Positions 1 through 64,000 of a DNA stretch of 64,000 nucleotides are shown piece by piece. The translations under genes and the position numbers were made by a program. This DNA comes from a virus. The DNA lies in IMG/VR virus record IMGVR_UViG_3300033978_000724, positions 1 through 64,000 of that record; one strand, written 5' to 3'. The notes under the pieces were generated by a model. The model worked only from the letters and a program-made list of their open reading frames with translations, ran no database searches and was not told where the DNA came from. The first letter of the stretch is position 1. Each line of letters opens with the position of its first letter.

Positions 1-74
1 GTGAGGTGTTACTATGTTTTTATGTTCTCGAAAGAGAATTAAATTAGTACCAATAAGCACGAATAAGGAACATT

Positions 75-1067
75 ATGAACACAGCATTATTAGACCAGTT
101 TGTTTCTCACACGACCGCCTCAACAGAGATACCTTATTGTCAGGTTATTTCTCCGCCAAACCTAAAGCCCGCCGAATTAGAGAAATGGGCAAAAAAAGAC
201 GACGCAAAAATAGGCTTTTTCATCAAAGCATCAGAGGCCGAAAAAGCCGGGTTCGAGCCGGATGATTCGTGGGAAGCATTTGAGGCATCTTTGGGAGATG
301 GAACAGAAGTAGGATTTATCTGTGCCAATCCTAAGTTTGTAATCGTCCACAAGTCTCAGAGGGAAGTTCAATTCAGACCTACTCCAGAGGATCGGTTTCA
401 ATTCGTAGGGCTTGCATGGGAAAACGGTGCTGAGACCGATCACTTAAGATCGGCGGTTGCTGACGGCAACAAACTTTATAAAATAGTTACACGCTATTTG
501 ATTTTATTCTTGGGAGCAGACGGTCAACCCTTGCACACCACTCCGATCCAGTACACAGCCAAGGGTGCGTTTGCTGGTAGTCTTTATGCCGAAACGACTG
601 AGTTATATAAACAACTTTCTAAGGTTTACTTTGCCAGATTAAAGATGGCAGGAAAACAAGCGACTGGAGGGACGCTATCACCTTATGCTTTGGCTTTTGC
701 TAAGGTTGGTATTAAGATTGGTTTCACACGAAATAAACCAGCAGAATCTCCCTTCTGTGTACCAGTAGAGATTGATTTTCCTACGGTTGATAATGTAGGG
801 GTTGATTTAGAAATAAGTCGTAAGAAGTGGAATAGAAATATGCTTTTACATGGAGTTAGCTTAGAGGATGCCATCGTCAATATGGAGTCAGAAGCGGGTC
901 AACTCATCAAAGAATGGTGGAATCAATACAAAGATTTTTCTTTACCACGCAAAGACCGTGTTGCTCCAGTAGAGGAAATAGTGCCAACACCAGTAGAAGA
1001 AAATCCATTCCCCTCTATCCCATCTGTAGCCGATGGATGGCCAGAGGAGAACGAACCGCCTTTCTAA
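75..1067 (+). CDS. Putative ssDNA-binding / DUF5895-like protein
   Basis: This 330-residue soluble protein starts at an ATG preceded by AAGGAACATT, a good ribosome site. The body (residues about 1-290) has no motif I can name with certainty; it resembles cyanobacterial plasmid and phage proteins that I recall as DUF5895. The last 40 residues are proline- and acid-rich and finish EENEPPF. That resembles the acidic C-terminal tail of bacterial SSB, which ends in D-I-P-F and recruits partner proteins. A strong hairpin terminator follows, so it ends its own transcript. A role in replication or recombination as a single-strand-binding protein is inference from the tail. The family assignment is from memory and tentative. 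Confidence 0.8.
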   Translation: MNTALLDQFVSHTTASTEIPYCQVISPPNLKPAELEKWAKKDDAKIGFFIKASEAEKAGFEPDDSWEAFEASLGDGTEVGFICANPKFVIVHKSQREVQFRPTPEDRFQFVGLAWENGAETDHLRSAVADGNKLYKIVTRYLILFLGADGQPLHTTPIQYTAKGAFAGSLYAETTELYKQLSKVYFARLKMAGKQATGGTLSPYALAFAKVGIKIGFTRNKPAESPFCVPVEIDFPTVDNVGVDLEISRKKWNRNMLLHGVSLEDAIVNMESEAGQLIKEWWNQYKDFSLPRKDRVAPVEEIVPTPVEENPFPSIPSVADGWPEENEPPF

Positions 1068-1091
1068 CCACCAAATAAATCCCTAAACATC

Positions 1092-1123
1092 AAAACCCGG
1101 TAGAAATAAATCTACCGGGTTTT
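1092..1123. terminator. Rho-independent terminator
   Basis: A 13-bp perfect stem, AAAACCCGGTAGA paired with TCTACCGGGTTTT, encloses the 6-nt loop AATAAA. It lies between two convergent genes and has T-rich ends in both directions, so it probably serves both. Confidence 0.9.
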
Positions 1124-1192
1124 GACTTCTGCACACACATACAAAGGACTTTGAAGCGATGGCATTATTTCGATGATAACACATTAGGCCGA

Positions 1193-1795
1193 TCAATCAA
1201 ACAAATTAAGAAACGGGTCAATTACATTATTTAATACCCATCGAGACTTAGAGTTAACCCCTTTCACTCCAAGGTTTCGCCACTTCGCCTCTGAACCTGG
1301 ACTGATTTTAATCCTGATAGATGCGGATGCAATCTCTCCAGGGATGGAGCAAATAGGATAATCAAAAGTATCAACGTCCAATTTTTCTATCTCTGAATCA
1401 ATTAATTTCCACAAAACAACCTTTGCCCCTGCTGATAATTTATTATACCTATCCTTAATAGATGGACGGCCATCTAAATATTTATACGTGGCAACGCAAG
1501 CCGACACCCAATCAGACGGGACATCAAACTGAGATAACTGAGTAACCCCAAAGGACTTTTCAGCCCGTTGATACCTAATACCTTTTTTGGACACATATAT
1601 TTTATTTCCACATCTATCTAATCCTTCATCCATTTTCTCTAGCCAATCTTTCATAGTGACTTGAGTTACACCATATTTCTCAGCCAAAGCCTTCGTCGTG
1701 AAAAAAGTTAATTTACCCGCTTTTTTGTCCAGATATATTCTCTGGAATAAATCATCACTTTCCTTTTTAGTCCTTCGCTTAGTCATTACCTGCAT
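1193..1795 (-). CDS. Hypothetical protein with possible HTH
   Basis: This 200-residue protein starts at an ATG preceded by ACAAAGGACACT, the leader motif shared by many accessory genes here. Residues about 35-60 (LAEKYGVTQVTMKDWLEKM) look like a helix-turn-helix, so a DNA-binding role is plausible. The protein is basic at the N-terminus. It ends DPFLNLFD, which resembles the clamp-binding QLNLFD of UmuC but lacks the key first glutamine. It is convergent with the upstream gene across the terminator and divergent from the gene at 1937. I do not recognise the family. Confidence 0.75.
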   Translation of the reverse strand: MQVMTKRRTKKESDDLFQRIYLDKKAGKLTFFTTKALAEKYGVTQVTMKDWLEKMDEGLDRCGNKIYVSKKGIRYQRAEKSFGVTQLSQFDVPSDWVSACVATYKYLDGRPSIKDRYNKLSAGAKVVLWKLIDSEIEKLDVDTFDYPICSIPGEIASASIRIKISPGSEAKWRNLGVKGVNSKSRWVLNNVIDPFLNLFD

Positions 1796-1936
1796 AGTGT
1801 CCTTTGTATGTTTATTTTTATCCTACCACCAATCTTTATTTGGACCACATTTTTGACATTAAAATGACTGACTCTATATTTTATTTACTTGTTAGGTGTT
1901 ATAATAACTCTTGTAACATTTTACAAAGGACAACAT

Positions 1937-2218
1937 ATGACAACAGAAGTTTTAAGTAAACTGGAATCAGTTCAACGGGACTGCGAAAAGTTTGATGAGT
2001 TATTATCTGGTTTGGACTGCCAGACGGTAGCATTGATCATTGCCCGCACCCATGGGCAGAAGGTGACAATCGTAGGACGAAAACCATTGGCATTATTAGC
2101 TCTTTGGTCAGAGTCGGATGCTTATCTCAAAAAAATATTTAATGAGTGTCTCGCTCTTAAGGTATGTAACGGCAATCATCGTATGCCTTTATATAAAGCG
2201 GGGCAAGGCCATGTTTAG
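1937..2218 (+). CDS. Hypothetical small protein
   Basis: This 93-residue protein starts at the ATG directly after TACAAAGGACAACAT. An in-frame upstream start at 1889 would put the ribosome site inside the gene, so I reject it. The sequence is mostly helical with a short hydrophobic stretch (VALIIARTHG) and has no known motif. It opens a short + strand pair with the gene at 2285. The function is unknown. Confidence 0.75.
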   Translation: MTTEVLSKLESVQRDCEKFDELLSGLDCQTVALIIARTHGQKVTIVGRKPLALLALWSESDAYLKKIFNECLALKVCNGNHRMPLYKAGQGHV

Positions 2219-2251
2219 CTTTGGTTGTGACGACAGAGGGGAAAAGCGTTG

Positions 2252-2273
2252 CATCCCTAGTCAAACAGGGATG
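2252..2273 (+). promoter_or_regulatory. Hairpin upstream of start codon
   Basis: CATCCCT pairs with AGGGATG around an 8-nt loop. It ends 11 nt before the ATG at 2285 and abuts the GAGGA ribosome site, so it could modulate translation of the next gene. Confidence 0.45.
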
Positions 2274-2284
2274 AGGATTTAAAT

Positions 2285-2653
2285 ATGTTTAGTTTAGTCG
2301 CTCCATCACCCCAAAGATTTTATTTCGGGTGTGATGAATTAGGCAAAAAAGCCTCTGAATTAGCAGAGGTGATTGAGTCCTTGATCGGGCGGGATAAGTT
2401 AGTTTTCTATCGGTCCCGTTATAGTGAGGTTAGGTTCACGGATTTTAATAAATCGTTTGAGTTGCATCTGTACGAAATCACGGATAAAACGCAGATAGAT
2501 CAATTGATGCCTTGTGATAACGACTGTACTTCACTATTCTATTTGACGGATGTGGAGTCTTTTCTAAAGAGAACTAAATCTGACTCCGATGAGATGGAAT
2601 CGCTGTTGTCTGGATTGGAGATATTCACCGATTTCTTTGACAATGAATACTAA
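2285..2653 (+). CDS. Hypothetical acidic protein
   Basis: This 122-residue acidic protein starts at an ATG with GAGGA 9 nt upstream. It has no signal peptide, membrane segment or recognisable domain. It is followed within 12 nt by a strong bidirectional terminator. It probably belongs with the gene at 1937, 66 nt upstream. The function is unknown. Confidence 0.75.
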   Translation: MFSLVAPSPQRFYFGCDELGKKASELAEVIESLIGRDKLVFYRSRYSEVRFTDFNKSFELHLYEITDKTQIDQLMPCDNDCTSLFYLTDVESFLKRTKSDSDEMESLLSGLEIFTDFFDNEY

Positions 2654-2663
2654 ATAATCCCCT

Positions 2664-2703
2664 AAAAAAGAACCCTCTGATTTGTATCAGAGGGTTCTTT
2701 TTA
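2664..2703. terminator. Bidirectional rho-independent terminator
   Basis: A 12-bp perfect stem, GAACCCTCTGAT with ATCAGAGGGTTC, and a TTGT loop are flanked by an A-run on the left and a T-run on the right. It sits between convergent genes and can stop transcription both ways. Confidence 0.92.
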
Positions 2704-3300
2704 TTTCTGCCAGTTACTGACAACCTGTTTCATATAATTATTCCTATATGTCCATCCCCTTAAATGTTTCCATGCAGTAGGAGCGTTGGTATAAAAAGTT
2801 TGCTGGCAATTTAGCATACTCATCGCATCAGGTCGTTTCAAGCATCTAGCAGAAGTACCATTGATAATCATGTTGAAGTATGCCAGTTTTTCCGGACCAC
2901 CTAAATCCTTCGGGACTCTCAACCAGTAAGACTTATAGTATATTTCATAAACCTTTTTCTTCGACATAGTACATGGGTCCTTGTATCCGTATTCCCTAGC
3001 TCTACCAATCGTAATCCCCATGTATGTTCTGCCACCCCGGTCATGAGGATCGTTAGAACATTTATCGTCACCTTCCCACTTGATGATATGTGGCATAGCT
3101 CGGTTAAAGTCTGGATCATTAATACCCGTTTTGCTTGCGTCAACAGAGGTAGTAGAAGCAACAGCGACCGCTTTATTATGGCTAACATCCTTTGTTTCAC
3201 CTGGGGTTACAGAGCTGAATATAGAGTAAAAAATAATAAATTGTAAAGCTATTAAGATAAATTCTAGTCCGCAAAATTCTTTTTTCATAATTAATACCAT
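2701..3300 (-). CDS. GH108-type lysozyme (endolysin) with membrane anchor
   Basis: This is a predicted peptidoglycan-cleaving muramidase of the glycoside hydrolase 108 (ZliS) type. The diagnostic region is residues 72-105: HIIKWEGDD, then NDPHDRGGRTYMGIT. Glu76 is the expected catalytic acid of the family E-G-G motif, here E-G-D. Residues about 11-31 are a hydrophobic segment that is probably a signal-arrest or membrane anchor. The length (199) suits the family plus an anchor. It is the last gene of the - strand cluster and its start overlaps the end of the M23 peptidase gene by 10 nt. The later ATG at 3288 (MKKEF) is an equally good start. It probably acts in the periplasm at lysis. Confidence 0.88.
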   Translation of the reverse strand: MVLIMKKEFCGLEFILIALQFIIFYSIFSSVTPGETKDVSHNKAVAVASTTSVDASKTGINDPDFNRAMPHIIKWEGDDKCSNDPHDRGGRTYMGITIGRAREYGYKDPCTMSKKKVYEIYYKSYWLRVPKDLGGPEKLAYFNMIINGTSARCLKRPDAMSMLNCQQTFYTNAPTAWKHLRGWTYRNNYMKQVVSNWQK

Positions 3301-3866
3301 CCCGGTAAAACTGTCAGTGGATTAACATTCTGTCCATTAACTTTAATTCCTATGTGTAAATGAGGTCCCGTGCTTCGCCCTGTCGTTCCTACCTTGGCTA
3401 TCACCTCACCTTGCCTTACTTTTTGCCCTTCCTTCACCAAAATACCGCCTGGCATAATGTGACAATATTGCACTAAGTACTTCCCTGAATGAACCTCGAC
3501 CGTATTACCACAAGCACTAATAAATCCTGTGGTTTTTACTACTCCAGAAAAGATAGATAAAATTGGTGTACCTTCGGCTGCACTTATGTCATGTCCGTCG
3601 TGGAATTGTTTTTTACCAGTAACTGAGTTTATTCTCCATCCATAACTAGTAGATTCACGTCCAGGCAATTCCATTTTTGCCAAAGGTAATATTGCTTTTT
3701 CGTTGGTTCTTTTGGCTTGGTTAGTAGTTGATGGCTGAGATTGGTTAGTGTCACCTAATATCAAACTTGCATTTCCCCACAACTGACCAACTAATACCAG
3801 ACACGATACTCCGATAAGAAGTTCTAACTTAAACTCAGTCCGATCATTATTGATTAATTTTTTCAT
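3291..3866 (-). CDS. Membrane-anchored M23 peptidase
   Basis: This predicted zinc endopeptidase cuts peptidoglycan cross-bridges. Its M23 motifs are complete: H89xxxD93 (FHDGHDIS) and the H169-L-H171 of GPHLHIGIK. Residues about 13-38 form a hydrophobic anchor. The first 45 residues closely match those of the neighbouring enzyme at 3870-4619, so the anchor module was duplicated or shuffled. The start has AGGCAGGT 5 nt upstream. It lies between two other cell-wall enzymes, which supports a lysis role. The 191-residue length is normal for a single M23 domain plus anchor. Confidence 0.92.
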   Translation of the reverse strand: MKKLINNDRTEFKLELLIGVSCLVLVGQLWGNASLILGDTNQSQPSTTNQAKRTNEKAILPLAKMELPGRESTSYGWRINSVTGKKQFHDGHDISAAEGTPILSIFSGVVKTTGFISACGNTVEVHSGKYLVQYCHIMPGGILVKEGQKVRQGEVIAKVGTTGRSTGPHLHIGIKVNGQNVNPLTVLPGWY

Positions 3867-3869
3867 AGA

Positions 3870-4619
3870 TTACCTGCCTAAATCTTTAATTGAAATAATC
3901 GTGGTAGGAAATCTGAAACTTCTATCTTGCCTGTACGCTGGATCGGTGTAGATCGTTGCCATAAATTGTTCATGTCCTGATTGACTCACTAGGCAACCTT
4001 CAGACCAGTTCCTTACCGTTGTGCCAGCCCCCCGATGTTGATTCATGCCAAACAATCCATAATCAGGATGCCAACTTCTACCCTGGTCTTTTGTTCTCAT
4101 CACCGGAATACTGCCTACTTGTTGCAAAGCCCTCCTGCCTTTGTGATAACCTACAGCCCATGAGTTTAAGTATTGACCAGGATTCACGACGGGGTATCCT
4201 TTAGGATTAGGTGGATTATTCCAAGAGGGCTTCCCACCTTTGATTGTAGCAGGCGAATCATGCACTATTACCGGCTGATTATTTTTATAAGTAAGAAGTA
4301 ATCGGCGGTCGCTCCATTCGTTGATAGTTGATTCAAAGTTAGGATTAAAAACGTAAACTACATTTAATTCACCTGGTCCGGTCCTAATTTGAAAACCTTT
4401 CTTTTGCATCGCCGATACTAATATTGCGGGGTTTATCTTGCTGGAGACAGTTGTTTGTTGTGTCTCGCCAACTTGGCTGGCGGTTGTGGATTGAGATTGG
4501 TTAGCGTCACCTAATACCATTCCTTTATTTCCCCACAACTGCCCAGCCAAGAACAGACAAGATAATCCGATAAGGCATTCTAGTATGAATTCATATCGGT
4601 CATCGTTGAGCTGTTGCAT
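3870..4619 (-). CDS. Membrane-anchored L,D-transpeptidase-like protein
   Basis: The gene encodes 249 residues from the ATG at 4619, which has GGAGCGAT just upstream and aligns with the start of the M23 paralogue. A longer in-frame start at 4673 is less likely. The N-terminal 45 residues are the shared membrane anchor. The C-terminal half contains GYHKGRRAL, then DYGLFGMNQHRG, then NWSEGCLV. The His followed by S-x-G-C resembles the YkuD-type catalytic H and S-x-G-C motif, so a cysteine-dependent peptidoglycan transpeptidase or carboxypeptidase activity is likely. The exact family is uncertain. Its place beside a lysozyme and an M23 peptidase fits a lysis cassette. Confidence 0.8.
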   Translation of the reverse strand: MQQLNDDRYEFILECLIGLSCLFLAGQLWGNKGMVLGDANQSQSTTASQVGETQQTTVSSKINPAILVSAMQKKGFQIRTGPGELNVVYVFNPNFESTINEWSDRRLLLTYKNNQPVIVHDSPATIKGGKPSWNNPPNPKGYPVVNPGQYLNSWAVGYHKGRRALQQVGSIPVMRTKDQGRSWHPDYGLFGMNQHRGAGTTVRNWSEGCLVSQSGHEQFMATIYTDPAYRQDRSFRFPTTIISIKDLGR

Positions 4620-4833
4620 ATCGCTCCAATAATGCTTTGATATTTCTGGCATTATTCCGATTCTGCCAACCACCGGGTAAAATTAATTTCACCTTTTTAG
4701 GATTAGTCGGTGATACCTCGAAATGGATAGATAAGTCGCCGCACTTTAATCCGTTATTTCCTATTGGTTCCGGGTTGTTGGTGATACCGGATGCTTTTAC
4801 TTTCTTTGCTAGGTCTTTTTGGATGTTATTCAT
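4600..4833 (-). CDS. Small hypothetical protein
   Basis: This 77-residue protein is basic at its C-terminus. It starts at an ATG preceded by AGAGAATAAACCAA, the same leader as the next upstream gene (4826-5020). It overlaps that gene by 8 nt and the following enzyme gene by 20 nt, typical of a translated phage operon. A segment like HFEVSPTNPKKVKLILPGGW suggests a compact beta fold. No family is recognised. Confidence 0.75.
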   Translation of the reverse strand: MNNIQKDLAKKVKASGITNNPEPIGNNGLKCGDLSIHFEVSPTNPKKVKLILPGGWQNRNNARNIKALLERYATAQR

Positions 4834-5020
4834 TTGGTTTATTCTCTGGGTTTTTTATCGAACCTTTGTCGCAAAATGCCACGGCCCTCTTTACTTCTGC
4901 CTCGTTCTGAGGATTGGAAATATGACCAAAAAACTCTCCTGTATTATGGTAGAGAGGCCATGTATTCTGTTTCTCGTCAGAACAAACTGCGTAAGAATAT
5001 TTGCCTAAGATGGTTTTCAT
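4826..5020 (-). CDS. Small hypothetical protein
   Basis: This 64-residue soluble protein starts at an ATG with AGGAGAATAAACCAA upstream. That leader is nearly identical to the one before the next gene, so the two are probably translated at similar levels. It overlaps the following gene by 8 nt. It has two cysteines and no motif I can name. Confidence 0.7.
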   Translation of the reverse strand: MKTILGKYSYAVCSDEKQNTWPLYHNTGEFFGHISNPQNEAEVKRAVAFCDKGSIKNPENKPNE

Positions 5021-5025
5021 TTGGT

Positions 5026-5217
5026 TTATTCTCCTATGTTTTTATTAGAAATATTTGATGTTACAGAGCCTGAAACGTGACCTCCTCTCACTATATTCCC
5101 TCTGAAATCGCCTGTTATATTCAGAGTGTTATCGTCTTGTTCTTGCTTCCTTTTTAGGATGTTTATTATCTCTTTAGCCTTGTTTATTAGTTCTTTTTGG
5201 TAGTTATCGTTATTCAT
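5026..5217 (-). CDS. Small hypothetical protein
   Basis: This 63-residue protein has a lysine-rich helical N-terminus (residues 5-27) and a glycine/serine/asparagine-rich C-terminus (ITGDFRGNIVRGGHVSG) that looks like a beta repeat. The ATG has GGAGAACAAAACGA upstream. The start overlaps the stop of the preceding gene by 4 nt (ATGA), indicating coupled translation. The function is unknown. Confidence 0.68.
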   Translation of the reverse strand: MNNDNYQKELINKAKEIINILKRKQEQDDNTLNITGDFRGNIVRGGHVSGSVTSNISNKNIGE

Positions 5218-5513
5218 TCGTTTTGTTCTCCAATGTTGAATTTATATTGAATGCCCCACTTTCTATTTTTAGGCGAAGGACTAACACTCGGTGAAGGTTG
5301 TGGGGTTGGTGTTACCTGAACCGGAGGTGTTACTTTTTCTTTATCCTCTTTAGGTGTTGCCTGTTCTTTGGTTTGGATTACTTCCGGGGGGGCGATAGTA
5401 ACCTTTGGTAGGAACTTTAAAAACGGCAACCGAGGTCCTAATTGGGGGTGAAGCATTAAAACTATTGCTAGCGCTGTCAACGCCCCCAACATTTGGAATC
5501 CTGATCGGATCAT
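5214..5513 (-). CDS. Small membrane protein with Pro-rich tail
   Basis: This 99-residue protein has one hydrophobic segment at residues about 6-21, then a long proline/threonine/glutamate-rich linker (residues about 40-82) and a short C-terminal beta-like tail. The layout suggests a single-pass envelope or virion protein. It is joined to both neighbours by 4-nt overlaps. The start has AGGAAACG upstream. The function is unknown. Confidence 0.72.
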   Translation of the reverse strand: MIRSGFQMLGALTALAIVLMLHPQLGPRLPFLKFLPKVTIAPPEVIQTKEQATPKEDKEKVTPPVQVTPTPQPSPSVSPSPKNRKWGIQYKFNIGEQNE

Positions 5514-5779
5514 TCGTTTCCTGGATTTAATTCATCTAATGCTATTGCTTCTGGTAAAGGACCCCCGACGTTACCAGGAACAGAATAACGACCTAATTCA
5601 GGAGCGACTAGACGACTACCTCCACTCACAGCAATTAAAGGGACCTCTCCAAATGCTTTAAATGTGATCCCTACGCCGGCTAAAGCCTTATTAATAGGAC
5701 CGGAAAAGATATTGTAAATAGTACAACAAAAGAAAAAGATTGCCCAGTGCATAGGGTTTCCCCAATCAAAACTTCTCAT
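5510..5779 (-). CDS. Small membrane protein
   Basis: This 89-residue protein has a hydrophobic segment at residues about 10-27 (MHWAIFFFCCTIYNIF) followed by a glycine- and proline-rich soluble part. It starts 2 nt after the stop of the ATPase gene and ends with an ATGA overlap into the next gene, so all are co-translated. A holin-like or ATPase-accessory role is possible, but nothing in the sequence decides it. Confidence 0.72.
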   Translation of the reverse strand: MRSFDWGNPMHWAIFFFCCTIYNIFSGPINKALAGVGITFKAFGEVPLIAVSGGSRLVAPELGRYSVPGNVGGPLPEAIALDELNPGNE

Positions 5780-5781
5780 TT

Positions 5782-7083
5782 TTATACCGCACTAATTTGA
5801 TTTAGATAACTTTGAATTTTTTTGAATCTTGGTGTTCCCCTGCGGACTTTAGGGGTTACACTCTCGGCAATCTCGGATGCACTGATGTTTTCAGTTTTAG
5901 CCCGCTCCAATAATTGCCAGTGTTCGATTGACCACTCTTGCCACCAAACTTCTGCGTCATCAACCTGAATATTTATCTGTGAAGATAAATCAGGCATATT
6001 GATCGCCCGGTTGGCTCCGTTAATCTGAATTAACCCGGCCCTTTGTTTGTCTTTGATTAGGTTAATAAAGTCGTTTTTAACTTCATCCCGATCTGTTATG
6101 TCTAAGTAGCCAAATTGTCTGCTATTGGGTAAGTCTTTGTAACCTAACCACAACTTGGAAGTTTGAGCGTTGGATGCCATAGGTAAGTTGGATGTTTTGA
6201 AATCATAAGATTGCATTCCTAATACCACTTTCATCTTTAACGCCCGTCCCTGCTGGAGCAATAACTGCACTTTGGGGACGATATTGTATTTAAGCTCCTC
6301 TTGTAGATCAGACTGAAGACTGTTAAACTCATCAATCACAATTAACATGGGATTAAATTCTAGGTAATCTACTTCGTTTTTTACGGCATCACGACAGATT
6401 TGTAATCGTTTCTTTAGTTCGTCATGGATCGCATCCATTGACTCGGCGATGTCAGATAAACTTGCCTTCCCATAATTCTTAGCTAGTCCTTTCCAGTTGT
6501 TAGGTTTTCCACTTGAATCAGGCTTACCAATATTTGAGTCTAAAATAATCAACTCACCATTAGGATTCTGGTCTAGCCAAAGAGAGATGACAAATTGCAT
6601 CACGGTAGTTTTACCACAACCAGAATTGCCTGCTACCGACTGATGGGGCGTTTCTAACCACTCCAAAATATCTTTATCGGTGGCTCTTAGTTTTTCACTC
6701 CTAGATGTGACTTTTAATTTTCTAGGGGCGAAGACTGCACCGGCTTCATCTTCAGTTGATTCAGAGGGTAATTCATCGGGTAATAATTCTTTTGGCTCGT
6801 CGGGTTCCTTTTCTTCTTTATAGGCTTTTTCTATGAGTGGAGATAACAATACTCCAACATTAACCAAACCTAAAACCAAACCTAATGTCTGGAATCCTCT
6901 ATAAGGGAAACCTCTCTGAATGCTTAGGTTATACCCTAGTTGTCCATTGGAAAAGTCAGGCTTAATAAACTTTTTTCCAACTTCGACAAAATCAACTGAT
7001 GGTAACAGTTGGCAACCTAAACCCAACGTGATAGCAGACACCGATCCAATATTATTTAGTAGTTTCTTTACTGGTATCTCCAT
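5782..7083 (-). CDS. FtsK/HerA-like membrane ATPase
   Basis: This 433-residue P-loop ATPase has two hydrophobic segments near the N-terminus (about 13-30 and 60-85) and an acidic linker. Walker A is GNSGCGKTT at about residue 152 and Walker B is MLIVIDEF at about 245. A third strand motif, KVVLGMQS, follows, as in FtsK/TraD/HerA motors. These enzymes pump or sort DNA at membranes. The large terminase at 58891 is the packaging motor, so this one is more likely a coupling or partition-type translocase. ATG 7083 has AGGGACAG just upstream and overlaps the preceding gene by 32 nt. Confidence 0.88.
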   Translation of the reverse strand: MEIPVKKLLNNIGSVSAITLGLGCQLLPSVDFVEVGKKFIKPDFSNGQLGYNLSIQRGFPYRGFQTLGLVLGLVNVGVLLSPLIEKAYKEEKEPDEPKELLPDELPSESTEDEAGAVFAPRKLKVTSRSEKLRATDKDILEWLETPHQSVAGNSGCGKTTVMQFVISLWLDQNPNGELIILDSNIGKPDSSGKPNNWKGLAKNYGKASLSDIAESMDAIHDELKKRLQICRDAVKNEVDYLEFNPMLIVIDEFNSLQSDLQEELKYNIVPKVQLLLQQGRALKMKVVLGMQSYDFKTSNLPMASNAQTSKLWLGYKDLPNSRQFGYLDITDRDEVKNDFINLIKDKQRAGLIQINGANRAINMPDLSSQINIQVDDAEVWWQEWSIEHWQLLERAKTENISASEIAESVTPKVRRGTPRFKKIQSYLNQISAV

Positions 7084-7858
7084 CTGTCCCTAATTCCTTA
7101 ATTGCTTCTTTTGTGTCATCTTTTAGGTTTTGCTCGGTCTCGACCTGTAACCGATTTTTTTCGATAGATTCCCATAATTGTCTTTGGGTTTCCATCTTTA
7201 GTTCAACGTCTAAATTGGCTGATTGATCAAGCAATTTACCGACCGACACCCTAGATACTAATACTTCAGGTGAAATATATTCTGATGGCGTATCACGGAT
7301 AAACTCTAATGCCAATACAACTGCTTTTAAATCTATAACCAAAGCTCTTGCTTTCTCAGCGTCTTCAGCTTTACCCGTATATTCGCCTCCTAGTCCTGAC
7401 ACAGAGTTTTTCGACCTAGACAATAACTCTTGTTTCATTTTTTCTCTCATCGTTGCTAGGTCCTGGTTTAACCAGTATTGCAACGTTTTTCCTTTGGATG
7501 ATACTGAGTTCATCGCTTTACCTAATAAGAAATTTCTTCTTGATAGGACGGCATAAGTAATCTGTTTATCTAATTCCTCGTTTAATAGAGTTATTGTGGC
7601 TGCTACTTTATCTGTTTCTTCTGGTACAGGTTCGGGTGATTCTTCCGGTACAGGACTAGCACTAACATCTGGTTTTTCTATCTCTCCAGGTACATTATTT
7701 AAAAACTTATTATTAGTAGAGGGATTTTTAAATAAATAAAATAAACCAAATACTAATACATTTAAACCAATAAACCCGCATAACAGAATAACCTTAGACT
7801 TCTTACCGAAAACAACTTTTACGGCTTTACCAGGCAACGCACTATGTTCTGATGTCAT
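7052..7858 (-). CDS. Single-pass membrane protein, helical
   Basis: This 268-residue protein starts at the ATG at 7858; the in-frame TTG at 7867 is less likely. One transmembrane helix lies at residues about 23-43 (ILLCGFIGLNVLVFGLFYLF), then a Pro/Glu linker and about 180 residues of charged helix. It overlaps the ATPase gene by 32 nt, so it may be a membrane partner of that motor. GAGGGTTG lies upstream. The family is unknown. Confidence 0.78.
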   Translation of the reverse strand: MTSEHSALPGKAVKVVFGKKSKVILLCGFIGLNVLVFGLFYLFKNPSTNNKFLNNVPGEIEKPDVSASPVPEESPEPVPEETDKVAATITLLNEELDKQITYAVLSRRNFLLGKAMNSVSSKGKTLQYWLNQDLATMREKMKQELLSRSKNSVSGLGGEYTGKAEDAEKARALVIDLKAVVLALEFIRDTPSEYISPEVLVSRVSVGKLLDQSANLDVELKMETQRQLWESIEKNRLQVETEQNLKDDTKEAIKELGTDGDTSKETTK

Positions 7859-7973
7859 TTTGCACAACCCTCACTGCCGTTATATGTGCATCGTGCAATC
7901 TTCTATCTTCCCCCGGTTTAGGCGATTCGGGTACAGGAGGATTCAATAGTATTAAAAGAGCTAAAATAAGCAT
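7842..7973 (-). CDS. 43-residue small membrane protein
   Basis: This ORF begins MLILALLILLNPPVPESP, a short hydrophobic helix followed by a proline-rich, then charged, tail. The ATG has GAGGTGA 7 nt upstream, one of the best ribosome sites in this cluster. It overlaps the stop of the gene at 7961-8161 by 13 nt and the start of the next gene by 17 nt, the pattern of its neighbours. It is probably a membrane micro-protein; the function is unknown. Confidence 0.62.
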   Translation of the reverse strand: MLILALLILLNPPVPESPKPGEDRRLHDAHITAVRVVQNDIRT

Positions 7974-8161
7974 GGCATAATCACCTCACATTTATAGTTA
8001 TTTTGGAATACTTCTTCTGCTGTAGGGACAGATAAACGGATGATATTCACCGCTTTTGCTACTTCTTTTAATCGTCCAAAAATATAGTCAATCATTTCAA
8101 TTTCCTCTTCTATTAATTCATTTTGTGGTGGGAGTAGATGCTTTGCTATTTCATCTAACAA
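7961..8161 (-). CDS. Small helical protein, start uncertain
   Basis: This acidic helical protein is about 66 residues if the TTG at 8161 is used; the frame stays open further upstream without an ATG. The region NELIEEEIEMIDYIFGRLKEVAKAV is strongly amphipathic. It lies 14 nt after the stop of the preceding gene. The lack of a clear start makes this the weakest call in the cluster, but it fills an otherwise empty gap in the right frame and order. Confidence 0.5.
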   Translation of the reverse strand: MLDEIAKHLLPPQNELIEEEIEMIDYIFGRLKEVAKAVNIIRLSVPTAEEVFQNNYKCEVIMPCLF

Positions 8162-8175
8162 AGCATCTATGGTTT

Positions 8176-8700
8176 CTATTTGATGGATGGTAATAGGCTG
8201 GCAATCGCTCCTACAGGGGTGATCTGCGGGAGGTCCTGGATAAAATTTTCAGTTGCCTGGATTTGGCTGTTGACCTGGTTTTGAATCTCAGTCAACCGAT
8301 GAGCTATACCTCTTACATAAAGTGATGTAAAATCAACTTGATCTTGAGCCATTGTCTTAGCGAACTTTGAGACGAATTTAGCAGACGCTAGGTGTGCCAA
8401 GGATTCTGCATCATTCTCAACGGAATCAAATAAATTGTTTATCGCCTGAGTGGATTGCATCCCAGAAGCAGCGATGGTTTGCTCTAATCCTGCTGGCTGG
8501 CTTTTCTCTTGTTTAGCCTCTGGTTTTTGTTGGGGTGGTAAAGCTACGGATTCCTTAGCCTCGTTGATTTTGTTTATCACTTGTTCAGCTAAGTTATCGT
8601 CAACATTTTCACCCTGAAAAGGGATGTTTAATGCTTGTAATATCTGTTTTGTATCGGTGTTAGACTTGCCGATCTGTTTACCCAAATCTGTTATTTTCAC
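8176..8700 (-). CDS. Protein with IF2 N-terminal-like domain
   Basis: This 174-residue protein starts at a GTG with GAGGT 8 nt upstream. Residues 1-45 (KITDLGKQIGKSNTDTKQILQALNIPF) resemble the small helical IF2_N domain found at the start of translation factor IF-2. A Gln/Pro/Ala-rich linker and a helical C-terminus follow. In mobile elements such domains occur in DNA-binding or regulatory proteins, so a regulatory or segregation role is possible. It overlaps the upstream HTH gene by 23 nt. Confidence 0.72.
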   Translation of the reverse strand: MKITDLGKQIGKSNTDTKQILQALNIPFQGENVDDNLAEQVINKINEAKESVALPPQQKPEAKQEKSQPAGLEQTIAASGMQSTQAINNLFDSVENDAESLAHLASAKFVSKFAKTMAQDQVDFTSLYVRGIAHRLTEIQNQVNSQIQATENFIQDLPQITPVGAIASLLPSIK

Positions 8701-8962
8701 TTTGAAATACCTCTATTGTTAATAAATGTTTATTCTTGGAAAGATAGTCATAAACCCTGGAACCCCTCAAACCCTTGCTATATAATTGTTTTAGCTTCTT
8801 TAAGCACCACAATTGATATTCTGTAATTGGTTGTCTGGCTCCCCCTCTTGCCTCGGCATAAGCCGGTATGGATAAAGTAAGTATCTGGTCATACCGTCTT
8901 AATGTTTTCTCTGATATTCCAATTAGTTTTTCAGCTTTATTTCTAGCGATGAAACCTATCAA
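8678..8962 (-). CDS. MerR-like HTH protein
   Basis: This 94-residue protein starts at a TTG 5 nt after CCAAAGGA, matching the phage leader motif. ARNKAEKLIGISEKTLRRYDQ (from residue 6) is a winged-helix start like MerR, and the following TEYQLWCLKKLKQLYSKGLRGSRVYDYL fits the MerR second helix pair. It is the first gene of the - strand cluster and faces the RHH gene at 9267 across a 300-nt control region. It is likely to regulate the cluster. Confidence 0.75.
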   Translation of the reverse strand: MIGFIARNKAEKLIGISEKTLRRYDQILTLSIPAYAEARGGARQPITEYQLWCLKKLKQLYSKGLRGSRVYDYLSKNKHLLTIEVFQSENNRFG

Positions 8963-9266
8963 AATATCCTTTGGACAAGGGACGTAACGCTTAATAGCTT
9001 GATCCGTACTCGATCACCTCCTTTTGTCTCAACCCGGCATGAAACCGGCATCAAAATAGTCTAAAAAATCAACCTCTGGTTTCGGTTCGTGGGTGAAATC
9101 TATCTACTTTCACTTAATCCCTTCGGCTATGAAATTAGATTAGCACTACAAAAATATTTTTCAACATTTGTAGTTTCCTATTTTGCTATTTTCTAAAATC
9201 TATTTAAGTGGGTATCTATATTTATAGGAATATTGTTTAATGTTTTCAATACTTATAGGGATTTAT
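8963..9266. promoter_or_regulatory. Divergent control region
   Basis: The gap separates two divergent DNA-binding-protein genes. It contains GTGAAA-N9-TTTCAC (9093-9113) and CTACAAA-N14-TTTGTAG (9146-9173), both good operator candidates. A - strand promoter-like pair, TTGAAA-N16-TAATCT, lies within 9130-9165. A 14-nt perfect complement to the 16S rRNA 3' end (AAAAGGAGGTGATC on the - strand, 9012-9025) sits far from any start codon. Confidence 0.5.
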
Positions 9267-9440
9267 ATGGAAGAAGGACAAAAGACTAAAGCGTTGAATG
9301 TAGCCATACCAGAGGACATTCATACGGCCACGAAGTTCTTGGCACTAAGGGACAAGACGACAATGCAAGAGGTGACGACCAAAGCTCTCATCTCTTATCT
9401 GATAAAGAAGAAAGTATTTAATAAACCGCAGGAGCGATAA
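9267..9440 (+). CDS. Ribbon-helix-helix protein
   Basis: This 57-residue protein starts at the ATG after AGGGATTTAT; an upstream in-frame ATG at 9240 gives 66 residues. ALNVAIPEDIHTATKFLALRD is the strand-helix pattern of Arc/CopG-type ribbon-helix-helix DNA-binding proteins, and TMQEVTTKALISYL is the second helix. No toxin gene follows, so I read it as a repressor rather than an antitoxin. It precedes the clamp gene by 47 nt. Confidence 0.72.
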   Translation: MEEGQKTKALNVAIPEDIHTATKFLALRDKTTMQEVTTKALISYLIKKKVFNKPQER

Positions 9441-9487
9441 AAGTGGTAAAATCATTTTGAATAACACCATACAAAGGACGAATCAAA

Positions 9488-10606
9488 ATGAAATTCACTT
9501 GTTCGCAAGAAGACCTAAATGGTTGCTTATCTTTAGTTATTAAGGCTGTCCCTAGCCGGCCTAGTCATCCTGTTCTAGGGAATGTCCTGGTAAAAACATC
9601 TAAAGAACTTCAAATGGTCTGCATTACCGGCTTTGATTTAAGTTTGGGTATTCAGTCTGCTTTTAGTGCCGTAGTAGAAAAAGAAGGGACGTTAACTGTC
9701 CCTGCTAAATTGTTTATTGATATTATTTCTCGGATGGAAGGGAATTTATCTCTTGCTTTAGACTCTGAAGATGAAAGCCTGATCCACATAAAATCTGGAT
9801 CGGGTAAATATAACATCAGGGGAATAAGTGCCGATGAATTTCCTGAACTACCTGAGATAACAGGAGATCAAATTGAGTTGCCAGCCAAGGAATTAATAAA
9901 AGGATTAAAAGGGACTTTATTTTCTGCATCACCCGATGAGACTAAACAAGTTTTGACGGGTGTGCATATCGTTGTGACTCCAGATGAAATTGAGTTTGCT
10001 AGTACAGACGGCCATCGCCTAACACGGGTGCAAACACCTATTGAGGATGGTGCTGATCTTGCGATGACTATTCCTGCTAGGGCATTAAAAGAAGTAGAAA
10101 AGATGTTGTCGGCTAATTCTACCCTGGAGTCAGTGGCTATTAGATTTGATGATAGCCAAATCGTCTTTGAGATGGGAACTCAAAAGTTAACCAGTCGAAA
10201 ACTAGAGGGACAATACCCTGTTTATAATCAACTCATTCCCAATAAGTTCACCGGATCAATAACCCTAGATCGCAAGGCATTCTTGAGTAGTGCGGAGAGA
10301 ATCGGAGTATTAGCAGACCAACGGAATAATATTCTGAAATGTTCTATTAACCATGATTCTCAGTCTATTTCTTTATCTGTGGATGCCAAGGAAGTGGGCA
10401 ATGGGGAAGAATCGGTTGCTGTTCAATGTGACGGCGACCTCAAAGAAATAGCATTTAATATCAAGTACCTAACAGAGGGATTAAAGAGCCTTAATTGCTC
10501 TGAGGTACAAATCCAACTAAACACGGCGACAAGCCCTGTGGTGGTGAAACCATTAACCGGAGAAAAGATAATTTATTTGATTATGCCTGTACAACTTAGG
10601 AATTAA
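9488..10606 (+). CDS. dnaN: DNA polymerase sliding clamp, beta subunit
   Basis: This is a full-length (372-residue) bacterial-type clamp that rings DNA and tethers polymerase. The opening MKFTCSQEDLNGCLSLVIKAV, SHPVLGNVLV, the central LTGVHIVVTPDEIEFASTDGHRLTR and the terminal YLIMPVQLRN all fit DnaN domain order. Many phages rely on the host clamp, so owning a bacterial-type one is notable. Three other proteins in the window carry clamp-binding-like C-termini. The ATG has ACAAAGGACGAATCAAA upstream and a strong terminator follows. Confidence 0.96.
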   Translation: MKFTCSQEDLNGCLSLVIKAVPSRPSHPVLGNVLVKTSKELQMVCITGFDLSLGIQSAFSAVVEKEGTLTVPAKLFIDIISRMEGNLSLALDSEDESLIHIKSGSGKYNIRGISADEFPELPEITGDQIELPAKELIKGLKGTLFSASPDETKQVLTGVHIVVTPDEIEFASTDGHRLTRVQTPIEDGADLAMTIPARALKEVEKMLSANSTLESVAIRFDDSQIVFEMGTQKLTSRKLEGQYPVYNQLIPNKFTGSITLDRKAFLSSAERIGVLADQRNNILKCSINHDSQSISLSVDAKEVGNGEESVAVQCDGDLKEIAFNIKYLTEGLKSLNCSEVQIQLNTATSPVVVKPLTGEKIIYLIMPVQLRN

Positions 10607-10620
10607 AAATAATGTGACAA

Positions 10621-10655
10621 AAAGAGGATCGGGTTTTAATCCGATCCTCTTTTTT
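10621..10655. terminator. Bidirectional rho-independent terminator
   Basis: AAAGAGGATCGG pairs with CCGATCCTCTTT around an 8-nt loop, with a T-run after it and an A-rich start. It ends the clamp gene and overlaps the stop of the convergent - strand gene. Confidence 0.92.
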
Positions 10656-11007
10656 ATGGACAGAAGGAATAGCTCAACCAAAGCCCATCTCTCAACGGAA
10701 TAGAGCAGGAGTACAAAACGGGGCTGCAGGTGAAAGAGAATTTGCTCTTGTATATTTCTCTTTTTAGTTCGGCCACGGGTGCAGATTTGTTTACATCTGA
10801 TACCGGGTATAGCTTGAAATTCACTTGGTAAGGATGACCCGAACTTGTGAATTGCGGGTTGATCAAAAAACAGTATTTTCCTGATGGGGAGGGTATAGGA
10901 GAATATATTTTTATCAACGGGGACGATTCATCAGAAAAAATAAACCACTTATCTGTTTTTCTTTCGAGTGCAAGATAAGTGGGATTAAATGTTGAGATTA
11001 TTTTCAT
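10654..11007 (-). CDS. Hypothetical beta-rich protein
   Basis: This 117-residue protein has many Ser/Pro/Tyr and alternating hydrophobic residues, suggesting a beta fold. It has no membrane segment or known motif. Its ATG overlaps the TGA of the zinc-ribbon gene (ATGA), so it is translationally coupled and has no ribosome site of its own. The function is unknown. Confidence 0.72.
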   Translation of the reverse strand: MKIISTFNPTYLALERKTDKWFIFSDESSPLIKIYSPIPSPSGKYCFLINPQFTSSGHPYQVNFKLYPVSDVNKSAPVAELKREIYKSKFSFTCSPVLYSCSIPLRDGLWLSYSFCP

Positions 11008-11156
11008 TTGGATTTTTTGACTTTAAGCTGAAAACTTTTTTCACAATCACGGCAGTAGTATCGAGGAATGACCTCACCTGATTTCATGGTATTAGCTCCA
11101 AATTTATAAGTGAGAATACCATTGCACCTCCGACACTTAACACGATTATCATTCAT
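11004..11156 (-). CDS. 50-residue zinc-ribbon protein
   Basis: The small ORF encodes a two-knuckle zinc ribbon: VKCRRCNG near the start and YYCRDCEKSF 25 residues later, C-x2-C at both ends. Its stop overlaps the next start by 4 nt, and its own start lies 3 nt after the stop of the gene at 11160-11399, so it is part of a three-gene unit. Such ribbons bind nucleic acid or protein; the partner is unknown. Confidence 0.75.
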   Translation of the reverse strand: MNDNRVKCRRCNGILTYKFGANTMKSGEVIPRYYCRDCEKSFQLKVKKSK

Positions 11157-11159
11157 AGA

Positions 11160-11399
11160 TTAAAGGTATTGCGGATATTCACCAGGCATAATTGCGGGAG
11201 TAATTGCCCTGATGTACCAATCCTCTACTTGCTCTATCGCCGGAAAATCTGGTCTAGATTGATCCAAATCAGATAAATCAAAACTAGAAATGCGAGAAGA
11301 AGAGAAAAAGGCAAAAGTTAGTTTCTTTTCTGTTATTTGTATATCAGGATTGATAGATTTTATTTGGCCGTAGATTTCAATAAAACTGTTGATAGCCAT
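11160..11399 (-). CDS. Small hypothetical protein
   Basis: This 79-residue protein starts at an ATG with TTGGAGAAAAGAA upstream. It opens the three-gene - strand unit ending at 10654. Its leader is repeated upstream of the larger gene at 11526-12563, which suggests shared control. No motif is recognised. Confidence 0.74.
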   Translation of the reverse strand: MAINSFIEIYGQIKSINPDIQITEKKLTFAFFSSSRISSFDLSDLDQSRPDFPAIEQVEDWYIRAITPAIMPGEYPQYL

Positions 11400-11520
11400 T
11401 TCTTTTCTCCAATAGAGGTTGTTTTTGTTTTGTTCTTTTGCGGACCGGCTTTGTCTTTAAGGGAATAAATGTTGAGACTATTTCCCTTTTAAAGAGATAT
11501 AGAATAAGAATTTTTTGATG
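11400..11520 (-). repeat. Leader repeat, copy 1
   Basis: The segment before the gene at 11399 repeats, with few changes, the one before the gene at 12563. Shared blocks are CTCTATTGGAGAAAA, AACAAAACAAAAA and TTTATTCCCTTAAA. The two copies drive unrelated genes, so the repeat is regulatory rather than coding. A 7-bp hairpin, AAGGGAA with TTCCCTT, lies at its 5' end. Confidence 0.6.
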
Positions 11521-11525
11521 AATCT

Positions 11526-12563
11526 TTAATTTTGTACTTTGAATTTTTCAATTAACTCATCTAAATAAGCCTCAGCGGAAACAGAGAAATCCCCTAAAAG
11601 GTTTTTACTGCCTTGATAATTAAATTCCCCGTTAAATAAATCAATTAATTCATTCTTGAAGGTTTTTTGTGACTTTTCACTTAAGTTTTTTAATTCGACC
11701 TTCCAGTATTTTCTCTCTGGGACCCACTTCCCATACACTTTACAAAATGTTTTGACAGACTCCCAACGATTTCCTTTTGCCAGAATAGAAAGAGCAATCC
11801 CAATTCTTTCACCTTCTTTATCTTTGATCAGGCTTACTTTTAAATCAGGCTCTTTTTCTGATTCGGGTTTTGGATCGGCTACCTCGTCTGATTCAAATAC
11901 ATAATCCGGCCAAGGTTCTCCATTATCAAATCTGATATTAGGGTTGCTGTGGGGAAAGCACCAAACTTTATCACCATTTTCTAGTTTAAATTCTCTCCAA
12001 TAAGTACCCCATGCCATCTCCATATCTTTTGTCTTTTGCTCAGAACAACTTATCAGCACTCTAAAGTGTTTTTCCTGCTTGAAATCAACATAACCCTGGG
12101 GTTGCTCGATCTCCCCTACTTCTTTGATGTAATACAAAGGATCAGAAATATACTCTTTATCATCGGGATAAACATTGTGAATATCATACACCACCCCTAA
12201 TTCAGGGCTTTTATCTGGCGGGAATATTTCATTAAAAAACGTTTTCAATGATTCATTATATTTTTCACCCGCCCGGCTATCAAAAAAAACATAACAATAT
12301 TTATTGATTAATCCAAATTCCTCTAATTCTTTAGTCACTTCTATTGCCTGCGACTTTGACCCATCGAGAGGTACATACCACACCTTAAGGACTGGATGCC
12401 ATGAGCCACCATATTTCTTAGCCCATTGTTTGGCTTGATCTTTCAGATCATATCCGCAATTGATACATAAAGAACGCACTGCGGGTCCGTTCGTGGCAAC
12501 CACTTTTTGAATAGAAATGGTAGTAGAGTTATTGCTCAGGCTATTTGTAAATTCTACTTTCAT
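11526..12563 (-). CDS. Hypothetical protein with two HARP-like motifs
   Basis: This 345-residue protein starts at an ATG after TTGGAGAAAAAATA. Two segments share the pattern of charged helix, G-x-W, short gap, W: residues about 44-65 (AKKYGGSWHPVLKVWYVPL) and 269-292 (VYGKWVPERKYWKVEL). That pattern resembles the HARP motif of SMARCAL1-type annealing helicases, which binds forked DNA, but no helicase domain is present. The middle is acidic and unrecognised. A consensus promoter lies at 12639-12667. A DNA-binding role is inference. Confidence 0.78.
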   Translation of the reverse strand: MKVEFTNSLSNNSTTISIQKVVATNGPAVRSLCINCGYDLKDQAKQWAKKYGGSWHPVLKVWYVPLDGSKSQAIEVTKELEEFGLINKYCYVFFDSRAGEKYNESLKTFFNEIFPPDKSPELGVVYDIHNVYPDDKEYISDPLYYIKEVGEIEQPQGYVDFKQEKHFRVLISCSEQKTKDMEMAWGTYWREFKLENGDKVWCFPHSNPNIRFDNGEPWPDYVFESDEVADPKPESEKEPDLKVSLIKDKEGERIGIALSILAKGNRWESVKTFCKVYGKWVPERKYWKVELKNLSEKSQKTFKNELIDLFNGEFNYQGSKNLLGDFSVSAEAYLDELIEKFKVQN

Positions 12564-12720
12564 TATTTTTTCTCCAATAGAGTTTATTTTTGTTTTGTCC
12601 TTTTGAGGACATCCCTAATAGGGATTCAACTTATCTAAATATTAACTAATCTTTTTTGATTTGTCAATACATTTATCAAAATATTTTTGTGGGCCGGTTT
12701 TGTTTTTAAGGGAATAAATA
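12564..12720 (-). repeat. Leader repeat, copy 2, with promoter
   Basis: This is the second copy of the leader block seen at 11400-11520. It also holds a - strand promoter: TTGACA (12662-12667), a 17-nt spacer and TAATAT (12639-12644). The hairpin AATCCC with GGGATT (about 12613-12627) lies in the untranslated leader. The same promoter type recurs at 55085 and 63630. Confidence 0.62.
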
Positions 12721-12764
12721 TATTAGGCCATAAAAGATTGTTCTCTTATTTCTTTTCCTTACAA

Positions 12765-13054
12765 GTTCTTATTAATATTATAAAGCAAATTCTGTCATCT
12801 CTACACGGCATATACACAAAGACTTTTAGCGATTCGTTCCCTGCGTGAATGATATGCGTTCGCAACAAATACCGACGGCTACGATCAACCTTTTTCGTTG
12901 GCGTTACATTTCGTTACTTTTCAGGTTGTTTTAGTAAAATACACTTTTTGTCAGGCGTGTAATCCATGCCTAGCAAAGATTATACCGGATCGTCACAGAG
13001 GCGAATGAAAATAGACTTTTGGCTAATTTATCTCAGGTATTTTGGGGTCTGGCC
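12765..13054 (+). ncRNA. Candidate structured RNA, copy A
   Basis: This noncoding element is repeated at 51561 (same strand) and 62084 (opposite strand). All three share TATTATAAAGCA near the 5' end, then TTCTGTCATC, CTTTTAGCGAT, GCGTGAATGA, AATACCGACGGCTA, AATACACTTTTTGTCA and GGCGAATGAAA. Stem CCGACG with CGTTGG uses a wobble where copy B has perfect pairing. GTGTAATC pairs with GATTATAC in this copy. The aligned reading frame that is open in copy B hits stops here. It lies upstream of the tail operon at 13209, so a long 5' leader is the alternative reading. Confidence 0.62.
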
Positions 13055-13208
13055 GGCCCATACTTCAATATGGACATTATTTATTTAATTCCGTGGTCCA
13101 ACTTTAGAGCGAAAAATGTTATTCTTGAAAAAGAATAAATCGAATTGCGGGACGAGATTTATTGTTATTTCGAGTTGACCGGGTGGGGTGATCTAGCCAA
13201 GGAAAAAG

Positions 13209-14333
13209 ATGGTTTACCCTGATTTCACTTTGTCCTACGGGACCACGAGCGTGACGCTAAATAATCAGAATATAGTTAGCTGGTCAAGGGCGATGGTTGA
13301 GCCTGATGCCAATGATTTATACAAAGGGATTCCGGTTCGTATTCAAGGTGAAACACTGCATCGCTGGTCGTTGTCTTTGATCGCCAAGAGTGAAGACACG
13401 GGTTTTATTAAGCAAATATACAGGGAAGCGACTAGGGATAGATTTAATAAGGAATTACCCGGTGCTTTTGATGTGACGTTATTAGACAATGCAGAATTGT
13501 CTAATCAGGCAGTGACTCATAAAGTATTAATAGCAACTTGTACACCTAAACCAATGTCATGTGACAGGTATGAGATTGAATTAGAACTAATAGAGAGTCC
13601 TGAATATCTTTATATCCCTACTTTTTCTATTGGCGGTGTGACATTCAATCAATCAGAAGTAATAAGCTATGACTCGTCTGCTGTGGTATCAGAAGGAGAG
13701 CCTAATCTGTGGCAATGGTCGCTAGGTTTGATACTTGATTCTGCCAAAATGACATCATTAGGAAATGTTTATAACGCCCAAGTAATAGGTAAAAGCACTG
13801 CACCATATACTGGATGGGGCGTATTAGTAGTAGATGAAGTTGGATCGGCTCCGGTGGGAATGAAAGCAGAAATAATGAGTTTTTCCCATACGGTATCAGT
13901 GAGGGGTTTTGAAGTACAAATATCTTTATCAGCATTAAGACCAGATGCTGATACATCGGCATTAACATTTACTATTGGCAATGTAGTATTTGCGGGTAAA
14001 GAAATTCAATCAGCTAATAAGTCACCATTAGTATCTAGAAGTATTGAGATCATCCCTACCGGGGCAACAGTGGTAAGAGATAATTGCGGTCCTGGAGTAT
14101 GGCAATGGAATTGTAGTTTTGAATCAACTAGATTAAAATGTGATACAGTTGCCCAATTAGCATGGAGTCAGAGGTCAATTCAGTTAGATGAAGGAACCTG
14201 GTTAGTACCTGTTGCAGATGGAGTAAATGGTGGAGGTGCTGACTGTGCAATAGAATCAGCTAGTATTGCACATATACCAGATAAGCCAGGCAAATATACT
14301 CTGAGTGTTGATTTAAGACAAGTAAATGTATGA
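13209..14333 (+). CDS. Tail-associated protein with three repeated domains
   Basis: This 374-residue beta-rich protein starts at an ATG after AAGGAAAA. It is built of three similar units of about 120 residues, each beginning F-x-x-G-x-x-x-F/V-x-x-x-x-I/V and carrying a W-x-W-S/N-x-S/G strand (HRWSLSL, WQWSLGL, WQWNCSF). Such tandem folds occur in tail tube or baseplate adaptor proteins. It opens four overlapping + strand genes and lies in a tail region. Structural assignment is by context and fold style. Confidence 0.75.
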   Translation: MVYPDFTLSYGTTSVTLNNQNIVSWSRAMVEPDANDLYKGIPVRIQGETLHRWSLSLIAKSEDTGFIKQIYREATRDRFNKELPGAFDVTLLDNAELSNQAVTHKVLIATCTPKPMSCDRYEIELELIESPEYLYIPTFSIGGVTFNQSEVISYDSSAVVSEGEPNLWQWSLGLILDSAKMTSLGNVYNAQVIGKSTAPYTGWGVLVVDEVGSAPVGMKAEIMSFSHTVSVRGFEVQISLSALRPDADTSALTFTIGNVVFAGKEIQSANKSPLVSRSIEIIPTGATVVRDNCGPGVWQWNCSFESTRLKCDTVAQLAWSQRSIQLDEGTWLVPVADGVNGGGADCAIESASIAHIPDKPGKYTLSVDLRQVNV

Positions 14334-14800
14334 CGATAAAAAAGACTCTAAATCAAGAAACTAAAACCATATCTGATGCCAAACAGATAATGTCTCAGAA
14401 TGAGAAAAATATTATTCAAGAGTCAAGGTATCAAAGCAATTTAAGACGTAATACGTCACCTCTCACCAAGCCAAGAGAACAAGCAAAAAACAACAAAGAA
14501 CCTCACGTAATAGTAAAAGGGTTTGACGTTGTTACCGGCAAAATGAGAGCTGAGGATAAAAGCACCGGCAAAATATTTAATGCTAAAGTATTAAGCGATG
14601 GTCCGTTGGCTGTGGGTAGTCGGGTGATGGGATTTCCACCGGCAAACGGAGAGTCAGAGGGATATATTAGGGGACCGATGAAAGGTCCGCCTGTGCCACC
14701 GTTGGAGATACCTAAGAAACCTAAGAAAAAAGAAGAGGAAATAGTCGAAGTGTTAGAATTAAGATATACATTGATAGCGGCTTTTTGTGCTTATAACTAA
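14330..14800 (+). CDS. Tail-region protein with small GFD-TG domain
   Basis: This 156-residue protein has a charged helical N-terminus (1-60), then VKGFDVVTGKMRAEDKSTGK, a compact beta domain, and a Pro/Lys-rich C-terminus. A similar domain occurs in the protein at 17654-17914. It overlaps the preceding gene by 4 nt (ATGA) and the next by 1 nt. A baseplate or spike role is likely from context; the family is unknown. Confidence 0.72.
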   Translation: MTIKKTLNQETKTISDAKQIMSQNEKNIIQESRYQSNLRRNTSPLTKPREQAKNNKEPHVIVKGFDVVTGKMRAEDKSTGKIFNAKVLSDGPLAVGSRVMGFPPANGESEGYIRGPMKGPPVPPLEIPKKPKKKEEEIVEVLELRYTLIAAFCAYN

Positions 14801-15633
14801 TGCCAAATACATATACTTATTTCACGGAGAATTTTTTTAACTACTTAGCTACATCGTTTGGGACGATGATAGAAAGAATAGCGTTAGTAAAAAACGATGA
14901 CGACATAATATTAGAGAATGATCTAGTTATATCCGGGAGTGATGCTGAGTTAATAAATAATACGGAAAAAGAAATAACCGTGACAACAGACAATAATATT
15001 TTTGAATGCACAGCAAAAATAAAAAAAGCAAAAAAAGGTTGGAAGAATAAAACACCTGTTTTCTTTGGATCGTTGACAGCTTTGCTTAATTACTCTCTTA
15101 TTGACTCCATCAACAATGACTCTGATTTATTATTTGCGAATGGAAACCCTACAAAAGACTTATTTGAAACAGTCTTTTATAGTGTATTTAATACCTGTAC
15201 TGATTATAAGATATATGCGTTTAGTGGCACTCCTACCGTAGAAACAGCAGAATACGGTACTTGCACTTATGGCTACTGGGGGTCTCAAGTTGACTTTTTC
15301 TCAATCGCTACGACAAACACCGATACATTTTATCCTGCGTCATTAGGTTCATCACCAAGTACACTTACTTCTTTCCTCTACCAAAGTGAAACAAGTTTGA
15401 TGATGGGTACTTTTACGGAATTAGAAATGAGAATGTCAGGGACTCAAACTATTAATGGTTTTTTTGTTACAAACGAAAGTATCCCCGATCTGTTAAATAC
15501 GGAATCCCCTTTGATTTTATTTGGTTGCTCATTGGAAGGGGGTTTGTCTTTTTCTACTAAACCAGATAGAGAAAATTATGCAATCATAACCACGCCTAAA
15601 ATATCACTATCAATGGATGTAATTATTATATGA
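14800..15633 (+). CDS. Putative virion protein
   Basis: This 277-residue protein is rich in Ser/Thr/Asn/Phe with beta-like alternation, typical of phage structural proteins. It has no signal or membrane segment. It overlaps the preceding stop (TAATG) and ends with an ATGA overlap into the next gene. I cannot name a family; a tail or baseplate role is inferred from position. Confidence 0.72.
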   Translation: MPNTYTYFTENFFNYLATSFGTMIERIALVKNDDDIILENDLVISGSDAELINNTEKEITVTTDNNIFECTAKIKKAKKGWKNKTPVFFGSLTALLNYSLIDSINNDSDLLFANGNPTKDLFETVFYSVFNTCTDYKIYAFSGTPTVETAEYGTCTYGYWGSQVDFFSIATTNTDTFYPASLGSSPSTLTSFLYQSETSLMMGTFTELEMRMSGTQTINGFFVTNESIPDLLNTESPLILFGCSLEGGLSFSTKPDRENYAIITTPKISLSMDVIII

Positions 15634-16283
15634 AAGAGAAATTAAAGATTAGTAAAAAATCTTACGAAACAGCATTTACTTTTCACCTATCAGGAACACC
15701 CGCAAGTTTATTAGTTCCTACTCCTCTGCCTCCGCTTATTCCACCTCTCGCTCCTTTTCCTTCTAGCCCAGGTACTGACTGGTCTTCACCAGGGGATTCG
15801 CCTTTTCCTCCTGGTCATTTCCCACCTGTTGGACCTTATGAGGGGTACAAACAATGGGGAAAGGTTATTCACAGACGCACCAGGCAATACGTTTGGCGAG
15901 GGGAAAACTATAACTACGATCTCACTTATGACGAGGATGGAATGACCCGCTATAACACTTTTAAAAGCAACCACCAGGCAGGGGGTGGGACAGTAGTAAC
16001 CGCTGGTTTTCCCACGGACTGGGGAGTAGAAGATACTATTTTAGGATATTACCCGGTAGATAGTATGCCTGGAGGGTTTGTATCTAAAAGCAAAATCATC
16101 GTGGCGTGGAATGTTTATTTTTGGTTTCAAGAAGTGAATTATGGACCAGATGGACTGACAGAGGCACAGTTATCTAATCCTGATTTCGGAGCTGGAGCAG
16201 CACAATGGTTTCCTTTTATAGCAAGAAACGAAGCGTGGCAAGTATTTTTTTCTGATGATCCTGCCGATTTCTTTATGGCATAA
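15630..16283 (+). CDS. Putative tail protein with Pro-rich neck
   Basis: This 217-residue protein has about 30 helical or strand residues, then a proline-rich neck (residues about 28-68) and a globular C-terminus rich in Trp/Tyr/Gly. The layout suits a tail-tip or fibre-attachment protein in which the neck gives reach. It overlaps the previous gene by 4 nt and faces the convergent depolymerase-like gene 12 nt away. Function inferred. Confidence 0.72.
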   Translation: MKEKLKISKKSYETAFTFHLSGTPASLLVPTPLPPLIPPLAPFPSSPGTDWSSPGDSPFPPGHFPPVGPYEGYKQWGKVIHRRTRQYVWRGENYNYDLTYDEDGMTRYNTFKSNHQAGGGTVVTAGFPTDWGVEDTILGYYPVDSMPGGFVSKSKIIVAWNVYFWFQEVNYGPDGLTEAQLSNPDFGAGAAQWFPFIARNEAWQVFFSDDPADFFMA

Positions 16284-16295
16284 TAAAAAATTGAA

Positions 16296-17123
16296 TTATT
16301 TGAAAATATCATATTTAACATTCCAGTCTTCATCCCAAATACCACAAATAGCATTTCTTGGTTGACCTGCTAAATGAAAATAATCGCCATCCCATGGGTA
16401 AATATAACAAAGGCTAGAGACATTATTCTCTATGGCAATACGTTTTATTTCATTAAGAAACTTAGTTTGCTGTTGAGGGGAAAACGGATCATGATAATAT
16501 CCCACCTCAGTAAAATGTATCGGCCAAGAGAACCAGTCTAGGTTTTTTATATGAGACAAGACTATTGGCAAGGATTTTAATATTAAATCTTTGCATAATT
16601 TATTTCCTATCGTTTGCACCCCTAGAGAGAGATTAGCACCAGGAAATTTCTCTTGTACTTTTTGGAGAAGACGTAATACTCCGTTGTCCTGGATACCGTT
16701 GCCTGTGTAATGAGTGATCCGGTATGTGTTCATCTCATTAAAAATAATCTCAACGTCAGATGATTGTTTTAGTATTAGTTCTAAGTATGTTATTATTTTT
16801 TGCTCATCAATACCGTTTTTTAAGTTGCCATCAATCTTAAACAATTCATTGAAAACAATCTGCTCTTTCCTTTTGATGCGGTTATGGCTTAACCGGATAG
16901 AACGATCAGCCATTCTTCTCCTAAAAACTCGCTCGTCTTTAAACTCACTCTCTCCTACTAAATAGGATCGAATAGGCAAGTTTATACTAGGATAAAACTC
17001 TGCTATCTTCTGCGAATAGCAATGCTGAGACGCTGTAATAAACCCTAATTGATTGATGTCTAAAATATCCGAGGGGATAATCTTAGAGGGGAGATAAAGC
17101 CCTATGGATAAATTTGTTGCCAT
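16296..17123 (-). CDS. GH10-like glycoside hydrolase (putative tail depolymerase)
   Basis: This 275-residue protein has the layout of family 10 glycoside hydrolases. An acid/base site lies in IIFNEMNTY (Asn129-Glu130). A nucleophile site lies in HFTEVGYY (Glu206). The end YPWDGDYFHLAGQPRN and WDEDWNVKYDIFK mirrors the GH10 C-terminus (W-x-x-D, then L-F-D-x-D-x-x-x-K-x-A-Y). Spacing of the two Glu residues (76) is a little short. Lying among tail-fibre genes, it probably cuts host surface polysaccharide. It overlaps the preceding gene by 22 nt. Exact family needs confirmation. Confidence 0.75.
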   Translation of the reverse strand: MATNLSIGLYLPSKIIPSDILDINQLGFITASQHCYSQKIAEFYPSINLPIRSYLVGESEFKDERVFRRRMADRSIRLSHNRIKRKEQIVFNELFKIDGNLKNGIDEQKIITYLELILKQSSDVEIIFNEMNTYRITHYTGNGIQDNGVLRLLQKVQEKFPGANLSLGVQTIGNKLCKDLILKSLPIVLSHIKNLDWFSWPIHFTEVGYYHDPFSPQQQTKFLNEIKRIAIENNVSSLCYIYPWDGDYFHLAGQPRNAICGIWDEDWNVKYDIFK

Positions 17124-17614
17124 TCTACATCACTCCAAATATAAATTGTTTTAGGTGTTGTACCTTGATCTATAAACATCTGACCAGGGCTGTCTCCTAT
17201 CACAGATGGACCAGACGACCCTCCGCTATAATCAAGAATATTTGTGTAAGAAATCAATATCCACACCCCGTTCGACCACCTATAAATTAGCTCTCTATCA
17301 GGGTATGTTTTAGTCAGAACGCAAATAGTTTTTCCTGCATCAGGAGTAGCGGGCAGGTCGTTTAATGCAAACTGAATAATGCTACCTTCGCTCCCAGTTT
17401 CTAATACGTGCCACCTACCCGGACCATTAGCCGAATAAACTAAATCATTATCAACAGTGGCACTTGATGTTTTCCTCCACATAACTATTTTAAAATTAGT
17501 AGCATCAGTCGCTACAGCAAATAGAATACCGTCTTCATCTGTACTATCTAATAACATACTTGACATTTCCCCAATAGAGAGAAAGGTCAGCATCTTTGAT
17601 TTATAATTAGGCAT
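17102..17614 (-). CDS. Putative tail-fibre accessory protein
   Basis: This 170-residue beta-rich protein includes TDEDGILFAVATDATNFKIVMWRK and, near the end, GQMFIDQGTTPKTIYIWSDVEWQQI. These phrases are like the short repeats of phage fibre and receptor-binding proteins. It overlaps the depolymerase-like gene by 22 nt, so the two may form one adhesin unit. No clear ribosome site is seen. Function is by context. Confidence 0.7.
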   Translation of the reverse strand: MPNYKSKMLTFLSIGEMSSMLLDSTDEDGILFAVATDATNFKIVMWRKTSSATVDNDLVYSANGPGRWHVLETGSEGSIIQFALNDLPATPDAGKTICVLTKTYPDRELIYRWSNGVWILISYTNILDYSGGSSGPSVIGDSPGQMFIDQGTTPKTIYIWSDVEWQQIYP

Positions 17615-17653
17615 AATTTATAATATTAAATGTACCTCAAATAATTATATCAC

Positions 17654-17914
17654 ATGGATAGTAAGTCAGTAGCAAGATATAAAGCGGCGTTACGTCGGTA
17701 TAATTCAAATCCTATTACTCAAAAACAAGTCAAAACGGTCTCTAAGACAGGCTATGAGACAGCTAAATACTTAGGTTTTGACACGACATCAGGTAGTCAT
17801 CGGTTTGAAACTAGTTCAGGTATCAAATCAACTAAGAGTCTTAGTAATAACTCTATTCCTAAAGATGGCTATGGGTTATATGCTCAAGGATTCTCAGTTA
17901 ATCCTTATACTTGA
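17654..17914 (+). CDS. Small protein with GFD-TG domain
   Basis: This 86-residue protein has a basic N-terminus (1-35) and a domain starting YLGFDTTSGSHRFETSSG that resembles residues about 63-105 of the protein at 14330-14800. The match supports it as a real gene on a mostly - strand stretch. It has no clear ribosome site. Its last 10 nt overlap the end of the convergent gene at 17905. The role is unknown, probably tail-related. Confidence 0.58.
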   Translation: MDSKSVARYKAALRRYNSNPITQKQVKTVSKTGYETAKYLGFDTTSGSHRFETSSGIKSTKSLSNNSIPKDGYGLYAQGFSVNPYT

Positions 17915-20900
17915 CCATCCCCTCTAATCATCACAGTTCTCATTCCTAATCCATAGCTTAAATATTCCGCATGGCTTTGTACTTTTAATCTAGCAATACC
18001 ACCTACTCCTACTATGGCCGGCCATGCTGATATTAGGGTGTCGTCACCATCAATAATTATGGGATTAGTGATGTACACTGGCACGGTATCATCTGACTCC
18101 AAAGAAGCTGGTATAGTATCATCAATAAAAATATTATCTGATGGATAATAACCTGATGGTAATTCAATTCTATCAGGCGTTTCAATTACCGTCTGAGTAA
18201 GTGTGTCATTCCCTGATATTACTAATACATCACCGACAAAACCTGTAGGCACTTCTATCTGCCCGTCTGACACCCATGTATTGATAGTTTCATCGCCACC
18301 AATAATTGTTACCCATGTATTGTCAGGAATAGTTGGTGTAGAGACATAATTAGGAACCTGAGTTATTGTACCCTGAACAGTATCCGAGCCTATTGTAATA
18401 ACACCATTGCCATTATAATCACTAGGAGTTATCACGTATTGCGGGGGCGGGGCTATTATTATGCCAGTATCACCTATATCCCCGACGATATACTCATCAG
18501 GCGGATAACTCCAATTAGCGGTAGTCGTACCAGGATTATAACCAATTTGCCACAAATCCCATGACACAACCATTTCATCACTACCAATTGTGATACCTTG
18601 ACTATTGCCAATAAAAACTAAATCAGCATTGGTTTGACAAGATTCTTTCACTCTGATTGTTCTAACCGGCGGGAATCCACATACTTGAGGGTCTAGCTTA
18701 CAAATCAACTCATATTGAATAGATTGGGCTTGTCTCATATTCATTATGGTATTACCAAGTTTTCTTACGTAGGAAATATCATAAACTAACCCTAAATCCA
18801 TTACTTCTGTTGGCGGATCGTATTTACCTGTATGACATAGAAAACCGTCTATTTCTAATACGCCGGGTACATCTCGCCACTTAACTGTATCGGTCAATGC
18901 ACATGATAAAAACTCGCTACTAGCGGGACTTTCTCCACCGCCTGTACTTGAGTTAGTGATGGTGCGTTTGGTTACTAATTTTAAAAGGTCACTTCTGGTA
19001 ATAAAAGTAGGGATAATATCGTAATTATCATATTGCATTGTATAGCCTTCCCCTCCCGCTAATAACGACCAATCATCAGGGTATGGCGTATAAAAAGTGT
19101 CGTCATATTCATCAAGATTATTTCGTCTTAAGTATTCATCAAATCCCTCTTGTCTTGTTCCCCACATCCTTACCGTTATAAACTTATTAGGGGTTTCAGT
19201 GGTGAGAGTTGATTTACTTTGCTTCTTTAAATAATTAGTATTAGCGTCATAGACTTTAACATTTAAAATAACATTTAATGGCTGTGCATATTTTTCTTGC
19301 CTGATACCCTCTATCTCTGATGCGTATTCATATTTCAATACCTTTTCTTCGACCATGTGCTTTGTGCCACCGCTACAACTATAATCCCATGTCTCAGAGA
19401 CAATTGATGTAATAACTGTCGCTCCAGAAAAAGCTCCAGCACCCCCACCAAAACCACTATAGACTTGGAATACGGCTCTTTTTTCTGTTGGTTTTTGAGG
19501 ATCAGGCGTTAATATCTGAACTAAATCAACCCATTGATCTTTTTCTAAAATCTCAAAATCAAATTGCACATATTGATTTGTATTTGTTGGTGGGACTTCA
19601 AAATCAACTATTGCTTCGCCTGTTCCGTTAAAGCTATTGCCATTAAAATCAGGCATGGCTTTACTAATCGGCATCCAGGTAGTCGTTACTTTTCCCGCTA
19701 ATACCTGCGAGTCATTATAATAATATTTTGTTTCGCTGTATTCAGAGTCAGTAAGAGTCATATCATACTTGTTCTCTCCAGCCCGCCCTGATGGTAATAC
19801 AGCAGGAGAAATAGGCCCCCGACCAATAGCTAATTTGTATTGAAAGTCATCAACGCTGTTGCCCGTTCCTCCTTCTAATTGATCTGGAATATGCCAGTGT
19901 TCATGACTGCCAATCCATCCACCGTAAACAATTCCTATAGGCTCCTGTTTCCACATCGCCTCAGCTATTAGCAAGCCTTCTTCTGCGTCATAATATTCAT
20001 TCCTTAACTCATAATAAGAGTCGTTCAGACTAGTAACAGTTGACTCTGATCCAGGGAACAAATAACCAGGTAATGCTTTTTTGCTGACCTCTATCGCTTT
20101 AACATTTGCTTCGCCTATCCCAAAATAAGAAACCACAGTTCCTGACACTCCACACGCCACCCATTCGCAAGTCTTAGTTTCTTCTGATACTACCTCTACT
20201 GTGTCATCAGGATTCCCTGTAATATCCATACCAGGGGTTAGTTGAGAACTTGTATAACATCTTTCAAGCGTCTTATCACACTCTGCCTCTAACTCTTGCA
20301 AAGTATAAGTAACAACCAGCCGCTTAATCGGTTCCACACCCCCATCAACCGGATTATAATCCTTGTCTAATTCTGATTGTCCTAACGCAATACTAAACCC
20401 ATTATTAGGCGTGAAATCTATGGTAGTAATCCTAATATGTCCCCTATGGTCTGAATAGGCATAAGAGGGGCTTTCACTATTAAATATTAAAGTTCCTATC
20501 TCACTTAAAAGATTACCAGATGGAGTGTAAGGTAATCTTTTTTTACCTGCTACTCCACCGCTACAAGGCAAGTTTAAATGACGACACATCTCTTGAACTA
20601 TAGACGTGATTGTCACGTCTTTGATGATAGGTGATTCTTCAGGATTCTCTTCAATCGCAGTGCCGTCTCTATTCAATAATTCCCATTGTTGCCACCAATA
20701 CCTGATCTGTTGATCTGCACCTGGTATGGCATCAGTTAAAAAATCTTTTTCATCTTTGAAGTCATCAAAAGTTTTATTGCTTAAAAGTGAAATAACACAG
20801 CCAACATTTACCGATATTTCACCTGTTTTAATATCTAAAGGGGATACTGATTTTACGTATAACTCAGGCAACCATCCCGTCCCCATCCCCTCAACGGTGA

Positions 20901-21072
20901 TAGTTACTTTTTGTCCCCAGCAAAAACCATCTCGATTATTGGCGATGACAGTAACCGTTCCTTCAAAAGGCATCAAACCTGATGTATCTAAAGGTGAAAA
21001 ACCACCTGAGAACGATACTAGATGACCTAGATTACAAGTTGACTTTCTTGTTTGAGTGAATGTTACTGCCAT
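17905..21072 (-). CDS. Large tail/baseplate protein
   Basis: This 1,055-residue protein begins with domains like those of tail hub proteins (GTVTVIANNRDGFCWGQKVT). Around 380-700 it has further beta domains. Near the C-terminus (about 880-1010) it carries short repeats with IGGDETI, VISGNDTLTQT and FIDDTIP, which look like beta-strand fibre repeats. It is the last gene of a five-gene - strand unit headed by the DnaQ-like exonuclease. A baseplate hub or central fibre role is inferred from size, style and neighbours. Confidence 0.8.
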   Translation of the reverse strand: MAVTFTQTRKSTCNLGHLVSFSGGFSPLDTSGLMPFEGTVTVIANNRDGFCWGQKVTITVEGMGTGWLPELYVKSVSPLDIKTGEISVNVGCVISLLSNKTFDDFKDEKDFLTDAIPGADQQIRYWWQQWELLNRDGTAIEENPEESPIIKDVTITSIVQEMCRHLNLPCSGGVAGKKRLPYTPSGNLLSEIGTLIFNSESPSYAYSDHRGHIRITTIDFTPNNGFSIALGQSELDKDYNPVDGGVEPIKRLVVTYTLQELEAECDKTLERCYTSSQLTPGMDITGNPDDTVEVVSEETKTCEWVACGVSGTVVSYFGIGEANVKAIEVSKKALPGYLFPGSESTVTSLNDSYYELRNEYYDAEEGLLIAEAMWKQEPIGIVYGGWIGSHEHWHIPDQLEGGTGNSVDDFQYKLAIGRGPISPAVLPSGRAGENKYDMTLTDSEYSETKYYYNDSQVLAGKVTTTWMPISKAMPDFNGNSFNGTGEAIVDFEVPPTNTNQYVQFDFEILEKDQWVDLVQILTPDPQKPTEKRAVFQVYSGFGGGAGAFSGATVITSIVSETWDYSCSGGTKHMVEEKVLKYEYASEIEGIRQEKYAQPLNVILNVKVYDANTNYLKKQSKSTLTTETPNKFITVRMWGTRQEGFDEYLRRNNLDEYDDTFYTPYPDDWSLLAGGEGYTMQYDNYDIIPTFITRSDLLKLVTKRTITNSSTGGGESPASSEFLSCALTDTVKWRDVPGVLEIDGFLCHTGKYDPPTEVMDLGLVYDISYVRKLGNTIMNMRQAQSIQYELICKLDPQVCGFPPVRTIRVKESCQTNADLVFIGNSQGITIGSDEMVVSWDLWQIGYNPGTTTANWSYPPDEYIVGDIGDTGIIIAPPPQYVITPSDYNGNGVITIGSDTVQGTITQVPNYVSTPTIPDNTWVTIIGGDETINTWVSDGQIEVPTGFVGDVLVISGNDTLTQTVIETPDRIELPSGYYPSDNIFIDDTIPASLESDDTVPVYITNPIIIDGDDTLISAWPAIVGVGGIARLKVQSHAEYLSYGLGMRTVMIRGDGQV

Positions 21073-21081
21073 AGTATTTCT

Positions 21082-21360
21082 TTAAATATTTTCTGGTTCG
21101 GGTGGAGTGGGTGGATTTAACAATTTATCCAAAGCAATAGGAACAGCTAGACCTGTCGCTTGAGTGACTAGAGACTCTAGATCAGGATGGTCGGCTAATA
21201 CTATATCCACTATCCCCGTCTCCACATAAGGCGGATTAGGAATAGGCTTTTGGTAACAAAATTGCAACACCGGACGGGTATGTTCTCCGGTTGTTTCATC
21301 GAAAAGAATATCGAACTGTACTCGGAAAAATCGGTATCCTTGAATAAGTGAATCTGTCAT
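21082..21360 (-). CDS. Small tail-module protein
   Basis: This 92-residue protein starts FRVQFDILFDETTGEHTRP, a beta-hairpin-like opening, and ends with a proline-rich tail (NPPTPPEPENI). It lies between two 1,050-residue tail proteins with gaps of 4 and 9 nt, so it may be an assembly partner or chaperone of the fibre. No family is recognised. Confidence 0.7.
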   Translation of the reverse strand: MTDSLIQGYRFFRVQFDILFDETTGEHTRPVLQFCYQKPIPNPPYVETGIVDIVLADHPDLESLVTQATGLAVPIALDKLLNPPTPPEPENI

Positions 21361-21364
21361 ATTT

Positions 21365-24300
21365 TTATACTGATGTGATTACTTGTATTGTACTTGATGT
21401 GGCAACGTATTCTATCTTGCCTGTAGTGGTATTAAGCCACATTTGCCCTAATGTACCAGCAGACGCTACAGGGCGGGTGGCTGTAGTGAATCGGTTTAGG
21501 ACTAGTTGTCCATTGAGTGATTGAGCGAATAAAGCACCACCAACGCCAACACCTCCAGGAGTAACTATTGCTCCGGTTGTGGTTGAGGTACTTGCTACCG
21601 TGCCATTTACTCTTAATACGGCGGTGGTTGCTAGGTTTATGCCATCGCCTTTTAATAAAGTAAAGGTACGGTTATTGGCTATGAATAAAGCATTTGATTC
21701 TGTGGTGGAATTATAGCCAGCCTCAAATCCCAGAAAAATATTTGAATACCCCGTTGTGTTGAAGAGCCCCGCATTCGCTCCCATAAAGGAGTTGCTACTC
21801 CCCGTTGTGTTAGCATACCCCGCATTCACTCCCATAAAGGAGTTGCTACTCCCCGTTGTGTTGGATTGCCCCGCATTCACTCCCATAAAGGAGTTGCTAC
21901 TCCCCGTTGTGTTGGCATACCCCGCATTCACTCCCATAAAGGAGTTGCTACTCCCCGTTGTGTTGAAGCGCCCCGCATTCACTCCCATAAAGGAGTTGCT
22001 ACTCCCCGTTGTGTTGAAGCGCCCCGCACTCGCTCCCATAAAGGAGTTGTTACTCCCCGTTGTGTTGGATTGCCCCGCACTTACTCCCATAAAGGAGTTG
22101 CTATACCCCGTTGTGTTGGATTGCCCCGCACTCGCTCCCATAAAGGAGTTGCTATACCCCGTTGTGTTGGATTGCCCCGCACTTACTCCCATAAAGGAGC
22201 ATCTATTACTTAGGGATTGAATGCGGTAACCAGTCCCTAACCCCAGAAAAGTAGAACTAAATCGCCCTTTTATTCCGTTAATTCCAGATACTAGACTGCT
22301 ACTAGGATTTATCAATCTCACAGACAATGATACCGTGCCATTGAAATCCGTTGTAGGCAAAAGACTAAAAGTATTGCCTGCAGTAGAAACAGGCAAATCA
22401 ATAGTAGATGAATCCGTAATACTGGGGATAGAATTTCCTCCAAAACCTAATGTAATACTCCCTACCGTTCTATTGGTAATATTTAAAGCAATTCTGTAAA
22501 CTTCGTTTAAAACCAAACTACTAGCTAAATTGCCAGTGATAAAATCAACACCTGTAGTATGAGTAGCATTACCCCCACTTATAGTCCATCCCGTAGCCAC
22601 ATCCCAACTAGTAAATAATTCTGTAGCAGAAATAGATGATTCTACTATTGTGTCATTAATGATTACCCCGCCGGTTAGAGTCTTTTGCCCGGTGATAGTT
22701 TGGGTAGATACAATATCAACTACTCCTGTTATTTTAGTTGAATCAAGAGTAGGAATATCACTGGCTAATAACGACCCACTACCAGTAACTAGCCCCTTAG
22801 AATTATAAGTAGGTTTAGCACTAGACCCGGCTGTCACTATATTAGGTAGAGTAGCAGTAATAGCGGTAGTACCAGAACCTGTTACATCTCCACTGATAGT
22901 TATATTCTGGTTTCCAGTTATGTATGTACTGCCATCAAGCCCCCATACGCCCCCGGTTTGCTTGAGAAATCCTGATGTTCCTGTTACTCCACTAATATTT
23001 GTTAGGGTAGTATTCAATGGCTGATAACTAGACATAGCAGACGATGTTGTCAGGTAAGTATTAGCATCAAGCGTATAAGAACCGTCACCTACTTTCCTGA
23101 CAAAACCTTGTGTATCAGCTAAAGCAATAAAAGCAGTCAATTCATTGTTGGTATTTTGTTTTGAGGCTAAAGACGTATTTACTTCTGATTTGCTGAAGCT
23201 ATAAGTGCTTATAGCCGTATCTGTTTCGGCTTTTGTATAAGCATTTGTTATCCCATAGCCTGATACGGTGGTGGGTTGCCCTGTTAATTTAGACCAATCT
23301 ATACCACCTGGAATATCAGAAGCAAGTAACGCTGTACCGCCGGTTATTAATCCTTTGGCGTTATAGGTTATTTTAGGATTACTACCAGCCGTCACAATAT
23401 CAGACAATGTAACTGTTATAGCTGTTGTACCAGAGCCTGAAGCATCTCCACTCAGTGTAATAGTTTGATTGCCAGTCAAATAAGCCGAAGCATCCAAAGA
23501 CCAAACGCCGGCTGTCATCTTAGGTACTCCAGCCGTACCCACTAATCCACTAATACCAGTTAAATTAATATTTAGAGGTTGATAGCTAGATAGGGCAGAC
23601 TCTGTAGTCAGATAGGTATTAGAGTCAAGCGTATATGAACCATCACCCACTTTTCGGACAAATCCTTGTACATCTGGTAATGCGGAAAAGCCCGATAATT
23701 CATTATTGGCTATTTGATAGTTATTTGAGTCTATTCCCCATACACCTGCTGTTTTCCTAATAATGCCGTTGCCTGTCAAACCGGCAATATCTGTTAAATC
23801 AGAATCTAATGGCTGGAATGGTCCTGAGACGGTTCGCCATGTATTAGTTCCTGTTCTTTCTAAATATCCGGTAGTAGATAAAGACGCAATTGCGGTTAAA
23901 TCACCGTCCTGTATTTGATATGAATTAGTATCCATACCCCAAGCACCGCCAACTTTAACAAGAAAACCATCAATAGTTAGCCCACCGATACTGGTTAATC
24001 CACTATTTAATGGCTGGTAAGAAGCTGACGCTGATGTAGTGGTCAAATATGAACTACTGTCTATAGCATAGATTCCATCGCTTATCTTTTTGATAAAACC
24101 TGGAGTATCTGATAACGCAGATAATGCAGATAATTCATTGCTTTTAGCTTGGTAGTCATTTGATAAAACCACCGCACCTATTTTCCCATCTACAGAGAAA
24201 ACGCCATCTGTAGGTGTGGGTAATTCCACCCAATTAGATAGAGACGTAGCAGGAGTGGATTGTAATATAAATGTTTTATTGTTGTCAGTTCGTACCGCTA

Positions 24301-24520
24301 TATCCCCTTTCTGGGCGATTAACTCCAACATTTCTGACTCTGAATCCACCACAAAAGTATCTGTGATAGAAATATTTGGCAATTGAGATTGAGGTACTTT
24401 AGCAGATGAATCTAATGTTGCAACACCATTAGCACTACCTCTTTGAGTGAGTGGGATGTAATCACCCGTTACCCCGCCACCTGTGCTAGTGCCGGCATCA
24501 GGGAAAAAGTTTACCGCCAT
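21365..24520 (-). CDS. Tail fibre with tandem 17-residue repeats
   Basis: This 1,051-residue protein has three parts. Residues about 1-620 contain long repeats with QPLNxxLTxIxGL and GDxSYTLDxxTYL. A middle beta domain spans about 620-750. Residues about 760-930 hold nine copies of a 17-residue unit, NSFMGVNAGQSNTTGSS. The end resembles the stem before a chaperone tail. N-T-T-G/F-x-G-x-x-A-G repeats are known from trimeric bacterial adhesins and phage spikes. It is probably the main host-recognition fibre, and repeat number could change easily. Confidence 0.85.
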   Translation of the reverse strand: MAVNFFPDAGTSTGGGVTGDYIPLTQRGSANGVATLDSSAKVPQSQLPNISITDTFVVDSESEMLELIAQKGDIAVRTDNNKTFILQSTPATSLSNWVELPTPTDGVFSVDGKIGAVVLSNDYQAKSNELSALSALSDTPGFIKKISDGIYAIDSSSYLTTTSASASYQPLNSGLTSIGGLTIDGFLVKVGGAWGMDTNSYQIQDGDLTAIASLSTTGYLERTGTNTWRTVSGPFQPLDSDLTDIAGLTGNGIIRKTAGVWGIDSNNYQIANNELSGFSALPDVQGFVRKVGDGSYTLDSNTYLTTESALSSYQPLNINLTGISGLVGTAGVPKMTAGVWSLDASAYLTGNQTITLSGDASGSGTTAITVTLSDIVTAGSNPKITYNAKGLITGGTALLASDIPGGIDWSKLTGQPTTVSGYGITNAYTKAETDTAISTYSFSKSEVNTSLASKQNTNNELTAFIALADTQGFVRKVGDGSYTLDANTYLTTSSAMSSYQPLNTTLTNISGVTGTSGFLKQTGGVWGLDGSTYITGNQNITISGDVTGSGTTAITATLPNIVTAGSSAKPTYNSKGLVTGSGSLLASDIPTLDSTKITGVVDIVSTQTITGQKTLTGGVIINDTIVESSISATELFTSWDVATGWTISGGNATHTTGVDFITGNLASSLVLNEVYRIALNITNRTVGSITLGFGGNSIPSITDSSTIDLPVSTAGNTFSLLPTTDFNGTVSLSVRLINPSSSLVSGINGIKGRFSSTFLGLGTGYRIQSLSNRCSFMGVSAGQSNTTGYSNSFMGASAGQSNTTGYSNSFMGVSAGQSNTTGSNNSFMGASAGRFNTTGSSNSFMGVNAGRFNTTGSSNSFMGVNAGYANTTGSSNSFMGVNAGQSNTTGSSNSFMGVNAGYANTTGSSNSFMGANAGLFNTTGYSNIFLGFEAGYNSTTESNALFIANNRTFTLLKGDGINLATTAVLRVNGTVASTSTTTGAIVTPGGVGVGGALFAQSLNGQLVLNRFTTATRPVASAGTLGQMWLNTTTGKIEYVATSSTIQVITSV
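21749..22207 (-). repeat. Nine tandem 51-nt coding repeats
   Basis: The unit is 51 nt long, so copies stay in frame inside the fibre gene. Each contains CCCCGTTGTGTT and CCCATAAAGGAGTTG on the + strand. Copies differ mainly in the six bases after GTGTT, giving QSN, YAN, RFN or LFN. The near identity of neighbouring copies points to recent slippage or conversion. Confidence 0.93.
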
Positions 24521-24522
24521 CT

Positions 24523-24885
24523 TTATTCACCATATCCTTTTATGTCTATCTTACCTGATACCGCATCTACAGCCACACGCAGAGAATAAATATACTCACA
24601 ATTAAATGAAATAATCCCCGCATCACCAGGAGCCAAATTATAAACATTAAAACCATGAATCCCTTTAATCATTGGCTGTGCCGGCCCTGCTGGATCGAAA
24701 TGACTTAAGATAGTTAACCATGGCTGTAACACACCACCGGGAGTAAATACCGCATCTATTTCAACACTTGTTAGCGGATTCGTGCCGGCATTAAAAAACT
24801 CCAAATTAAACCTAGTGGATGAGGTACAGTCAAAGGAAATAAGAGTATTAGTAGGTAGGTCTAAATTATAATGCTGGGTGTACAT
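24523..24885 (-). CDS. Putative virion protein
   Basis: This 120-residue beta-rich protein (LISFDCTSSTRFNLEFFNAGTN is near the start) ends 2 nt before the fibre gene. The jelly-roll-like alternation suggests a small fibre-base or capsid-decoration protein. No family is recognised; the assignment is by position. Confidence 0.7.
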   Translation of the reverse strand: MYTQHYNLDLPTNTLISFDCTSSTRFNLEFFNAGTNPLTSVEIDAVFTPGGVLQPWLTILSHFDPAGPAQPMIKGIHGFNVYNLAPGDAGIISFNCEYIYSLRVAVDAVSGKIDIKGYGE

Positions 24886-24936
24886 TTATTTATATTATTC
24901 TCCGAATTATTTTTTAGTTTAAATCCTTACATTATC

Positions 24937-25617
24937 TTACTCTATATAAACCCAGTTGAAGTCAAAAACATAAGAATCTTTTTCTTTAAGAAAATCACTC
25001 TCTTTCATTATTTTATGCCATTTTTTATTAATACCATCCCATCTAAATAATTTTTCTTTGGCTAAATCTTTTTGGTCGTAGGATACCACAGCAAATACTT
25101 TTACTTTTCTATCCAGCGACCTAGCGATTGCTTGCTCAATTAATCCTTTTAAATCTTTAGCCCGATCAAATAATTGAGCGATTAACTGGCAATCAGCTAA
25201 AGCTCTATGTGCCTGAGTGACGGCTATATGATGATTCAATGCTGTGTCTATCAAGTTAGTTTGCTTGTGATTTTCCGGCCAAACAAAATCATCAAAAGTG
25301 CACAACCATTTCTTGTCACCAGTTAATTCGGTTAGCCATTGCCTATCAAATTCTGCGTTATGAGCTACCAAATAGTCAGATTCTTTTACCAGGTATTTTA
25401 ACCATTCCATGGCTGGCCTTTCTGACACTTCTTTTGTAGCATCTGCATCAATTTTATTAATCTCTTGCGCTAGGTTCTCCTCGCATAAGCAAAGGGTAGA
25501 TACTTGCTGGAGAATACATTGATGATCCACAGAGTAAAGGATGGCTCCTACTTCTATTATTTGATGCGTCCCTGGTTCTAGCCCGGTCGTCTCTAAGTCA
25601 ATTATTAGTATTTTCAT
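24937..25617 (-). CDS. DnaQ-like 3'-5' exonuclease
   Basis: This 226-residue DEDDh exonuclease has all three motifs: D7-L-E9-T in ILIIDLETTG, HNAEFDRQW near 103, and HRALADC with the catalytic His near 147. Such enzymes proofread or trim DNA 3' ends. A C-terminal domain of about 50 residues (FAVVSYDQKDLAKEKLFRW) is seen in phage and bacterial DnaQ homologues. It heads the - strand unit of tail genes, an odd partner set. It faces the XRE gene at 25701. Confidence 0.92.
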   Translation of the reverse strand: MKILIIDLETTGLEPGTHQIIEVGAILYSVDHQCILQQVSTLCLCEENLAQEINKIDADATKEVSERPAMEWLKYLVKESDYLVAHNAEFDRQWLTELTGDKKWLCTFDDFVWPENHKQTNLIDTALNHHIAVTQAHRALADCQLIAQLFDRAKDLKGLIEQAIARSLDRKVKVFAVVSYDQKDLAKEKLFRWDGINKKWHKIMKESDFLKEKDSYVFDFNWVYIE

Positions 25618-25700
25618 TTTATGAGAGAATTAATGCTAAGATAAAAAAGGGGCTTGTTTTTGCGACATTGCTACTATCAAACAAAGGACATCTTTCTATT

Positions 25701-25949
25701 ATGAGTGAAAAACAAAAAAAGCAAACTCTTAAAGAATTAAGAGTACAGGCTCGGTTGACCCAACCAGATGTAGAGGAAATCACAGCGAAAAAAGATCGCA
25801 GGATTCCTCAAGCTACTTTATCTGATTGGGAGAATGGCAAAAAGAAACCAGACGTTGAAAACATCTTGACATTATCCGCTCTTTACAAGGTAAGCGTTGA
25901 GAAAATTGTGGACGCTTACCTCTACACCAAGGAACGTAACAAAAGATAA
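25701..25949 (+). CDS. XRE-family repressor-like protein
   Basis: This 82-residue helix-turn-helix protein starts at the ATG at 25701; an upstream TTG at 25668 lies before the ACAAAGGACA motif and is rejected. LKELRVQARLTQPDVEEITA and IPQATLSDWENGKKKPD are the usual XRE helices, with LSALYKVSVEKIVDAYL closing the fold. It is divergent from the exonuclease gene, so it may control that unit. A terminator follows. Confidence 0.88.
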   Translation: MSEKQKKQTLKELRVQARLTQPDVEEITAKKDRRIPQATLSDWENGKKKPDVENILTLSALYKVSVEKIVDAYLYTKERNKR

Positions 25950-25983
25950 ATTGAACCGCATTTGCGATATTTATGATAACATA

Positions 25984-26010
25984 AAGCTAGGTTAAAATCC
26001 TGGCTTTTTT
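25984..26010 (+). terminator. Rho-independent terminator
   Basis: AGCTAGG pairs with CCTGGCT (one G-T pair) around a 7-nt loop, followed by a run of six T. It ends the XRE gene. Confidence 0.8.
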
Positions 26011-26030
26011 AGTACATACAAAGGACAAAT

Positions 26031-26249
26031 ATGGAACAAGAAAAAAAAGAGACGATGTTATCCATGGAGCGTCAATTGAAATTGCGTGTCATGTGTGACG
26101 AGATTGATTCTGTCTCAGATATTCGTGTGGTCAAGCAAGGTTTTAAGGAATTAGCAGAATATGCCTTGACGATTCAACAGGTATTTGCTAACTGTCTTTC
26201 AGAAAACCCCGCTGATTTTGATTTTAGGAAGGTGGGTAAAAATGATTAA
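26031..26249 (+). CDS. Small hypothetical protein
   Basis: This 72-residue helical protein starts at an ATG after ACATACAAAGGACAAAT, the phage leader motif. It overlaps the methyltransferase gene by 8 nt, so it is translated with it. RVVKQGFKELAEYALTIQQVF is an amphipathic helix. The function is unknown; a methyltransferase accessory role is possible. Confidence 0.75.
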   Translation: MEQEKKETMLSMERQLKLRVMCDEIDSVSDIRVVKQGFKELAEYALTIQQVFANCLSENPADFDFRKVGKND

Positions 26250-27210
26250 ATTCATTGACCTATTTTCTGGTATAGGTGGGTTTCACCAAGGAATAAAACC
26301 CTATGGCGAATGTGTATTTGCTTGCGAAATAGATAAGCACGCCCAAGAGACTTATACGCATAATTTCCCGTCAACTTTTTTAGCGAATGACATCACAAAT
26401 ATTAGTCCCGATCAGATACCTGATCATGACCTGTTATGTGCCGGGTTCCCATGTCAGCCATTCTCTATTGCTGGACAGCGGAAAGGACTAGAAGACGAAA
26501 GGGGTTCTCTGATATTTAATATCATTCAGGTATTAGAGACTAAGAAGCCTCAAATGTTTTTATTAGAAAACGTCAAGAACTTAGTGAGTCATAATCACGG
26601 GTTGACGTTTCACTACATCAAAACCCAGTTAATGAATGCTGGGTATTACATCTCCTACCAGGTATTAAACACTGCTTATTATGGGAATATTCCTCAAAAT
26701 AGGGAGCGGGTTTATATCGTGGGATTCAGAGATAAAACTAAGTTCCTTAATTTCTCCTTCCCTTATCCTGTAGCGTTAACCGTCGGGGTAAGAGATTTGT
26801 TAGAGATGGATGTACCAGAAAGGTTTTATTGGCGGTCTGATCATACAAAAGATGTAGCTAAGGATGATCGGGTTTACCAGTGGCGGCGTAATTACATTCG
26901 AGCCAATAAATCTGGTTTATGTCCTACTCTCACCGCTAATACAGGAACAGGGGGTAATAACGTCCCTTTGGTTAGTGATAATCGTGGTGTAAGAAGGTTG
27001 ACAGATCGGGAGTGTCTAAGATTACAAGGTTTTCCTGATACTTTTGCTTTTCCAGATAATGTCTGCTTATCTCAACGATACAAACAGATTGGAAATAGTG
27101 TAAGTGTTCCCGTGGTGAGTTCTATTGTGGAGAAAATGCTATGGGCTTTTTACTCCAAAGAAGTTCCCACGATCAAAGATACTCAAGGCGTTCAATTAGG
27201 ATTGTTTTAG
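26242..27210 (+). CDS. DNA cytosine-5 methyltransferase
   Basis: This 322-residue enzyme starts at the ATG after AGGAAGGTGGGTAAAA. It has motif I DLFSGIGG, motif IV GFPCQPFSIAG with the catalytic Cys, motif VI ENVKNL, motif VIII QNRERVYIVG and motif X IGNSVSVPV. It probably methylates phage DNA against host restriction. No partner restriction enzyme is adjacent. It ends VQLGLF, the same pentapeptide that ends DNA polymerase II, so it probably binds the sliding clamp and methylates nascent DNA. Confidence 0.95.
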   Translation: MIKFIDLFSGIGGFHQGIKPYGECVFACEIDKHAQETYTHNFPSTFLANDITNISPDQIPDHDLLCAGFPCQPFSIAGQRKGLEDERGSLIFNIIQVLETKKPQMFLLENVKNLVSHNHGLTFHYIKTQLMNAGYYISYQVLNTAYYGNIPQNRERVYIVGFRDKTKFLNFSFPYPVALTVGVRDLLEMDVPERFYWRSDHTKDVAKDDRVYQWRRNYIRANKSGLCPTLTANTGTGGNNVPLVSDNRGVRRLTDRECLRLQGFPDTFAFPDNVCLSQRYKQIGNSVSVPVVSSIVEKMLWAFYSKEVPTIKDTQGVQLGLF

Positions 27211-27219
27211 GTGAATATC

Positions 27220-27390
27220 ATGCAACTAATAAAAGAACAAACTCAATTAACATCAGAACAAATCTGGCAACGGCACAAGGTTTGCCAACCCCAAAACCAA
27301 ACAGAAAAACTAGGGGATATTGGGGAATTAATCGAGTTAGAGCCTGGGGTAAAAGTCTGGTCAAACTTATTAGGGGATGAGAAAAGATGA
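27220..27390 (+). CDS. 56-residue hypothetical protein
   Basis: The small ORF begins MQLIKEQTQLTSEQIWQRHK. It has AGGTGA 5 nt before the ATG (a GTG at 27211 is also in frame), and its stop overlaps the next start by 4 nt. The amino acid usage (Gln/Glu/Leu) is natural. A longer ORF in another frame across the same DNA is Arg-rich and lacks this fit, so I prefer this frame. The function is unknown. Confidence 0.7.
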   Translation: MQLIKEQTQLTSEQIWQRHKVCQPQNQTEKLGDIGELIELEPGVKVWSNLLGDEKR

Positions 27391-27872
27391 AACCATTATC
27401 CCCGTTTGATGAGCCGATCAGAATCCATAATAGAAACTGGGTAACGTGTAAAAAACATTTACCTTATTATGTTGGCTTACTCCATGTGGTAGGCTCTCAC
27501 CCCGAAGGTATTATGGCTATAGAATTATTTAAGGAGTTTGAGGGATACTGCAAAATCCACAAAATAAAACAACCTTACAAAAACTTTAGGTCACTTTTGC
27601 CTGTCATGGATAAGATGAGTGATTGTGGTGCGTTCTCATTGGAGAAATCCATCAGAGCTATTCAGTCTAAGACCAAAAATAATGTTTCCTTTGTTAATCA
27701 TACTCATTGTTTTAAATGGATACCTAATGCTTTGTTGATAACTTTGACTGAATCAGGTTTATTAGAGCAATATGTATGGGGTTGTCTGAAGCAAAAGTAC
27801 AATCTGAAAGATCACCCGGTTTACGCAAATAAAGAGGATTTTGCTTGTGAAAAAAATAGACAAGAAAAGTGA
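27387..27872 (+). CDS. Hypothetical protein
   Basis: This 161-residue protein is coupled by ATGA to the small gene before it. It has many His and Cys residues (HTHCFKW, WVTCKKHLPYYV) but no clear metal motif. Its end overlaps the next gene by 26 nt. No family is recognised. Position in the methyltransferase operon suggests DNA metabolism. Confidence 0.74.
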   Translation: MKPLSPFDEPIRIHNRNWVTCKKHLPYYVGLLHVVGSHPEGIMAIELFKEFEGYCKIHKIKQPYKNFRSLLPVMDKMSDCGAFSLEKSIRAIQSKTKNNVSFVNHTHCFKWIPNALLITLTESGLLEQYVWGCLKQKYNLKDHPVYANKEDFACEKNRQEK

Positions 27873-28260
27873 TGCTTTTAAGTGGGCGATAAAGTCCCTC
27901 TTGACCGATCCACAGTTTATTGATTGGATATTTTTTGAGCGGTGGCAGATGGCTGTACCAAAACCTGATATTCAATCATTGCTTAATAAGTTAGTCAAGG
28001 AATCAACTAATGATCCGTTTCATGATTGGACGGTACACCCGCCTAATAAGACTGAGTATGTAATAGGGATTAACATGGAGACTTTTGTACCATGGGCTTC
28101 TGATGTTGAGTCAATGAATATCATTAAAAAGACTCTGGAGCGTCGGTCTTTGGTATTCTCTATTAATGATGTTAGCCCTGATTGGCGGTACTCGGTTCAT
28201 ACTTTTCTTGATGTTTATTTTGCTTTGGAAAAAGAGGATAAAGAAAGGAATAAAAAATAG
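27847..28260 (+). CDS. Hypothetical protein
   Basis: This 137-residue protein starts at a GTG with GAGGA 9 nt upstream; a TTG 6 nt earlier is less likely. WAIKSLLTDPQFIDWIFFERW and DWRYSVHTFLDVYFALEKED are amphipathic helices. It ends the methyltransferase operon and is followed by a strong terminator. The function is unknown. Confidence 0.74.
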   Translation: MKKIDKKSDAFKWAIKSLLTDPQFIDWIFFERWQMAVPKPDIQSLLNKLVKESTNDPFHDWTVHPPNKTEYVIGINMETFVPWASDVESMNIIKKTLERRSLVFSINDVSPDWRYSVHTFLDVYFALEKEDKERNKK

Positions 28261-28291
28261 GCTCTTTTAACAAGCAAATTGATATGAATTG

Positions 28292-28330
28292 TAAAGCACA
28301 CCAGGTAATCTATTACCTGGTGTGCTTTAT
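28292..28330. terminator. Bidirectional terminator
   Basis: TAAAGCACACCAGGTAAT pairs with ATTACCTGGTGTGCTTTA almost to the loop, a very stable hairpin. It lies between convergent genes. Confidence 0.88.
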
Positions 28331-28341
28331 TGTAGAGAAGT

Positions 28342-28974
28342 CTAAAACAGACTTAATTGTGTTTCTTTTGGCACTAATACTAATTTGTTTCTTGTTTTGT
28401 CGGGACTGTATTCGTGTAAAGATTCTTTTGTTTTTTCTCCATCGAGAAAATCTATAGTTGTGTAAGGATTGTAGGACTCGGCAATACTTTGCTGTGGAAA
28501 AAATAAATCAAACAAGCAAAATCCAAACCCATCAAACGACTCGTCTTTTAGCGTATATTTCCTTAGTTTATTTTTGGTGTTGTAACTAGCTAAATATTCT
28601 GCACTCTCTTTTTTACCCCCATACTGACAATACTTCAGTTTTTCAACAGGATATATTTTATTTCCCCACTGGTATTTTCGCTCATCCTTCACCCAAAACT
28701 CATAATCAGAGTGGTCAAAAAAGAAATCAGGAATAGGGACCAACCATATCTCGTAGTCATCAACAGAACAAAACTTCCCTGTTAACGCATCTATCCTTTT
28801 GTCCTTAGACCAACCTGATTCGTCATAAAAATAAATACTTGTCCTGGTCCTGTCGTAACCACCACGCCGGCGAGATGTTTTAGTCGTGTAATTATAGGAA
28901 GTCTCCCATCTGACCACATACCTCATTCCATCGTTTATCTGGATTAGTGGCTCTATTTGCTTTATAATACTCAT
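28342..28974 (-). CDS. Unknown protein with C-terminal clamp-binding motif
   Basis: This 210-residue protein is rich in Tyr, Asp and Lys, with no recognised domain. It starts at an ATG with GAGGTAAGACTGT upstream. It ends KETQLSLF, and QLSLF is the consensus beta-clamp-binding pentapeptide placed exactly at the C-terminus. With a clamp gene at 9488, this points to a replication- or repair-linked job. It could also block host clamp partners. The role beyond clamp binding is unknown. Confidence 0.8.
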   Translation of the reverse strand: MSIIKQIEPLIQINDGMRYVVRWETSYNYTTKTSRRRGGYDRTRTSIYFYDESGWSKDKRIDALTGKFCSVDDYEIWLVPIPDFFFDHSDYEFWVKDERKYQWGNKIYPVEKLKYCQYGGKKESAEYLASYNTKNKLRKYTLKDESFDGFGFCLFDLFFPQQSIAESYNPYTTIDFLDGEKTKESLHEYSPDKTRNKLVLVPKETQLSLF

Positions 28975-29058
28975 ACAGTCTTACCTCAATTAAGATTGTC
29001 ACAACGGGGACATTCCACTGTCGCCCGTTATTTTTATTATAACAAATTATGAAATATT

Positions 29059-29349
29059 TTATCTATCTAAATAATACTCAGTCCGATCCACCCCTTTCTT
29101 GATCGGGCGATCAAATATCTTATTAAGTCCATTTAACTCTGTATTGACCAGCCAATAATTCATCTCTATTTGGTCAATTTCTTTCTCTACTTTTTCGGGT
29201 GTGGTTAGAATTGGGATGTGCTGGTCAAGGTCATCCAAGTCATTCTCTAATGAGTTAATCATCCCCTCAAGTTTGATTAATAATTCCTTGGCCGTAGCTA
29301 TTTCCTTTTTTCTTCTTTGGATGTATGGGATTAGTTTTGGGTTTATCAT
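29059..29349 (-). CDS. Coiled-coil hypothetical protein
   Basis: This 96-residue protein is almost entirely helical, with heptads through residues 14-75 (KELLIKLEGMINSLENDLDDL). Its start overlaps the stop of the upstream gene by 4 nt (ATGA). Probably a structural or adaptor partner of that upstream protein. No family is recognised. Confidence 0.75.
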   Translation of the reverse strand: MINPKLIPYIQRRKKEIATAKELLIKLEGMINSLENDLDDLDQHIPILTTPEKVEKEIDQIEMNYWLVNTELNGLNKIFDRPIKKGVDRTEYYLDR

Positions 29350-30260
29350 TCAATCAATCCATTTATTGCCTGTGCATCAACATCAGTCCGAGGGTGTTTA
29401 AAAATAATCTTAACGGTTTGATTCGCAAAGACACTCAAGCAATAGAAGAACGCCCTAAACATCTCAGGCGGGTTATAGGTGTAATTAGGTAGATAAGAAT
29501 TAGAGAAAACACAAGCTAATGTCAGGATAGCGTCTGTTATTTGACGTTTCGCTTTTATTTTCTCAGGTGAATAATATTCTCTTTCCCATTCATTTTGTCT
29601 TTCTTCTAGTGCGTCCGTGTACTCCGAGTCGCATTCATACCTAGCACATTCATCAAAATCATATTCAAACTTGCTTTTAACATCCTTTTCTAACTCCAAA
29701 AGTTTTTCTATGTTTTTGATGATAGTAGCCACAGATTCTGCTATAAAATCAAAGTCGCCGGTTAAGTCTGTTTCAGTCAGAATATCAATCATCCTGATAA
29801 TCGTAGGACCTATATTGTCAACCTGATTTAATGGTGGAGCAGATAGTTGGGTGTATTCAAACTTATCTATATCAGAGAATTGATGGTTATATCTAATCTT
29901 GACCAACCTTTCTTCAAACGTCTTTAGTGATGAAAAGTATTTACCATAAAGTTCTGGACTCCCTTCTGATGGTAATAACTCATAACCCCAAAGACAAATT
30001 AATCTAACAATATTACCCGCTAAACGGTGGTAAACCATTTGCCATTCATGATTCTTGTCTAGCCAGGCGGTAGGACTTTCATTTAGAGTTTCTTCTATTA
30101 ATAAAAAGTTCTCTGAGTATATCTGGTCAATTTCTTTTATATCAGACTCGATTTTCCTAGCAAGAGTCCATAGTTTACTCCAGTCTTCTTTTGACAGGCT
30201 TAACCCTTTTATTCCAGCGTAAACAGCGTGTCCAAAATATTTTATTTCAGGTGTTGACAT
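29346..30260 (-). CDS. Hypothetical helical protein
   Basis: This 304-residue, mainly helical protein starts at an ATG after ACATACAAAGGACAAAAG. Residues about 260-295 (AFFYCLSVFANQTVKIIF) are hydrophobic and could lie in a membrane or a helical core. It is coupled to the coiled-coil gene after it and divergent from the gene at 30350. The function is unknown. Confidence 0.76.
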   Translation of the reverse strand: MSTPEIKYFGHAVYAGIKGLSLSKEDWSKLWTLARKIESDIKEIDQIYSENFLLIEETLNESPTAWLDKNHEWQMVYHRLAGNIVRLICLWGYELLPSEGSPELYGKYFSSLKTFEERLVKIRYNHQFSDIDKFEYTQLSAPPLNQVDNIGPTIIRMIDILTETDLTGDFDFIAESVATIIKNIEKLLELEKDVKSKFEYDFDECARYECDSEYTDALEERQNEWEREYYSPEKIKAKRQITDAILTLACVFSNSYLPNYTYNPPEMFRAFFYCLSVFANQTVKIIFKHPRTDVDAQAINGLIE

Positions 30261-30349
30261 TTTTCTTTTGTCCTTTGTATGTCATTTTGTCTCTCTATTA
30301 TACCTTGAATCTGGTATCATGAGATTACACATAGACAAAGGAAAAACAA

Positions 30350-30922
30350 ATGTTGTTTATACCAGAAGAGTGGGAGCGTATCCGTTACTGCATAGGACCA
30401 GGTATCAACAGAGTCGTCACTATAGGGCAAATGATAGACGAAAGATACAGTGCTGATTTAAAGATAGGTTTTGCGTTGGATGGATTGTTATATAGTATTG
30501 AATCGGAAGACGAAACAGAAGACATGATCCGGCAGTATCCTGTTTATCAATACGGGAGAATAGCCACAAATATACCGGCTTTTGTGGTCCGTACGTCATA
30601 CGAAACCGTGTCTTACAGAATAGATTCTACTTCTTCTAGTGTCTCGTTGACGTTCACAGAAGACTACATAAAAGAATCTAATACTATTTGGAGCGAACTA
30701 AAAGAGTACGTGACAGAATTTAAGTTAGGCGATCCTAGTGACATTATTTCCACATTAACGGAAGAGGAAAAAATCAAAGAACAAGATGAAGACACAGGGT
30801 GGACGGCATGGGTAGGTGATTGGGTTATTTTCCCTCTTGTATATGACAGTTGTTATTTTTCAATTGGACACGCACCTAGAAATCCATGTGACAAAAAGAC
30901 TGGTCCTCTCGGTGACAACTAA
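30350..30922 (+). CDS. Hypothetical protein
   Basis: This 190-residue acidic protein starts at an ATG after AGACAAAGGAAAAACAA. SYRIDSTSSSVSLTFTEDYI suggests beta strands, and the C-terminus holds Trp/Gly and two Cys. It is a single-gene unit ended by a strong terminator. No family is recognised. Confidence 0.75.
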   Translation: MLFIPEEWERIRYCIGPGINRVVTIGQMIDERYSADLKIGFALDGLLYSIESEDETEDMIRQYPVYQYGRIATNIPAFVVRTSYETVSYRIDSTSSSVSLTFTEDYIKESNTIWSELKEYVTEFKLGDPSDIISTLTEEEKIKEQDEDTGWTAWVGDWVIFPLVYDSCYFSIGHAPRNPCDKKTGPLGDN

Positions 30923-30942
30923 TTCTTTCTATTGACAATTAT

Positions 30943-30989
30943 TAATTAATCTCACCCGGTCCTGAATCAGAACCGGGTGAGATTAATTA
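30943..30989. terminator. Bidirectional terminator
   Basis: AATTAATCTCACCCGGT pairs with ACCGGGTGAGATTAATT, a 17-bp stem around an 11-nt loop. It separates the convergent genes at 30350 and 30987. Confidence 0.9.
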
Positions 30990-31769
30990 TTCACCGATCA
31001 AACGCTGTCTTTCCTGTCCAAAGAGTAAAGTGATGACTTCATCGAGAGAATCAGCTTTGATATACTCACTCACAACAGGACGAGTCACAGCAGTAATTAA
31101 ATCATCACGACCTATTTTCTTGACCGATTCAACTACCCATTTCATTGACGGGACTTTTTGCCCAGTCTTTTTGGTAATAGAAGTGGTTAATTGTTCAGAA
31201 CTCAAGAACTTTTCTGTTTTATTAGTCTTTAGGCCTAACACCTCAGTCACGACCGTTTCAACTGTGACAATACTATCTGCATGACCACGCAACAATAAAA
31301 CAGTTTCTTTGCCGTGAATTTTTAGCATCGAATCATCTATTTCTTTGTTAGCCAACCTTAACTTTTCTAACTCAATTTGTTTATCCAATCGGATGTCTTC
31401 AATTGATTGAGCAACCTGAGGGTAAATTTGCTTAGTTAATTTCCAGTTCTTTTCACATTCAATAAAGTATTGACGTATTTGCCGTCCCTGGTCCGTTCTT
31501 GCCAAAAGACAAAACTGCTTAAGTCCATCACAAGACATTTTTATCTGAGTAATGCTACGACCCTTACCAGATGGATTTTTTACGGTGGTCCGTAAGAAGT
31601 CAACACCCTCAATTAAATTGTTTTGGACGCTAATAACGCCGTCCTGTTTTTTCTTGTACCCCGCTAATTGCCAGGCAATATCTAAATCAACTGGAAAGTT
31701 GACACCGCTATTCTCAGAAGTCAACCATTGAGATATTTGATCTTCTGTGTTATGATTAAAGTCCAACAT
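30987..31769 (-). CDS. AntA/AntB-type antirepressor
   Basis: This 260-residue protein has the Ant domain in residues about 20-115: VDLDIAWQLAGYKKK, LIEGVDFL and FCLLARTDQGRQIRQYFIECEK. Phage antirepressors of this kind release lytic genes by binding repressors. The C-terminal half is helical with a possible second DNA-binding part (SSEQLTTSITKKTGQKVPSM). Its presence with KilA-N, XRE and RHH genes suggests a lysis-lysogeny circuit. The start has only the weak upstream ACAAAGCAC. Confidence 0.88.
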   Translation of the reverse strand: MLDFNHNTEDQISQWLTSENSGVNFPVDLDIAWQLAGYKKKQDGVISVQNNLIEGVDFLRTTVKNPSGKGRSITQIKMSCDGLKQFCLLARTDQGRQIRQYFIECEKNWKLTKQIYPQVAQSIEDIRLDKQIELEKLRLANKEIDDSMLKIHGKETVLLLRGHADSIVTVETVVTEVLGLKTNKTEKFLSSEQLTTSITKKTGQKVPSMKWVVESVKKIGRDDLITAVTRPVVSEYIKADSLDEVITLLFGQERQRLIGE

Positions 31770-31797
31770 GGTTTTAAGTGCTTTGTTGTAAAACTAA

Positions 31798-31833
31798 TTA
31801 ACACCCCAAAGATTTATTTCTCTGGGGTGTTAA
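31798..31833 (-). terminator. Terminator hairpin
   Basis: TTAACACCCCA pairs with TGGGGTGTTAA. It lies between two - strand genes and probably ends the upstream one (31878-32480). Confidence 0.78.
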
Positions 31834-31877
31834 TATTATAACCCAAATTATCGCCCTTGCGATATTGCAGATAAAGA

Positions 31878-32480
31878 TTATCGGATAAGATAGGGATTAT
31901 CTGAGGATGCCAAGTTCGTCATAAAATCTAAAGTCTTACTCCGTTCAGATGGCTTTTTTATTTCTCGTAAGTCTTTCACCCAAAGATCAATAAAAACGCC
32001 CCATCTTTGCGTCTCTTCTTGTTCTGTTGGCTGTTTTTCAATCCGTTTCCCGTCTCCTTCCGCCACAGAATGTAACCCTATTTTTTTTAATTCATCAGTA
32101 AAATACTCCATTTTATCCTCTAAGCTCCATCGGGCGGGTGGTAACGTGCTAATTAACATTTCCTCTGATCCTTTAATATTTAGTCTCGCACTCCAAGGGG
32201 AATAGACGATCAAATAACTTCTATTTTGGCTCCCATGGTAATTTCCACTATCGCCATTTGGGGATAATATCTTTTTGTCTAAATCTGTTAACGGCCTTAA
32301 GTCTAAAAGTAAATGCGGGACGATAACAGAAAACCATTCATGTTTTCCCGCACCAACACACTCAGTCCGCAACCGAGAGAAAATACCGTCATAGACCAAA
32401 GTAATATTGACCTCTTTATTTCTATTAGAGGGAGAATCATAAAGAGAGATAGTGAAAGTTTTTTCTGTTGAGTTGTCCAT
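31878..32480 (-). CDS. Hypothetical protein
   Basis: This 200-residue protein starts at an ATG after ACAAAGGACAAAA. The first half is beta-like (FTISLYDSPSNRNKEVNITLVYDG), the second half helical and charged. It has no recognised motif. It is a single-gene unit with its own terminator. The function is unknown. Confidence 0.76.
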   Translation of the reverse strand: MDNSTEKTFTISLYDSPSNRNKEVNITLVYDGIFSRLRTECVGAGKHEWFSVIVPHLLLDLRPLTDLDKKILSPNGDSGNYHGSQNRSYLIVYSPWSARLNIKGSEEMLISTLPPARWSLEDKMEYFTDELKKIGLHSVAEGDGKRIEKQPTEQEETQRWGVFIDLWVKDLREIKKPSERSKTLDFMTNLASSDNPYLIR

Positions 32481-32532
32481 TTTTGTCCTTTGTTTATGTA
32501 CAAAAATATTATAACAGAATCTGGTCGAGGTG

Positions 32533-32934
32533 CTAATAGTAAAACCAGCCCTTCACCTTATTAATAAAATCCACATTAGTCTTTAATAAATAAGGATCAG
32601 ACATCACAGGCAATAACCTAATTTTCCCCACCTGAGTTTTACCCGGAGCCGTTTTTAACTCCACATCAGCATCACAAGGAAAACTAATATCAGGCGGGAA
32701 ATAATAGGGATTAATCAAATAACCAGACAGGAAAATATTATTAGCATTAATACCAGGCATATATTGAGTCGCCATAGTATCAGCTTTACCCGGCTCTAAT
32801 AAACATTGATAATCAATTATTTCCTTATCTAAAGATTGATTACCATATCGGTCAACCCCAACCCCGACAAGTACCCGTGGCAAGTGAATTACAGCATTAG
32901 CGTAATAAGTGAAAGGTGAACTATTTTTAATCAT
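32533..32934 (-). CDS. Putative structural protein
   Basis: This 133-residue beta-rich protein (NAVIHLPRVLVGVGVDRYGN, GKIRLLPVMSDPYLLKTNV) has no membrane segment or signal. It lies just upstream of, and divergent from, the capsid gene. Position suggests a head-completion or connector protein; the sequence does not decide. No clear ribosome site is seen. Confidence 0.66.
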   Translation of the reverse strand: MIKNSSPFTYYANAVIHLPRVLVGVGVDRYGNQSLDKEIIDYQCLLEPGKADTMATQYMPGINANNIFLSGYLINPYYFPPDISFPCDADVELKTAPGKTQVGKIRLLPVMSDPYLLKTNVDFINKVKGWFYY

Positions 32935-32946
32935 TTTAATAATTGA

Positions 32947-32976
32947 TTGACATTTAACTATTTATTCTATTATAAT
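32947..32976 (+). promoter_or_regulatory. Consensus sigma70-type promoter of the capsid operon
   Basis: TTGACA (32947-32952), an 18-nt spacer, then TATAAT (32971-32976). Both hexamers are perfect. The start would be near 32983, giving an untranslated leader of about 150 nt before the capsid gene. Confidence 0.87.
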
Positions 32977-32983
32977 TGAGGGA

Positions 32984-33104
32984 ACGTAGCGTGATGTACG
33001 TAGATCAAATTGATTAATCCAAGAAATTAATCAACCAAGTATGTAAAATAATATAGCGTGATGCTATCACTCAAATCTCTTCTTTGCGTGATGCTGACGA
33101 AGAG
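32984..33104 (+). promoter_or_regulatory. Structured leader with four hairpins
   Basis: Hairpin 1 is ACGTA-GCGTGATG-TACGT (32984-33001). Hairpin 2 is TTGATTAAT-N7-ATTAATCAA (33010-33034). Hairpin 3 is ATAGC-GTGAT-GCTAT (33053-33067). Hairpin 4 is CTCTTC-N16-GAAGAG with GC-GTGAT-GC inside (33077-33104). Three of the four display GCGTGATG. The capsid ATG at 33135 has no clear Shine-Dalgarno site, so translation may depend on this leader. Confidence 0.7.
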
Positions 33105-33134
33105 GGTAAACATTAGTTAACACCCTCATTTTTA

Positions 33135-34289
33135 ATGCCTAATAATTTAGACGCATTTATCCCTAGAGTCTTGGCTATGGCAGTCATGACCCTGCGGGAA
33201 TCAGTTGTTTTACCGGGTAAAGTTTATAGCTCCTTTGGCTCTGAATATAAAACCCATGGTTCGTCTGTTGATATTCCGTTGCCTGCCTCGATGATCGCAG
33301 AAGATGTTGTACCTTCTAATATTCCATCTGTTGGTCAGAATATTACTCCTAAGAGTATCAGCCTGAAGTTAGATGGCTGGATCAAATCAGGATTCCCGTT
33401 AACAGATTTAGAATATACATCGGTAATGGATGGCGTTGTACCCGTTCAATTAAAAGAAGCGGCGAGAGCAATTGCTAACCGGGTTGATACTGATTTATGG
33501 AGTATGTATAAGTCTGTACCCAATGTAATCGGCACAGCAGGTCAAGTACCGTTCCAGAACGTTACACCACCAACTCAGACCTATCATTTATTGAATGCTG
33601 CTAAAGAATCAAGACGCATCTTGAACTTGAATCGTGCATTACAGAATGACCGGATCATGTTGTTAGGGGTAGAGGCAGAAGCCAACGCATCCGCTTTACC
33701 TCAGTTTTTAAGTGCGGCGGATTCTGGTAGTACCGAGACTATTCGTGAGGGTCGTATTGGTTATAAATACGGCTTTGATTGGTTTATGTCTCAAAATTCA
33801 CCACTCCACGCTAACGCCACAACCGGCACAGTTGTTACTAATGGTTCCCCTCCTACAGTAAATGGAGTGGGTGCTACGACCTTGGTTGTGTCTGGTGCTA
33901 CAGCTATCGGTATTGGTGACAAATTCTCTATCGCTGGAGATACTACTCAATACACTATTAACGCTGGATCGAGTACCACTAATTGGTTGATTTATCCTGC
34001 CTTAAAAGTAGCTCCTGCCACAAGTACAGCAATCACTATTTATGCCAGTGGTGCTAGTGGTGCTGATGTTTCTTTGGCATTCCATCCTATGGCTTTTGCT
34101 TTCGCTAATCGCCCTTTAATTGATGTGATGGCGAATGGTAACACAATTCAAACTTTAACAGACCCTGACTCTGGTTTGTCTATGCGGTTAGAGATTGTAC
34201 GGCAAAACAAACAGACATTAGTAGAATTAGATTTCCTTTATGGTTACACTCCCTTGTTACCAGAGTTAGCAGTCGCTATTTACGGGTAA
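33135..34289 (+). CDS. Major capsid protein, P22-like
   Basis: This 384-residue protein opens NNLDAFIPRVLAMAVMTLRE, the start style of P22 gp5-type coat proteins. HK97-fold features follow: an extended N-arm, a helical spine (EAARAIANRVDTDLWSMY) and a C-terminal beta strand. Residues about 225-310 form an inserted beta domain with ATTLVVSGATAIGIGDKFSIAG, common in this family. It follows a perfect promoter and a structured leader. It is the main head protein. Confidence 0.9.
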   Translation: MPNNLDAFIPRVLAMAVMTLRESVVLPGKVYSSFGSEYKTHGSSVDIPLPASMIAEDVVPSNIPSVGQNITPKSISLKLDGWIKSGFPLTDLEYTSVMDGVVPVQLKEAARAIANRVDTDLWSMYKSVPNVIGTAGQVPFQNVTPPTQTYHLLNAAKESRRILNLNRALQNDRIMLLGVEAEANASALPQFLSAADSGSTETIREGRIGYKYGFDWFMSQNSPLHANATTGTVVTNGSPPTVNGVGATTLVVSGATAIGIGDKFSIAGDTTQYTINAGSSTTNWLIYPALKVAPATSTAITIYASGASGADVSLAFHPMAFAFANRPLIDVMANGNTIQTLTDPDSGLSMRLEIVRQNKQTLVELDFLYGYTPLLPELAVAIYG

Positions 34290-34294
34290 AGAAT

Positions 34295-34507
34295 ATGAGT
34301 ATTTTAAGCACCGTAAAGATCAGGCATAGTGAAGTGCCGGCTGGTTACATCGTGATTAATCAATCAGACTATGACCCGGCTAAACATACTTTATTTGAAG
34401 TGCCTCCTTCGCCTGACCCGGAAAAACCGCCGTTGATGTTAGATGTGAATGAAGTGCCAATAGAAAAAAAGACGGCTAAAAAGTCTCAACCTGTTGATCA
34501 GACTTGA
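34295..34507 (+). CDS. Small head-module protein
   Basis: This 70-residue protein begins 5 nt after the capsid stop. It has a beta-like first half (HSEVPAGYIVINQSDYDP) and a Pro/Lys-rich tail. Such small genes after the coat protein often encode head decoration or tail-joining factors. Its last 10 nt overlap the convergent gene at 34498. Confidence 0.7.
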   Translation: MSILSTVKIRHSEVPAGYIVINQSDYDPAKHTLFEVPPSPDPEKPPLMLDVNEVPIEKKTAKKSQPVDQT

Positions 34508-34893
34508 TAAATAGAGAAATCAACAGACCATCTCTGACCTATGACTGTTTCAGAGTATTCATTAACCGGGATAAAAATACAATTAGTAAAAACATCTTTG
34601 GTATCAATGTTATCAGTCATGGTCAGCAACCAACTCATGTCTTCATCTAAAGCGTGAATGTCGGCTGTTTTTATTAGGTCTAAAAAAGTGTTTTTTACAT
34701 TATCCACTAAGTAACACTGCACAGTCCACTTTGACTTAATAGGGCAGGTTTGCCGGTCAAATCTAGCAAAACCAAACTGGCTGTAACTTAATTCAGCACC
34801 CTGTAAAAAAGTGTAAGTAGTGGAAATAATAGGATTACACCAAGTACCGATAGTAACAGATACATCGCCTTTAGAAATAATCAGAGTTGTCAT
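34498..34893 (-). CDS. Putative tail/virion protein on the opposite strand
   Basis: This 131-residue beta-rich protein ends with QRWSVDFSIYQV and resembles in style the repeated units of the protein at 13209 (W-S-x-x strands). It is a lone - strand gene inside the + strand structural operon, unusual for a phage. Its transcript would run against the capsid gene's end. No family is recognised. Confidence 0.68.
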   Translation of the reverse strand: MTTLIISKGDVSVTIGTWCNPIISTTYTFLQGAELSYSQFGFARFDRQTCPIKSKWTVQCYLVDNVKNTFLDLIKTADIHALDEDMSWLLTMTDNIDTKDVFTNCIFIPVNEYSETVIGQRWSVDFSIYQV

Positions 34894-34927
34894 ATAAATT
34901 CCTTTTCATTTTAAATATGAGGTAAAT

Positions 34928-35659
34928 ATGGCTAATCGCTATAAATCAACTGGAGCCGGTACAAAGATTGAGATATATCCTCAACATGACTGTTTATCCC
35001 GTACTCCCGCTCCTGTTTCCATAGCCACAACCGGAGCCGTTGCAGATGCAGGTGATACAACTATCACAGTTGCTTTTTCTCCTGCATTGACTAAGCCTAT
35101 TCTAGCACCAATGTGGGCGACAGCAACCGATCCAGCGACAGGAAAAGAGGTTGATTTTAAAATCACCGCTGATGTGGCTATTGGTGCAACTAGTTTAACC
35201 GTAGTGGCATTGGCTAATGATATTCCTAGCGGATCGTTGATTACTTTTCCTGTAACATTCCCCGGTCGTAGCTCCTGTAATTGGCAACCATCAAACCAAT
35301 CTGATGCTATGCAAACATTAGATGAAGCTGGCTGGGAGTCTTCTACACCTACCACAAAAGGCGGTAGTTTCCAGCTAGAAGGATACTGCTGGATGACGTT
35401 ACCAGCTTGGCGTATTTTAGAATACGCATCTCGGAATAATGAGATGGTATGGGCAAGAATCACCTATCCAAAACCCGCCTGTCCTGACTTTGACGGGTAT
35501 GATCATGGTGACGTGATTGAAGGGTTCTTTTTCCCTGATCAAGGCGTTCCCATTGATGCACCTGCTGAAAGTCCGATTATGAGTAGCATTACTTTGAAAT
35601 TGGATGGCGCTCCGCTTCGTTGGTTAGAGCCTGGTAAATATCCTTTACCCGCCCTGTAA
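34928..35659 (+). CDS. Major tail (tube) protein, putative
   Basis: This 243-residue protein starts at an ATG with GAGGTAAAT upstream. Residues about 35-115 hold an inserted beta domain (DAGDTTITVAFSPAL, VAIGATSLTVVAL) of the same style as that in the coat protein. The rest (MQTLDEAGWESSTPTTKGG, then ITLKLDGAPLRWLEP) suits a tail-tube fold. Its position just before the frameshifted chaperone genes is the usual place of the major tail protein. Confidence 0.8.
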   Translation: MANRYKSTGAGTKIEIYPQHDCLSRTPAPVSIATTGAVADAGDTTITVAFSPALTKPILAPMWATATDPATGKEVDFKITADVAIGATSLTVVALANDIPSGSLITFPVTFPGRSSCNWQPSNQSDAMQTLDEAGWESSTPTTKGGSFQLEGYCWMTLPAWRILEYASRNNEMVWARITYPKPACPDFDGYDHGDVIEGFFFPDQGVPIDAPAESPIMSSITLKLDGAPLRWLEPGKYPLPAL

Positions 35660-35681
35660 CACATCAAGGTATTATAATAGG

Positions 35682-35711
35682 TAGCAGTTGGAGTTATTTC
35701 TCTGACTGCTA
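35682..35711 (+). promoter_or_regulatory. Hairpin between tail tube and chaperone genes
   Basis: TAGCAGT pairs with ACTGCTA across a 16-nt loop in the 90-nt gap. It has no strong T-run, so it could be an attenuator or RNA-processing site that lowers downstream expression. Confidence 0.5.
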
Positions 35712-35749
35712 AACTTTTAGATTAAAACAAATAAGAAGGACAAAAATAT

Positions 35750-36532
35750 ATGGGTTTTCCCTTTAAAACAAGAGCCACATCGGAGTTTGTGACACTTACC
35801 ACTAAGAACGGTGATAGCTTTGAGATTGAAAGCAGAAACGATATTACTGTATTAGAGGATAGTAAGTATCAACAGTTATTACAAGAACACAATGTCAAAG
35901 ATGAAACACGATTATTATTAGACTTAGCGGCGTTAATTAGTCGAGAAAAAGGTGTAACTGCTGACCGTGCATTAAAAGTTATTATTCCTACTCAAGAGGT
36001 GACAACCGATGAAGAAAAGGAATTAGAAAAAGAAAACGATAAAATCAGAGGGGAATATACTGGCAAAATTGTTGAGTTAAATACTGAGATTATTTTGGCT
36101 TCTGCTAGTAAGGCTTTATTTGGTGCTTACGTTATTTACCCTAGATTATTAGGTCCGATTGAGGCACGTATTAAAGAGATTAAAACCAAGTCTGCTGGTC
36201 GTGATTACACTGATGAAGAGAAAGTAGAAGTATCTATTTTAGAACAGCAAATAGACGACATCAATGATTGGAGTTTAGAAGACATCAAGCAATTACCAAA
36301 GCAGGTAGTTGAGGCATTGGCTAAATTCTTTAATACTGAATCCGCTGGCAAGCAGGAGGTGGCAGTAGATGAAGAATCGGGAAAATCATCATCCCCCAGA
36401 AAGAGCAAGTCCTCAAGTACAAAAGACAAGAGCCTACCGACTGGGGAAAAATCTACTGGAGAATCCAACGGTACTGGCCTCATGACCGAAGATTTAGTTA
36501 TGGTGAGTTCGGGTATCAGTCAAGAGGGTTAA
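35750..36532 (+). CDS. Tail assembly chaperone, short form (G-like)
   Basis: This 260-residue protein starts at an ATG after AAGAAGGACAAAAATAT. The N-terminal 200 residues are charged and helical. The last 55 are low-complexity Ser/Lys/Gly, typical of the tail end of lambda gpG-type proteins. At codon 212 a slippery G GGA AAA site allows a -1 shift into a second frame. The gene follows the tail-tube gene and precedes the tape measure, the standard place for this pair. The chaperone coats the tape measure during tail assembly. Confidence 0.85.
   Translation: MGFPFKTRATSEFVTLTTKNGDSFEIESRNDITVLEDSKYQQLLQEHNVKDETRLLLDLAALISREKGVTADRALKVIIPTQEVTTDEEKELEKENDKIRGEYTGKIVELNTEIILASASKALFGAYVIYPRLLGPIEARIKEIKTKSAGRDYTDEEKVEVSILEQQIDDINDWSLEDIKQLPKQVVEALAKFFNTESAGKQEVAVDEESGKSSSPRKSKSSSTKDKSLPTGEKSTGESNGTGLMTEDLVMVSSGISQEG
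36379..36385 (+). promoter_or_regulatory. -1 ribosomal slippery site
   Basis: The heptamer is G GGA AAA in the chaperone reading frame, an exact X-XXY-YYZ form and one base from lambda's G GGA AAG. The -1 frame is open from 36373, 6 nt upstream, to 37036. The read-through product is about 429 residues. Confidence 0.88.
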
Positions 36533-37038
36533 TACTTCAGGCGTTGAGGGAAGGAGAGGAATTAGCAAGAGAACAATTACATTTACAGGAATTAGCCATA
36601 GCACAGCTAACTTCTGTTTATGTTAACTCTCAAAAAACAAAACCACCTTACACCAGTCCTAAAGACTTTTGCTTATTCCGTCCTTCTGACCAACGCTTTT
36701 CACCTATCTTGTGCCGGGTAGTCAAGTCATTGTTAAGGGAAAAGAAATTGCCTAATTGGGTGATAGGATGGCTACCTCACGATGAATTAACTCAGGGCGA
36801 TACCTTACCAGATCATGCAGTGCCAGTCAAACATTTAAGAGCGTTAATGGCTCCGGGTGTGGTGATCTTTTCCCCTAATGTGACTGACAACTATATTAAG
36901 TTTCCACTTGCTCTAATAGAGGGAGTACAAGGCAGTAAGAGAGTTTATTGCATTGATACTAGGGAACACTTTGATATAGAAATACCATCTGTATTTGATG
37001 AGTTTGTATTAGATGAGATTTGGGAGCGAGTATCGTGA
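36385..37038 (+). CDS. Tail assembly chaperone, frameshift extension (T part)
   Basis: This frame is read by -1 frameshifting from the gene at 35750, adding about 217 residues. Just after the site it reads EQVLKYKRQEPTDWGKIYW, natural protein sequence with Trp and Tyr. The frame has no ATG for more than 180 nt, and the first candidate start is a TTG at 36544, so separate initiation is unlikely. The fused protein corresponds to lambda gpG-T, which links the tape measure to tail-tube subunits. It overlaps the next GTG start by 4 nt. Confidence 0.85.
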   Translation: MIIPQKEQVLKYKRQEPTDWGKIYWRIQRYWPHDRRFSYGEFGYQSRGLILQALREGEELAREQLHLQELAIAQLTSVYVNSQKTKPPYTSPKDFCLFRPSDQRFSPILCRVVKSLLREKKLPNWVIGWLPHDELTQGDTLPDHAVPVKHLRALMAPGVVIFSPNVTDNYIKFPLALIEGVQGSKRVYCIDTREHFDIEIPSVFDEFVLDEIWERVS

Positions 37039-37454
37039 GAAGACCGAAACAATCCAAGTTTAAAATTAATTATCAAGGTCTGGCGCAGTTAAAACGAATG
37101 ATCACTGAATCATTTGAAGAGACTATTAAAGAACTTGACATGGAATTTGAGGCGGTCATCTCAGATGCTAATGCTTTCGCCGATATAGGGGTATTTAACC
37201 AGGATATTATTTGGTCTGGTCGGTTAAAAGAATCTCAACAATTAGAGCTATCAACAGAAGGAAATAAAGTAAAAGCATCCTGGCAATGGGACCCGGTTGA
37301 TCCTGAAACTGGAGACCATTATGCCGGTGATGTTTTTGTTGGTTTTACTACCTGGTCCGGGCGGTTTATCCCTGGTAGAAACTGGCCGGATAAAGGGATT
37401 GAGAGATACGATCCATTCGACAATTTTGTGGTGAAGTTAAAGGCAAAATTATGA
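37035..37454 (+). CDS. Putative head-tail/tail-completion protein (gp10-like)
   Basis: This 139-residue protein starts at a GTG after GGGAGCGAGTATC. The N-terminal helix region and the ending WSGRFIPGRNWPDKGIERYDPF resemble HK97 gp10-like tail-completion proteins. It overlaps both neighbours by 4 nt. In most siphophages this gene comes before the tail tube; here it comes after the chaperones. Family is tentative. Confidence 0.7.
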   Translation: MRRPKQSKFKINYQGLAQLKRMITESFEETIKELDMEFEAVISDANAFADIGVFNQDIIWSGRLKESQQLELSTEGNKVKASWQWDPVDPETGDHYAGDVFVGFTTWSGRFIPGRNWPDKGIERYDPFDNFVVKLKAKL

Positions 37455-37888
37455 GCAACATTGCTAATTATTTTTCTGATACAGCTATGACAATCAAGTC
37501 TAGCTGTATTTCTAATTTAAAGGATTTATTAACTACTTATACTTTACCTAGTGGTGTGATAGTAGATGCTATTGCTATTAATCCTATTTTAGGTAACGAT
37601 GTATTCCCGCCAGAAGGTACTAAAACAGGTGAGGGAATAGAGGTTGTTCTTTATTATCCTGAAGCGAGAGTCAACCAAATATTAGCAGGGTACTCACGTG
37701 ATTATTTATGGCAAATATACCTTAAACAATGGGATTTAAAAAGTGATACGTTAGAGGCATCGGAGTTATTAATTGATGCTTTACCTTATCAGGTTAAAAA
37801 TTGTTTTAGAAATAGACAAAATAGCTTGTTAAATCAGCCTGAAATATGTAAGATAGAAGTAATTATTGGTATTGCGGGGAGTTGGTAA
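37451..37888 (+). CDS. Putative tail terminator-like protein
   Basis: This 145-residue protein is coupled by ATGA to the gene before it. The pattern of an N-terminal helix, then EVVLYYPEARVNQILAGYSRD and YLWQIYLKQWD strands, fits minor tail terminators such as lambda gpU. Such proteins stop tube growth. The ribosome site of the tape measure gene, GGGGAG, lies at its 3' end. Family is tentative. Confidence 0.68.
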   Translation: MSNIANYFSDTAMTIKSSCISNLKDLLTTYTLPSGVIVDAIAINPILGNDVFPPEGTKTGEGIEVVLYYPEARVNQILAGYSRDYLWQIYLKQWDLKSDTLEASELLIDALPYQVKNCFRNRQNSLLNQPEICKIEVIIGIAGSW

Positions 37889-37890
37889 TT

Positions 37891-40800
37891 ATGGTTATGG
37901 TAGGTGGCGTTGAGATTGCTGTTGAGTTAAACCTTGAGGGAATAGAGGAAGCCCTAAGAGATTTACACGAAAGGATTAAAAGTACATCTTTTTATGTTGA
38001 TGTAAAATATAACGCTACGCAACAAGGTAGTACAAAGCAAAGGCAATCACAGCCAACGTCTCGCAATCAAGTCCAACCATTTGCCGACACATCGAATAGA
38101 TTGTCTAATAGCATGAACGCTATTGGTAATATAAACTCAAAGGGGTTTGAGTCTTTACAAAGAGACTTAAGAAATCTATCTTCAACAATAGATAAGAGTT
38201 CTAGTAATACGCTATCTACTTCTAGTAACAAATTAAGCAATATTTCTAATATATTAGAGAAAGGGCATCGAGATATTTCTAGTGTATTCCAGAAAACATC
38301 AGAGCAGTCGTCAAAACAAATAAGTAGCCAGGTTAAAAAATCAGCTAGATATAGTTTAATAAAAGAAGTAAAAACGGCCGCAACACAAGGTCTTATTTAC
38401 AATACTTTCTTCCAAGAAGGTATTGATATGATGGGGAACAAGATAACGTCTAGCGTCCTTAAAAAAGCAGGTAGAGCGGTAAGAAAAGCAGAGGTCCCAT
38501 TAAGACTAATGGGAATGGGGAACGTGCCTGATAATTTTGACAAGGTACAAAAAAGGGCTGATGAATACGCTGGGCAAGTGACGCAGTTAATCAAAACCCC
38601 AGAGTTTGAAAAGAATGCAAAAGAAGCCTTTGAGACAATTAAATTGGCTTTTGTTTCGGCGACAAGTGACTCGTCTGATTTTTCAGGGTCTATACATGAA
38701 TTGGCGGTAGAGTCAAGGCAATCTTTCTCTCAATTGAAGTCGGCTATAAACGGAGTCCTTGATGGATTAACAAGTACAGCAAGTCAAGTAGAAGGTTTTG
38801 CTCAATTAGACGAGTTATCTAATTCTTTTAGCGACATAGTTGATGCAACAGAAGAGAACAGAGATGACATAGACAACTTTCTTACTGCGTACAGGGTCAA
38901 GCTAAAAGAGTTTTTATCTCAGCTACAAGATGGAGGGAATGAAGATTTAGACTTGTCATCTGTTAGTAAAGTAGCAGATGGGTTGTCAGTAACACTAAAC
39001 AGGCTGAATAGATCAATAAAGCAAAGGAGCGAAAAGACAGGGACAGCTTTTGTTACGTTAGAGCAGGCTATCCAAAAAACGAGTGAAGTATTTAGCAAGA
39101 CAGTATCTGAAACCAGAAAAAAACAGATAGGAAATACCATACAAGAGGTGGTTGATAAAAAAGAAACGGCACAAGGTTTTAATACAGAAGGGAAACCAGG
39201 TGTAGTGGTTTATTTGCCTGGGTTTGGTATAGAACCTGACGAAGCATTGCAGAAAAAAATAGAGTCCTTGACTGACACAGAGAACCAAGCATTAAATATA
39301 AGAACGTCTCCAGAGTTAGATCGGGATAGCAAACTAAAAGGAGGAAAGAATGACAATGCCCTTCAGTATGCTTATCGTGCTTTAAATACGAACCTAACTA
39401 ATTATTCGTCATTAACGACTGAAGTAATTGCAGACATAGTAAAAACGGTAGAAGACAACCCGGATTTAAAAGACGTAACAATAGTGGCTCATAGCCTTGG
39501 AGGGGCAATAGCCAGGGAAATAATAGAAGTTGTTAATACAATTGATTTAGTCAAAATAATAAAAGATTCGCTTGGTCGAGATATTACTATAAGCGGGCTG
39601 TCTTATGGTACGGCCACAATGGGATTAGCGAAACCTGTCGAGAATGCTCCCGACCCTAACAACCCTAACTTTGAATCTGTTTTATCACTAGATGATGCGG
39701 TGGCAAAAGTAGGGTTATTTAATCAAGGCTCTGTTAGATTTCCAGGGTTGCCACTTGAATCAACAGGTGGTGGACTACCAGGACATTCAACTGATGAATA
39801 CCTAGGAGGGCAAACTATAAGAGAATATATGCAGTCTAAGGTGCAGGTAGGGGTTGCACCAAAAGCAAAAGATGCCTCATCACTCCCGGATTCGCAAGCA
39901 GGAAAAGTATTAGAAGAATATAAAAAAGAATTGGAAAAAAGGACTATTCCTAAATTAAAAGATATTGTTTTTCAGTTAGGCATTAATCAGCAAAAAAACA
40001 AAGCACTATACATCGAAAAAATATTAGAAAGAAGCACAGAAGAAATAGATAATGCGATACTGGAGGCCGAAGGACGCAAAGATATGGCTCCTGTCACAAA
40101 AGAAAAAGAAGCATATATCTTGGACTTACTGCATGGGATGGAGTCGTCTGTAGATAAACAGCTACATGGGATGAAAAGTATTCCTGCGGACGACACAGAG
40201 AAAGGGTTAAAGATAATTGAAGAAGCCCAAAAAGCTATTGAGGCAATCAAGAAAGAACAAAGAGAGAATGTCTTTTCGCCATCAGCGTCAAAGCAATTAC
40301 AGGGTTATTTGCTTCACCTGAGAGGCAATATTAAACGAGTATCAAAAATGTTGCCAGCAGGCACATTAGAGAAGGCTGCTACAAAAAAACAAGAAGCATT
40401 ATTCAAAAAAGAAAGTGGCGTTTTATTTAACTCTTTAGCCGAAGTAGGAAAAAATATCACGCAAGGTCTGGAGTCAGGTATAGATATAGACGAAGTAGCT
40501 GACATGGGGATGTTGATTGGCGACACAATAACAGAAGCTACAAAAGACAGCTTAGATATTCACTCTCCAGCCGGTGAATTTGAAGAAATAGGCGAGAATA
40601 TAGGGGCCGGTTTAATACAAGGGTTGTCGTCTTTAGATGAGGTGGCTGTTGTTATACAGGATAAGATGGCGGCGATATTAGAACAAACAAATCGTCAGAT
40701 AGAAAAAAATAAAGAGATGTTTACCCTGGCATCTTATTTACGGGACGTAGATGCTAAGAGGAGTTCAAATTTATCCGCAGATATAAATAGTCTAACGTCT

Positions 40801-43800
40801 AATTTTGACCCGGCTGAGATAGAGAAAGAAATAGTAGAGAAAGAAGAACAGTACGGACGAAATAACAAAGGTATCCCCTCTTTATCTGATCTCTCTCAAT
40901 ATGTCGAGAAAAAGAATGTAATACCATCTCTATCTCAAGTCTCTAATTCCTTAAAAAAAAGAGAACCTTTGCCTACGGCATTAACCGAACCAGGTCCTGA
41001 CGTAATCTTTCCGCCATTCAAAGAAAAAATGGCTAGTGGTGTCCCTACATTGAAAGAAGTTGCCAATATATTAATCCAAAGAAAAGCGTCTGACGATGTA
41101 AGATTAGCCAAAACACTAGAGACCACATTTAAGTTGTTGTACAACAGGAATAAACAAAGAACACAAGACCCTGATTATTTGCCTGGAGATTACTTTGGAT
41201 CAAAAGAAGTAGATGCGTCTATGAAGGAGATAGAAAAAACTTTTGCGGGGGTAAAAAGAAAAGAAGAAGAAATACGGATGGCAAATGAGGAGGCAAAGAA
41301 AGAATTAGTGACCTTCACGGGGATAGTCTCTGCTACGAATCAAATATTAGAGAAGAAGACAAAGCAATCACTTCAGAACGCTGATCGAAATAGGGCGAGA
41401 CAATCGGCTGGTTTTGTTGAAAAAACAAGAAGCAGGGCCGGCATTGAAAGTATGCTTGGCTTAGAGGAGTCTCCTGATTTTGAGGAAATCGCAAAAGAGA
41501 TAGAAGAAAAAGAAAAGGAATGGCTTTCTGATATAGCAAAACTGTCAGATCAGGAGATGGACGCTAAATGGGAAAAGAAAGGAGTTTTAAAAGAGCAAAG
41601 CCAAACCCCGGTAAAACCACAGGGACTAACCGGGATGCCTGCTATTATGATGGCATTAAAACAGATTGAAAAACAACGGACTAAAGCGTTTGCAGAGAGT
41701 CTAACAAGAGAGTTAAAAGATTGGGATAAAGCAATAGAAGACTTGGAATTCACACAGATACTGGAGGACGCTAACTCTATAGTAGAAGAAATCTCTGACG
41801 CTTTTGCATCTGTTGTTATTGACAATTCTCCTGTCTTAGAGTCTCTTGATGACACAACAGAAGCAATAGAAAAATCATGGGATGAAATAGCATGGGTATT
41901 TAATAGAGTCGGTAGCACTATAGCAAATATAGATACAAAACCATTATTGGAGTTGGAGGATGGGTTGGCTAGTGCAGACATAAATACGTTGACTGATTCA
42001 TTGATTCAGATCGTAGATGGATACAAAGAAGCACAAGAAGAGACTAGCGTCGTAGCCCAATCAAATCCAACCAAAAAGACAAAAGGACGACCTTCTTTTA
42101 CAGAAATATTGGCCAGTAATTCAGCCTATATAGATGTGTGGGCAAAAACAAAAAAAGGAAAGAGAGACAGAGAAAAGCTAAATAGCGTAGAGAAAAGATC
42201 GCCTCTTAGTCGGTTGCTAAGTCAAATGGATGATGAGACTTTAGCCCACACCAGAGAAGTCAGCAAGAATGGGAAAAAAATATCATTAAAGTTCTTACCT
42301 GATAGAAAATTCTTTAAGCAATACGAAGAGAAGTTGAAGGCTATAGGAATTACTGACAGAAAAGAAATGTTTGATATATTCCAAGATGTTAGGGCTGGGA
42401 ATGTGGAGTGGTTAGCAAATCACATACAGAATAGCATGCTAGACGTTAAATCAAATAATCCAGAAGACTATAAGAAAAAAATAAAAGAATTACTTAAACA
42501 AGCGAAAGTAACAAAAGATGAAGCAGAAGGAATAATAGAGTTTTACATGAACTCTGGCAGCTGGAGTTTAAACAGACAAGAGAAAATGAAAAATACAAAA
42601 GGGAATCCTCTTGATGCTGTGGCACAGTTTTACGCTGAAAACAATGAAAGACTAAATGAAATAAAAAAACAGAAATCATTAACCCGAAGAGCCGGTCGAG
42701 CCGCTGGTAACTTAGTTAAAAACCGAGTAGGAAAACCTTTAGCCACCTTTGGCAAAAACAGAATAGTTGATCCATTGGCAAATACAAGAGCCGGTCAAAA
42801 AATAAAAGAAATCAGAGAGGACAGGAAAAAGAAAAACTCTTTTGAAGAGATAGACCCGTCGAAATTGTCACCTAAAAAAGTAGAAGAATACTTAAGGAAG
42901 TATGCAGATAGAACATCAGAACTAGCACCGGAAAAACTAGCAGAACTGACGGAAATAGCTGAAGAATATTTGGCTGATAAGTTCATGAAAGAGTTGAACT
43001 TAGACGCTATTTGGGACAAGATAATGATAGACAAAATGGACTTCAAAGATTTGGAGACCGTTCAATTTGCTTATTTGATGCAGTCAAAACAATCGGCAGA
43101 AGTAGCAAAGAAAACCTTTGAATCCTCTAAAACATACGATGCTATCGTCAAGGGATTTGACTCTTTTGTTCATGAGTGGATGCCAAATAAAGTAAAAGAA
43201 ACACTGAAAAAAGCAGAAGAGTTTTTCAGTAAAACAGAAGGGGGAAGGAAACTTGTTGACGGGGCAAAAGGTTTATACAAGACACTAGATAATTTGCAAG
43301 TCATATCGGCGGTCAAAGGTGCTGGTAAATTACTAGGTGCATCATTTAGTAAGATATATCAAGGATTGTTTATGATTATCGCCCCCATCACCGGGTTGGG
43401 CATTGTATTGGCATCACAAGCTGCGGTGATTGCGAGAGAGGTAGTTGAATCACCTCTATTGAGAGCTTTTGGGTCTGACATCATGGATGTTCTTGGTACT
43501 ATATTTGGGACGATAGCAGGGGACTTTAGAAAGTTAAGTTTGATGTTCCTTAATACTCCTTTTGGGAAGGTACTAGGTGAGACAGCGACAGGCATATTCT
43601 CTTTTCTGAAGGAAAGTGCAAAAGGCATAAAAGAGTTTATAGCTAAACCTGACTTCATAAAGTTATTTGGTGGGATGGAAAGCATCAAGGAAAATATAAG
43701 AAATTCCCCTATCGTAAAGTATGTAGCGGAGTCGCCTGTTGGTCAATATGTAAAAAAACGTGCGAGACCTGCTGTTAAATTCGTGAGAGACTCTGCCTGG

Positions 43801-46800
43801 GGGTCTGAGGATAAACCAGGATTTTTCCGTCCCGCACAGATTTGGTCTGTAGCAAAAATAGCTTTAGCCGCTAAGTTAATTAGTGACTACAAAGACGAAT
43901 TAATAGAAATGGGGATGGCATCTATTAAGGTGGCACAAGAGTTTCAGGTATTAGGGAAAACATTAGAGTTTATCACGGGAGGAACAAAAGAGGGGGCTAA
44001 AAAGCTAGAGGAATTAAGAAACTTGGCTAACAGTGTCGGGGTAGAAATCACTCCTTTAGTTGGTTCGTATAATCAGTTAGCAGCTGCCACTCGATTAACT
44101 CCAATGGAAGGACAGGTCACAGACGATATGATCGAGGGTATTGTCAGGATGGGGGCAACGTTTGGATTGTCAACAGAGCAGATACACGGGTCTATTAATG
44201 CTATAGCACAGATAGCAGGTAAAGGCGTTGTATCAGCGGAGGAATTACGAGGGCAGTTAGCAGAAAGAATACCAGGTGCTTTTCAGTCGGCGGCTAGGGC
44301 AATGAAAATGACTGAAAAAGAATTGTATCAGTTGATGTCAACAGGTAAATTGACAGCTAATGAGTTTATTACACTATTTGGGCCTCAGCTAATAAAAGAG
44401 TCTGCTTTTGCTGAGGGGCAGGTGACTACATCTATTGCTAACTTAAATAGGCTGAAAAACCAAGTGACAGAAGTTCAATTAGCTGCAGGAAAAGCGTTAA
44501 CGCCACTTTTTGACTTTGGGGTAAGAATAGCATCAGCGGGAATCGAAGCAGGGAAATTCGTTTTTGGCTTACTGAAAATGACAGTAGTAAATCAGCTTGT
44601 CTCTGGATTGATAGGTGCTTGGCCGTTGGCTAAATTTGTGGGAACAGTTGCTCTTTTAAAAACATTAGCCGAATCTATTAGTCTTTTTGGGGCTGGGGTA
44701 ACACTTTATCTAACTACTACAGGAATATCGCTGAAGGCATTTTTAATGGGAATAGCGAAAAGTATCGCAGTGATAATGGCACAGGCATTAGTGGCATGGG
44801 CGGTCATGAGTCAGGCTACTAAGATGATAGAGGCATGGGAAATGCAGTTTAGCAACAAACATAGTGTGTATAAAGTGTGGGCTGACAACGTTGAATCAAA
44901 CGCAAAGAGAGTAAAGAAGGCAATGGAAAGTGTTTCTTCTAAGGACGTAAAGGTAGTGCTGCCAGAGGTAGAAAATAGAAACAAGATAACTAAAACAGGA
45001 AACTGGATAACTGACTTTTTATCTATAAACCCCGACCAAGCTCAACACGTTATCAAGAGACTGAATGCGAAAAGAAAACGGCAAGGAAAAGCTGAGATGA
45101 CACCAGAAGAAGTTGATGCAATGTACGAAAACTTTAACACGGGCAATATCGTTAACATTAGCGGGGTACAAGAAGCCACCTATAGAGATATGATAATGAG
45201 AGGGGAAAGACAAGAACAATCAGACAGTCTTTTCTTTAAGCCAATTCAGTCAGCATTAGAAAGTTACAATATCAGCGGTGCAGGGGTATTAAAAACAATA
45301 TCTGATATAGATAAACAAATTAGTTTATTAGAGGCTAAAAAAGCAATCTTAGACCCTGCTGATGTTAATACAGCTAAGGCAATATCAGAGGAAATAAAAG
45401 GATTAAAGAAAAACAAAGAGGATTTAATTAATCCACTAGATGCCTCCGAACAGGGTTTAAAACAGTCATTAAAAGATAATGAAAAAATAATTAGTGATTA
45501 TGAAAAAGCATTAATAAACCAATCATCTCCAGATGAAAAGATCAGAAAAGAAGCCGACGCTTTATTGCAAAAACCAGGTATGGATAAATCTAGTATTAGT
45601 TTGGTCAGAGCGGAAATAGCTAACACTAAAAAGACACTTGACTCTTATGCAGAAGCTACGGCTAAATCAGGTGCTATTAGTAATACTAAAAAGTTAGCTA
45701 TGGCATTGATGGAATTGAGTGTGGCATTTTCTTCTGTCGAAAAGAGAATAGGAGAGATCCATACTGGCAAGCTAAAAGGCATAGCCCAAGCACAGGTAAA
45801 AGGATTTAGTACTGACCGATTTAATACTACAAATACAGGACTAAGAACGGCGGAGGAAAACTATAACCACACTCAGCGGATGTTAAAAGAAAGAAAATCT
45901 ACTATAGCAAAACTAGAAGAAGACTTGGCATTAAATCCAACAAAGGCATCAGCAGATCAATTGATCGCCAATCAAGAGGCTATTAAAAAGAGAAAATTAA
46001 CAAGTGAGGAAATAACACAACTAGCAGAGTTATATGGCGGTGAGGGGCAAGAGAAGTTAAAACAGGCACTAGATTCTGAAGCAGCGTTGAGAGAAGAAAA
46101 GTTAAAAAACCTCGACTTAGAAAAACAATCTGTAGATGATATTTACAATATCAGGCAAGCCAGACAAGCCCACTATCTAGCCATCTACGAAGATGCTATA
46201 GATGAAATAAAACAATTAGACCAACGCAATCTAAGCAATGCTATGACCGGAGCAAATAACGTATTGGCTAGAGGGTTACGGTCTGATTTAGGGGCAGAGG
46301 ATGCTTTTAATGTGAAGGCAACAGGGATGCAATATATTAAGGTACAAAAAGACATAGAAAATAATGCCTTAGCAATGAAGAGCCTAAAACAGGCTTACTT
46401 TGAAGGGAAGGAAAGTTTAGAACAATATACAACTAAGAGCCGGGCGTTATTAACAGAAGACGCACAACTAAAACAACAATTAGTTGAGCAAGAGATAGCC
46501 TATATTAGGGCTGTATCTCAAGCCAGAATGAACGCATTACAACGAATCAAAGAAAGTCGTGATGCTAATACAGAGATAGCTAATTCTGGCAGAACAAAAG
46601 CTATCACACAAAACTCTATTAGTAAGTTTAGGACTGATGAGTTCTTAACCAATAACGAGTCATTAGCTCAAGCCAAAAATGGATTAGTAGAAATACAAAA
46701 CCAACTTAAAAACACTAAATCAGAGTTGTCTGAATTAGAAGAGGCTTATGCGGGAGGAAAAGGTCCTTTATTATTAAATGAATACATCCAAAAGAAACGC

Positions 46801-49323
46801 CAATTATTAATCACTCAGGCACAGCAAGAATCTCAATTAGCCACAGCAGAAATGGCACGGATGCGGGCGATTGAAGACTATCGTTTGGCTATGTTGGATA
46901 GAATGCGAGATGTATCTAATAATAAAAATGCCATATTAAACGCTGAAGCATTAACTCAATTAGCACAATCTCAAATGTCGGGGCAAGTATCTGATTCTAC
47001 TATTAACCGTCAATCCGCAGAAATAGGTTTAGACAATGCTAAGAAGGCGGTAGATGTAGCACAAGATTCTTTATCTCAAGTACAAAAAGCATTCGCTAAA
47101 AAAGAATTATCTGCCGAGAAATACCAAGAAAGATTACGTACTATTAACCTGGAAATTGCACAAGCTAATCAATCGGTAGCCGAACAAGAATTGGCTGTAT
47201 TAAAAGCCAATGAACAAGAAAAGATAAGCATTATTGAAAAGTCTTTAGAAAAACAAGATAGACTTAATAAACTAAATGCAATTAAGGCGAAGATAAACAA
47301 TCCCGAACAATTAAGTGGGATGTTAGTATCAGGCGGGACTAGCGACTTAACTAGCTCTATCTTTAACAATCAAGAAACTAATACAGGTCAGGACCAACAG
47401 ATTACATCTTTAACAAGCAAACTTGTGGGGATGAAAGGTATTCTCAACCCCACCAAAGACCTACAAGATAAGATATTAGCGACAGAACAAGAGTTAAACG
47501 AGGCTGTTTTAACTAAACGATTGAATCTATTAAGCCAGTCGCTAGAGTACAAAAAACAGATGTTGAACGCCACTCAATTAGAGAATAAAGCAATTGAAAA
47601 CCAGTTGAACGTAATTGACTCTCAACATAAGATACAACAGGCTTTAGTCGAAATAACTAAGAAACGTTTAGAGAATGAGATTGTATCAATGGAGAGAGTT
47701 AAAACTTTAAGCGATGAAATAGGCTCGTCATCCATTGAATCTGTTAAGTCTCGCTCTCAGTTTGATGACGCTATTGCCTCTAAACGATTGAAAACATTAG
47801 GTATCGAATTAAAAGCCAATGTCCGTAATTTAGAGATAGAACAACAAAGAGAAATATTAGGTCAACGGAAAGCCGAAAACGAAAGTAGATTGGCTGTATT
47901 ACAGGCTAAAAATACTGCGTTAATAGCTAATCAATCAGGTAATAGCGATGCTATTGCCCTGGCACAGCAACAGTTGAGTCTAGCTAACGAGAGCCTTTCA
48001 GTTGTATTGCAACAGGGGCAGTCAATGTCTCGGTTACATGACACCCAAAGAACAAAGTTAGCATTAGAGCATAAAGGGACGTTAGAGGCTGAGAAATATG
48101 CCAAGATTCAGGACACGATTAATAGCAAATTAAAAACGGCTAATTCATACCTGGATAAACAGAAAGAACGGTTAGATAGCATCAATGAATTAAATAAAGC
48201 TATCAATAGTGCAAAGACTAATGTACTAGAAAAACGGGGCGGTATCATAGACCGTGGCATTGATTTGTTTGATCAAATTAACGGCACAGAAAAAGTCACT
48301 GATCCAGCAGAAAATCCTATCTTAATGAAGGAATTGCAGGAACAATTAAAAGCTAACACAGGTATTGATAACCTTAAAAATATAGACCCTAAAAAGATGT
48401 ACTCTGAGCGACTAAGATTAGAAGAGACATTGGCTAATCAAAAGATGGACTCTTTACTCGCTGAACAGAATATGCAAAAGACTTTATTGCAGATAGAGTT
48501 TGATAAGTTGCAACTGCAAGGCGAGGCACTTCTTCTTCAGGCTAAGATGTTGGCTTTACAGGCTAAGGGGACAGAAAACGAAGCGGACGCTAATCAAGCA
48601 GTAAAAGATGCCACATCAAACTTGACAGGGATTGCGGACAGACGTAAAAGTGCCGAGTCTGCATTAGGTGTTAATCAGTCAATGGAGCGATATAACCAAG
48701 AGATAGACAACGCTAATGCTATTAATGAAACCAGAAGACGTAGTGCAGAAGCAGGTTACAAACCAGAAGGAGACCCCGCTAAATATCCTGGAACACCTCG
48801 ATTTGCTGGAAAAAGTGTGGATGAGTTATTGGCAGGAGAACCTAAACGTTTTGGCTATGCACCTAGTTTTGATTTGAATAGGGAAGTAGAGGCTATGCTT
48901 AAAGGTGGTAGCACTGATAATCTATTTAGAAACATTGCCCAAGATGTTACACCTGGGAAAATAGATATAGCCAATATTCCTGAGACACAAGAAGCAACCT
49001 ATCAGCCATTAGACTTAAACAATGAGCTATTGATAGACGCTAACGATGCTACCAGAAAAAATACCACTGCGATGCAAGATTTGATCACAGCCCTTAAATC
49101 TGTAGTCGTACCAGAAGGACAGCCAAGCCAAAATACAACGCCAAAAGCGACTCCAGAATACGCAAATAATCCCGTAGGACCAGGAGGACCCACAGGACCA
49201 GGGATTCAACAGAATACTACTAACGTTAATTATGGTGGCGTTACTATTATTTCTAGCGACCCGACAGGCGATGCCAGAAAAGTGTTAACTGATTTGGCAA
49301 AAGCGAATAAAAATAGATTTTAA
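37891..49323 (+). CDS. Giant tape measure protein with lipase-like domain
   Basis: This 3,811-residue protein starts at one of two ATGs (37891 or 37897). The region around residues 2010-2170 (LEFITGGTKEGAKKLEELRN, EELRGQLAERIPGAFQSAAR) is the classic tape measure core. Around 1750-1830 and 2250-2310 lie hydrophobic segments. Residues about 2400-3650 are long coiled coil. Residues about 435-640 look like an alpha/beta hydrolase, with YLPGFG and the nucleophile elbow AHSLGGA near 532. At a common rule of 0.15 nm per residue the tail would be about 570 nm, very long. Confidence 0.95.
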   Translation: MVMVGGVEIAVELNLEGIEEALRDLHERIKSTSFYVDVKYNATQQGSTKQRQSQPTSRNQVQPFADTSNRLSNSMNAIGNINSKGFESLQRDLRNLSSTIDKSSSNTLSTSSNKLSNISNILEKGHRDISSVFQKTSEQSSKQISSQVKKSARYSLIKEVKTAATQGLIYNTFFQEGIDMMGNKITSSVLKKAGRAVRKAEVPLRLMGMGNVPDNFDKVQKRADEYAGQVTQLIKTPEFEKNAKEAFETIKLAFVSATSDSSDFSGSIHELAVESRQSFSQLKSAINGVLDGLTSTASQVEGFAQLDELSNSFSDIVDATEENRDDIDNFLTAYRVKLKEFLSQLQDGGNEDLDLSSVSKVADGLSVTLNRLNRSIKQRSEKTGTAFVTLEQAIQKTSEVFSKTVSETRKKQIGNTIQEVVDKKETAQGFNTEGKPGVVVYLPGFGIEPDEALQKKIESLTDTENQALNIRTSPELDRDSKLKGGKNDNALQYAYRALNTNLTNYSSLTTEVIADIVKTVEDNPDLKDVTIVAHSLGGAIAREIIEVVNTIDLVKIIKDSLGRDITISGLSYGTATMGLAKPVENAPDPNNPNFESVLSLDDAVAKVGLFNQGSVRFPGLPLESTGGGLPGHSTDEYLGGQTIREYMQSKVQVGVAPKAKDASSLPDSQAGKVLEEYKKELEKRTIPKLKDIVFQLGINQQKNKALYIEKILERSTEEIDNAILEAEGRKDMAPVTKEKEAYILDLLHGMESSVDKQLHGMKSIPADDTEKGLKIIEEAQKAIEAIKKEQRENVFSPSASKQLQGYLLHLRGNIKRVSKMLPAGTLEKAATKKQEALFKKESGVLFNSLAEVGKNITQGLESGIDIDEVADMGMLIGDTITEATKDSLDIHSPAGEFEEIGENIGAGLIQGLSSLDEVAVVIQDKMAAILEQTNRQIEKNKEMFTLASYLRDVDAKRSSNLSADINSLTSNFDPAEIEKEIVEKEEQYGRNNKGIPSLSDLSQYVEKKNVIPSLSQVSNSLKKREPLPTALTEPGPDVIFPPFKEKMASGVPTLKEVANILIQRKASDDVRLAKTLETTFKLLYNRNKQRTQDPDYLPGDYFGSKEVDASMKEIEKTFAGVKRKEEEIRMANEEAKKELVTFTGIVSATNQILEKKTKQSLQNADRNRARQSAGFVEKTRSRAGIESMLGLEESPDFEEIAKEIEEKEKEWLSDIAKLSDQEMDAKWEKKGVLKEQSQTPVKPQGLTGMPAIMMALKQIEKQRTKAFAESLTRELKDWDKAIEDLEFTQILEDANSIVEEISDAFASVVIDNSPVLESLDDTTEAIEKSWDEIAWVFNRVGSTIANIDTKPLLELEDGLASADINTLTDSLIQIVDGYKEAQEETSVVAQSNPTKKTKGRPSFTEILASNSAYIDVWAKTKKGKRDREKLNSVEKRSPLSRLLSQMDDETLAHTREVSKNGKKISLKFLPDRKFFKQYEEKLKAIGITDRKEMFDIFQDVRAGNVEWLANHIQNSMLDVKSNNPEDYKKKIKELLKQAKVTKDEAEGIIEFYMNSGSWSLNRQEKMKNTKGNPLDAVAQFYAENNERLNEIKKQKSLTRRAGRAAGNLVKNRVGKPLATFGKNRIVDPLANTRAGQKIKEIREDRKKKNSFEEIDPSKLSPKKVEEYLRKYADRTSELAPEKLAELTEIAEEYLADKFMKELNLDAIWDKIMIDKMDFKDLETVQFAYLMQSKQSAEVAKKTFESSKTYDAIVKGFDSFVHEWMPNKVKETLKKAEEFFSKTEGGRKLVDGAKGLYKTLDNLQVISAVKGAGKLLGASFSKIYQGLFMIIAPITGLGIVLASQAAVIAREVVESPLLRAFGSDIMDVLGTIFGTIAGDFRKLSLMFLNTPFGKVLGETATGIFSFLKESAKGIKEFIAKPDFIKLFGGMESIKENIRNSPIVKYVAESPVGQYVKKRARPAVKFVRDSAWGSEDKPGFFRPAQIWSVAKIALAAKLISDYKDELIEMGMASIKVAQEFQVLGKTLEFITGGTKEGAKKLEELRNLANSVGVEITPLVGSYNQLAAATRLTPMEGQVTDDMIEGIVRMGATFGLSTEQIHGSINAIAQIAGKGVVSAEELRGQLAERIPGAFQSAARAMKMTEKELYQLMSTGKLTANEFITLFGPQLIKESAFAEGQVTTSIANLNRLKNQVTEVQLAAGKALTPLFDFGVRIASAGIEAGKFVFGLLKMTVVNQLVSGLIGAWPLAKFVGTVALLKTLAESISLFGAGVTLYLTTTGISLKAFLMGIAKSIAVIMAQALVAWAVMSQATKMIEAWEMQFSNKHSVYKVWADNVESNAKRVKKAMESVSSKDVKVVLPEVENRNKITKTGNWITDFLSINPDQAQHVIKRLNAKRKRQGKAEMTPEEVDAMYENFNTGNIVNISGVQEATYRDMIMRGERQEQSDSLFFKPIQSALESYNISGAGVLKTISDIDKQISLLEAKKAILDPADVNTAKAISEEIKGLKKNKEDLINPLDASEQGLKQSLKDNEKIISDYEKALINQSSPDEKIRKEADALLQKPGMDKSSISLVRAEIANTKKTLDSYAEATAKSGAISNTKKLAMALMELSVAFSSVEKRIGEIHTGKLKGIAQAQVKGFSTDRFNTTNTGLRTAEENYNHTQRMLKERKSTIAKLEEDLALNPTKASADQLIANQEAIKKRKLTSEEITQLAELYGGEGQEKLKQALDSEAALREEKLKNLDLEKQSVDDIYNIRQARQAHYLAIYEDAIDEIKQLDQRNLSNAMTGANNVLARGLRSDLGAEDAFNVKATGMQYIKVQKDIENNALAMKSLKQAYFEGKESLEQYTTKSRALLTEDAQLKQQLVEQEIAYIRAVSQARMNALQRIKESRDANTEIANSGRTKAITQNSISKFRTDEFLTNNESLAQAKNGLVEIQNQLKNTKSELSELEEAYAGGKGPLLLNEYIQKKRQLLITQAQQESQLATAEMARMRAIEDYRLAMLDRMRDVSNNKNAILNAEALTQLAQSQMSGQVSDSTINRQSAEIGLDNAKKAVDVAQDSLSQVQKAFAKKELSAEKYQERLRTINLEIAQANQSVAEQELAVLKANEQEKISIIEKSLEKQDRLNKLNAIKAKINNPEQLSGMLVSGGTSDLTSSIFNNQETNTGQDQQITSLTSKLVGMKGILNPTKDLQDKILATEQELNEAVLTKRLNLLSQSLEYKKQMLNATQLENKAIENQLNVIDSQHKIQQALVEITKKRLENEIVSMERVKTLSDEIGSSSIESVKSRSQFDDAIASKRLKTLGIELKANVRNLEIEQQREILGQRKAENESRLAVLQAKNTALIANQSGNSDAIALAQQQLSLANESLSVVLQQGQSMSRLHDTQRTKLALEHKGTLEAEKYAKIQDTINSKLKTANSYLDKQKERLDSINELNKAINSAKTNVLEKRGGIIDRGIDLFDQINGTEKVTDPAENPILMKELQEQLKANTGIDNLKNIDPKKMYSERLRLEETLANQKMDSLLAEQNMQKTLLQIEFDKLQLQGEALLLQAKMLALQAKGTENEADANQAVKDATSNLTGIADRRKSAESALGVNQSMERYNQEIDNANAINETRRRSAEAGYKPEGDPAKYPGTPRFAGKSVDELLAGEPKRFGYAPSFDLNREVEAMLKGGSTDNLFRNIAQDVTPGKIDIANIPETQEATYQPLDLNNELLIDANDATRKNTTAMQDLITALKSVVVPEGQPSQNTTPKATPEYANNPVGPGGPTGPGIQQNTTNVNYGGVTIISSDPTGDARKVLTDLAKANKNRF

Positions 49324-49760
49324 CTTTTAGGGCAAATTCGTCTATGAATAAAATCTATATGGCGAGAATCCGGCAATGTAGTTGAACGCCATAAGGGGTC
49401 TGGAGAATATTTATACCATTCTACTCCGCCCCTACTGTCACCTGTTACAAAGCCAATTAAGTCGTATTCTCCAGTACTACAAGACATGACACCATAAAAC
49501 TCATGATAGTCAAACGACAAAGACTTACTTCTTTGTTTTCTTTGTTCTCTAGTGATAAAACCGTATTTATCACTACCTAGAGGGATCAATTTTTTATCAA
49601 CTAAAAACACATCTATCGAGTCATCCCCTACTACTACAAACTGAGGCGGATTAGACCGTTGCCTTGCCCATTGAGGGTATCCTTGCCAATTTCCTTGTGC
49701 CAAAACATTCAACGGGACTAAAGCAATAATTGATGATAAAATAATAGTGGATAGTTTCAT
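49320..49760 (-). CDS. Secreted protein
   Basis: This 146-residue protein starts at the ATG with AGAGGGAACCAAA upstream; an earlier start at 49802 is not needed. Residues 1-21 are a classic signal peptide (MKLSTIILSSIIALVPLNVLAQ) with an AQG cleavage site. The mature part has two Cys and no named domain. Its last nucleotides overlap the tape measure stop. It may act in the periplasm, for example in exclusion or cell-wall change. No family is recognised. Confidence 0.8.
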   Translation of the reverse strand: MKLSTIILSSIIALVPLNVLAQGNWQGYPQWARQRSNPPQFVVVGDDSIDVFLVDKKLIPLGSDKYGFITREQRKQRSKSLSFDYHEFYGVMSCSTGEYDLIGFVTGDSRGGVEWYKYSPDPLWRSTTLPDSRHIDFIHRRICPKS

Positions 49761-49839
49761 TTTGGTTCCCTCTTTTAGGTTAGGTTGATTAGTACCTATC
49801 ACTGTATTAAAATAGTGGTAGGTATTTTGATTTTAACAA

Positions 49840-50568
49840 ATGATCACCGATAAATATTTTACCGTCCAAGTGATAGCTAAGACGGTTAATCCACAACAAT
49901 CCGCATACTTAGCAATGCACCAGGATTATTCATCTGAATTAGTGGCTATTAACGAATCAATCCCTAGCGAGGAAAAGTGTGGGGAAATAATTGTCAACCG
50001 ATTATTAGCCGGCGATAGAGGACATTGGGGTCCTCTGGAGCATATTAATATTATTTTAAATTGTGGGTACTTCCCTCACTCAGTCATGCAACAGGCTACC
50101 AGACATAGGATAGCTAGTTTTGATGTGCAAAGTTTTCGATATACATCAGACCAAGTATTAGAAGTTGCCACCGGCGATAAAGATATTGAATCAGTATTCT
50201 ACCTGAGACCCGTCGGTGATTATTCTGATCGGAGTGGCAAAAAGTATCATTACTCAGAAGAACAAAGAGTAAATGATCTGCTGTGGTGCATGGAATCAGC
50301 TAAACGATATTATAAAGATATTAATGAGTATGGAATGTCTGAGGAACACGCCAGAGGTAAACTACCTTTTGACTACCGTCAACACTTTGTTGTTAGTTTT
50401 AATTGCCGTAGTCTCATGCACTTTTTGGATTTACGATCTAAAAAAGATGCACAATTAGAAATACAAATATTGTGTCAGCTGATGTGGAATCACTTTCAAG
50501 AGTGGGTCCCGCAAGTGGCTGAATGGTATCAGAAAAATAGATTAGGGAAGGCTAAGTTATCGCCATGA
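49840..50568 (+). CDS. thyX: Flavin-dependent thymidylate synthase
   Basis: ThyX makes dTMP from dUMP using FAD and methylene-tetrahydrofolate. The signature RHRxxSxxxxSxRY is present as RHRIASFDVQSFRYT near residue 89. The downstream NCRSLMHFLDLR provides the usual R-S-L-x-H-F-x-x-L-R site. The length (242) is normal. With dut (62404) it favours dTTP supply in phage replication. It overlaps the next gene by 4 nt and begins five small + strand genes. Confidence 0.95.
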   Translation: MITDKYFTVQVIAKTVNPQQSAYLAMHQDYSSELVAINESIPSEEKCGEIIVNRLLAGDRGHWGPLEHINIILNCGYFPHSVMQQATRHRIASFDVQSFRYTSDQVLEVATGDKDIESVFYLRPVGDYSDRSGKKYHYSEEQRVNDLLWCMESAKRYYKDINEYGMSEEHARGKLPFDYRQHFVVSFNCRSLMHFLDLRSKKDAQLEIQILCQLMWNHFQEWVPQVAEWYQKNRLGKAKLSP

Positions 50569-50816
50569 ATAAGACTGAATTATTACAATCTATTCTCAAC
50601 CAAGCTGATCCTGACAGTGAATATTATGATGAAGATAACGATAACTGGCTTTTTGAAGCAGAATACCGCCCAAGGAAAGGTGGGTGGGCTATGCCGGTCG
50701 AAGCTAGACATTGGGGAGATGAAGGAGAGTATCTAGGAAAGGATATTAAAGAATCGTTGATAACATTGAAATACTTAGGATTTAGCGTACCTAAATATGA
50801 GAAAAAAGAAACTTAG
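50565..50816 (+). CDS. Small hypothetical protein, paralogue 1
   Basis: This 83-residue protein shares a pattern with its neighbour: a helical start (KTELLQSILNQ), a Trp-rich strand region, EYLG, then TLKYLGF. It is coupled by ATGA to thyX and overlaps the next gene by 20 nt. It arose by tandem duplication with the gene at 50797. The function is unknown. Confidence 0.74.
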   Translation: MNKTELLQSILNQADPDSEYYDEDNDNWLFEAEYRPRKGGWAMPVEARHWGDEGEYLGKDIKESLITLKYLGFSVPKYEKKET

Positions 50817-51048
50817 TAAAATAGAAATATTGCAATCTTACCTGGCATCTATTCCCACCAAAGAAGAATTTAAACACTTTATTAATAGTCAAGTTTTCTT
50901 TCGTGGTCCTGCCGGGTATTGGGTTGTGCTTGCCGGTCAAGAGGTTAAAAATCCTTTTGACGAAGAGACGGCAGAATATTTGGGCTTAAATTTTTCACAG
51001 GCTATGCACACTCTTAGATATTACGGATTTACTACTAATTATGATTAA
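50797..51048 (+). CDS. Small hypothetical protein, paralogue 2
   Basis: This 83-residue protein matches paralogue 1 in layout: KIEILQSYLAS at the start, then EYLGLNFSQAMHTLRYYGF at the end. The basic start (MRKKKLSK) is different. It overlaps both neighbours. Two diverged copies side by side suggest a heterodimer or recent duplication. The function is unknown. Confidence 0.74.
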   Translation: MRKKKLSKIEILQSYLASIPTKEEFKHFINSQVFFRGPAGYWVVLAGQEVKNPFDEETAEYLGLNFSQAMHTLRYYGFTTNYD

Positions 51049-51229
51049 TATTACTACTCCAATTAAATTATGCCGTCGTGGCAGTTGTTGCCCTGAGTTA
51101 AGCATGACCGCCGCTGGCAATGTCAGGTTAACCGATGATTACGGAGGTAAAGTCATCCTTACTCAGGATGAAGTTGATATTTTGTATGTTGAGTTGGCCA
51201 AGTTAATAGCCCAAAAAGAGAATGTTTGA
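51041..51229 (+). CDS. Small hypothetical protein with Cys motif
   Basis: This 62-residue protein begins with a possible metal or disulfide motif, KLCRRGSCCPEL, then a beta-hairpin-like NVRLTDDYGGKVILTQDEVD and a helix. It overlaps both neighbours by 8 nt. Reminiscent of small proteins that sense DNA or nucleotides, but no family is recognised. Confidence 0.7.
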   Translation: MINITTPIKLCRRGSCCPELSMTAAGNVRLTDDYGGKVILTQDEVDILYVELAKLIAQKENV

Positions 51230-51512
51230 TTTATTTGTCTGTAGCTACGGTCTAAGGTGGCTGATGTGGGAATACAAGTTATTCGACAATCAAAGGGCTT
51301 ATCTCGCAAATCTACACCCAATCCTGAAAGAATTAACCGGCTGTTCCTATTGCCAGATGATCGAGTGTTCTACTTTCCTTTGGGTCGTCTTTGAATTAAC
51401 CAACGTTCATCACTACCCAATTCCGATTGGTTTAGGGTATGTCCTCTTTTTTGGCTGGACAGCGTGGGTAATTTCCTTGCTAGAGAATTTACTCGACCGG
51501 CCCAAAGATTAA
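51222..51512 (+). CDS. Small membrane protein
   Basis: This 96-residue protein has a C-x-x-C segment (TGCSYCQMIECSTFLW) and hydrophobic stretches at about 45-60 and 67-88 (IGLGYVLFFGWTAWVISLL). The layout resembles DUF1360-type phage membrane proteins. It ends the thyX gene series; the noncoding RNA candidate copy B follows 50 nt later. Family is tentative. Confidence 0.7.
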   Translation: MFDLFVCSYGLRWLMWEYKLFDNQRAYLANLHPILKELTGCSYCQMIECSTFLWVVFELTNVHHYPIPIGLGYVLFFGWTAWVISLLENLLDRPKD

Positions 51513-51560
51513 ATAATTACATTAGGCCAATAGATGATTTCTCTTTTTCTCTCTTACAGA

Positions 51561-51830
51561 TTTGGTATATATATTATAAAGCATTTTCTGTCATCCCTAG
51601 GATTTAATACTAGAAACACTTTTAGCGATCCGGCGGGTGCGTGAATGAAGGCTATTCGCAACGAATACCGACGGCTAGGATGTACTTTTCCCGTCGGCGT
51701 TTCATTTCTTTACTTTTTAACCTGTTCTGGCTAAATACACTTTTTGTCAGCCGTCAAAGCTATGTCAGATATAGGATTATGCGATCCGCTGGTGTGGCGA
51801 ATGAAATCAGACATAGGTCGGGGTGTTTTT
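51561..51830 (+). ncRNA. Candidate structured RNA, copy B
   Basis: This is the most diverged of three copies. CCGACGG pairs perfectly with CCGTCGG (7 bp) where copies A and C use wobbles or a mismatch. CTAT-N7-ATAG and GGAT-N6-ATCC hairpins replace the longer stem of copy A. The AT block TATTATAAAGCA and the AATACACTTTTTGTCA block are intact. A T-run terminator follows at 51874-51917. A 70-codon GTG frame across it is not conserved in the other copies. It lies between the thyX series and the convergent portal gene, so it is not a leader. Confidence 0.62.
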
Positions 51831-51873
51831 TAAAGTTGAGATTAATTATTTAGTATTTTGGACCAAACGTTAG

Positions 51874-51917
51874 CAAAAAAAGAGTCCCTTTGAGTAAATA
51901 TTCTGGACTCCTTTTTT
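51874..51917. terminator. Terminator
   Basis: GAGTCC (51882-51887) pairs with GGACTC (51905-51910) around a 17-nt loop, followed by C and six T on the + strand and preceded by seven A. It would end copy B of the RNA candidate and also the convergent portal gene. Confidence 0.78.
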
Positions 51918-51921
51918 GTGA

Positions 51922-53490
51922 CTAATTAACCTCGACCCCATTCTGATCGACAGGTATTTCCACTAAATCAACCCCACCCACCTGACTCTCTACCTTCCCC
52001 AAAATAGTCGGCAAATCCAATCCCTCACTAATCCCCTTGGCTACAGACTGGGGAGTAAGTACACCATATTTAAGCAATAAGTCATACCAGGGAATTAAAT
52101 CAGTAGCCAATGGCGAGACTTCTTTTTTCTCTTCTAAATCAAAATTATCTGGCAACCATTTACCCTCTTTCAATAAAGATAAATATTGTTCTGTGTTGAT
52201 GATACCTTTATCGTTTAACCCTCTGTATAACTCCGCTTTAGCTAAGTCAATTTGTTTTTCTAGTACAGCAGAATTAACCTTAACCGTCCCGCCTTTACCT
52301 GGTTTGTTCTCCCATAACGCCCAGATATTAAATACCGACTGAATAGCTGACTCCTTGTTTTTTGCCATATTAACCAAGTTAGCTTCTGACGATGCAGTGT
52401 CACGACTAATCTCTGTGGCTGTGGCTGTGGCTGTCCTAGCATTACCAGTCTGAAACGCCAAAGTTTTTAACCTCATCGCCTCAATTAATTTATCAATGTC
52501 ATTCTGCATCGGACCGATAGCTTCAGGACCGGGTGAGATAAATGATGCCTCACAATTCTTGATGTACATATTGGAGCCAATAGTTATTTCTTCATCCCCT
52601 AAAGCACCCGGACTTAATTCTTTTATCTGAAGGAACGGACATAATTTGTGGATAAGGTCATCTTTATTACTTGATTTTTGGAATAGCTGTAATTCCATCT
52701 CAGCTAAATCATAGAGTGGAATAGGTGACACTAGCGGGTCCTGAGATAATCCTGTGAGAGAATAGACAACGATAGGCATAACTGGCAGGGAATATTTGCC
52801 GTCTTCTATTAACACAGGGGTTTCAGTGTCTTCTTCCTCCTGCCAGACCTGATACCATTGATCGCCGATTACCCGGTATTGTTCTACTACCTTTTCCCCA
52901 AATGGTCCGTCTTCTACTATTAAAGATTGCTCAATAGTTAACTGAGTGATTGGATTATCTCTTGATTGGAGATTAGGGTTCGTTCTAGCATTAGGAATAT
53001 CTTTTCTCTCTATCAATACTAAATAAGGTCGTCGTCCTAACTGTCTTGATTCATATAAGGTGCTAGGCGTTTCGGTAGGGTAATCTATTAGAATCAAACA
53101 AAATCCATGCTTTAAAGATGCAATATCAGCTTGTTGAAAAAAGACCTCAATACTATTCCCTTTACCATCTATATTGTCTTTATGTTCTAACAGTGACTCT
53201 AATACGTCTTCATTTAATACAAAGTTTAGGAACCCGGCTGTACTTTGGATTGAATCTCTAAATACATTACGAAAATAAGAGTTAGCTATTCGTTTATGAT
53301 ATTGATCGCTAGGCTCCCCTGACTCTCTAGGGAGATAACGCATAATTTTTTCGCCATTATAAATACCCTCAAGCGGAGAATACCAAACACTCCGACCCTC
53401 GTACATATCATCCACAAACTCTAATTTCTTGTGTATCTCACGATAAAATAGTGATTCATAATTGGGAAAATCTTTGTTAGTATCGCTCAT
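51922..53490 (-). CDS. Portal protein, DUF4055-like
   Basis: This 522-residue protein has the size and segment order of DUF4055-type portals: an N-terminal helical part, RIANSYFRNVFRDSIQSTAGFLN, a clip-stem middle, and ARTATATATEISRDTASSEANL with a C-terminal helix. It forms the ring through which DNA enters the head. It lies on the opposite strand and about 18 kb from the coat gene, an unusual order. The ATG has AAAAGGTTAT upstream. A strong terminator follows. Confidence 0.82.
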   Translation of the reverse strand: MSDTNKDFPNYESLFYREIHKKLEFVDDMYEGRSVWYSPLEGIYNGEKIMRYLPRESGEPSDQYHKRIANSYFRNVFRDSIQSTAGFLNFVLNEDVLESLLEHKDNIDGKGNSIEVFFQQADIASLKHGFCLILIDYPTETPSTLYESRQLGRRPYLVLIERKDIPNARTNPNLQSRDNPITQLTIEQSLIVEDGPFGEKVVEQYRVIGDQWYQVWQEEEDTETPVLIEDGKYSLPVMPIVVYSLTGLSQDPLVSPIPLYDLAEMELQLFQKSSNKDDLIHKLCPFLQIKELSPGALGDEEITIGSNMYIKNCEASFISPGPEAIGPMQNDIDKLIEAMRLKTLAFQTGNARTATATATEISRDTASSEANLVNMAKNKESAIQSVFNIWALWENKPGKGGTVKVNSAVLEKQIDLAKAELYRGLNDKGIINTEQYLSLLKEGKWLPDNFDLEEKKEVSPLATDLIPWYDLLLKYGVLTPQSVAKGISEGLDLPTILGKVESQVGGVDLVEIPVDQNGVEVN

Positions 53491-53541
53491 ATAACCTTTT
53501 TATGTATTATAATCATTGATAAATCATAACATTAAAACACT

Positions 53542-54348
53542 ATGGAAGAAAATCAAATAGCCGACGATTCTAACTTAGAAGAAGCACCCGCCGAGCGTTC
53601 CCTGGAGGAACAATTAGAAGTTACTAAATTGACGATGATCAAGGAGAGAAATAGAGGTAAACAGTTAGAAAAGGAAAATAAAGAGTTAAAAAGACAGCAG
53701 GACGCACAGCAGAAGCAGTTAGCTCAATTACAACAACAGTTTGAACTGTTTTCTTTGGGTGGTGATAAACCAGTTACTCCTGATGTTGTTACTCCACAAG
53801 AGAAAAGATCAGAATCTCCTGATTTGGCTTATCAACAAGCGGCTAAACAAGTAGTATCAGGATTGCAAAGAGAGAATGAAGAACTAAAAGCGGCGGCCGC
53901 TAATGAGAGAAAAGAGAGAAAAAATGCTGAATTAAAAAAAGCTATTTTCACTGAATTTGTAAAAGCGGGCGGTATTTTACCGAGCGATCCTCAAGTTCTG
54001 AATATGCAAAACTCAGATGATAGCCCCTATGAGAACGTTGAATTAAAAATAATGTCTTCTGTTAAAGAGGAAAACGATGAGATATTCTTTGTGGATAAAA
54101 ACGGGAACATAGAAACCGACGCTCAAGGAGTGCCTTTGACTATGGCGGGGAAAATGCAACGCATCCAACAGTCATTATCTTACAGCTCCTGTTTTAAATC
54201 TGATAATAATAATATAGGAATGGGAACACCAACGGGAACTAAAAATAATTATACAAAAGGTGCTTCGGTTCGTTCTGGTAAAGACATGGCAACCGGAAAA
54301 GTAAAGTTAGAGGATATTTTAAACGGAAAAGCTGTGATTAGAGATTAA
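53542..54348 (+). CDS. Putative scaffolding protein
   Basis: This 268-residue protein is acidic, then coiled coil (residues 22-75, with Lys/Glu/Gln and leucines in heptads), with a second helix at 100-135. The C-terminus is Gly/Asn/Lys-rich. Scaffolds have this composition and help coat proteins assemble. It lies between the divergent portal gene and the small terminase gene. The assignment is from composition and position. Confidence 0.75.
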   Translation: MEENQIADDSNLEEAPAERSLEEQLEVTKLTMIKERNRGKQLEKENKELKRQQDAQQKQLAQLQQQFELFSLGGDKPVTPDVVTPQEKRSESPDLAYQQAAKQVVSGLQRENEELKAAAANERKERKNAELKKAIFTEFVKAGGILPSDPQVLNMQNSDDSPYENVELKIMSSVKEENDEIFFVDKNGNIETDAQGVPLTMAGKMQRIQQSLSYSSCFKSDNNNIGMGTPTGTKNNYTKGASVRSGKDMATGKVKLEDILNGKAVIRD

Positions 54349-54385
54349 TATAATTATTAAGGAATAATAAACAGAAGGGGAAATA

Positions 54386-54895
54386 GTGGCTAAAGACCGC
54401 ATTAGAAAATGTGCGATATTACATTTCAAAAACCCGAAAATCTGGCATTACCAAAAGTTAGCCAGTCTTTTTGGTGTATCTATCGCCACTATTTCCCGTT
54501 GGGCTAATAGCAAAGAATGGCAGTCAATGTCAGAGGCTTTTCAGTTCGTTGATATTCATTCTCAGGATGTAGTCGATCAGGTCTGGCAGGATAAACACCT
54601 ACAGGAATTACAGGAGTGGCAAGATAAACAGAAAACTATTGCCAACTTTCAGACAGGTATAGTGATCCAGTTATGCCAGTTAACAGCAGACCTAATCAAA
54701 GAAGTGAAGGACGAAGAGGTGGCAGGACTTAGTAAATTAAAACAGATTGGTAATTTTAATTCCCTTGCATCGGCGATAGATAAACTCCAGAACAGAAGCA
54801 CAGAAGCGATGACTCAGGTATTAAGTATTGACAAGATATTAGAGGCGATAGATAACCCGGAACCTAAACAATTAGAGTTGGATTTTGGCGGGTAA
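54386..54895 (+). CDS. Putative terminase small subunit with clamp motif
   Basis: This 169-residue protein starts at a GTG after AAGGGGAAATA. The N-terminal 45 residues (YQKLASLFGVSIATISRWANS) are a helix-turn-helix like those of DNA-recognising small terminases. A long central helical region follows. It ends KQLELDFGG. QLELDF fits the hexapeptide form of the sliding-clamp motif, as in DinB or Hda. In phage T4 the clamp touches the packaging machine, so a link here is plausible. The large subunit gene is 4 kb away. Confidence 0.72.
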   Translation: MAKDRIRKCAILHFKNPKIWHYQKLASLFGVSIATISRWANSKEWQSMSEAFQFVDIHSQDVVDQVWQDKHLQELQEWQDKQKTIANFQTGIVIQLCQLTADLIKEVKDEEVAGLSKLKQIGNFNSLASAIDKLQNRSTEAMTQVLSIDKILEAIDNPEPKQLELDFGG

Positions 54896-54984
54896 TCAAA
54901 CCGCTTATATGGAGTGTGGAATTAAGCCATGCGACGCACTGAAGAAATATATGGCAGGTTAAATCACTGATCTAATTCTCGCTG

Positions 54985-55022
54985 GCCCGCCCTCCCGAAA
55001 CAGGACGGGCTTATTTTATTTT
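54985..55022 (+). terminator. Rho-independent terminator
   Basis: GCCCGCCCT pairs with AGGACGGGC (one mismatch) around an 8-nt loop, with a T-rich tail. It ends the scaffold-terminase unit. The 90 nt between the terminase stop and this hairpin hold nothing else that I can support. Confidence 0.82.
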
Positions 55023-55084
55023 TACCATGAAACCATTGAGAACAAAGGAACCCAAAAAAGATTTAAAATATCTTTGAAAATGTA

Positions 55085-55113
55085 TTGACAATTCAAAAGT
55101 ATTAATCTAGTAT
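55085..55113 (+). promoter_or_regulatory. Sigma70-type promoter
   Basis: TTGACA (55085-55090), a 17-nt spacer beginning ATTCAAAAGTATT, and TAGTAT (55108-55113). The same -35 and first spacer half recur before the genes at 63576 and, less exactly, 12563. It serves the gene at 55148. Confidence 0.75.
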
Positions 55114-55147
55114 AGGAAATGTAGATATTAAATACAAAGGACAAAAA

Positions 55148-55480
55148 ATGAAACCAACAATAGGAAGAGACGCTTTAGCAAATAAAGCCAAGAAATTAGA
55201 GAAATACTTGTCAAATAAAGGTATTAAAGTAATCCTGCTTAACCGCCTAAAATCTATTCACGGTCCCGATGATGACATCATTGAGTTAGACATAGAGAAG
55301 ACATCTCACCTTCGGCTGTTGGCATCGGACCACAACCCAGGCAAATTTGAATTGATTGGGATTGCTAGGTTGATTGAAAGAAATCAACTTACAGGCAATT
55401 TCTGGAACTTACTGGACGGACTAGACAAGAATATTCTTTTGCCTGAATGTCCTGAACCAGATGATCAATACAACTTCTAG
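55148..55480 (+). CDS. Small hypothetical protein
   Basis: This 110-residue protein starts at an ATG after TACAAAGGACAAAAA and the promoter at 55085. Residues 8-30 form a helix (NKAKKLEKYLSNKGIKVILL); the C-terminus is acidic (ECPEPDDQYNF). No family is recognised. Confidence 0.75.
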   Translation: MKPTIGRDALANKAKKLEKYLSNKGIKVILLNRLKSIHGPDDDIIELDIEKTSHLRLLASDHNPGKFELIGIARLIERNQLTGNFWNLLDGLDKNILLPECPEPDDQYNF

Positions 55481-55492
55481 CAGGTATATCAC

Positions 55493-55513
55493 CCGGACCC
55501 TCACCCGGTCCGG
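55493..55513 (+). promoter_or_regulatory. GC-rich hairpin between genes
   Basis: CCGGACC pairs perfectly with GGTCCGG around a 7-nt loop. It lacks a T-run, so it is more likely an attenuator or RNA-stability element than a full terminator. It lies 16 nt before the ATG at 55530. Confidence 0.5.
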
Positions 55514-55529
55514 TATTCACTAATAAAAT

Positions 55530-55724
55530 ATGAAAAAGAAAACAGAAAACCGTGGGGGACCCCGCCCCAACTCTGGAGCCAAAAAGAAAGGCTCCGCCGC
55601 TAGAGTGAAAGTATCCTTCACCCTAGAGCCGGAGTGTAAAGAGTTTTTAAGTAGTTTAGCTTTAGATCAGGGGGTAACTAGGTCTGATTGGCTTAACCAA
55701 TTAATAAGAGAATTGATGGAATGA
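55530..55724 (+). CDS. Small ribbon-helix-helix-like protein
   Basis: This 64-residue protein opens KKTENRGGPRPNSGAKKKG, the Arg/Gly/Pro start common to phage DNA-binding proteins (GGxRPxSGxKK). RVKVSFTLEPECKEFLSSLALD and TRSDWLNQLIRELM give the strand and two helices of a ribbon-helix-helix fold. It probably regulates its own or the neighbouring methyltransferase unit. It ends at a strong hairpin. Confidence 0.72.
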   Translation: MKKKTENRGGPRPNSGAKKKGSAARVKVSFTLEPECKEFLSSLALDQGVTRSDWLNQLIRELME

Positions 55725-55728
55725 TTTT

Positions 55729-55758
55729 AATAACGACTAGGGGGACCTGGTCGTTATT
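55729..55758. terminator. Bidirectional terminator
   Basis: AATAACGACTAGG pairs with CCTGGTCGTTATT around a 4-nt loop, between convergent genes. Confidence 0.87.
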
Positions 55759-55761
55759 TGT

Positions 55762-56811
55762 TTATGTCAACCATTGCTCAATAACTGCTTTAGCCACTTC
55801 ATACATCATTTTTGGCGGTACTGACATTCCTATAATGTATTTGCCTATTTTGTCGTTTCTTGCTTGGTAATCGTCGGGGAAGGAGCCTAGGCGTTTCCAT
55901 TCTCTGAAAGTTAGTCTTCTAGGACTGCTCCAGTGTTTGAATGAATCATAGGCAGAGGCTAAAGTGTAAGATGGTTTTTTGCTGTTTAACTTGACATGGT
56001 GAAATAATTTTCTCTTGGTCTCTCCGTTTCGTGTTACTCCAAACGAATAGTCTTCTCCTTCTTCTGTTAAATGCCAGTATTTTTTGTCGTAGTTACTTGA
56101 GAATAGCGTTTCTTCTATCTCATCCTGAGTCAAAACCTGTAAATCACTAGTAGCCTCACCCGCACTAATCCACCTATGTTTAGGATTTAATACCAACTTG
56201 TCAACAGAAATATCATTCCGAATAGCAATAAAAAATACCCGTTCTCTCTTTTGGGGAACCCCACAGTCAGCAGCATTAACAAGAAATAATTGTGGTCTAT
56301 AACCAATCTCTTTGTATCGGTCAAATACCATCTTGACATAACCTTTGGCGTTACCTTGAATCATTCCTTTGACGTTTTCTGCAATAGATACTTTAGGTCT
56401 TAATCGGTCAACTAAGTCCAGATAGTCAAAGAATAAATCATCTAATACCTGAACGGATTGCCCTTCTCTAAACTTCTTTCTCTTGCCCCAATCTTTTTCC
56501 CTATTCCCTGCCATAGAAAAAGCAGAACACGGCGGGGAACCATCCAATATGTCTAACTCATATAATTCTTGTGGTAAGTTTTTTTTTAATAAGTCTTTAA
56601 TAGGACAAAGAAAATAGTATTTAGGATGGTGATTGAGTTTGTAGTGATATGCCATCTCTGGATCAATATCATTAGCACCTATCATCTGACAGCCCGCTAA
56701 TTTATAGCCCATGGTGCTGCCACCACCACAGGCAAAAGTAGAAAATACTTTTATGTCTTTTTGGGGTACTGATTTTAAATCAGTCAAAAACCATGCGTGA
56801 GGATTAGTCAT
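55762..56811 (-). CDS. Second DNA cytosine-5 methyltransferase
   Basis: This 349-residue enzyme starts at the ATG overlapping the ParB-like gene's stop by 8 nt; the longer frame to 56862 uses a TTG inside that gene and is less likely. Motif I is FSTFACGGGSTMGYK, motif IV GSPPCSAFSMAG with the catalytic Cys, motif VI AENVKGM, motif VIII QKRERVFFIAI. It is diverged from the methyltransferase at 26242 (PPC versus PCQ), so it probably has another target. It lies in a two-gene unit with the ParB-like protein. Confidence 0.92.
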   Translation of the reverse strand: MTNPHAWFLTDLKSVPQKDIKVFSTFACGGGSTMGYKLAGCQMIGANDIDPEMAYHYKLNHHPKYYFLCPIKDLLKKNLPQELYELDILDGSPPCSAFSMAGNREKDWGKRKKFREGQSVQVLDDLFFDYLDLVDRLRPKVSIAENVKGMIQGNAKGYVKMVFDRYKEIGYRPQLFLVNAADCGVPQKRERVFFIAIRNDISVDKLVLNPKHRWISAGEATSDLQVLTQDEIEETLFSSNYDKKYWHLTEEGEDYSFGVTRNGETKRKLFHHVKLNSKKPSYTLASAYDSFKHWSSPRRLTFREWKRLGSFPDDYQARNDKIGKYIIGMSVPPKMMYEVAKAVIEQWLT

Positions 56812-57433
56812 TGTATTCAAAACCACACTTAGGACATTGATGATTAAAACTAAAAGAATCAACGTCTATTTCCTTTGTGACTCCTTCTTTTTGTTCTTTT
56901 GGTTCCATGCCTTCTGGTTCGGCATCTCTTTCATACTCTGCCTCTGGTACGAAGGTCTCACTATTATATTCACTCTCAACCACCTCAATCCCCACCGTCT
57001 GACTTTCCAACTCCATCAATAACTTATCTAACTCCTCCCGACCATAACCAGTAGCATCAATATCATCCTGAAACCGTGTCAGTTCTTTTAACAACTTCTC
57101 AATATCATATTCACCCTCAGCGGATTTATTATCTAATAACCTAGCCTTATCAGCTACATCCGGTGACACATCTACTATTATCGCAGGGACGACCGGCCAA
57201 CCTTTTTGGATAGCCGCTTCTAAACGACCATGACCTTTGATAATAGACATATCCCTTTTATTCGCCACAACAGGCTGATCGAACCCGGTCAAATCAATTG
57301 ATCTTTTTAGTAATTCTATTTGTGATTGTGGATGTTTTTTTGCATTCAATAGGTAAAGTTTTAATTCCTCTACGGGTACTAACTTTATCTCAGTAGGTAT
57401 TTGATTGGGGTCAAATTGTTTTATTTTCTTCAC
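56804..57433 (-). CDS. ParB-like nuclease-fold protein with zinc tail
   Basis: This 209-residue protein starts at a GTG. Residues about 16-95 are a ParB/Sulfiredoxin-type domain: IKLVPVEELKLY, then SIIKGHGRLEAAIQKGW with the G-H-G-R motif. The middle is acidic. It ends HQCPKCGFEYND, a half zinc ribbon with one C-x-x-C visible. Genes of this type often sit next to phage methyltransferases and may help target or regulate modification. It overlaps the methyltransferase gene by 8 nt. Confidence 0.86.
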   Translation of the reverse strand: MKKIKQFDPNQIPTEIKLVPVEELKLYLLNAKKHPQSQIELLKRSIDLTGFDQPVVANKRDMSIIKGHGRLEAAIQKGWPVVPAIIVDVSPDVADKARLLDNKSAEGEYDIEKLLKELTRFQDDIDATGYGREELDKLLMELESQTVGIEVVESEYNSETFVPEAEYERDAEPEGMEPKEQKEGVTKEIDVDSFSFNHQCPKCGFEYND

Positions 57434-57584
57434 TGTTTCTTGTTATTAAAAACTGTTTTTTATTCTAGCAGATTGAATCGCAATTACGATATTTATGGTA
57501 AAATATTTATATAAAAATTCCCCTCGCTGGTTGGTACTGGAATACCGGGACCACAGGGGATGTAACCTAAATGGAGAGGTCACA

Positions 57585-58214
57585 ATGAGTAATTTATCAT
57601 ATCAAGGAAACAGTATAACCCAAAGAGATGGCGACGGGTATGTCAACGCTACCCAAATGGCAAAAGCTAATGATGCAAGGTTTGACAACTGGATCGCAAC
57701 CGAAAATGCTAAGGAATACCTGAAAGCCTTGCAGGAGTCTGATCTCCTGGAAATTCAGGAAAACAATAAAACCCTTATTGTTGTAGAGTCCAAAGGTTTT
57801 CCTGCTATTAAAACTATGTGGGTTCATCCTCTCGTTGCGATAGCCTTCGCTCAGTGGATTAGTCCAAGGTTTCATGTTTGGTGTAACCAGCATATTAAGA
57901 CGTTACTAGAAACAGGTAAAACCACAACAGGCAAGTTTAAGCACAATCTTGAATGGTATGACCGCCTACTTTACTACAAAGCTAGGACAAAAATAGAAGT
58001 TGGTTATTTCTCAATCTTTGAAGAATTAAACAATTCAATCATCAGCGAATTAGAACACTCTGGTTATACCTTGCCACTAGGTTCTGTCCCTGATATTAGC
58101 GTTGGACAATGTTTTTGTAATTACCTCAGAAGTATTGGCTATAACCTAGAGAAAATAACCAAACTTTATACTCATTATTATCCTGATGGACGGGTTATTT
58201 GCCAAGTTATCTAG
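57585..58214 (+). CDS. KilA-N domain protein
   Basis: This 209-residue protein starts at the ATG after GGAGAGGTCACA; a longer in-frame start at 57495 is not needed. Residues about 10-110 are the KilA-N DNA-binding domain: DGYVNATQMAKANDARFDNW and WVHPLVAIAFAQWISPRFHVW. The C-terminal 100 residues are unrecognised. KilA-N proteins act as phage antirepressors or regulators. The leader holds a hairpin with CCCCT-AGGGG and GGTA-TACC pairs at 57516-57560. Confidence 0.88.
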   Translation: MSNLSYQGNSITQRDGDGYVNATQMAKANDARFDNWIATENAKEYLKALQESDLLEIQENNKTLIVVESKGFPAIKTMWVHPLVAIAFAQWISPRFHVWCNQHIKTLLETGKTTTGKFKHNLEWYDRLLYYKARTKIEVGYFSIFEELNNSIISELEHSGYTLPLGSVPDISVGQCFCNYLRSIGYNLEKITKLYTHYYPDGRVICQVI

Positions 58215-58293
58215 GGCGGTCGCAATCTTAGCATTTCAACCCGGTGGAGTAGAAATATTTGGGCAAAAGTACGAGGCGAAGCTAACAAAATAA

Positions 58294-58366
58294 TGCGTCT
58301 TACTGGAATCGAACCAGCCTTAAGGTGAATTATGAGTTCACTGCCTCCCCAATCGGCCAAAAACGC
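58294..58366 (-). tRNA. tRNA with CAU anticodon (Met or Ile2)
   Basis: The 73-nt sequence folds fully. Acceptor GCGTTTT pairs with AAGACGC, D stem GCC with GGC, anticodon stem GTGAA with TTCAC around loop CTCATAA, and T stem GCTGG with CCAGT around TTCGATT. The discriminator base is A and CCA is not encoded. The anticodon CAU serves Met, or Ile (AUA) if modified to lysidine. The 9-nt D loop GATTGGGGA carries the usual GG. It lies between the KilA-N and RuvC-like genes. Confidence 0.93.
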
Positions 58367-58387
58367 TAATGAGATTATTATACCTTG

Positions 58388-58855
58388 TTACGCCACATCT
58401 CTCAAATAAATCAGCAACCCATAATGAGCAATACATAAAGCATCTGCCATGCCATCATGTTGCTTCCTACATCTTGGTAAAATCAAATTAACCTGCGGAT
58501 AACGTCTGGTACAGAAATCTATCGCCGCATCTTTATCTTTAGCCGTACCACTCAATACCGATCCTTTCCACTTCTGAGGTGTTACTAATTCTAACGGTAT
58601 TCCCGCTCCCATCACCGCACCTAACACCATGCCGTAACCTTTGCCAAAAGAAAAAGTAGAAGCGACTCCCTGTCCTGGCATAGAATGAACCTGCTCTGAT
58701 ATTACTAACTCAACTTTATGACTTCTTAATGTCTCAATCAACGCCGAAACATTAATATCTTTACCAGAAATAGGAATAGGATAAGTAAACGCCTTATTGC
58801 CATCTATAATAGCTATTCCACCCTTCAAACCTGGATCAATTCCACATATAATCAT
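58388..58855 (-). CDS. RuvC-like Holliday junction nuclease
   Basis: This 155-residue RNase H-fold enzyme has the RuvC layout: ICGIDPGLKGGIAI with the first catalytic Asp7, VISEQVHSMPGQGV with Glu54, and HDGMADALCIAHY with the last acidic residues. Such phage enzymes resolve branched DNA before packaging. It lies just upstream of, and divergent from, the large terminase gene, which fits that job. The length is normal. Confidence 0.88.
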   Translation of the reverse strand: MIICGIDPGLKGGIAIIDGNKAFTYPIPISGKDINVSALIETLRSHKVELVISEQVHSMPGQGVASTFSFGKGYGMVLGAVMGAGIPLELVTPQKWKGSVLSGTAKDKDAAIDFCTRRYPQVNLILPRCRKQHDGMADALCIAHYGLLIYLRDVA

Positions 58856-58890
58856 AGATATATTTTAACTAATTAATTTCTATAATTATA

Positions 58891-60360
58891 ATGCAGAAAT
58901 CTTCACGATCAACAAAAGAACTATTAACGCCATTAACTACCGCATCAGCTACCAGGTTTTTAAAGAATAAAATAAAATCATCTGATACTAAAGAGAAATT
59001 ATCATGGGTAGATTTTGCTAAGAAATGCCAGATACGGTCGGGGCGTGAGTTAATACCATTCACCCCGTATGATTGGCAGGAGCAGTTTTTAGAACAAATA
59101 GAAAAACATTCTGGTATCGTTTTATGCAAATCAAGGCAATTAGGAGCCACAGAATTTATTGGCAACTGGTTATTATGGCAGGCATCAAACGATCCTGGTT
59201 TCGTTGCAGTGGTATTCTCCAAAACTCAATCAGACTCTAGTGACATCGCCAAGCGAGTAAGAGATATGATTGTCACCTATCCTGACTTAGCATTTGAAAC
59301 TAACAACCAAAAAGATTTAAAATTATTGAATGGTGGCAGGATTATCTTTAAAGCATCAACACCTAACGCCGCCCGTGGTATTCCTTCGGTGGCAGTAGTA
59401 GTATTTGATGAATGTGCTTTTGTGGAAGGGGTAGAAACGATATACGCATCAGCACAGCCCGCTACTTCTATGTTAGGTGATAAAGCTAAGACAATATTAA
59501 TGAGTACCCCAAATGGTCAACAAGGTTTCTATTGGGAGATGTTACGAGAGGGGAACGAATCAGAAGAAATATTAAATATTTGCCGAGGCATCAGGACAGG
59601 AGAATTACCACCTGTCCTGTATTGGTCTGACAATCATTGGTGCAAGTTTTTTGTACACTGGAAATCTCACCCGGTTTATGCCTCTGATGAGAATTACTTA
59701 CAGAAAGTGAAGGACAGGCAGAAATTAACCGACGCTCAATTACAGAGAGAATATGACCTAAACTTTGAGGAAGCAGTAAACGCACTCTATCCACAGGAAT
59801 TAGTATTAAGAGGTGCTAGAGGCGTATTCCAGAACGCTATGCAAGGTAGAAAATACATAGCCGGCATTGATCCGGCATTTGGTGGTTCTGATTATTTCTG
59901 CTTGACTATTTGGGATGTTAGTTTTAATCCATACCAATTAGTCAGGATGTACCGAGAGAATAATAAGAGTAAGGATTATAACTTAGTGAACACGGTACAG
60001 ATATTAAGTCAATATCGCCCGTCTGTTGTGGGGGTGGAAAGTAATTCAGGCGGGCGGTTAATACTTGAGGATTTAATAAACAAGATGCCATGGTGCAAGA
60101 TTGAGGCTGTGAACACCACTGAATCATCTAAGATTGTCGCCACGGATAGATTATTATTACTATTGGAGCGTGATCAGGTGATCTACCCGGATTGTGAGTT
60201 AAAATCTGAACTACTCAACTTTAGGGAATCAATCAATGGTACCAGGAGAAAAAGAGAGGCAATAGCTGGTCATGATGATACTGTCATGAGTTCTGCTATT
60301 GCCTTTAGTGTGTTCTCTATTCCTTTCTTTGATGCTGGAATAGGAACGGTTAGATACTAA
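58891..60360 (+). CDS. Terminase large subunit
   Basis: This 489-residue packaging motor and nuclease has an adenine-binding region (TPYDWQEQFLEQ), a Walker A-like CKSRQLGATEF at residue 79, and Walker B VAVVVFDECAF near 166. The nuclease domain shows AGIDPAFGGSDYF, VGVESNSGG and GHDDTVMSSAIAF with the expected acidic residues. No clear ribosome site precedes the ATG. The small-subunit candidate lies 4 kb upstream rather than adjacent. Confidence 0.94.
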   Translation: MQKSSRSTKELLTPLTTASATRFLKNKIKSSDTKEKLSWVDFAKKCQIRSGRELIPFTPYDWQEQFLEQIEKHSGIVLCKSRQLGATEFIGNWLLWQASNDPGFVAVVFSKTQSDSSDIAKRVRDMIVTYPDLAFETNNQKDLKLLNGGRIIFKASTPNAARGIPSVAVVVFDECAFVEGVETIYASAQPATSMLGDKAKTILMSTPNGQQGFYWEMLREGNESEEILNICRGIRTGELPPVLYWSDNHWCKFFVHWKSHPVYASDENYLQKVKDRQKLTDAQLQREYDLNFEEAVNALYPQELVLRGARGVFQNAMQGRKYIAGIDPAFGGSDYFCLTIWDVSFNPYQLVRMYRENNKSKDYNLVNTVQILSQYRPSVVGVESNSGGRLILEDLINKMPWCKIEAVNTTESSKIVATDRLLLLLERDQVIYPDCELKSELLNFRESINGTRRKREAIAGHDDTVMSSAIAFSVFSIPFFDAGIGTVRY

Positions 60361-60381
60361 ACGAATCTCTCAGGATAGGCT

Positions 60382-60402
60382 CTCTTTGCTTGCTCCAAAG
60401 AG
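60382..60402. terminator. Possible terminator hairpin
   Basis: CTCTTTG pairs with CAAAGAG around a 7-nt loop after the terminase stop, and an outer AGGATA-TATCCT pair may extend it. The T-run is short, so termination is uncertain. Confidence 0.45.
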
Positions 60403-60414
60403 AAAAGTTTTATC

Positions 60415-60636
60415 CTATTTGGTTAAATTGACTCCGTTTAAACCGTTCACTACCATGTTGCTTAGTTCTTTTAGCACAATACAACTAAGCTCCGCCTCTG
60501 ACGAAGAGGCTATTATTTTTTTTGTCATTTCCTCGTCTTGTAAAAACTGTGAAACCATTTCCTTCTTTTCTTCAAAGGTAAGGCAATGCTCCTCACATAT
60601 ATTTTCGTAAGCTATTTTTAATTGCTGTCTATCCAT
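60415..60636 (-). CDS. Small acidic helical protein
   Basis: This 73-residue protein starts at an ATG after GAGGGAAAA. It is largely helical and acidic (KKEMVSQFLQDEEMTKKIIASS). It is the last of four - strand genes starting at 61587. The function is unknown. Confidence 0.7.
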   Translation of the reverse strand: MDRQQLKIAYENICEEHCLTFEEKKEMVSQFLQDEEMTKKIIASSSEAELSCIVLKELSNMVVNGLNGVNLTK

Positions 60637-60653
60637 TTTTCCCTCTTTGTTGG

Positions 60654-60821
60654 TTATTTGGTTAACTCTTTTAGCTCCTGATGGAGCCTCTGGTTTTTCT
60701 GCCTAAGACTGGTCACGGTCTTAAACAGGGCTTCGTTTTCTTTCAGGAGTCGCCTGACTGACTCTTCTAGCTCATCTCGTGTCATTTCTGACAACGGAAT
60801 AGGCGCACCTGGTTTATTCAT
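60654..60821 (-). CDS. 55-residue coiled-coil protein
   Basis: The small ORF starts MNKPGAPIPLSEMTRDELEE and continues as a leucine heptad helix to its end (RLLKENEALFKTVTSLRQKN). Its start overlaps the stop of the upstream gene by 8 nt, and its stop lies 17 nt before the next gene's start codon, which fits a translated series. It is probably a dimerising small protein. No family is recognised. Confidence 0.68.
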   Translation of the reverse strand: MNKPGAPIPLSEMTRDELEESVRRLLKENEALFKTVTSLRQKNQRLHQELKELTK

Positions 60822-61035
60822 GTGGTTCTACCACTGAAATATACTTCTCTCCTTTTACATAGCGAAACTTTAAAAACCCGTCTCTAATTGCTTCGTCTAA
60901 ATCCTGGCGAATAGTACAATCTACTGACCTGGTTCCTAGTTGGGATACAATATTCACCCATGCCATCTCTTTATGGACCGACTTACTTATTAATTGTTTT
61001 ATTTTCTCTAGCATTGTTTGTTGATTTTCTATCAT
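60814..61035 (-). CDS. Small winged-helix-like protein
   Basis: This 73-residue protein starts at an ATG after AGGAGAAAAACG. HKEMAWVNIVSQLGTRSVDC, LDEAIRDGFLKFR and KGEKYISVVE have the order helix, helix, wing strands of a small winged helix. It may regulate the unit it belongs to. The assignment is tentative. Confidence 0.68.
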   Translation of the reverse strand: MIENQQTMLEKIKQLISKSVHKEMAWVNIVSQLGTRSVDCTIRQDLDEAIRDGFLKFRYVKGEKYISVVEPHE

Positions 61036-61083
61036 CGTTTTTCTCCTTTTATTTTTAGTTTATCGTCGTTTCGGACGGGACTA

Positions 61084-61587
61084 TTAAAATACTACTTCGG
61101 GGTCTAATAACACCTGTTGGGATAAGTCTCTGTGATGATAGATGAAGTATTGCACGTCTCTAGGTAATAAGTTGTTTTCTATTGCGTTGGTTGTCCAACC
61201 GATATTTTTCCTGAGGATGTCAATCACCCAAGATAATTGACCGGCTGTCCCCCATATCCCTAACTTTCTACAAACATCTGCTTTCTGTCTAGCAGTGCCG
61301 GCCATGAATATTTGATGGGCTAAGTTAGCCGCCCGGACTCTCTCCGGGGTAACTACGGGATTTTCAGTCTCTAGTTTCTCTATTTCTTTATTAATAGCGT
61401 TCAACAAATAACCAAACACATCAGCATAATACTTGGCGGTTGTGGCTACCTGAGTGTTTTCTGGATTGGCTTTAGCTACGGGTTCGTTATATCTAGTCAT
61501 TTCTAACAATAAACTAACAATTCTAGTTTTGTTGTTATATTTTTTTGCTACTTTTAGCTGGGCCAATAATACTTTTAAGTTTTTCAT
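61084..61587 (-). CDS. Hypothetical helical protein
   Basis: This 167-residue protein starts at the ATG with GGGAGAGGAAAATAAA upstream; an earlier in-frame start at 61650 lies in the conserved leader and is rejected. It is helical and ends LLDPEVVF. The protein at 63250 ends YLDPAVEF and has the same 24-nt leader, so the two may be regulated and sorted together. GIWGTAGQLSWVIDILRKNIGW is its most conserved-looking part. The function is unknown. Confidence 0.75.
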   Translation of the reverse strand: MKNLKVLLAQLKVAKKYNNKTRIVSLLLEMTRYNEPVAKANPENTQVATTAKYYADVFGYLLNAINKEIEKLETENPVVTPERVRAANLAHQIFMAGTARQKADVCRKLGIWGTAGQLSWVIDILRKNIGWTTNAIENNLLPRDVQYFIYHHRDLSQQVLLDPEVVF

Positions 61588-61594
61588 TTTATTT

Positions 61595-61618
61595 TCCTCT
61601 CCCTTAAGCCGGAGTCGC
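61595..61618 (-). repeat. 24-nt leader repeat, copy 1
   Basis: The - strand reads GCGACTCCGGCTTAAGGGAG followed by AGGA. It is identical, base for base, to 63585-63608. Both copies lie directly before a gene start and carry its ribosome site. Confidence 0.9.
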
Positions 61619-61647
61619 TTTTCATTTGTTTCTATATTTTTATAATA

Positions 61648-61749
61648 CACGGTTATCTGTATTTTAACCAGATAGACCTATATAAATTATTTATACCCTT
61701 CAATGAAAATCCACTATTTCACTTATCATTTAAAACATAGATAACCGTG
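61648..61749. promoter_or_regulatory. Divergent region with paired operators
   Basis: CACGGTTATCT (61648-61658) and AGATAACCGTG (61739-61749) are perfect inverted copies 80 nt apart. Each lies in the promoter area of one of the divergent genes at 61587 and 61786. The left one touches a - strand TATTAT box. One regulator probably controls both genes. Confidence 0.6.
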
Positions 61750-61785
61750 CTAACCTGAGAATCATATATATAAAGGATAAAAACA

Positions 61786-62016
61786 ATGGTAACTAGAAAC
61801 CCCAAAGGCAGTCCCGCCACTTTGACCTCATTCAAAGTAGAAGGACCATTAATCATCCCAGGCGACAGATTGTCTAAAAAGATGACTGCGATCCGACTCC
61901 AGCAAAAGGTAGAAGACGCTTTAAACAAAATCCCACCCAAAGAACGGCCCGCTTTTCTCAGAAAATGTATCACCGAAGCATTAGTCACAAGTGGACTTCT
62001 TGATCTGCCTGACTAA
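61786..62016 (+). CDS. Small hypothetical protein
   Basis: This 76-residue protein starts at an ATG after ATAAAGGATAAAAACA. LSKKMTAIRLQQKVEDALNK and KERPAFLRKCITEALV are helices like those of small DNA-binding or regulator proteins. It is a single gene with its own terminator. The function is unknown. Confidence 0.74.
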   Translation: MVTRNPKGSPATLTSFKVEGPLIIPGDRLSKKMTAIRLQQKVEDALNKIPPKERPAFLRKCITEALVTSGLLDLPD

Positions 62017-62058
62017 GAATAATTACTTAATCACCTGGACTAATTTAAAAATAATCAT

Positions 62059-62079
62059 GGGCCGTTATGGTCCTTTTTT
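62059..62079 (+). terminator. Rho-independent terminator
   Basis: GGGCC pairs with GGTCC (one G-T pair) around loop GTTAT, followed by six T. It ends the gene at 61786. Confidence 0.75.
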
Positions 62080-62083
62080 GTTT

Positions 62084-62370
62084 GCCAACCCCAAAATACC
62101 TGAGATAAATTAGTCAAAAGTCAATTTTCATTCGCCTCTGTGGTGGTCTGGTGTGATTCATGCCAGGTATAGATTACACGCATGACAAAAAGTGTATTTT
62201 GCTAAAACAACTTAAAATGTAACGAAATGTAACGCTAACGGAAAAGGTTGATCGTAGCCGTCGGTATTTGTTGCGAACGCATATCATTCACGCAGGTAGC
62301 GAATCGCTAAAAGTCTATCCTAGTATTGATTACAGAGATGACAGAATTTGCTTTATAATATAATAAGAAC
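62084..62370 (-). ncRNA. Candidate structured RNA, copy C
   Basis: Read on the - strand this copy is very close to copy A over its whole length, with differences concentrated in two variable parts: after TTCTGTCATCTCT and after GCGTGTAATC. ATGC pairs with GCAT where copy A has AGGC with GCCT, a covarying stem. CCGACGG with CCGTTAG keeps most of the helix seen in B. Downstream on this strand it would run antisense to the gene at 61786, so it is not a leader of a - strand gene. The opposite orientation shows that the element moves or was copied as a unit. Confidence 0.62.
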
Positions 62371-62403
62371 ATCTGCAATGAATAAATAATCATTCCTTGG
62401 TAA

Positions 62404-62871
62404 ATGTATATCAATCTAAAAATACAAAAAGTCCACCCGCTGGCGAAGTGTCCAAAATATGCCCATGAGTTTGATGCTGGCATGGACTTGTTTTCTGTGG
62501 AAGAAAAAATATTAGGGCCGGGCGAGAGTGGATTGATCGGGACCGGGTTAAAAATTGCTTTACCAAAATACACCGAAGCACAAATTAGACCTCGGAGCGG
62601 GTTGGCTTTAAATCATCAGATAACGGTGTTAAACAGCCCTGGGACGATTGATTCTGGTTATCGTGGGGAAATAGGCGTTATTCTGATTAATCACGGTTTA
62701 AGCCCGTTTAAAGTTGAGGTAGGGATGAAAATAGCACAGATGGTATTGGCTTCTGTGCTAAGAGGTCGAATATTGGTTGTGAGCGAGTTGGATGATACTA
62801 GCCGGGGGAGGGTGGTTTTGGGTCTAGTGGGATTTAGCGAAAAGAAAACCGCCAGGTTAAGGCGGCGATGA
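62404..62871 (+). CDS. dut: dUTPase
   Basis: This trimeric dUTP pyrophosphatase (155 residues) lowers dUTP and makes dUMP for ThyX. Motif 1 is EFDAGMDLFS, motif 2 RPRSGLA, motif 3 GTIDSGYRGEIGVILIN with the catalytic Asp and Tyr, and motif 4 GMKIAQMV. Motif 5, normally R-G-x-G-G-F-G-S-T-G, is degenerate here (RGRVVLGLVGFS), so the C-terminal arm may work differently or activity may be reduced. The gene stands alone beside RNA copy C. Confidence 0.92.
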   Translation: MYINLKIQKVHPLAKCPKYAHEFDAGMDLFSVEEKILGPGESGLIGTGLKIALPKYTEAQIRPRSGLALNHQITVLNSPGTIDSGYRGEIGVILINHGLSPFKVEVGMKIAQMVLASVLRGRILVVSELDDTSRGRVVLGLVGFSEKKTARLRRR

Positions 62872-62873
62872 TG

Positions 62874-63185
62874 TCAATCATGGTACATGGGGTCAAATAA
62901 GTATTTTTCTACTTCAAAAAGTATTGCATCCCTATTCTGATTAAATTCTTCGTTAGGTATTTTTCGCCATCTTTCGGCGGAGCAATTAAAGTCAGGTGGT
63001 TCCCCATCACCCACTGCATTACTTCCCCAATAGCAGACAATATTAATTTGAGTATTCTTAGGGAATTGATTTATCTCTAATTCATAAAACGCATCAGGAT
63101 TGCACTCGTTTTCTCCTGTTAGTTTTATTACTTCAGAGGTAAACGGAATCTTTTTGCCGTCTGGCGTTGTGTAATGTTTAATCAT
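62874..63185 (-). CDS. Hypothetical protein
   Basis: This 103-residue protein starts at the ATG after ACAAAGGACAAAAACA; the longer start at 63233 is rejected for that reason. It is beta-like with several Trp and acidic residues (VCYWGSNAVGDGEPPDFNC). It ends 2 nt from the convergent dut gene. No family is recognised. Confidence 0.74.
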   Translation of the reverse strand: MIKHYTTPDGKKIPFTSEVIKLTGENECNPDAFYELEINQFPKNTQINIVCYWGSNAVGDGEPPDFNCSAERWRKIPNEEFNQNRDAILFEVEKYLFDPMYHD

Positions 63186-63249
63186 TGTTTTTGTCCTTTG
63201 TTTATGTGTGTATTTTAAGCCTTTTATACTCATGCTTGGGAGTTGAGAT

Positions 63250-63576
63250 TTAAAATTCTACAGCGGGGTCAAGATAAACCCCATTAAAAAACTTATCTTG
63301 ATTGAAAGGCGTTTCATTTGGGATGTCTCTAACCTGTCTAGGCTCTTTTGTATCCTTAGCACCTAAACTAGATGCCATCGAATATTTGCCGTCGGGGTAA
63401 ACCATCTCATATTCATCTCTGTAACTAGGCTCAATTCTTCTTGTGATTAATTCATTTGTCGCCAAACATTTAATGGTGACGGTTTTGGCGGTCCGTTTAA
63501 TAACGGAATAAGCGAATACATGATCACTTACTATAGATAAAGAATAATAAACAGTACCAACTTCAAACTTAATCAT
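63250..63576 (-). CDS. Hypothetical protein
   Basis: This 108-residue protein begins with a beta domain (VGTVYYSLSIVSDHVFAYSV, then KTVTIKCLATNELITRRIEP) of SH3-like style, then a loose tail ending YLDPAVEF. The same ending style and an identical 24-nt leader occur in the gene at 61587. A promoter with TTGACA-N17-TATATT lies upstream. The function is unknown. Confidence 0.75.
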   Translation of the reverse strand: MIKFEVGTVYYSLSIVSDHVFAYSVIKRTAKTVTIKCLATNELITRRIEPSYRDEYEMVYPDGKYSMASSLGAKDTKEPRQVRDIPNETPFNQDKFFNGVYLDPAVEF

Positions 63577-63584
63577 TTTATCTT

Positions 63585-63608
63585 TCCTCTCCCTTAAGCC
63601 GGAGTCGC
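63585..63608 (-). repeat. 24-nt leader repeat, copy 2
   Basis: Identical to 61595-61618, including the GGGAGAGGA ribosome site. It lies 8 nt before the ATG at 63576. Confidence 0.9.
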
Positions 63609-63629
63609 TAAACTTGTTTCAATAAAACC

Positions 63630-63658
63630 AATATAAATCAATACTTTTGAATTGTCAA
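63630..63658 (-). promoter_or_regulatory. Sigma70-type promoter
   Basis: On the - strand: TTGACA (63653-63658), a 17-nt spacer that begins ATTCAAAAGTATT, and TATATT (63630-63635). The -35 and first spacer half are identical to the promoter at 55085. Confidence 0.8.
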
Positions 63659-63794
63659 TACTTATTCAAAAGATTTTTACAAACCCACGAAAACAATAGA
63701 TCATAGCCGGCTGGACCAGATACCGGCCCGGCTTGTAGCGTGTTACTATTAGTCCAACTCATGATATAATATTAAAAACAAAGGACGATATATT

Positions 63795-64000
63795 ATGAGA
63801 AAACCTAAGCAACATTCCCATAGTACAAAATATAGAGATTATATCCAGTCAGATAGATGGCGGGCGTTAAGAGTAAAAACATTCAGCATGACCAATAATC
63901 GGTGCGTAGGATGCGGGGATAAATGCACCGAGTGTCATCATTTAAGTTATGACAACCTAGGAAAGGAAAGGATCGGCATAGACATTGTGCCTCTTTGTTC
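63795..64000 (+). CDS. HNH endonuclease, 5' part
   Basis: The gene starts at an ATG after ACAAAGGACGATATATT and runs off the window at 68 codons. SDRWRALRVKTFSMTNNRC, then C-x-x-C, then CTECHHLSYDNLG are the start of a zinc-stabilised HNH domain, with the H-H pair near residue 48. It could be a packaging-linked HNH nuclease or a homing enzyme. A promoter-like TATAAT lies near 63767, and an AGCCGG-CCGGCT hairpin stands further upstream. Confidence 0.82.
   Translation, partial: MRKPKQHSHSTKYRDYIQSDRWRALRVKTFSMTNNRCVGCGDKCTECHHLSYDNLGKERIGIDIVPLC

Follow-up and report, generated by a model that had tools for sequence, protein, structure and literature searches.

A 210-residue orphan protein of a probable cyanophage ends in a consensus clamp-binding motif and may be a client of the DnaN sliding clamp

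The window analyzed here is a stretch of 64,000 nucleotides from the IMG/VR virus record IMGVR_UViG_3300033978_000724 (positions 1 to 64,000), a part of a record of 97,031 bases. The open reading frame of interest lies on the minus strand (Table 1), starts with ATG and encodes a protein of 210 residues, P0001, whose C-terminal residues ...VLVPKETQLSLF are followed directly by the stop codon. A GAGG lies 9 bases 5' of the ATG, as judged by eye, and the plus strand of the same interval has stops throughout. This confirms the preliminary description of this DNA, in which a 210-residue protein had been reported to end exactly in QLSLF.

Table 1. Features of the virus record discussed in the text; coordinates refer to the window unless marked as record positions.
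Feature	Position	Strand	Basis and remarks
P0001, orphan protein, 210 aa	28342..28974	minus	ORF translation; no family match; one 99% copy (L001)
QLSLF codons, C-terminal clamp-binding motif of P0001	28345..28359	minus	stop at 28342-28344; consensus QL[S/D]LF (PMC3716654, excerpt), QLxLF (PMC11139829, excerpt)
C5-cytosine DNA methyltransferase, exact C-terminal QLGLF	26242..27210	plus	PF00145, E 8e-88
QLGLF codons, C-terminus of the methyltransferase	27193..27207	plus	translation
DnaN (β sliding clamp), 372 aa, likely docking partner	9488..10606	plus	Pfam, AF2, Foldseek
HTH DNA-binding protein (terminase-small-like, weak)	54386..54895	plus	ends PKQLELDFGG; hexapeptide clamp motif QLELDF
Protein of 96 aa, no known family	29059..29349	minus	upstream of P0001; retained beside it in the sole relative, L001
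Protein of 304 aa, no known family	29346..30260	minus	overlaps the 96-aa gene; absent from L001, where the stretch is replaced
D12 methyltransferase, N-terminal MQLTLDL	record 88097-88951		outside the window
Protein with QIALF close to its end	record 89383-90183		outside the window

By its sequence, the tail is a consensus bacterial clamp-binding motif (CBM), as described in the excerpts of PMC3716654 and PMC11139829 used here; the latter defines the canonical pattern as Q-aliphatic-x-[L/M]-[F/L], to which QLSLF conforms, and ranks QLxLF as the motif class of highest affinity. The motif occupies the extreme C-terminus, and 64% of the residues in the stretch preceding it are polar, charged, glycine or proline. 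From this sequence we infer that P0001 binds the DnaN clamp via QLSLF. A single-sequence AF2 model of the protein had a pLDDT of 37.7 and is unusable for judging the exposure of the motif.

Family searches assign no recognized activity to the body of P0001 (residues 1 to about 155). Pfam, NCBIfam and PADLOC yielded no matches, PHROGs a single sub-threshold match (phrog_28799, E 0.085), and the PDB sequence search one chance-level match (E 0.045) and no relevant relative. In annotated phage and plasmid collections, the former containing Nodularia phages and Synechococcus phage S-H1, P0001 had no match at E<=1; bacterial genome contigs contained no relative and 386 cyanobacterial genomes gave only noise (best E 0.008). 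Membership in a known family was therefore rejected, as nothing significant was found in any of the five family and structure resources, and the statement in the preliminary description that the protein resembles nothing known is borne out. Its sole relative is a copy in IMG/VR with 99% identity, on a contig of 10,471 bases (L001), in which the QLSLF tail is kept; the scan used requires exact short peptides, which is partly why a single near-identical contig was all that turned up. Thus P0001 is a new, unclassified protein and, by motif, a putative clamp client. The phrog_28799 lead proved uninformative when followed into the 386 cyanobacterial genomes, giving no signal there or in 14 controls. 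Kinship with other tagged proteins was rejected by blastp comparison to 14 of them (best E 0.85), as was a role as a DNA mimic, given the pI of 6.75 and a net charge of about 0.

Comparison with L001 also gives some indication of the history of the locus. The two copies of the P0001 gene differ at 2 of 633 bases, both differences being non-synonymous and none synonymous, so that conservation of the tail over time cannot be inferred from this pair. Most neighboring genes have diverged by 10 to 16% at synonymous sites (MTase 0.163, ORF96 0.162, ORF139 0.096, ORF161 0.145, MCP 0.142), with a low value of 0.032 for ORF200. Positions 28333-28782 are 100% identical to L001 and the flanks mostly 92-99%; further upstream of P0001, window positions 29381-31788 and L001 positions 3005-4176 hold different genes between flanking DNA of 91-97% identity. 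P0001 sits in a mosaic accessory region, and its segment looks to have been exchanged recently between related phages. Both swapped cassettes carry an antirepressor-like protein, recognized by PHROGs in the window and by eye in L001. On the minus strand at 21365-24520, the window further encodes a protein of 1051 residues in which a unit of about 17 residues (SNSFMGxxAGxxNTTG, by eye) recurs many times in near-identical form; these repeats align with those of L001 in several registers.

A likely docking partner is encoded by the phage itself. The predicted protein matches the N-terminal, central and C-terminal DNA_pol3_beta domains of Pfam, and all of its 55 sequence matches in the PDB are named clamps or clamp fusions. 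Its AF2 model has a mean pLDDT of 93.5 and, in Foldseek, superimposes on solved bacterial clamps, peptide complexes among them, with a TM-score of about 0.9. Since the genome collection places its closest relatives among the cyanobacteria (identity of up to 53%), the host of the virus is very probably a cyanobacterium. Over 18 positions of the peptide pocket, the phage clamp is identical at all 18 to four of the six cyanobacterial DnaN proteins compared (L007, L008, L010, L020; the frame-broken L051 was left out of the count), and each of the other two differs at one position; 9 of 18 are identical in Escherichia coli. The pocket positions are for the most part those named in the excerpts of PMC3716654 and PMC11139829, and five others complete the set. 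Because the phage pocket matches the host type, the tail would be expected to show no preference for either clamp: phage and host DnaN should be indistinguishable to QLSLF, which should bind both. Beside its own clamp, the record carries a replication/primase-like protein (phrog_4913) and a RuvC-like resolvase. No DNA polymerase was recognized among the proteins searched, which are a part of the ORFs of a possibly incomplete record, and the phage may run its own clamp together with the polymerase of the host.

P0001 is not the only protein of this record with such a tail. The C5 methyltransferase, 1.1 kb away, ends exactly in QLGLF, which is the motif of E. coli Pol II (PMC3716654, excerpt). 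Beyond these two exact QLxLF ends, three proteins of the record bear terminal variants, namely the HTH protein, the D12 methyltransferase and the protein with QIALF (Table 1). The HTH protein, encoded upstream of the terminase region, contains a hexapeptide closely matching LQLELDF, the peptide recovered most often when phage display was used to select binders of the β-clamp (PMC11139829, excerpt). It may be a packaging or regulatory factor that is tethered to the clamp.

To evaluate these ends against chance, we counted mechanically called, uncurated ORFs of at least 60 residues. Exact QLxLF ends occur in 2 of the 126 ORFs of the 97-kb record, P0001 and the C5 methyltransferase, compared to a mean of 0.0027 after shuffling residues within proteins. 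As none of 3000 shuffles reached two, the QLxLF ends in this record are non-random. The published canonical motif lies at most 16 residues from an end in 5 of the 126 ORFs (shuffle mean 0.88), a number reached in 3 of 3000 shuffles.

We then extended the comparison to 18 clamp-encoding phage records with 1353 ORFs, comprising 15 virus records, this one included, and three named phages. The strict pattern Q[LIM]x[LM]F occurs 11 times within 10 residues of a C-terminus, 4 times within 10 residues of an N-terminus and 13 times elsewhere. At the internal density of the pattern, 0.68 C-terminal occurrences would be expected (p 2e-10; this record contributes 3 of the 11), and within the 15 clamp-encoding virus records terminal canonical motifs are found in 7 of 20 methyltransferase ORFs versus 20 of 1029 other ORFs (Fisher p 2e-7; 2 of the 7 from this record), both p-values being too optimistic since records share ancestry (e.g. 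G017 and G018). Further tagged proteins match Mom, PAPS-reductase, N6/N4 methyltransferase, DUF5131 and phage antirepressor families, and Nodularia phage kac65v151 has an annotated DNA polymerase A with QLDMF near its N-terminus.

Six phages in which tblastn found no DnaN in the stretches searched (641 ORFs) served for comparison. Terminal strict pentapeptides were about as frequent there (5/641) as in the clamp-encoding set (15/1353; p 0.63, no significant difference), and the excess of terminal hexapeptides in the latter (12/1353 versus 1/641) was weak (p 0.07). A strict tie of terminal motifs to owning a clamp was therefore rejected, and the similar rates provide no demonstrated link to the phage's own clamp. 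Four of the five motifs in the comparison set belong to Planktothrix phage PaV-LD (L189/L190), where QLDLF is N-terminal on a PAPS reductase, QLCLF is N-terminal on an N6-methyltransferase (by annotation) and two are C-terminal on hypothetical proteins. A phage of this kind, lacking DnaN, would have to use the clamp of its host, and the tag alone thus does not indicate a phage clamp. Among cyanobacterial chromosomal methyltransferases, chosen by a simple motif rule of which a few picks may be wrong (e.g. L143), tags were found at 5 of 30 C5 loci with a loose pattern and at 0 of 30 D12 loci, which is rarer than in phages and led us to reject a general rule of tagged cyanobacterial methyltransferases. 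No paper on phage methyltransferases with clamp tags came up in full-text literature searches, a weak negative.

The motif and phage-encoded DnaN are both known already (PMC3716654, PMC11139829, PMC6293099; excerpts). The QLxLF class of P0001 is shared by E. coli Pol II (QLGLF), Pol V UmuC (QLNLF) and Hda, with that of Pol II also being C-terminal (PMC3716654, PMC11139829; excerpts). In contrast to these bacterial clients, P0001 belongs to no family and lacks polymerase, AAA+ and repair domains. Two toxins, SocB of Caulobacter and RipA of Streptococcus pneumoniae, target the hydrophobic DnaN pocket (PMC9690074, PMC12795458; excerpts), where P0001 is predicted to dock; SocB places a usual clamp motif in the pocket (PMC9690074, excerpt). 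Both are bacterial toxin-antitoxin proteins, unlike P0001. Twort gp168 and G1 gp240, from phages of Staphylococcus, bind the DnaN clamp (PMC3594737), the former at the DNA channel and not the pocket (PMC11139829, excerpt). A model for the QLGLF methyltransferase is Dnmt1, which is tethered to the sliding clamp PCNA and modifies new DNA (PMC9690074, excerpt); this clamp and enzyme are eukaryotic, and P0001 is no recognized methyltransferase. Cyanophages with a bacterial-type clamp gene include Nodularia phages, Synechococcus phage S-H1 and Aphanizomenon phage CL131 (for CL131, PMC6293099, excerpt).

We consider it about an even bet that P0001 is a client of the clamp and is thereby kept on replicating DNA, probably that of the phage, where it would act on this DNA or together with the tagged enzymes. 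Its C-terminal QLSLF, carried on a polar tail, would dock in the peptide pocket of DnaN and so hold the protein on DNA that is being replicated or has just been replicated. As the phage-made clamp has a host-like pocket, the tail should bind either clamp, with phage DNA as the usual cargo during infection, and P0001 would most likely act on or protect new phage DNA, like the neighboring clamp-tagged methyltransferase. The tagged Mom and PAPS-reductase-like proteins and DNA polymerase A of other phages fit such DNA work; some tagged proteins are antirepressor-like or have no assigned family.

The preliminary description had proposed that P0001 may take over the host clamp. In this reading, it would contend with the host's polymerase and repair proteins for the DnaN pocket and halt host replication, as does SocB of Caulobacter. 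Early takeover proteins are often small orphans of mosaic accessory regions, and P0001 is a small orphan in such a region. The high affinity of its motif class (PMC11139829, excerpt) would suit a competitor, SocB is an example of inhibition through a usual clamp motif (PMC9690074, excerpt), and two phage proteins, Twort gp168 and G1 gp240, are known to bind the DnaN of the host and to arrest replication (PMC3594737). The clamp-binding part of the proposal is well supported by the consensus tail and by the strong enrichment of such tails at the termini of proteins in phages of this type. The takeover of the host clamp is not supported in that form: the phage has a DnaN of its own with an identical, host-type pocket, which a pocket blocker would also block, and the nearest protein that ends in a similar tail methylates DNA by its family and is no inhibitor. 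We therefore regard takeover as rather improbable. Because the virus carries its own clamp and the same kind of peptide on DNA-methylating enzymes, P0001 is more likely to work at the virus's own site of replication than merely to poison the clamp of the host.

Replication-coupled late transcription, with P0001 or the HTH protein as a coactivator that would link RNA polymerase to the sliding clamp, is an analogy to T4, where gp33 and gp55 contact gp45 via C-terminal motifs (PMC9690074, excerpt). The QLELDFGG end of the HTH protein and the QISLFN end of an antirepressor-like protein from another clamp-encoding phage are compatible with it, yet PHROGs, Pfam and NCBIfam reveal no sigma-like or RNA-polymerase-binding domain in P0001, and we judge this reading to be unlikely. 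Equally hard to favor is a tail of no importance, gained by chance or drift on a protein unrelated to replication: with P0001 known from two near-identical copies, selection on the tail is unmeasurable, but neither the shuffles, which never gave two QLxLF ends, nor the strong terminal enrichment in other clamp-encoding phages would be expected from it.

If P0001 is a clamp client, a phage gene that could not be classified gains a place of action, and terminal clamp peptides would offer an inexpensive criterion by which orphan genes of phages could be placed at the replication fork. More tentatively, and with considerable doubt, we propose a cyanophage "tool belt", in which a phage clamp would be served by unrelated proteins with terminal clamp peptides (methyltransferases, Mom-like and PAPS-reductase-like proteins, DNA polymerase A, DNA-binding proteins and orphans like P0001), which would couple the modification and processing of phage DNA to the passage of the fork. 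Terminal clamp peptides on DNA-modifying enzymes of phages would imply that viral DNA receives its marks at the fork, ahead of any attack by host restriction, in a bacterial parallel to Dnmt1 with PCNA. A hypothetical protein of MK605242 (L182, record 53591-54181) ends in QLDLF and has, by eye, the look of an AlkB-type dioxygenase.
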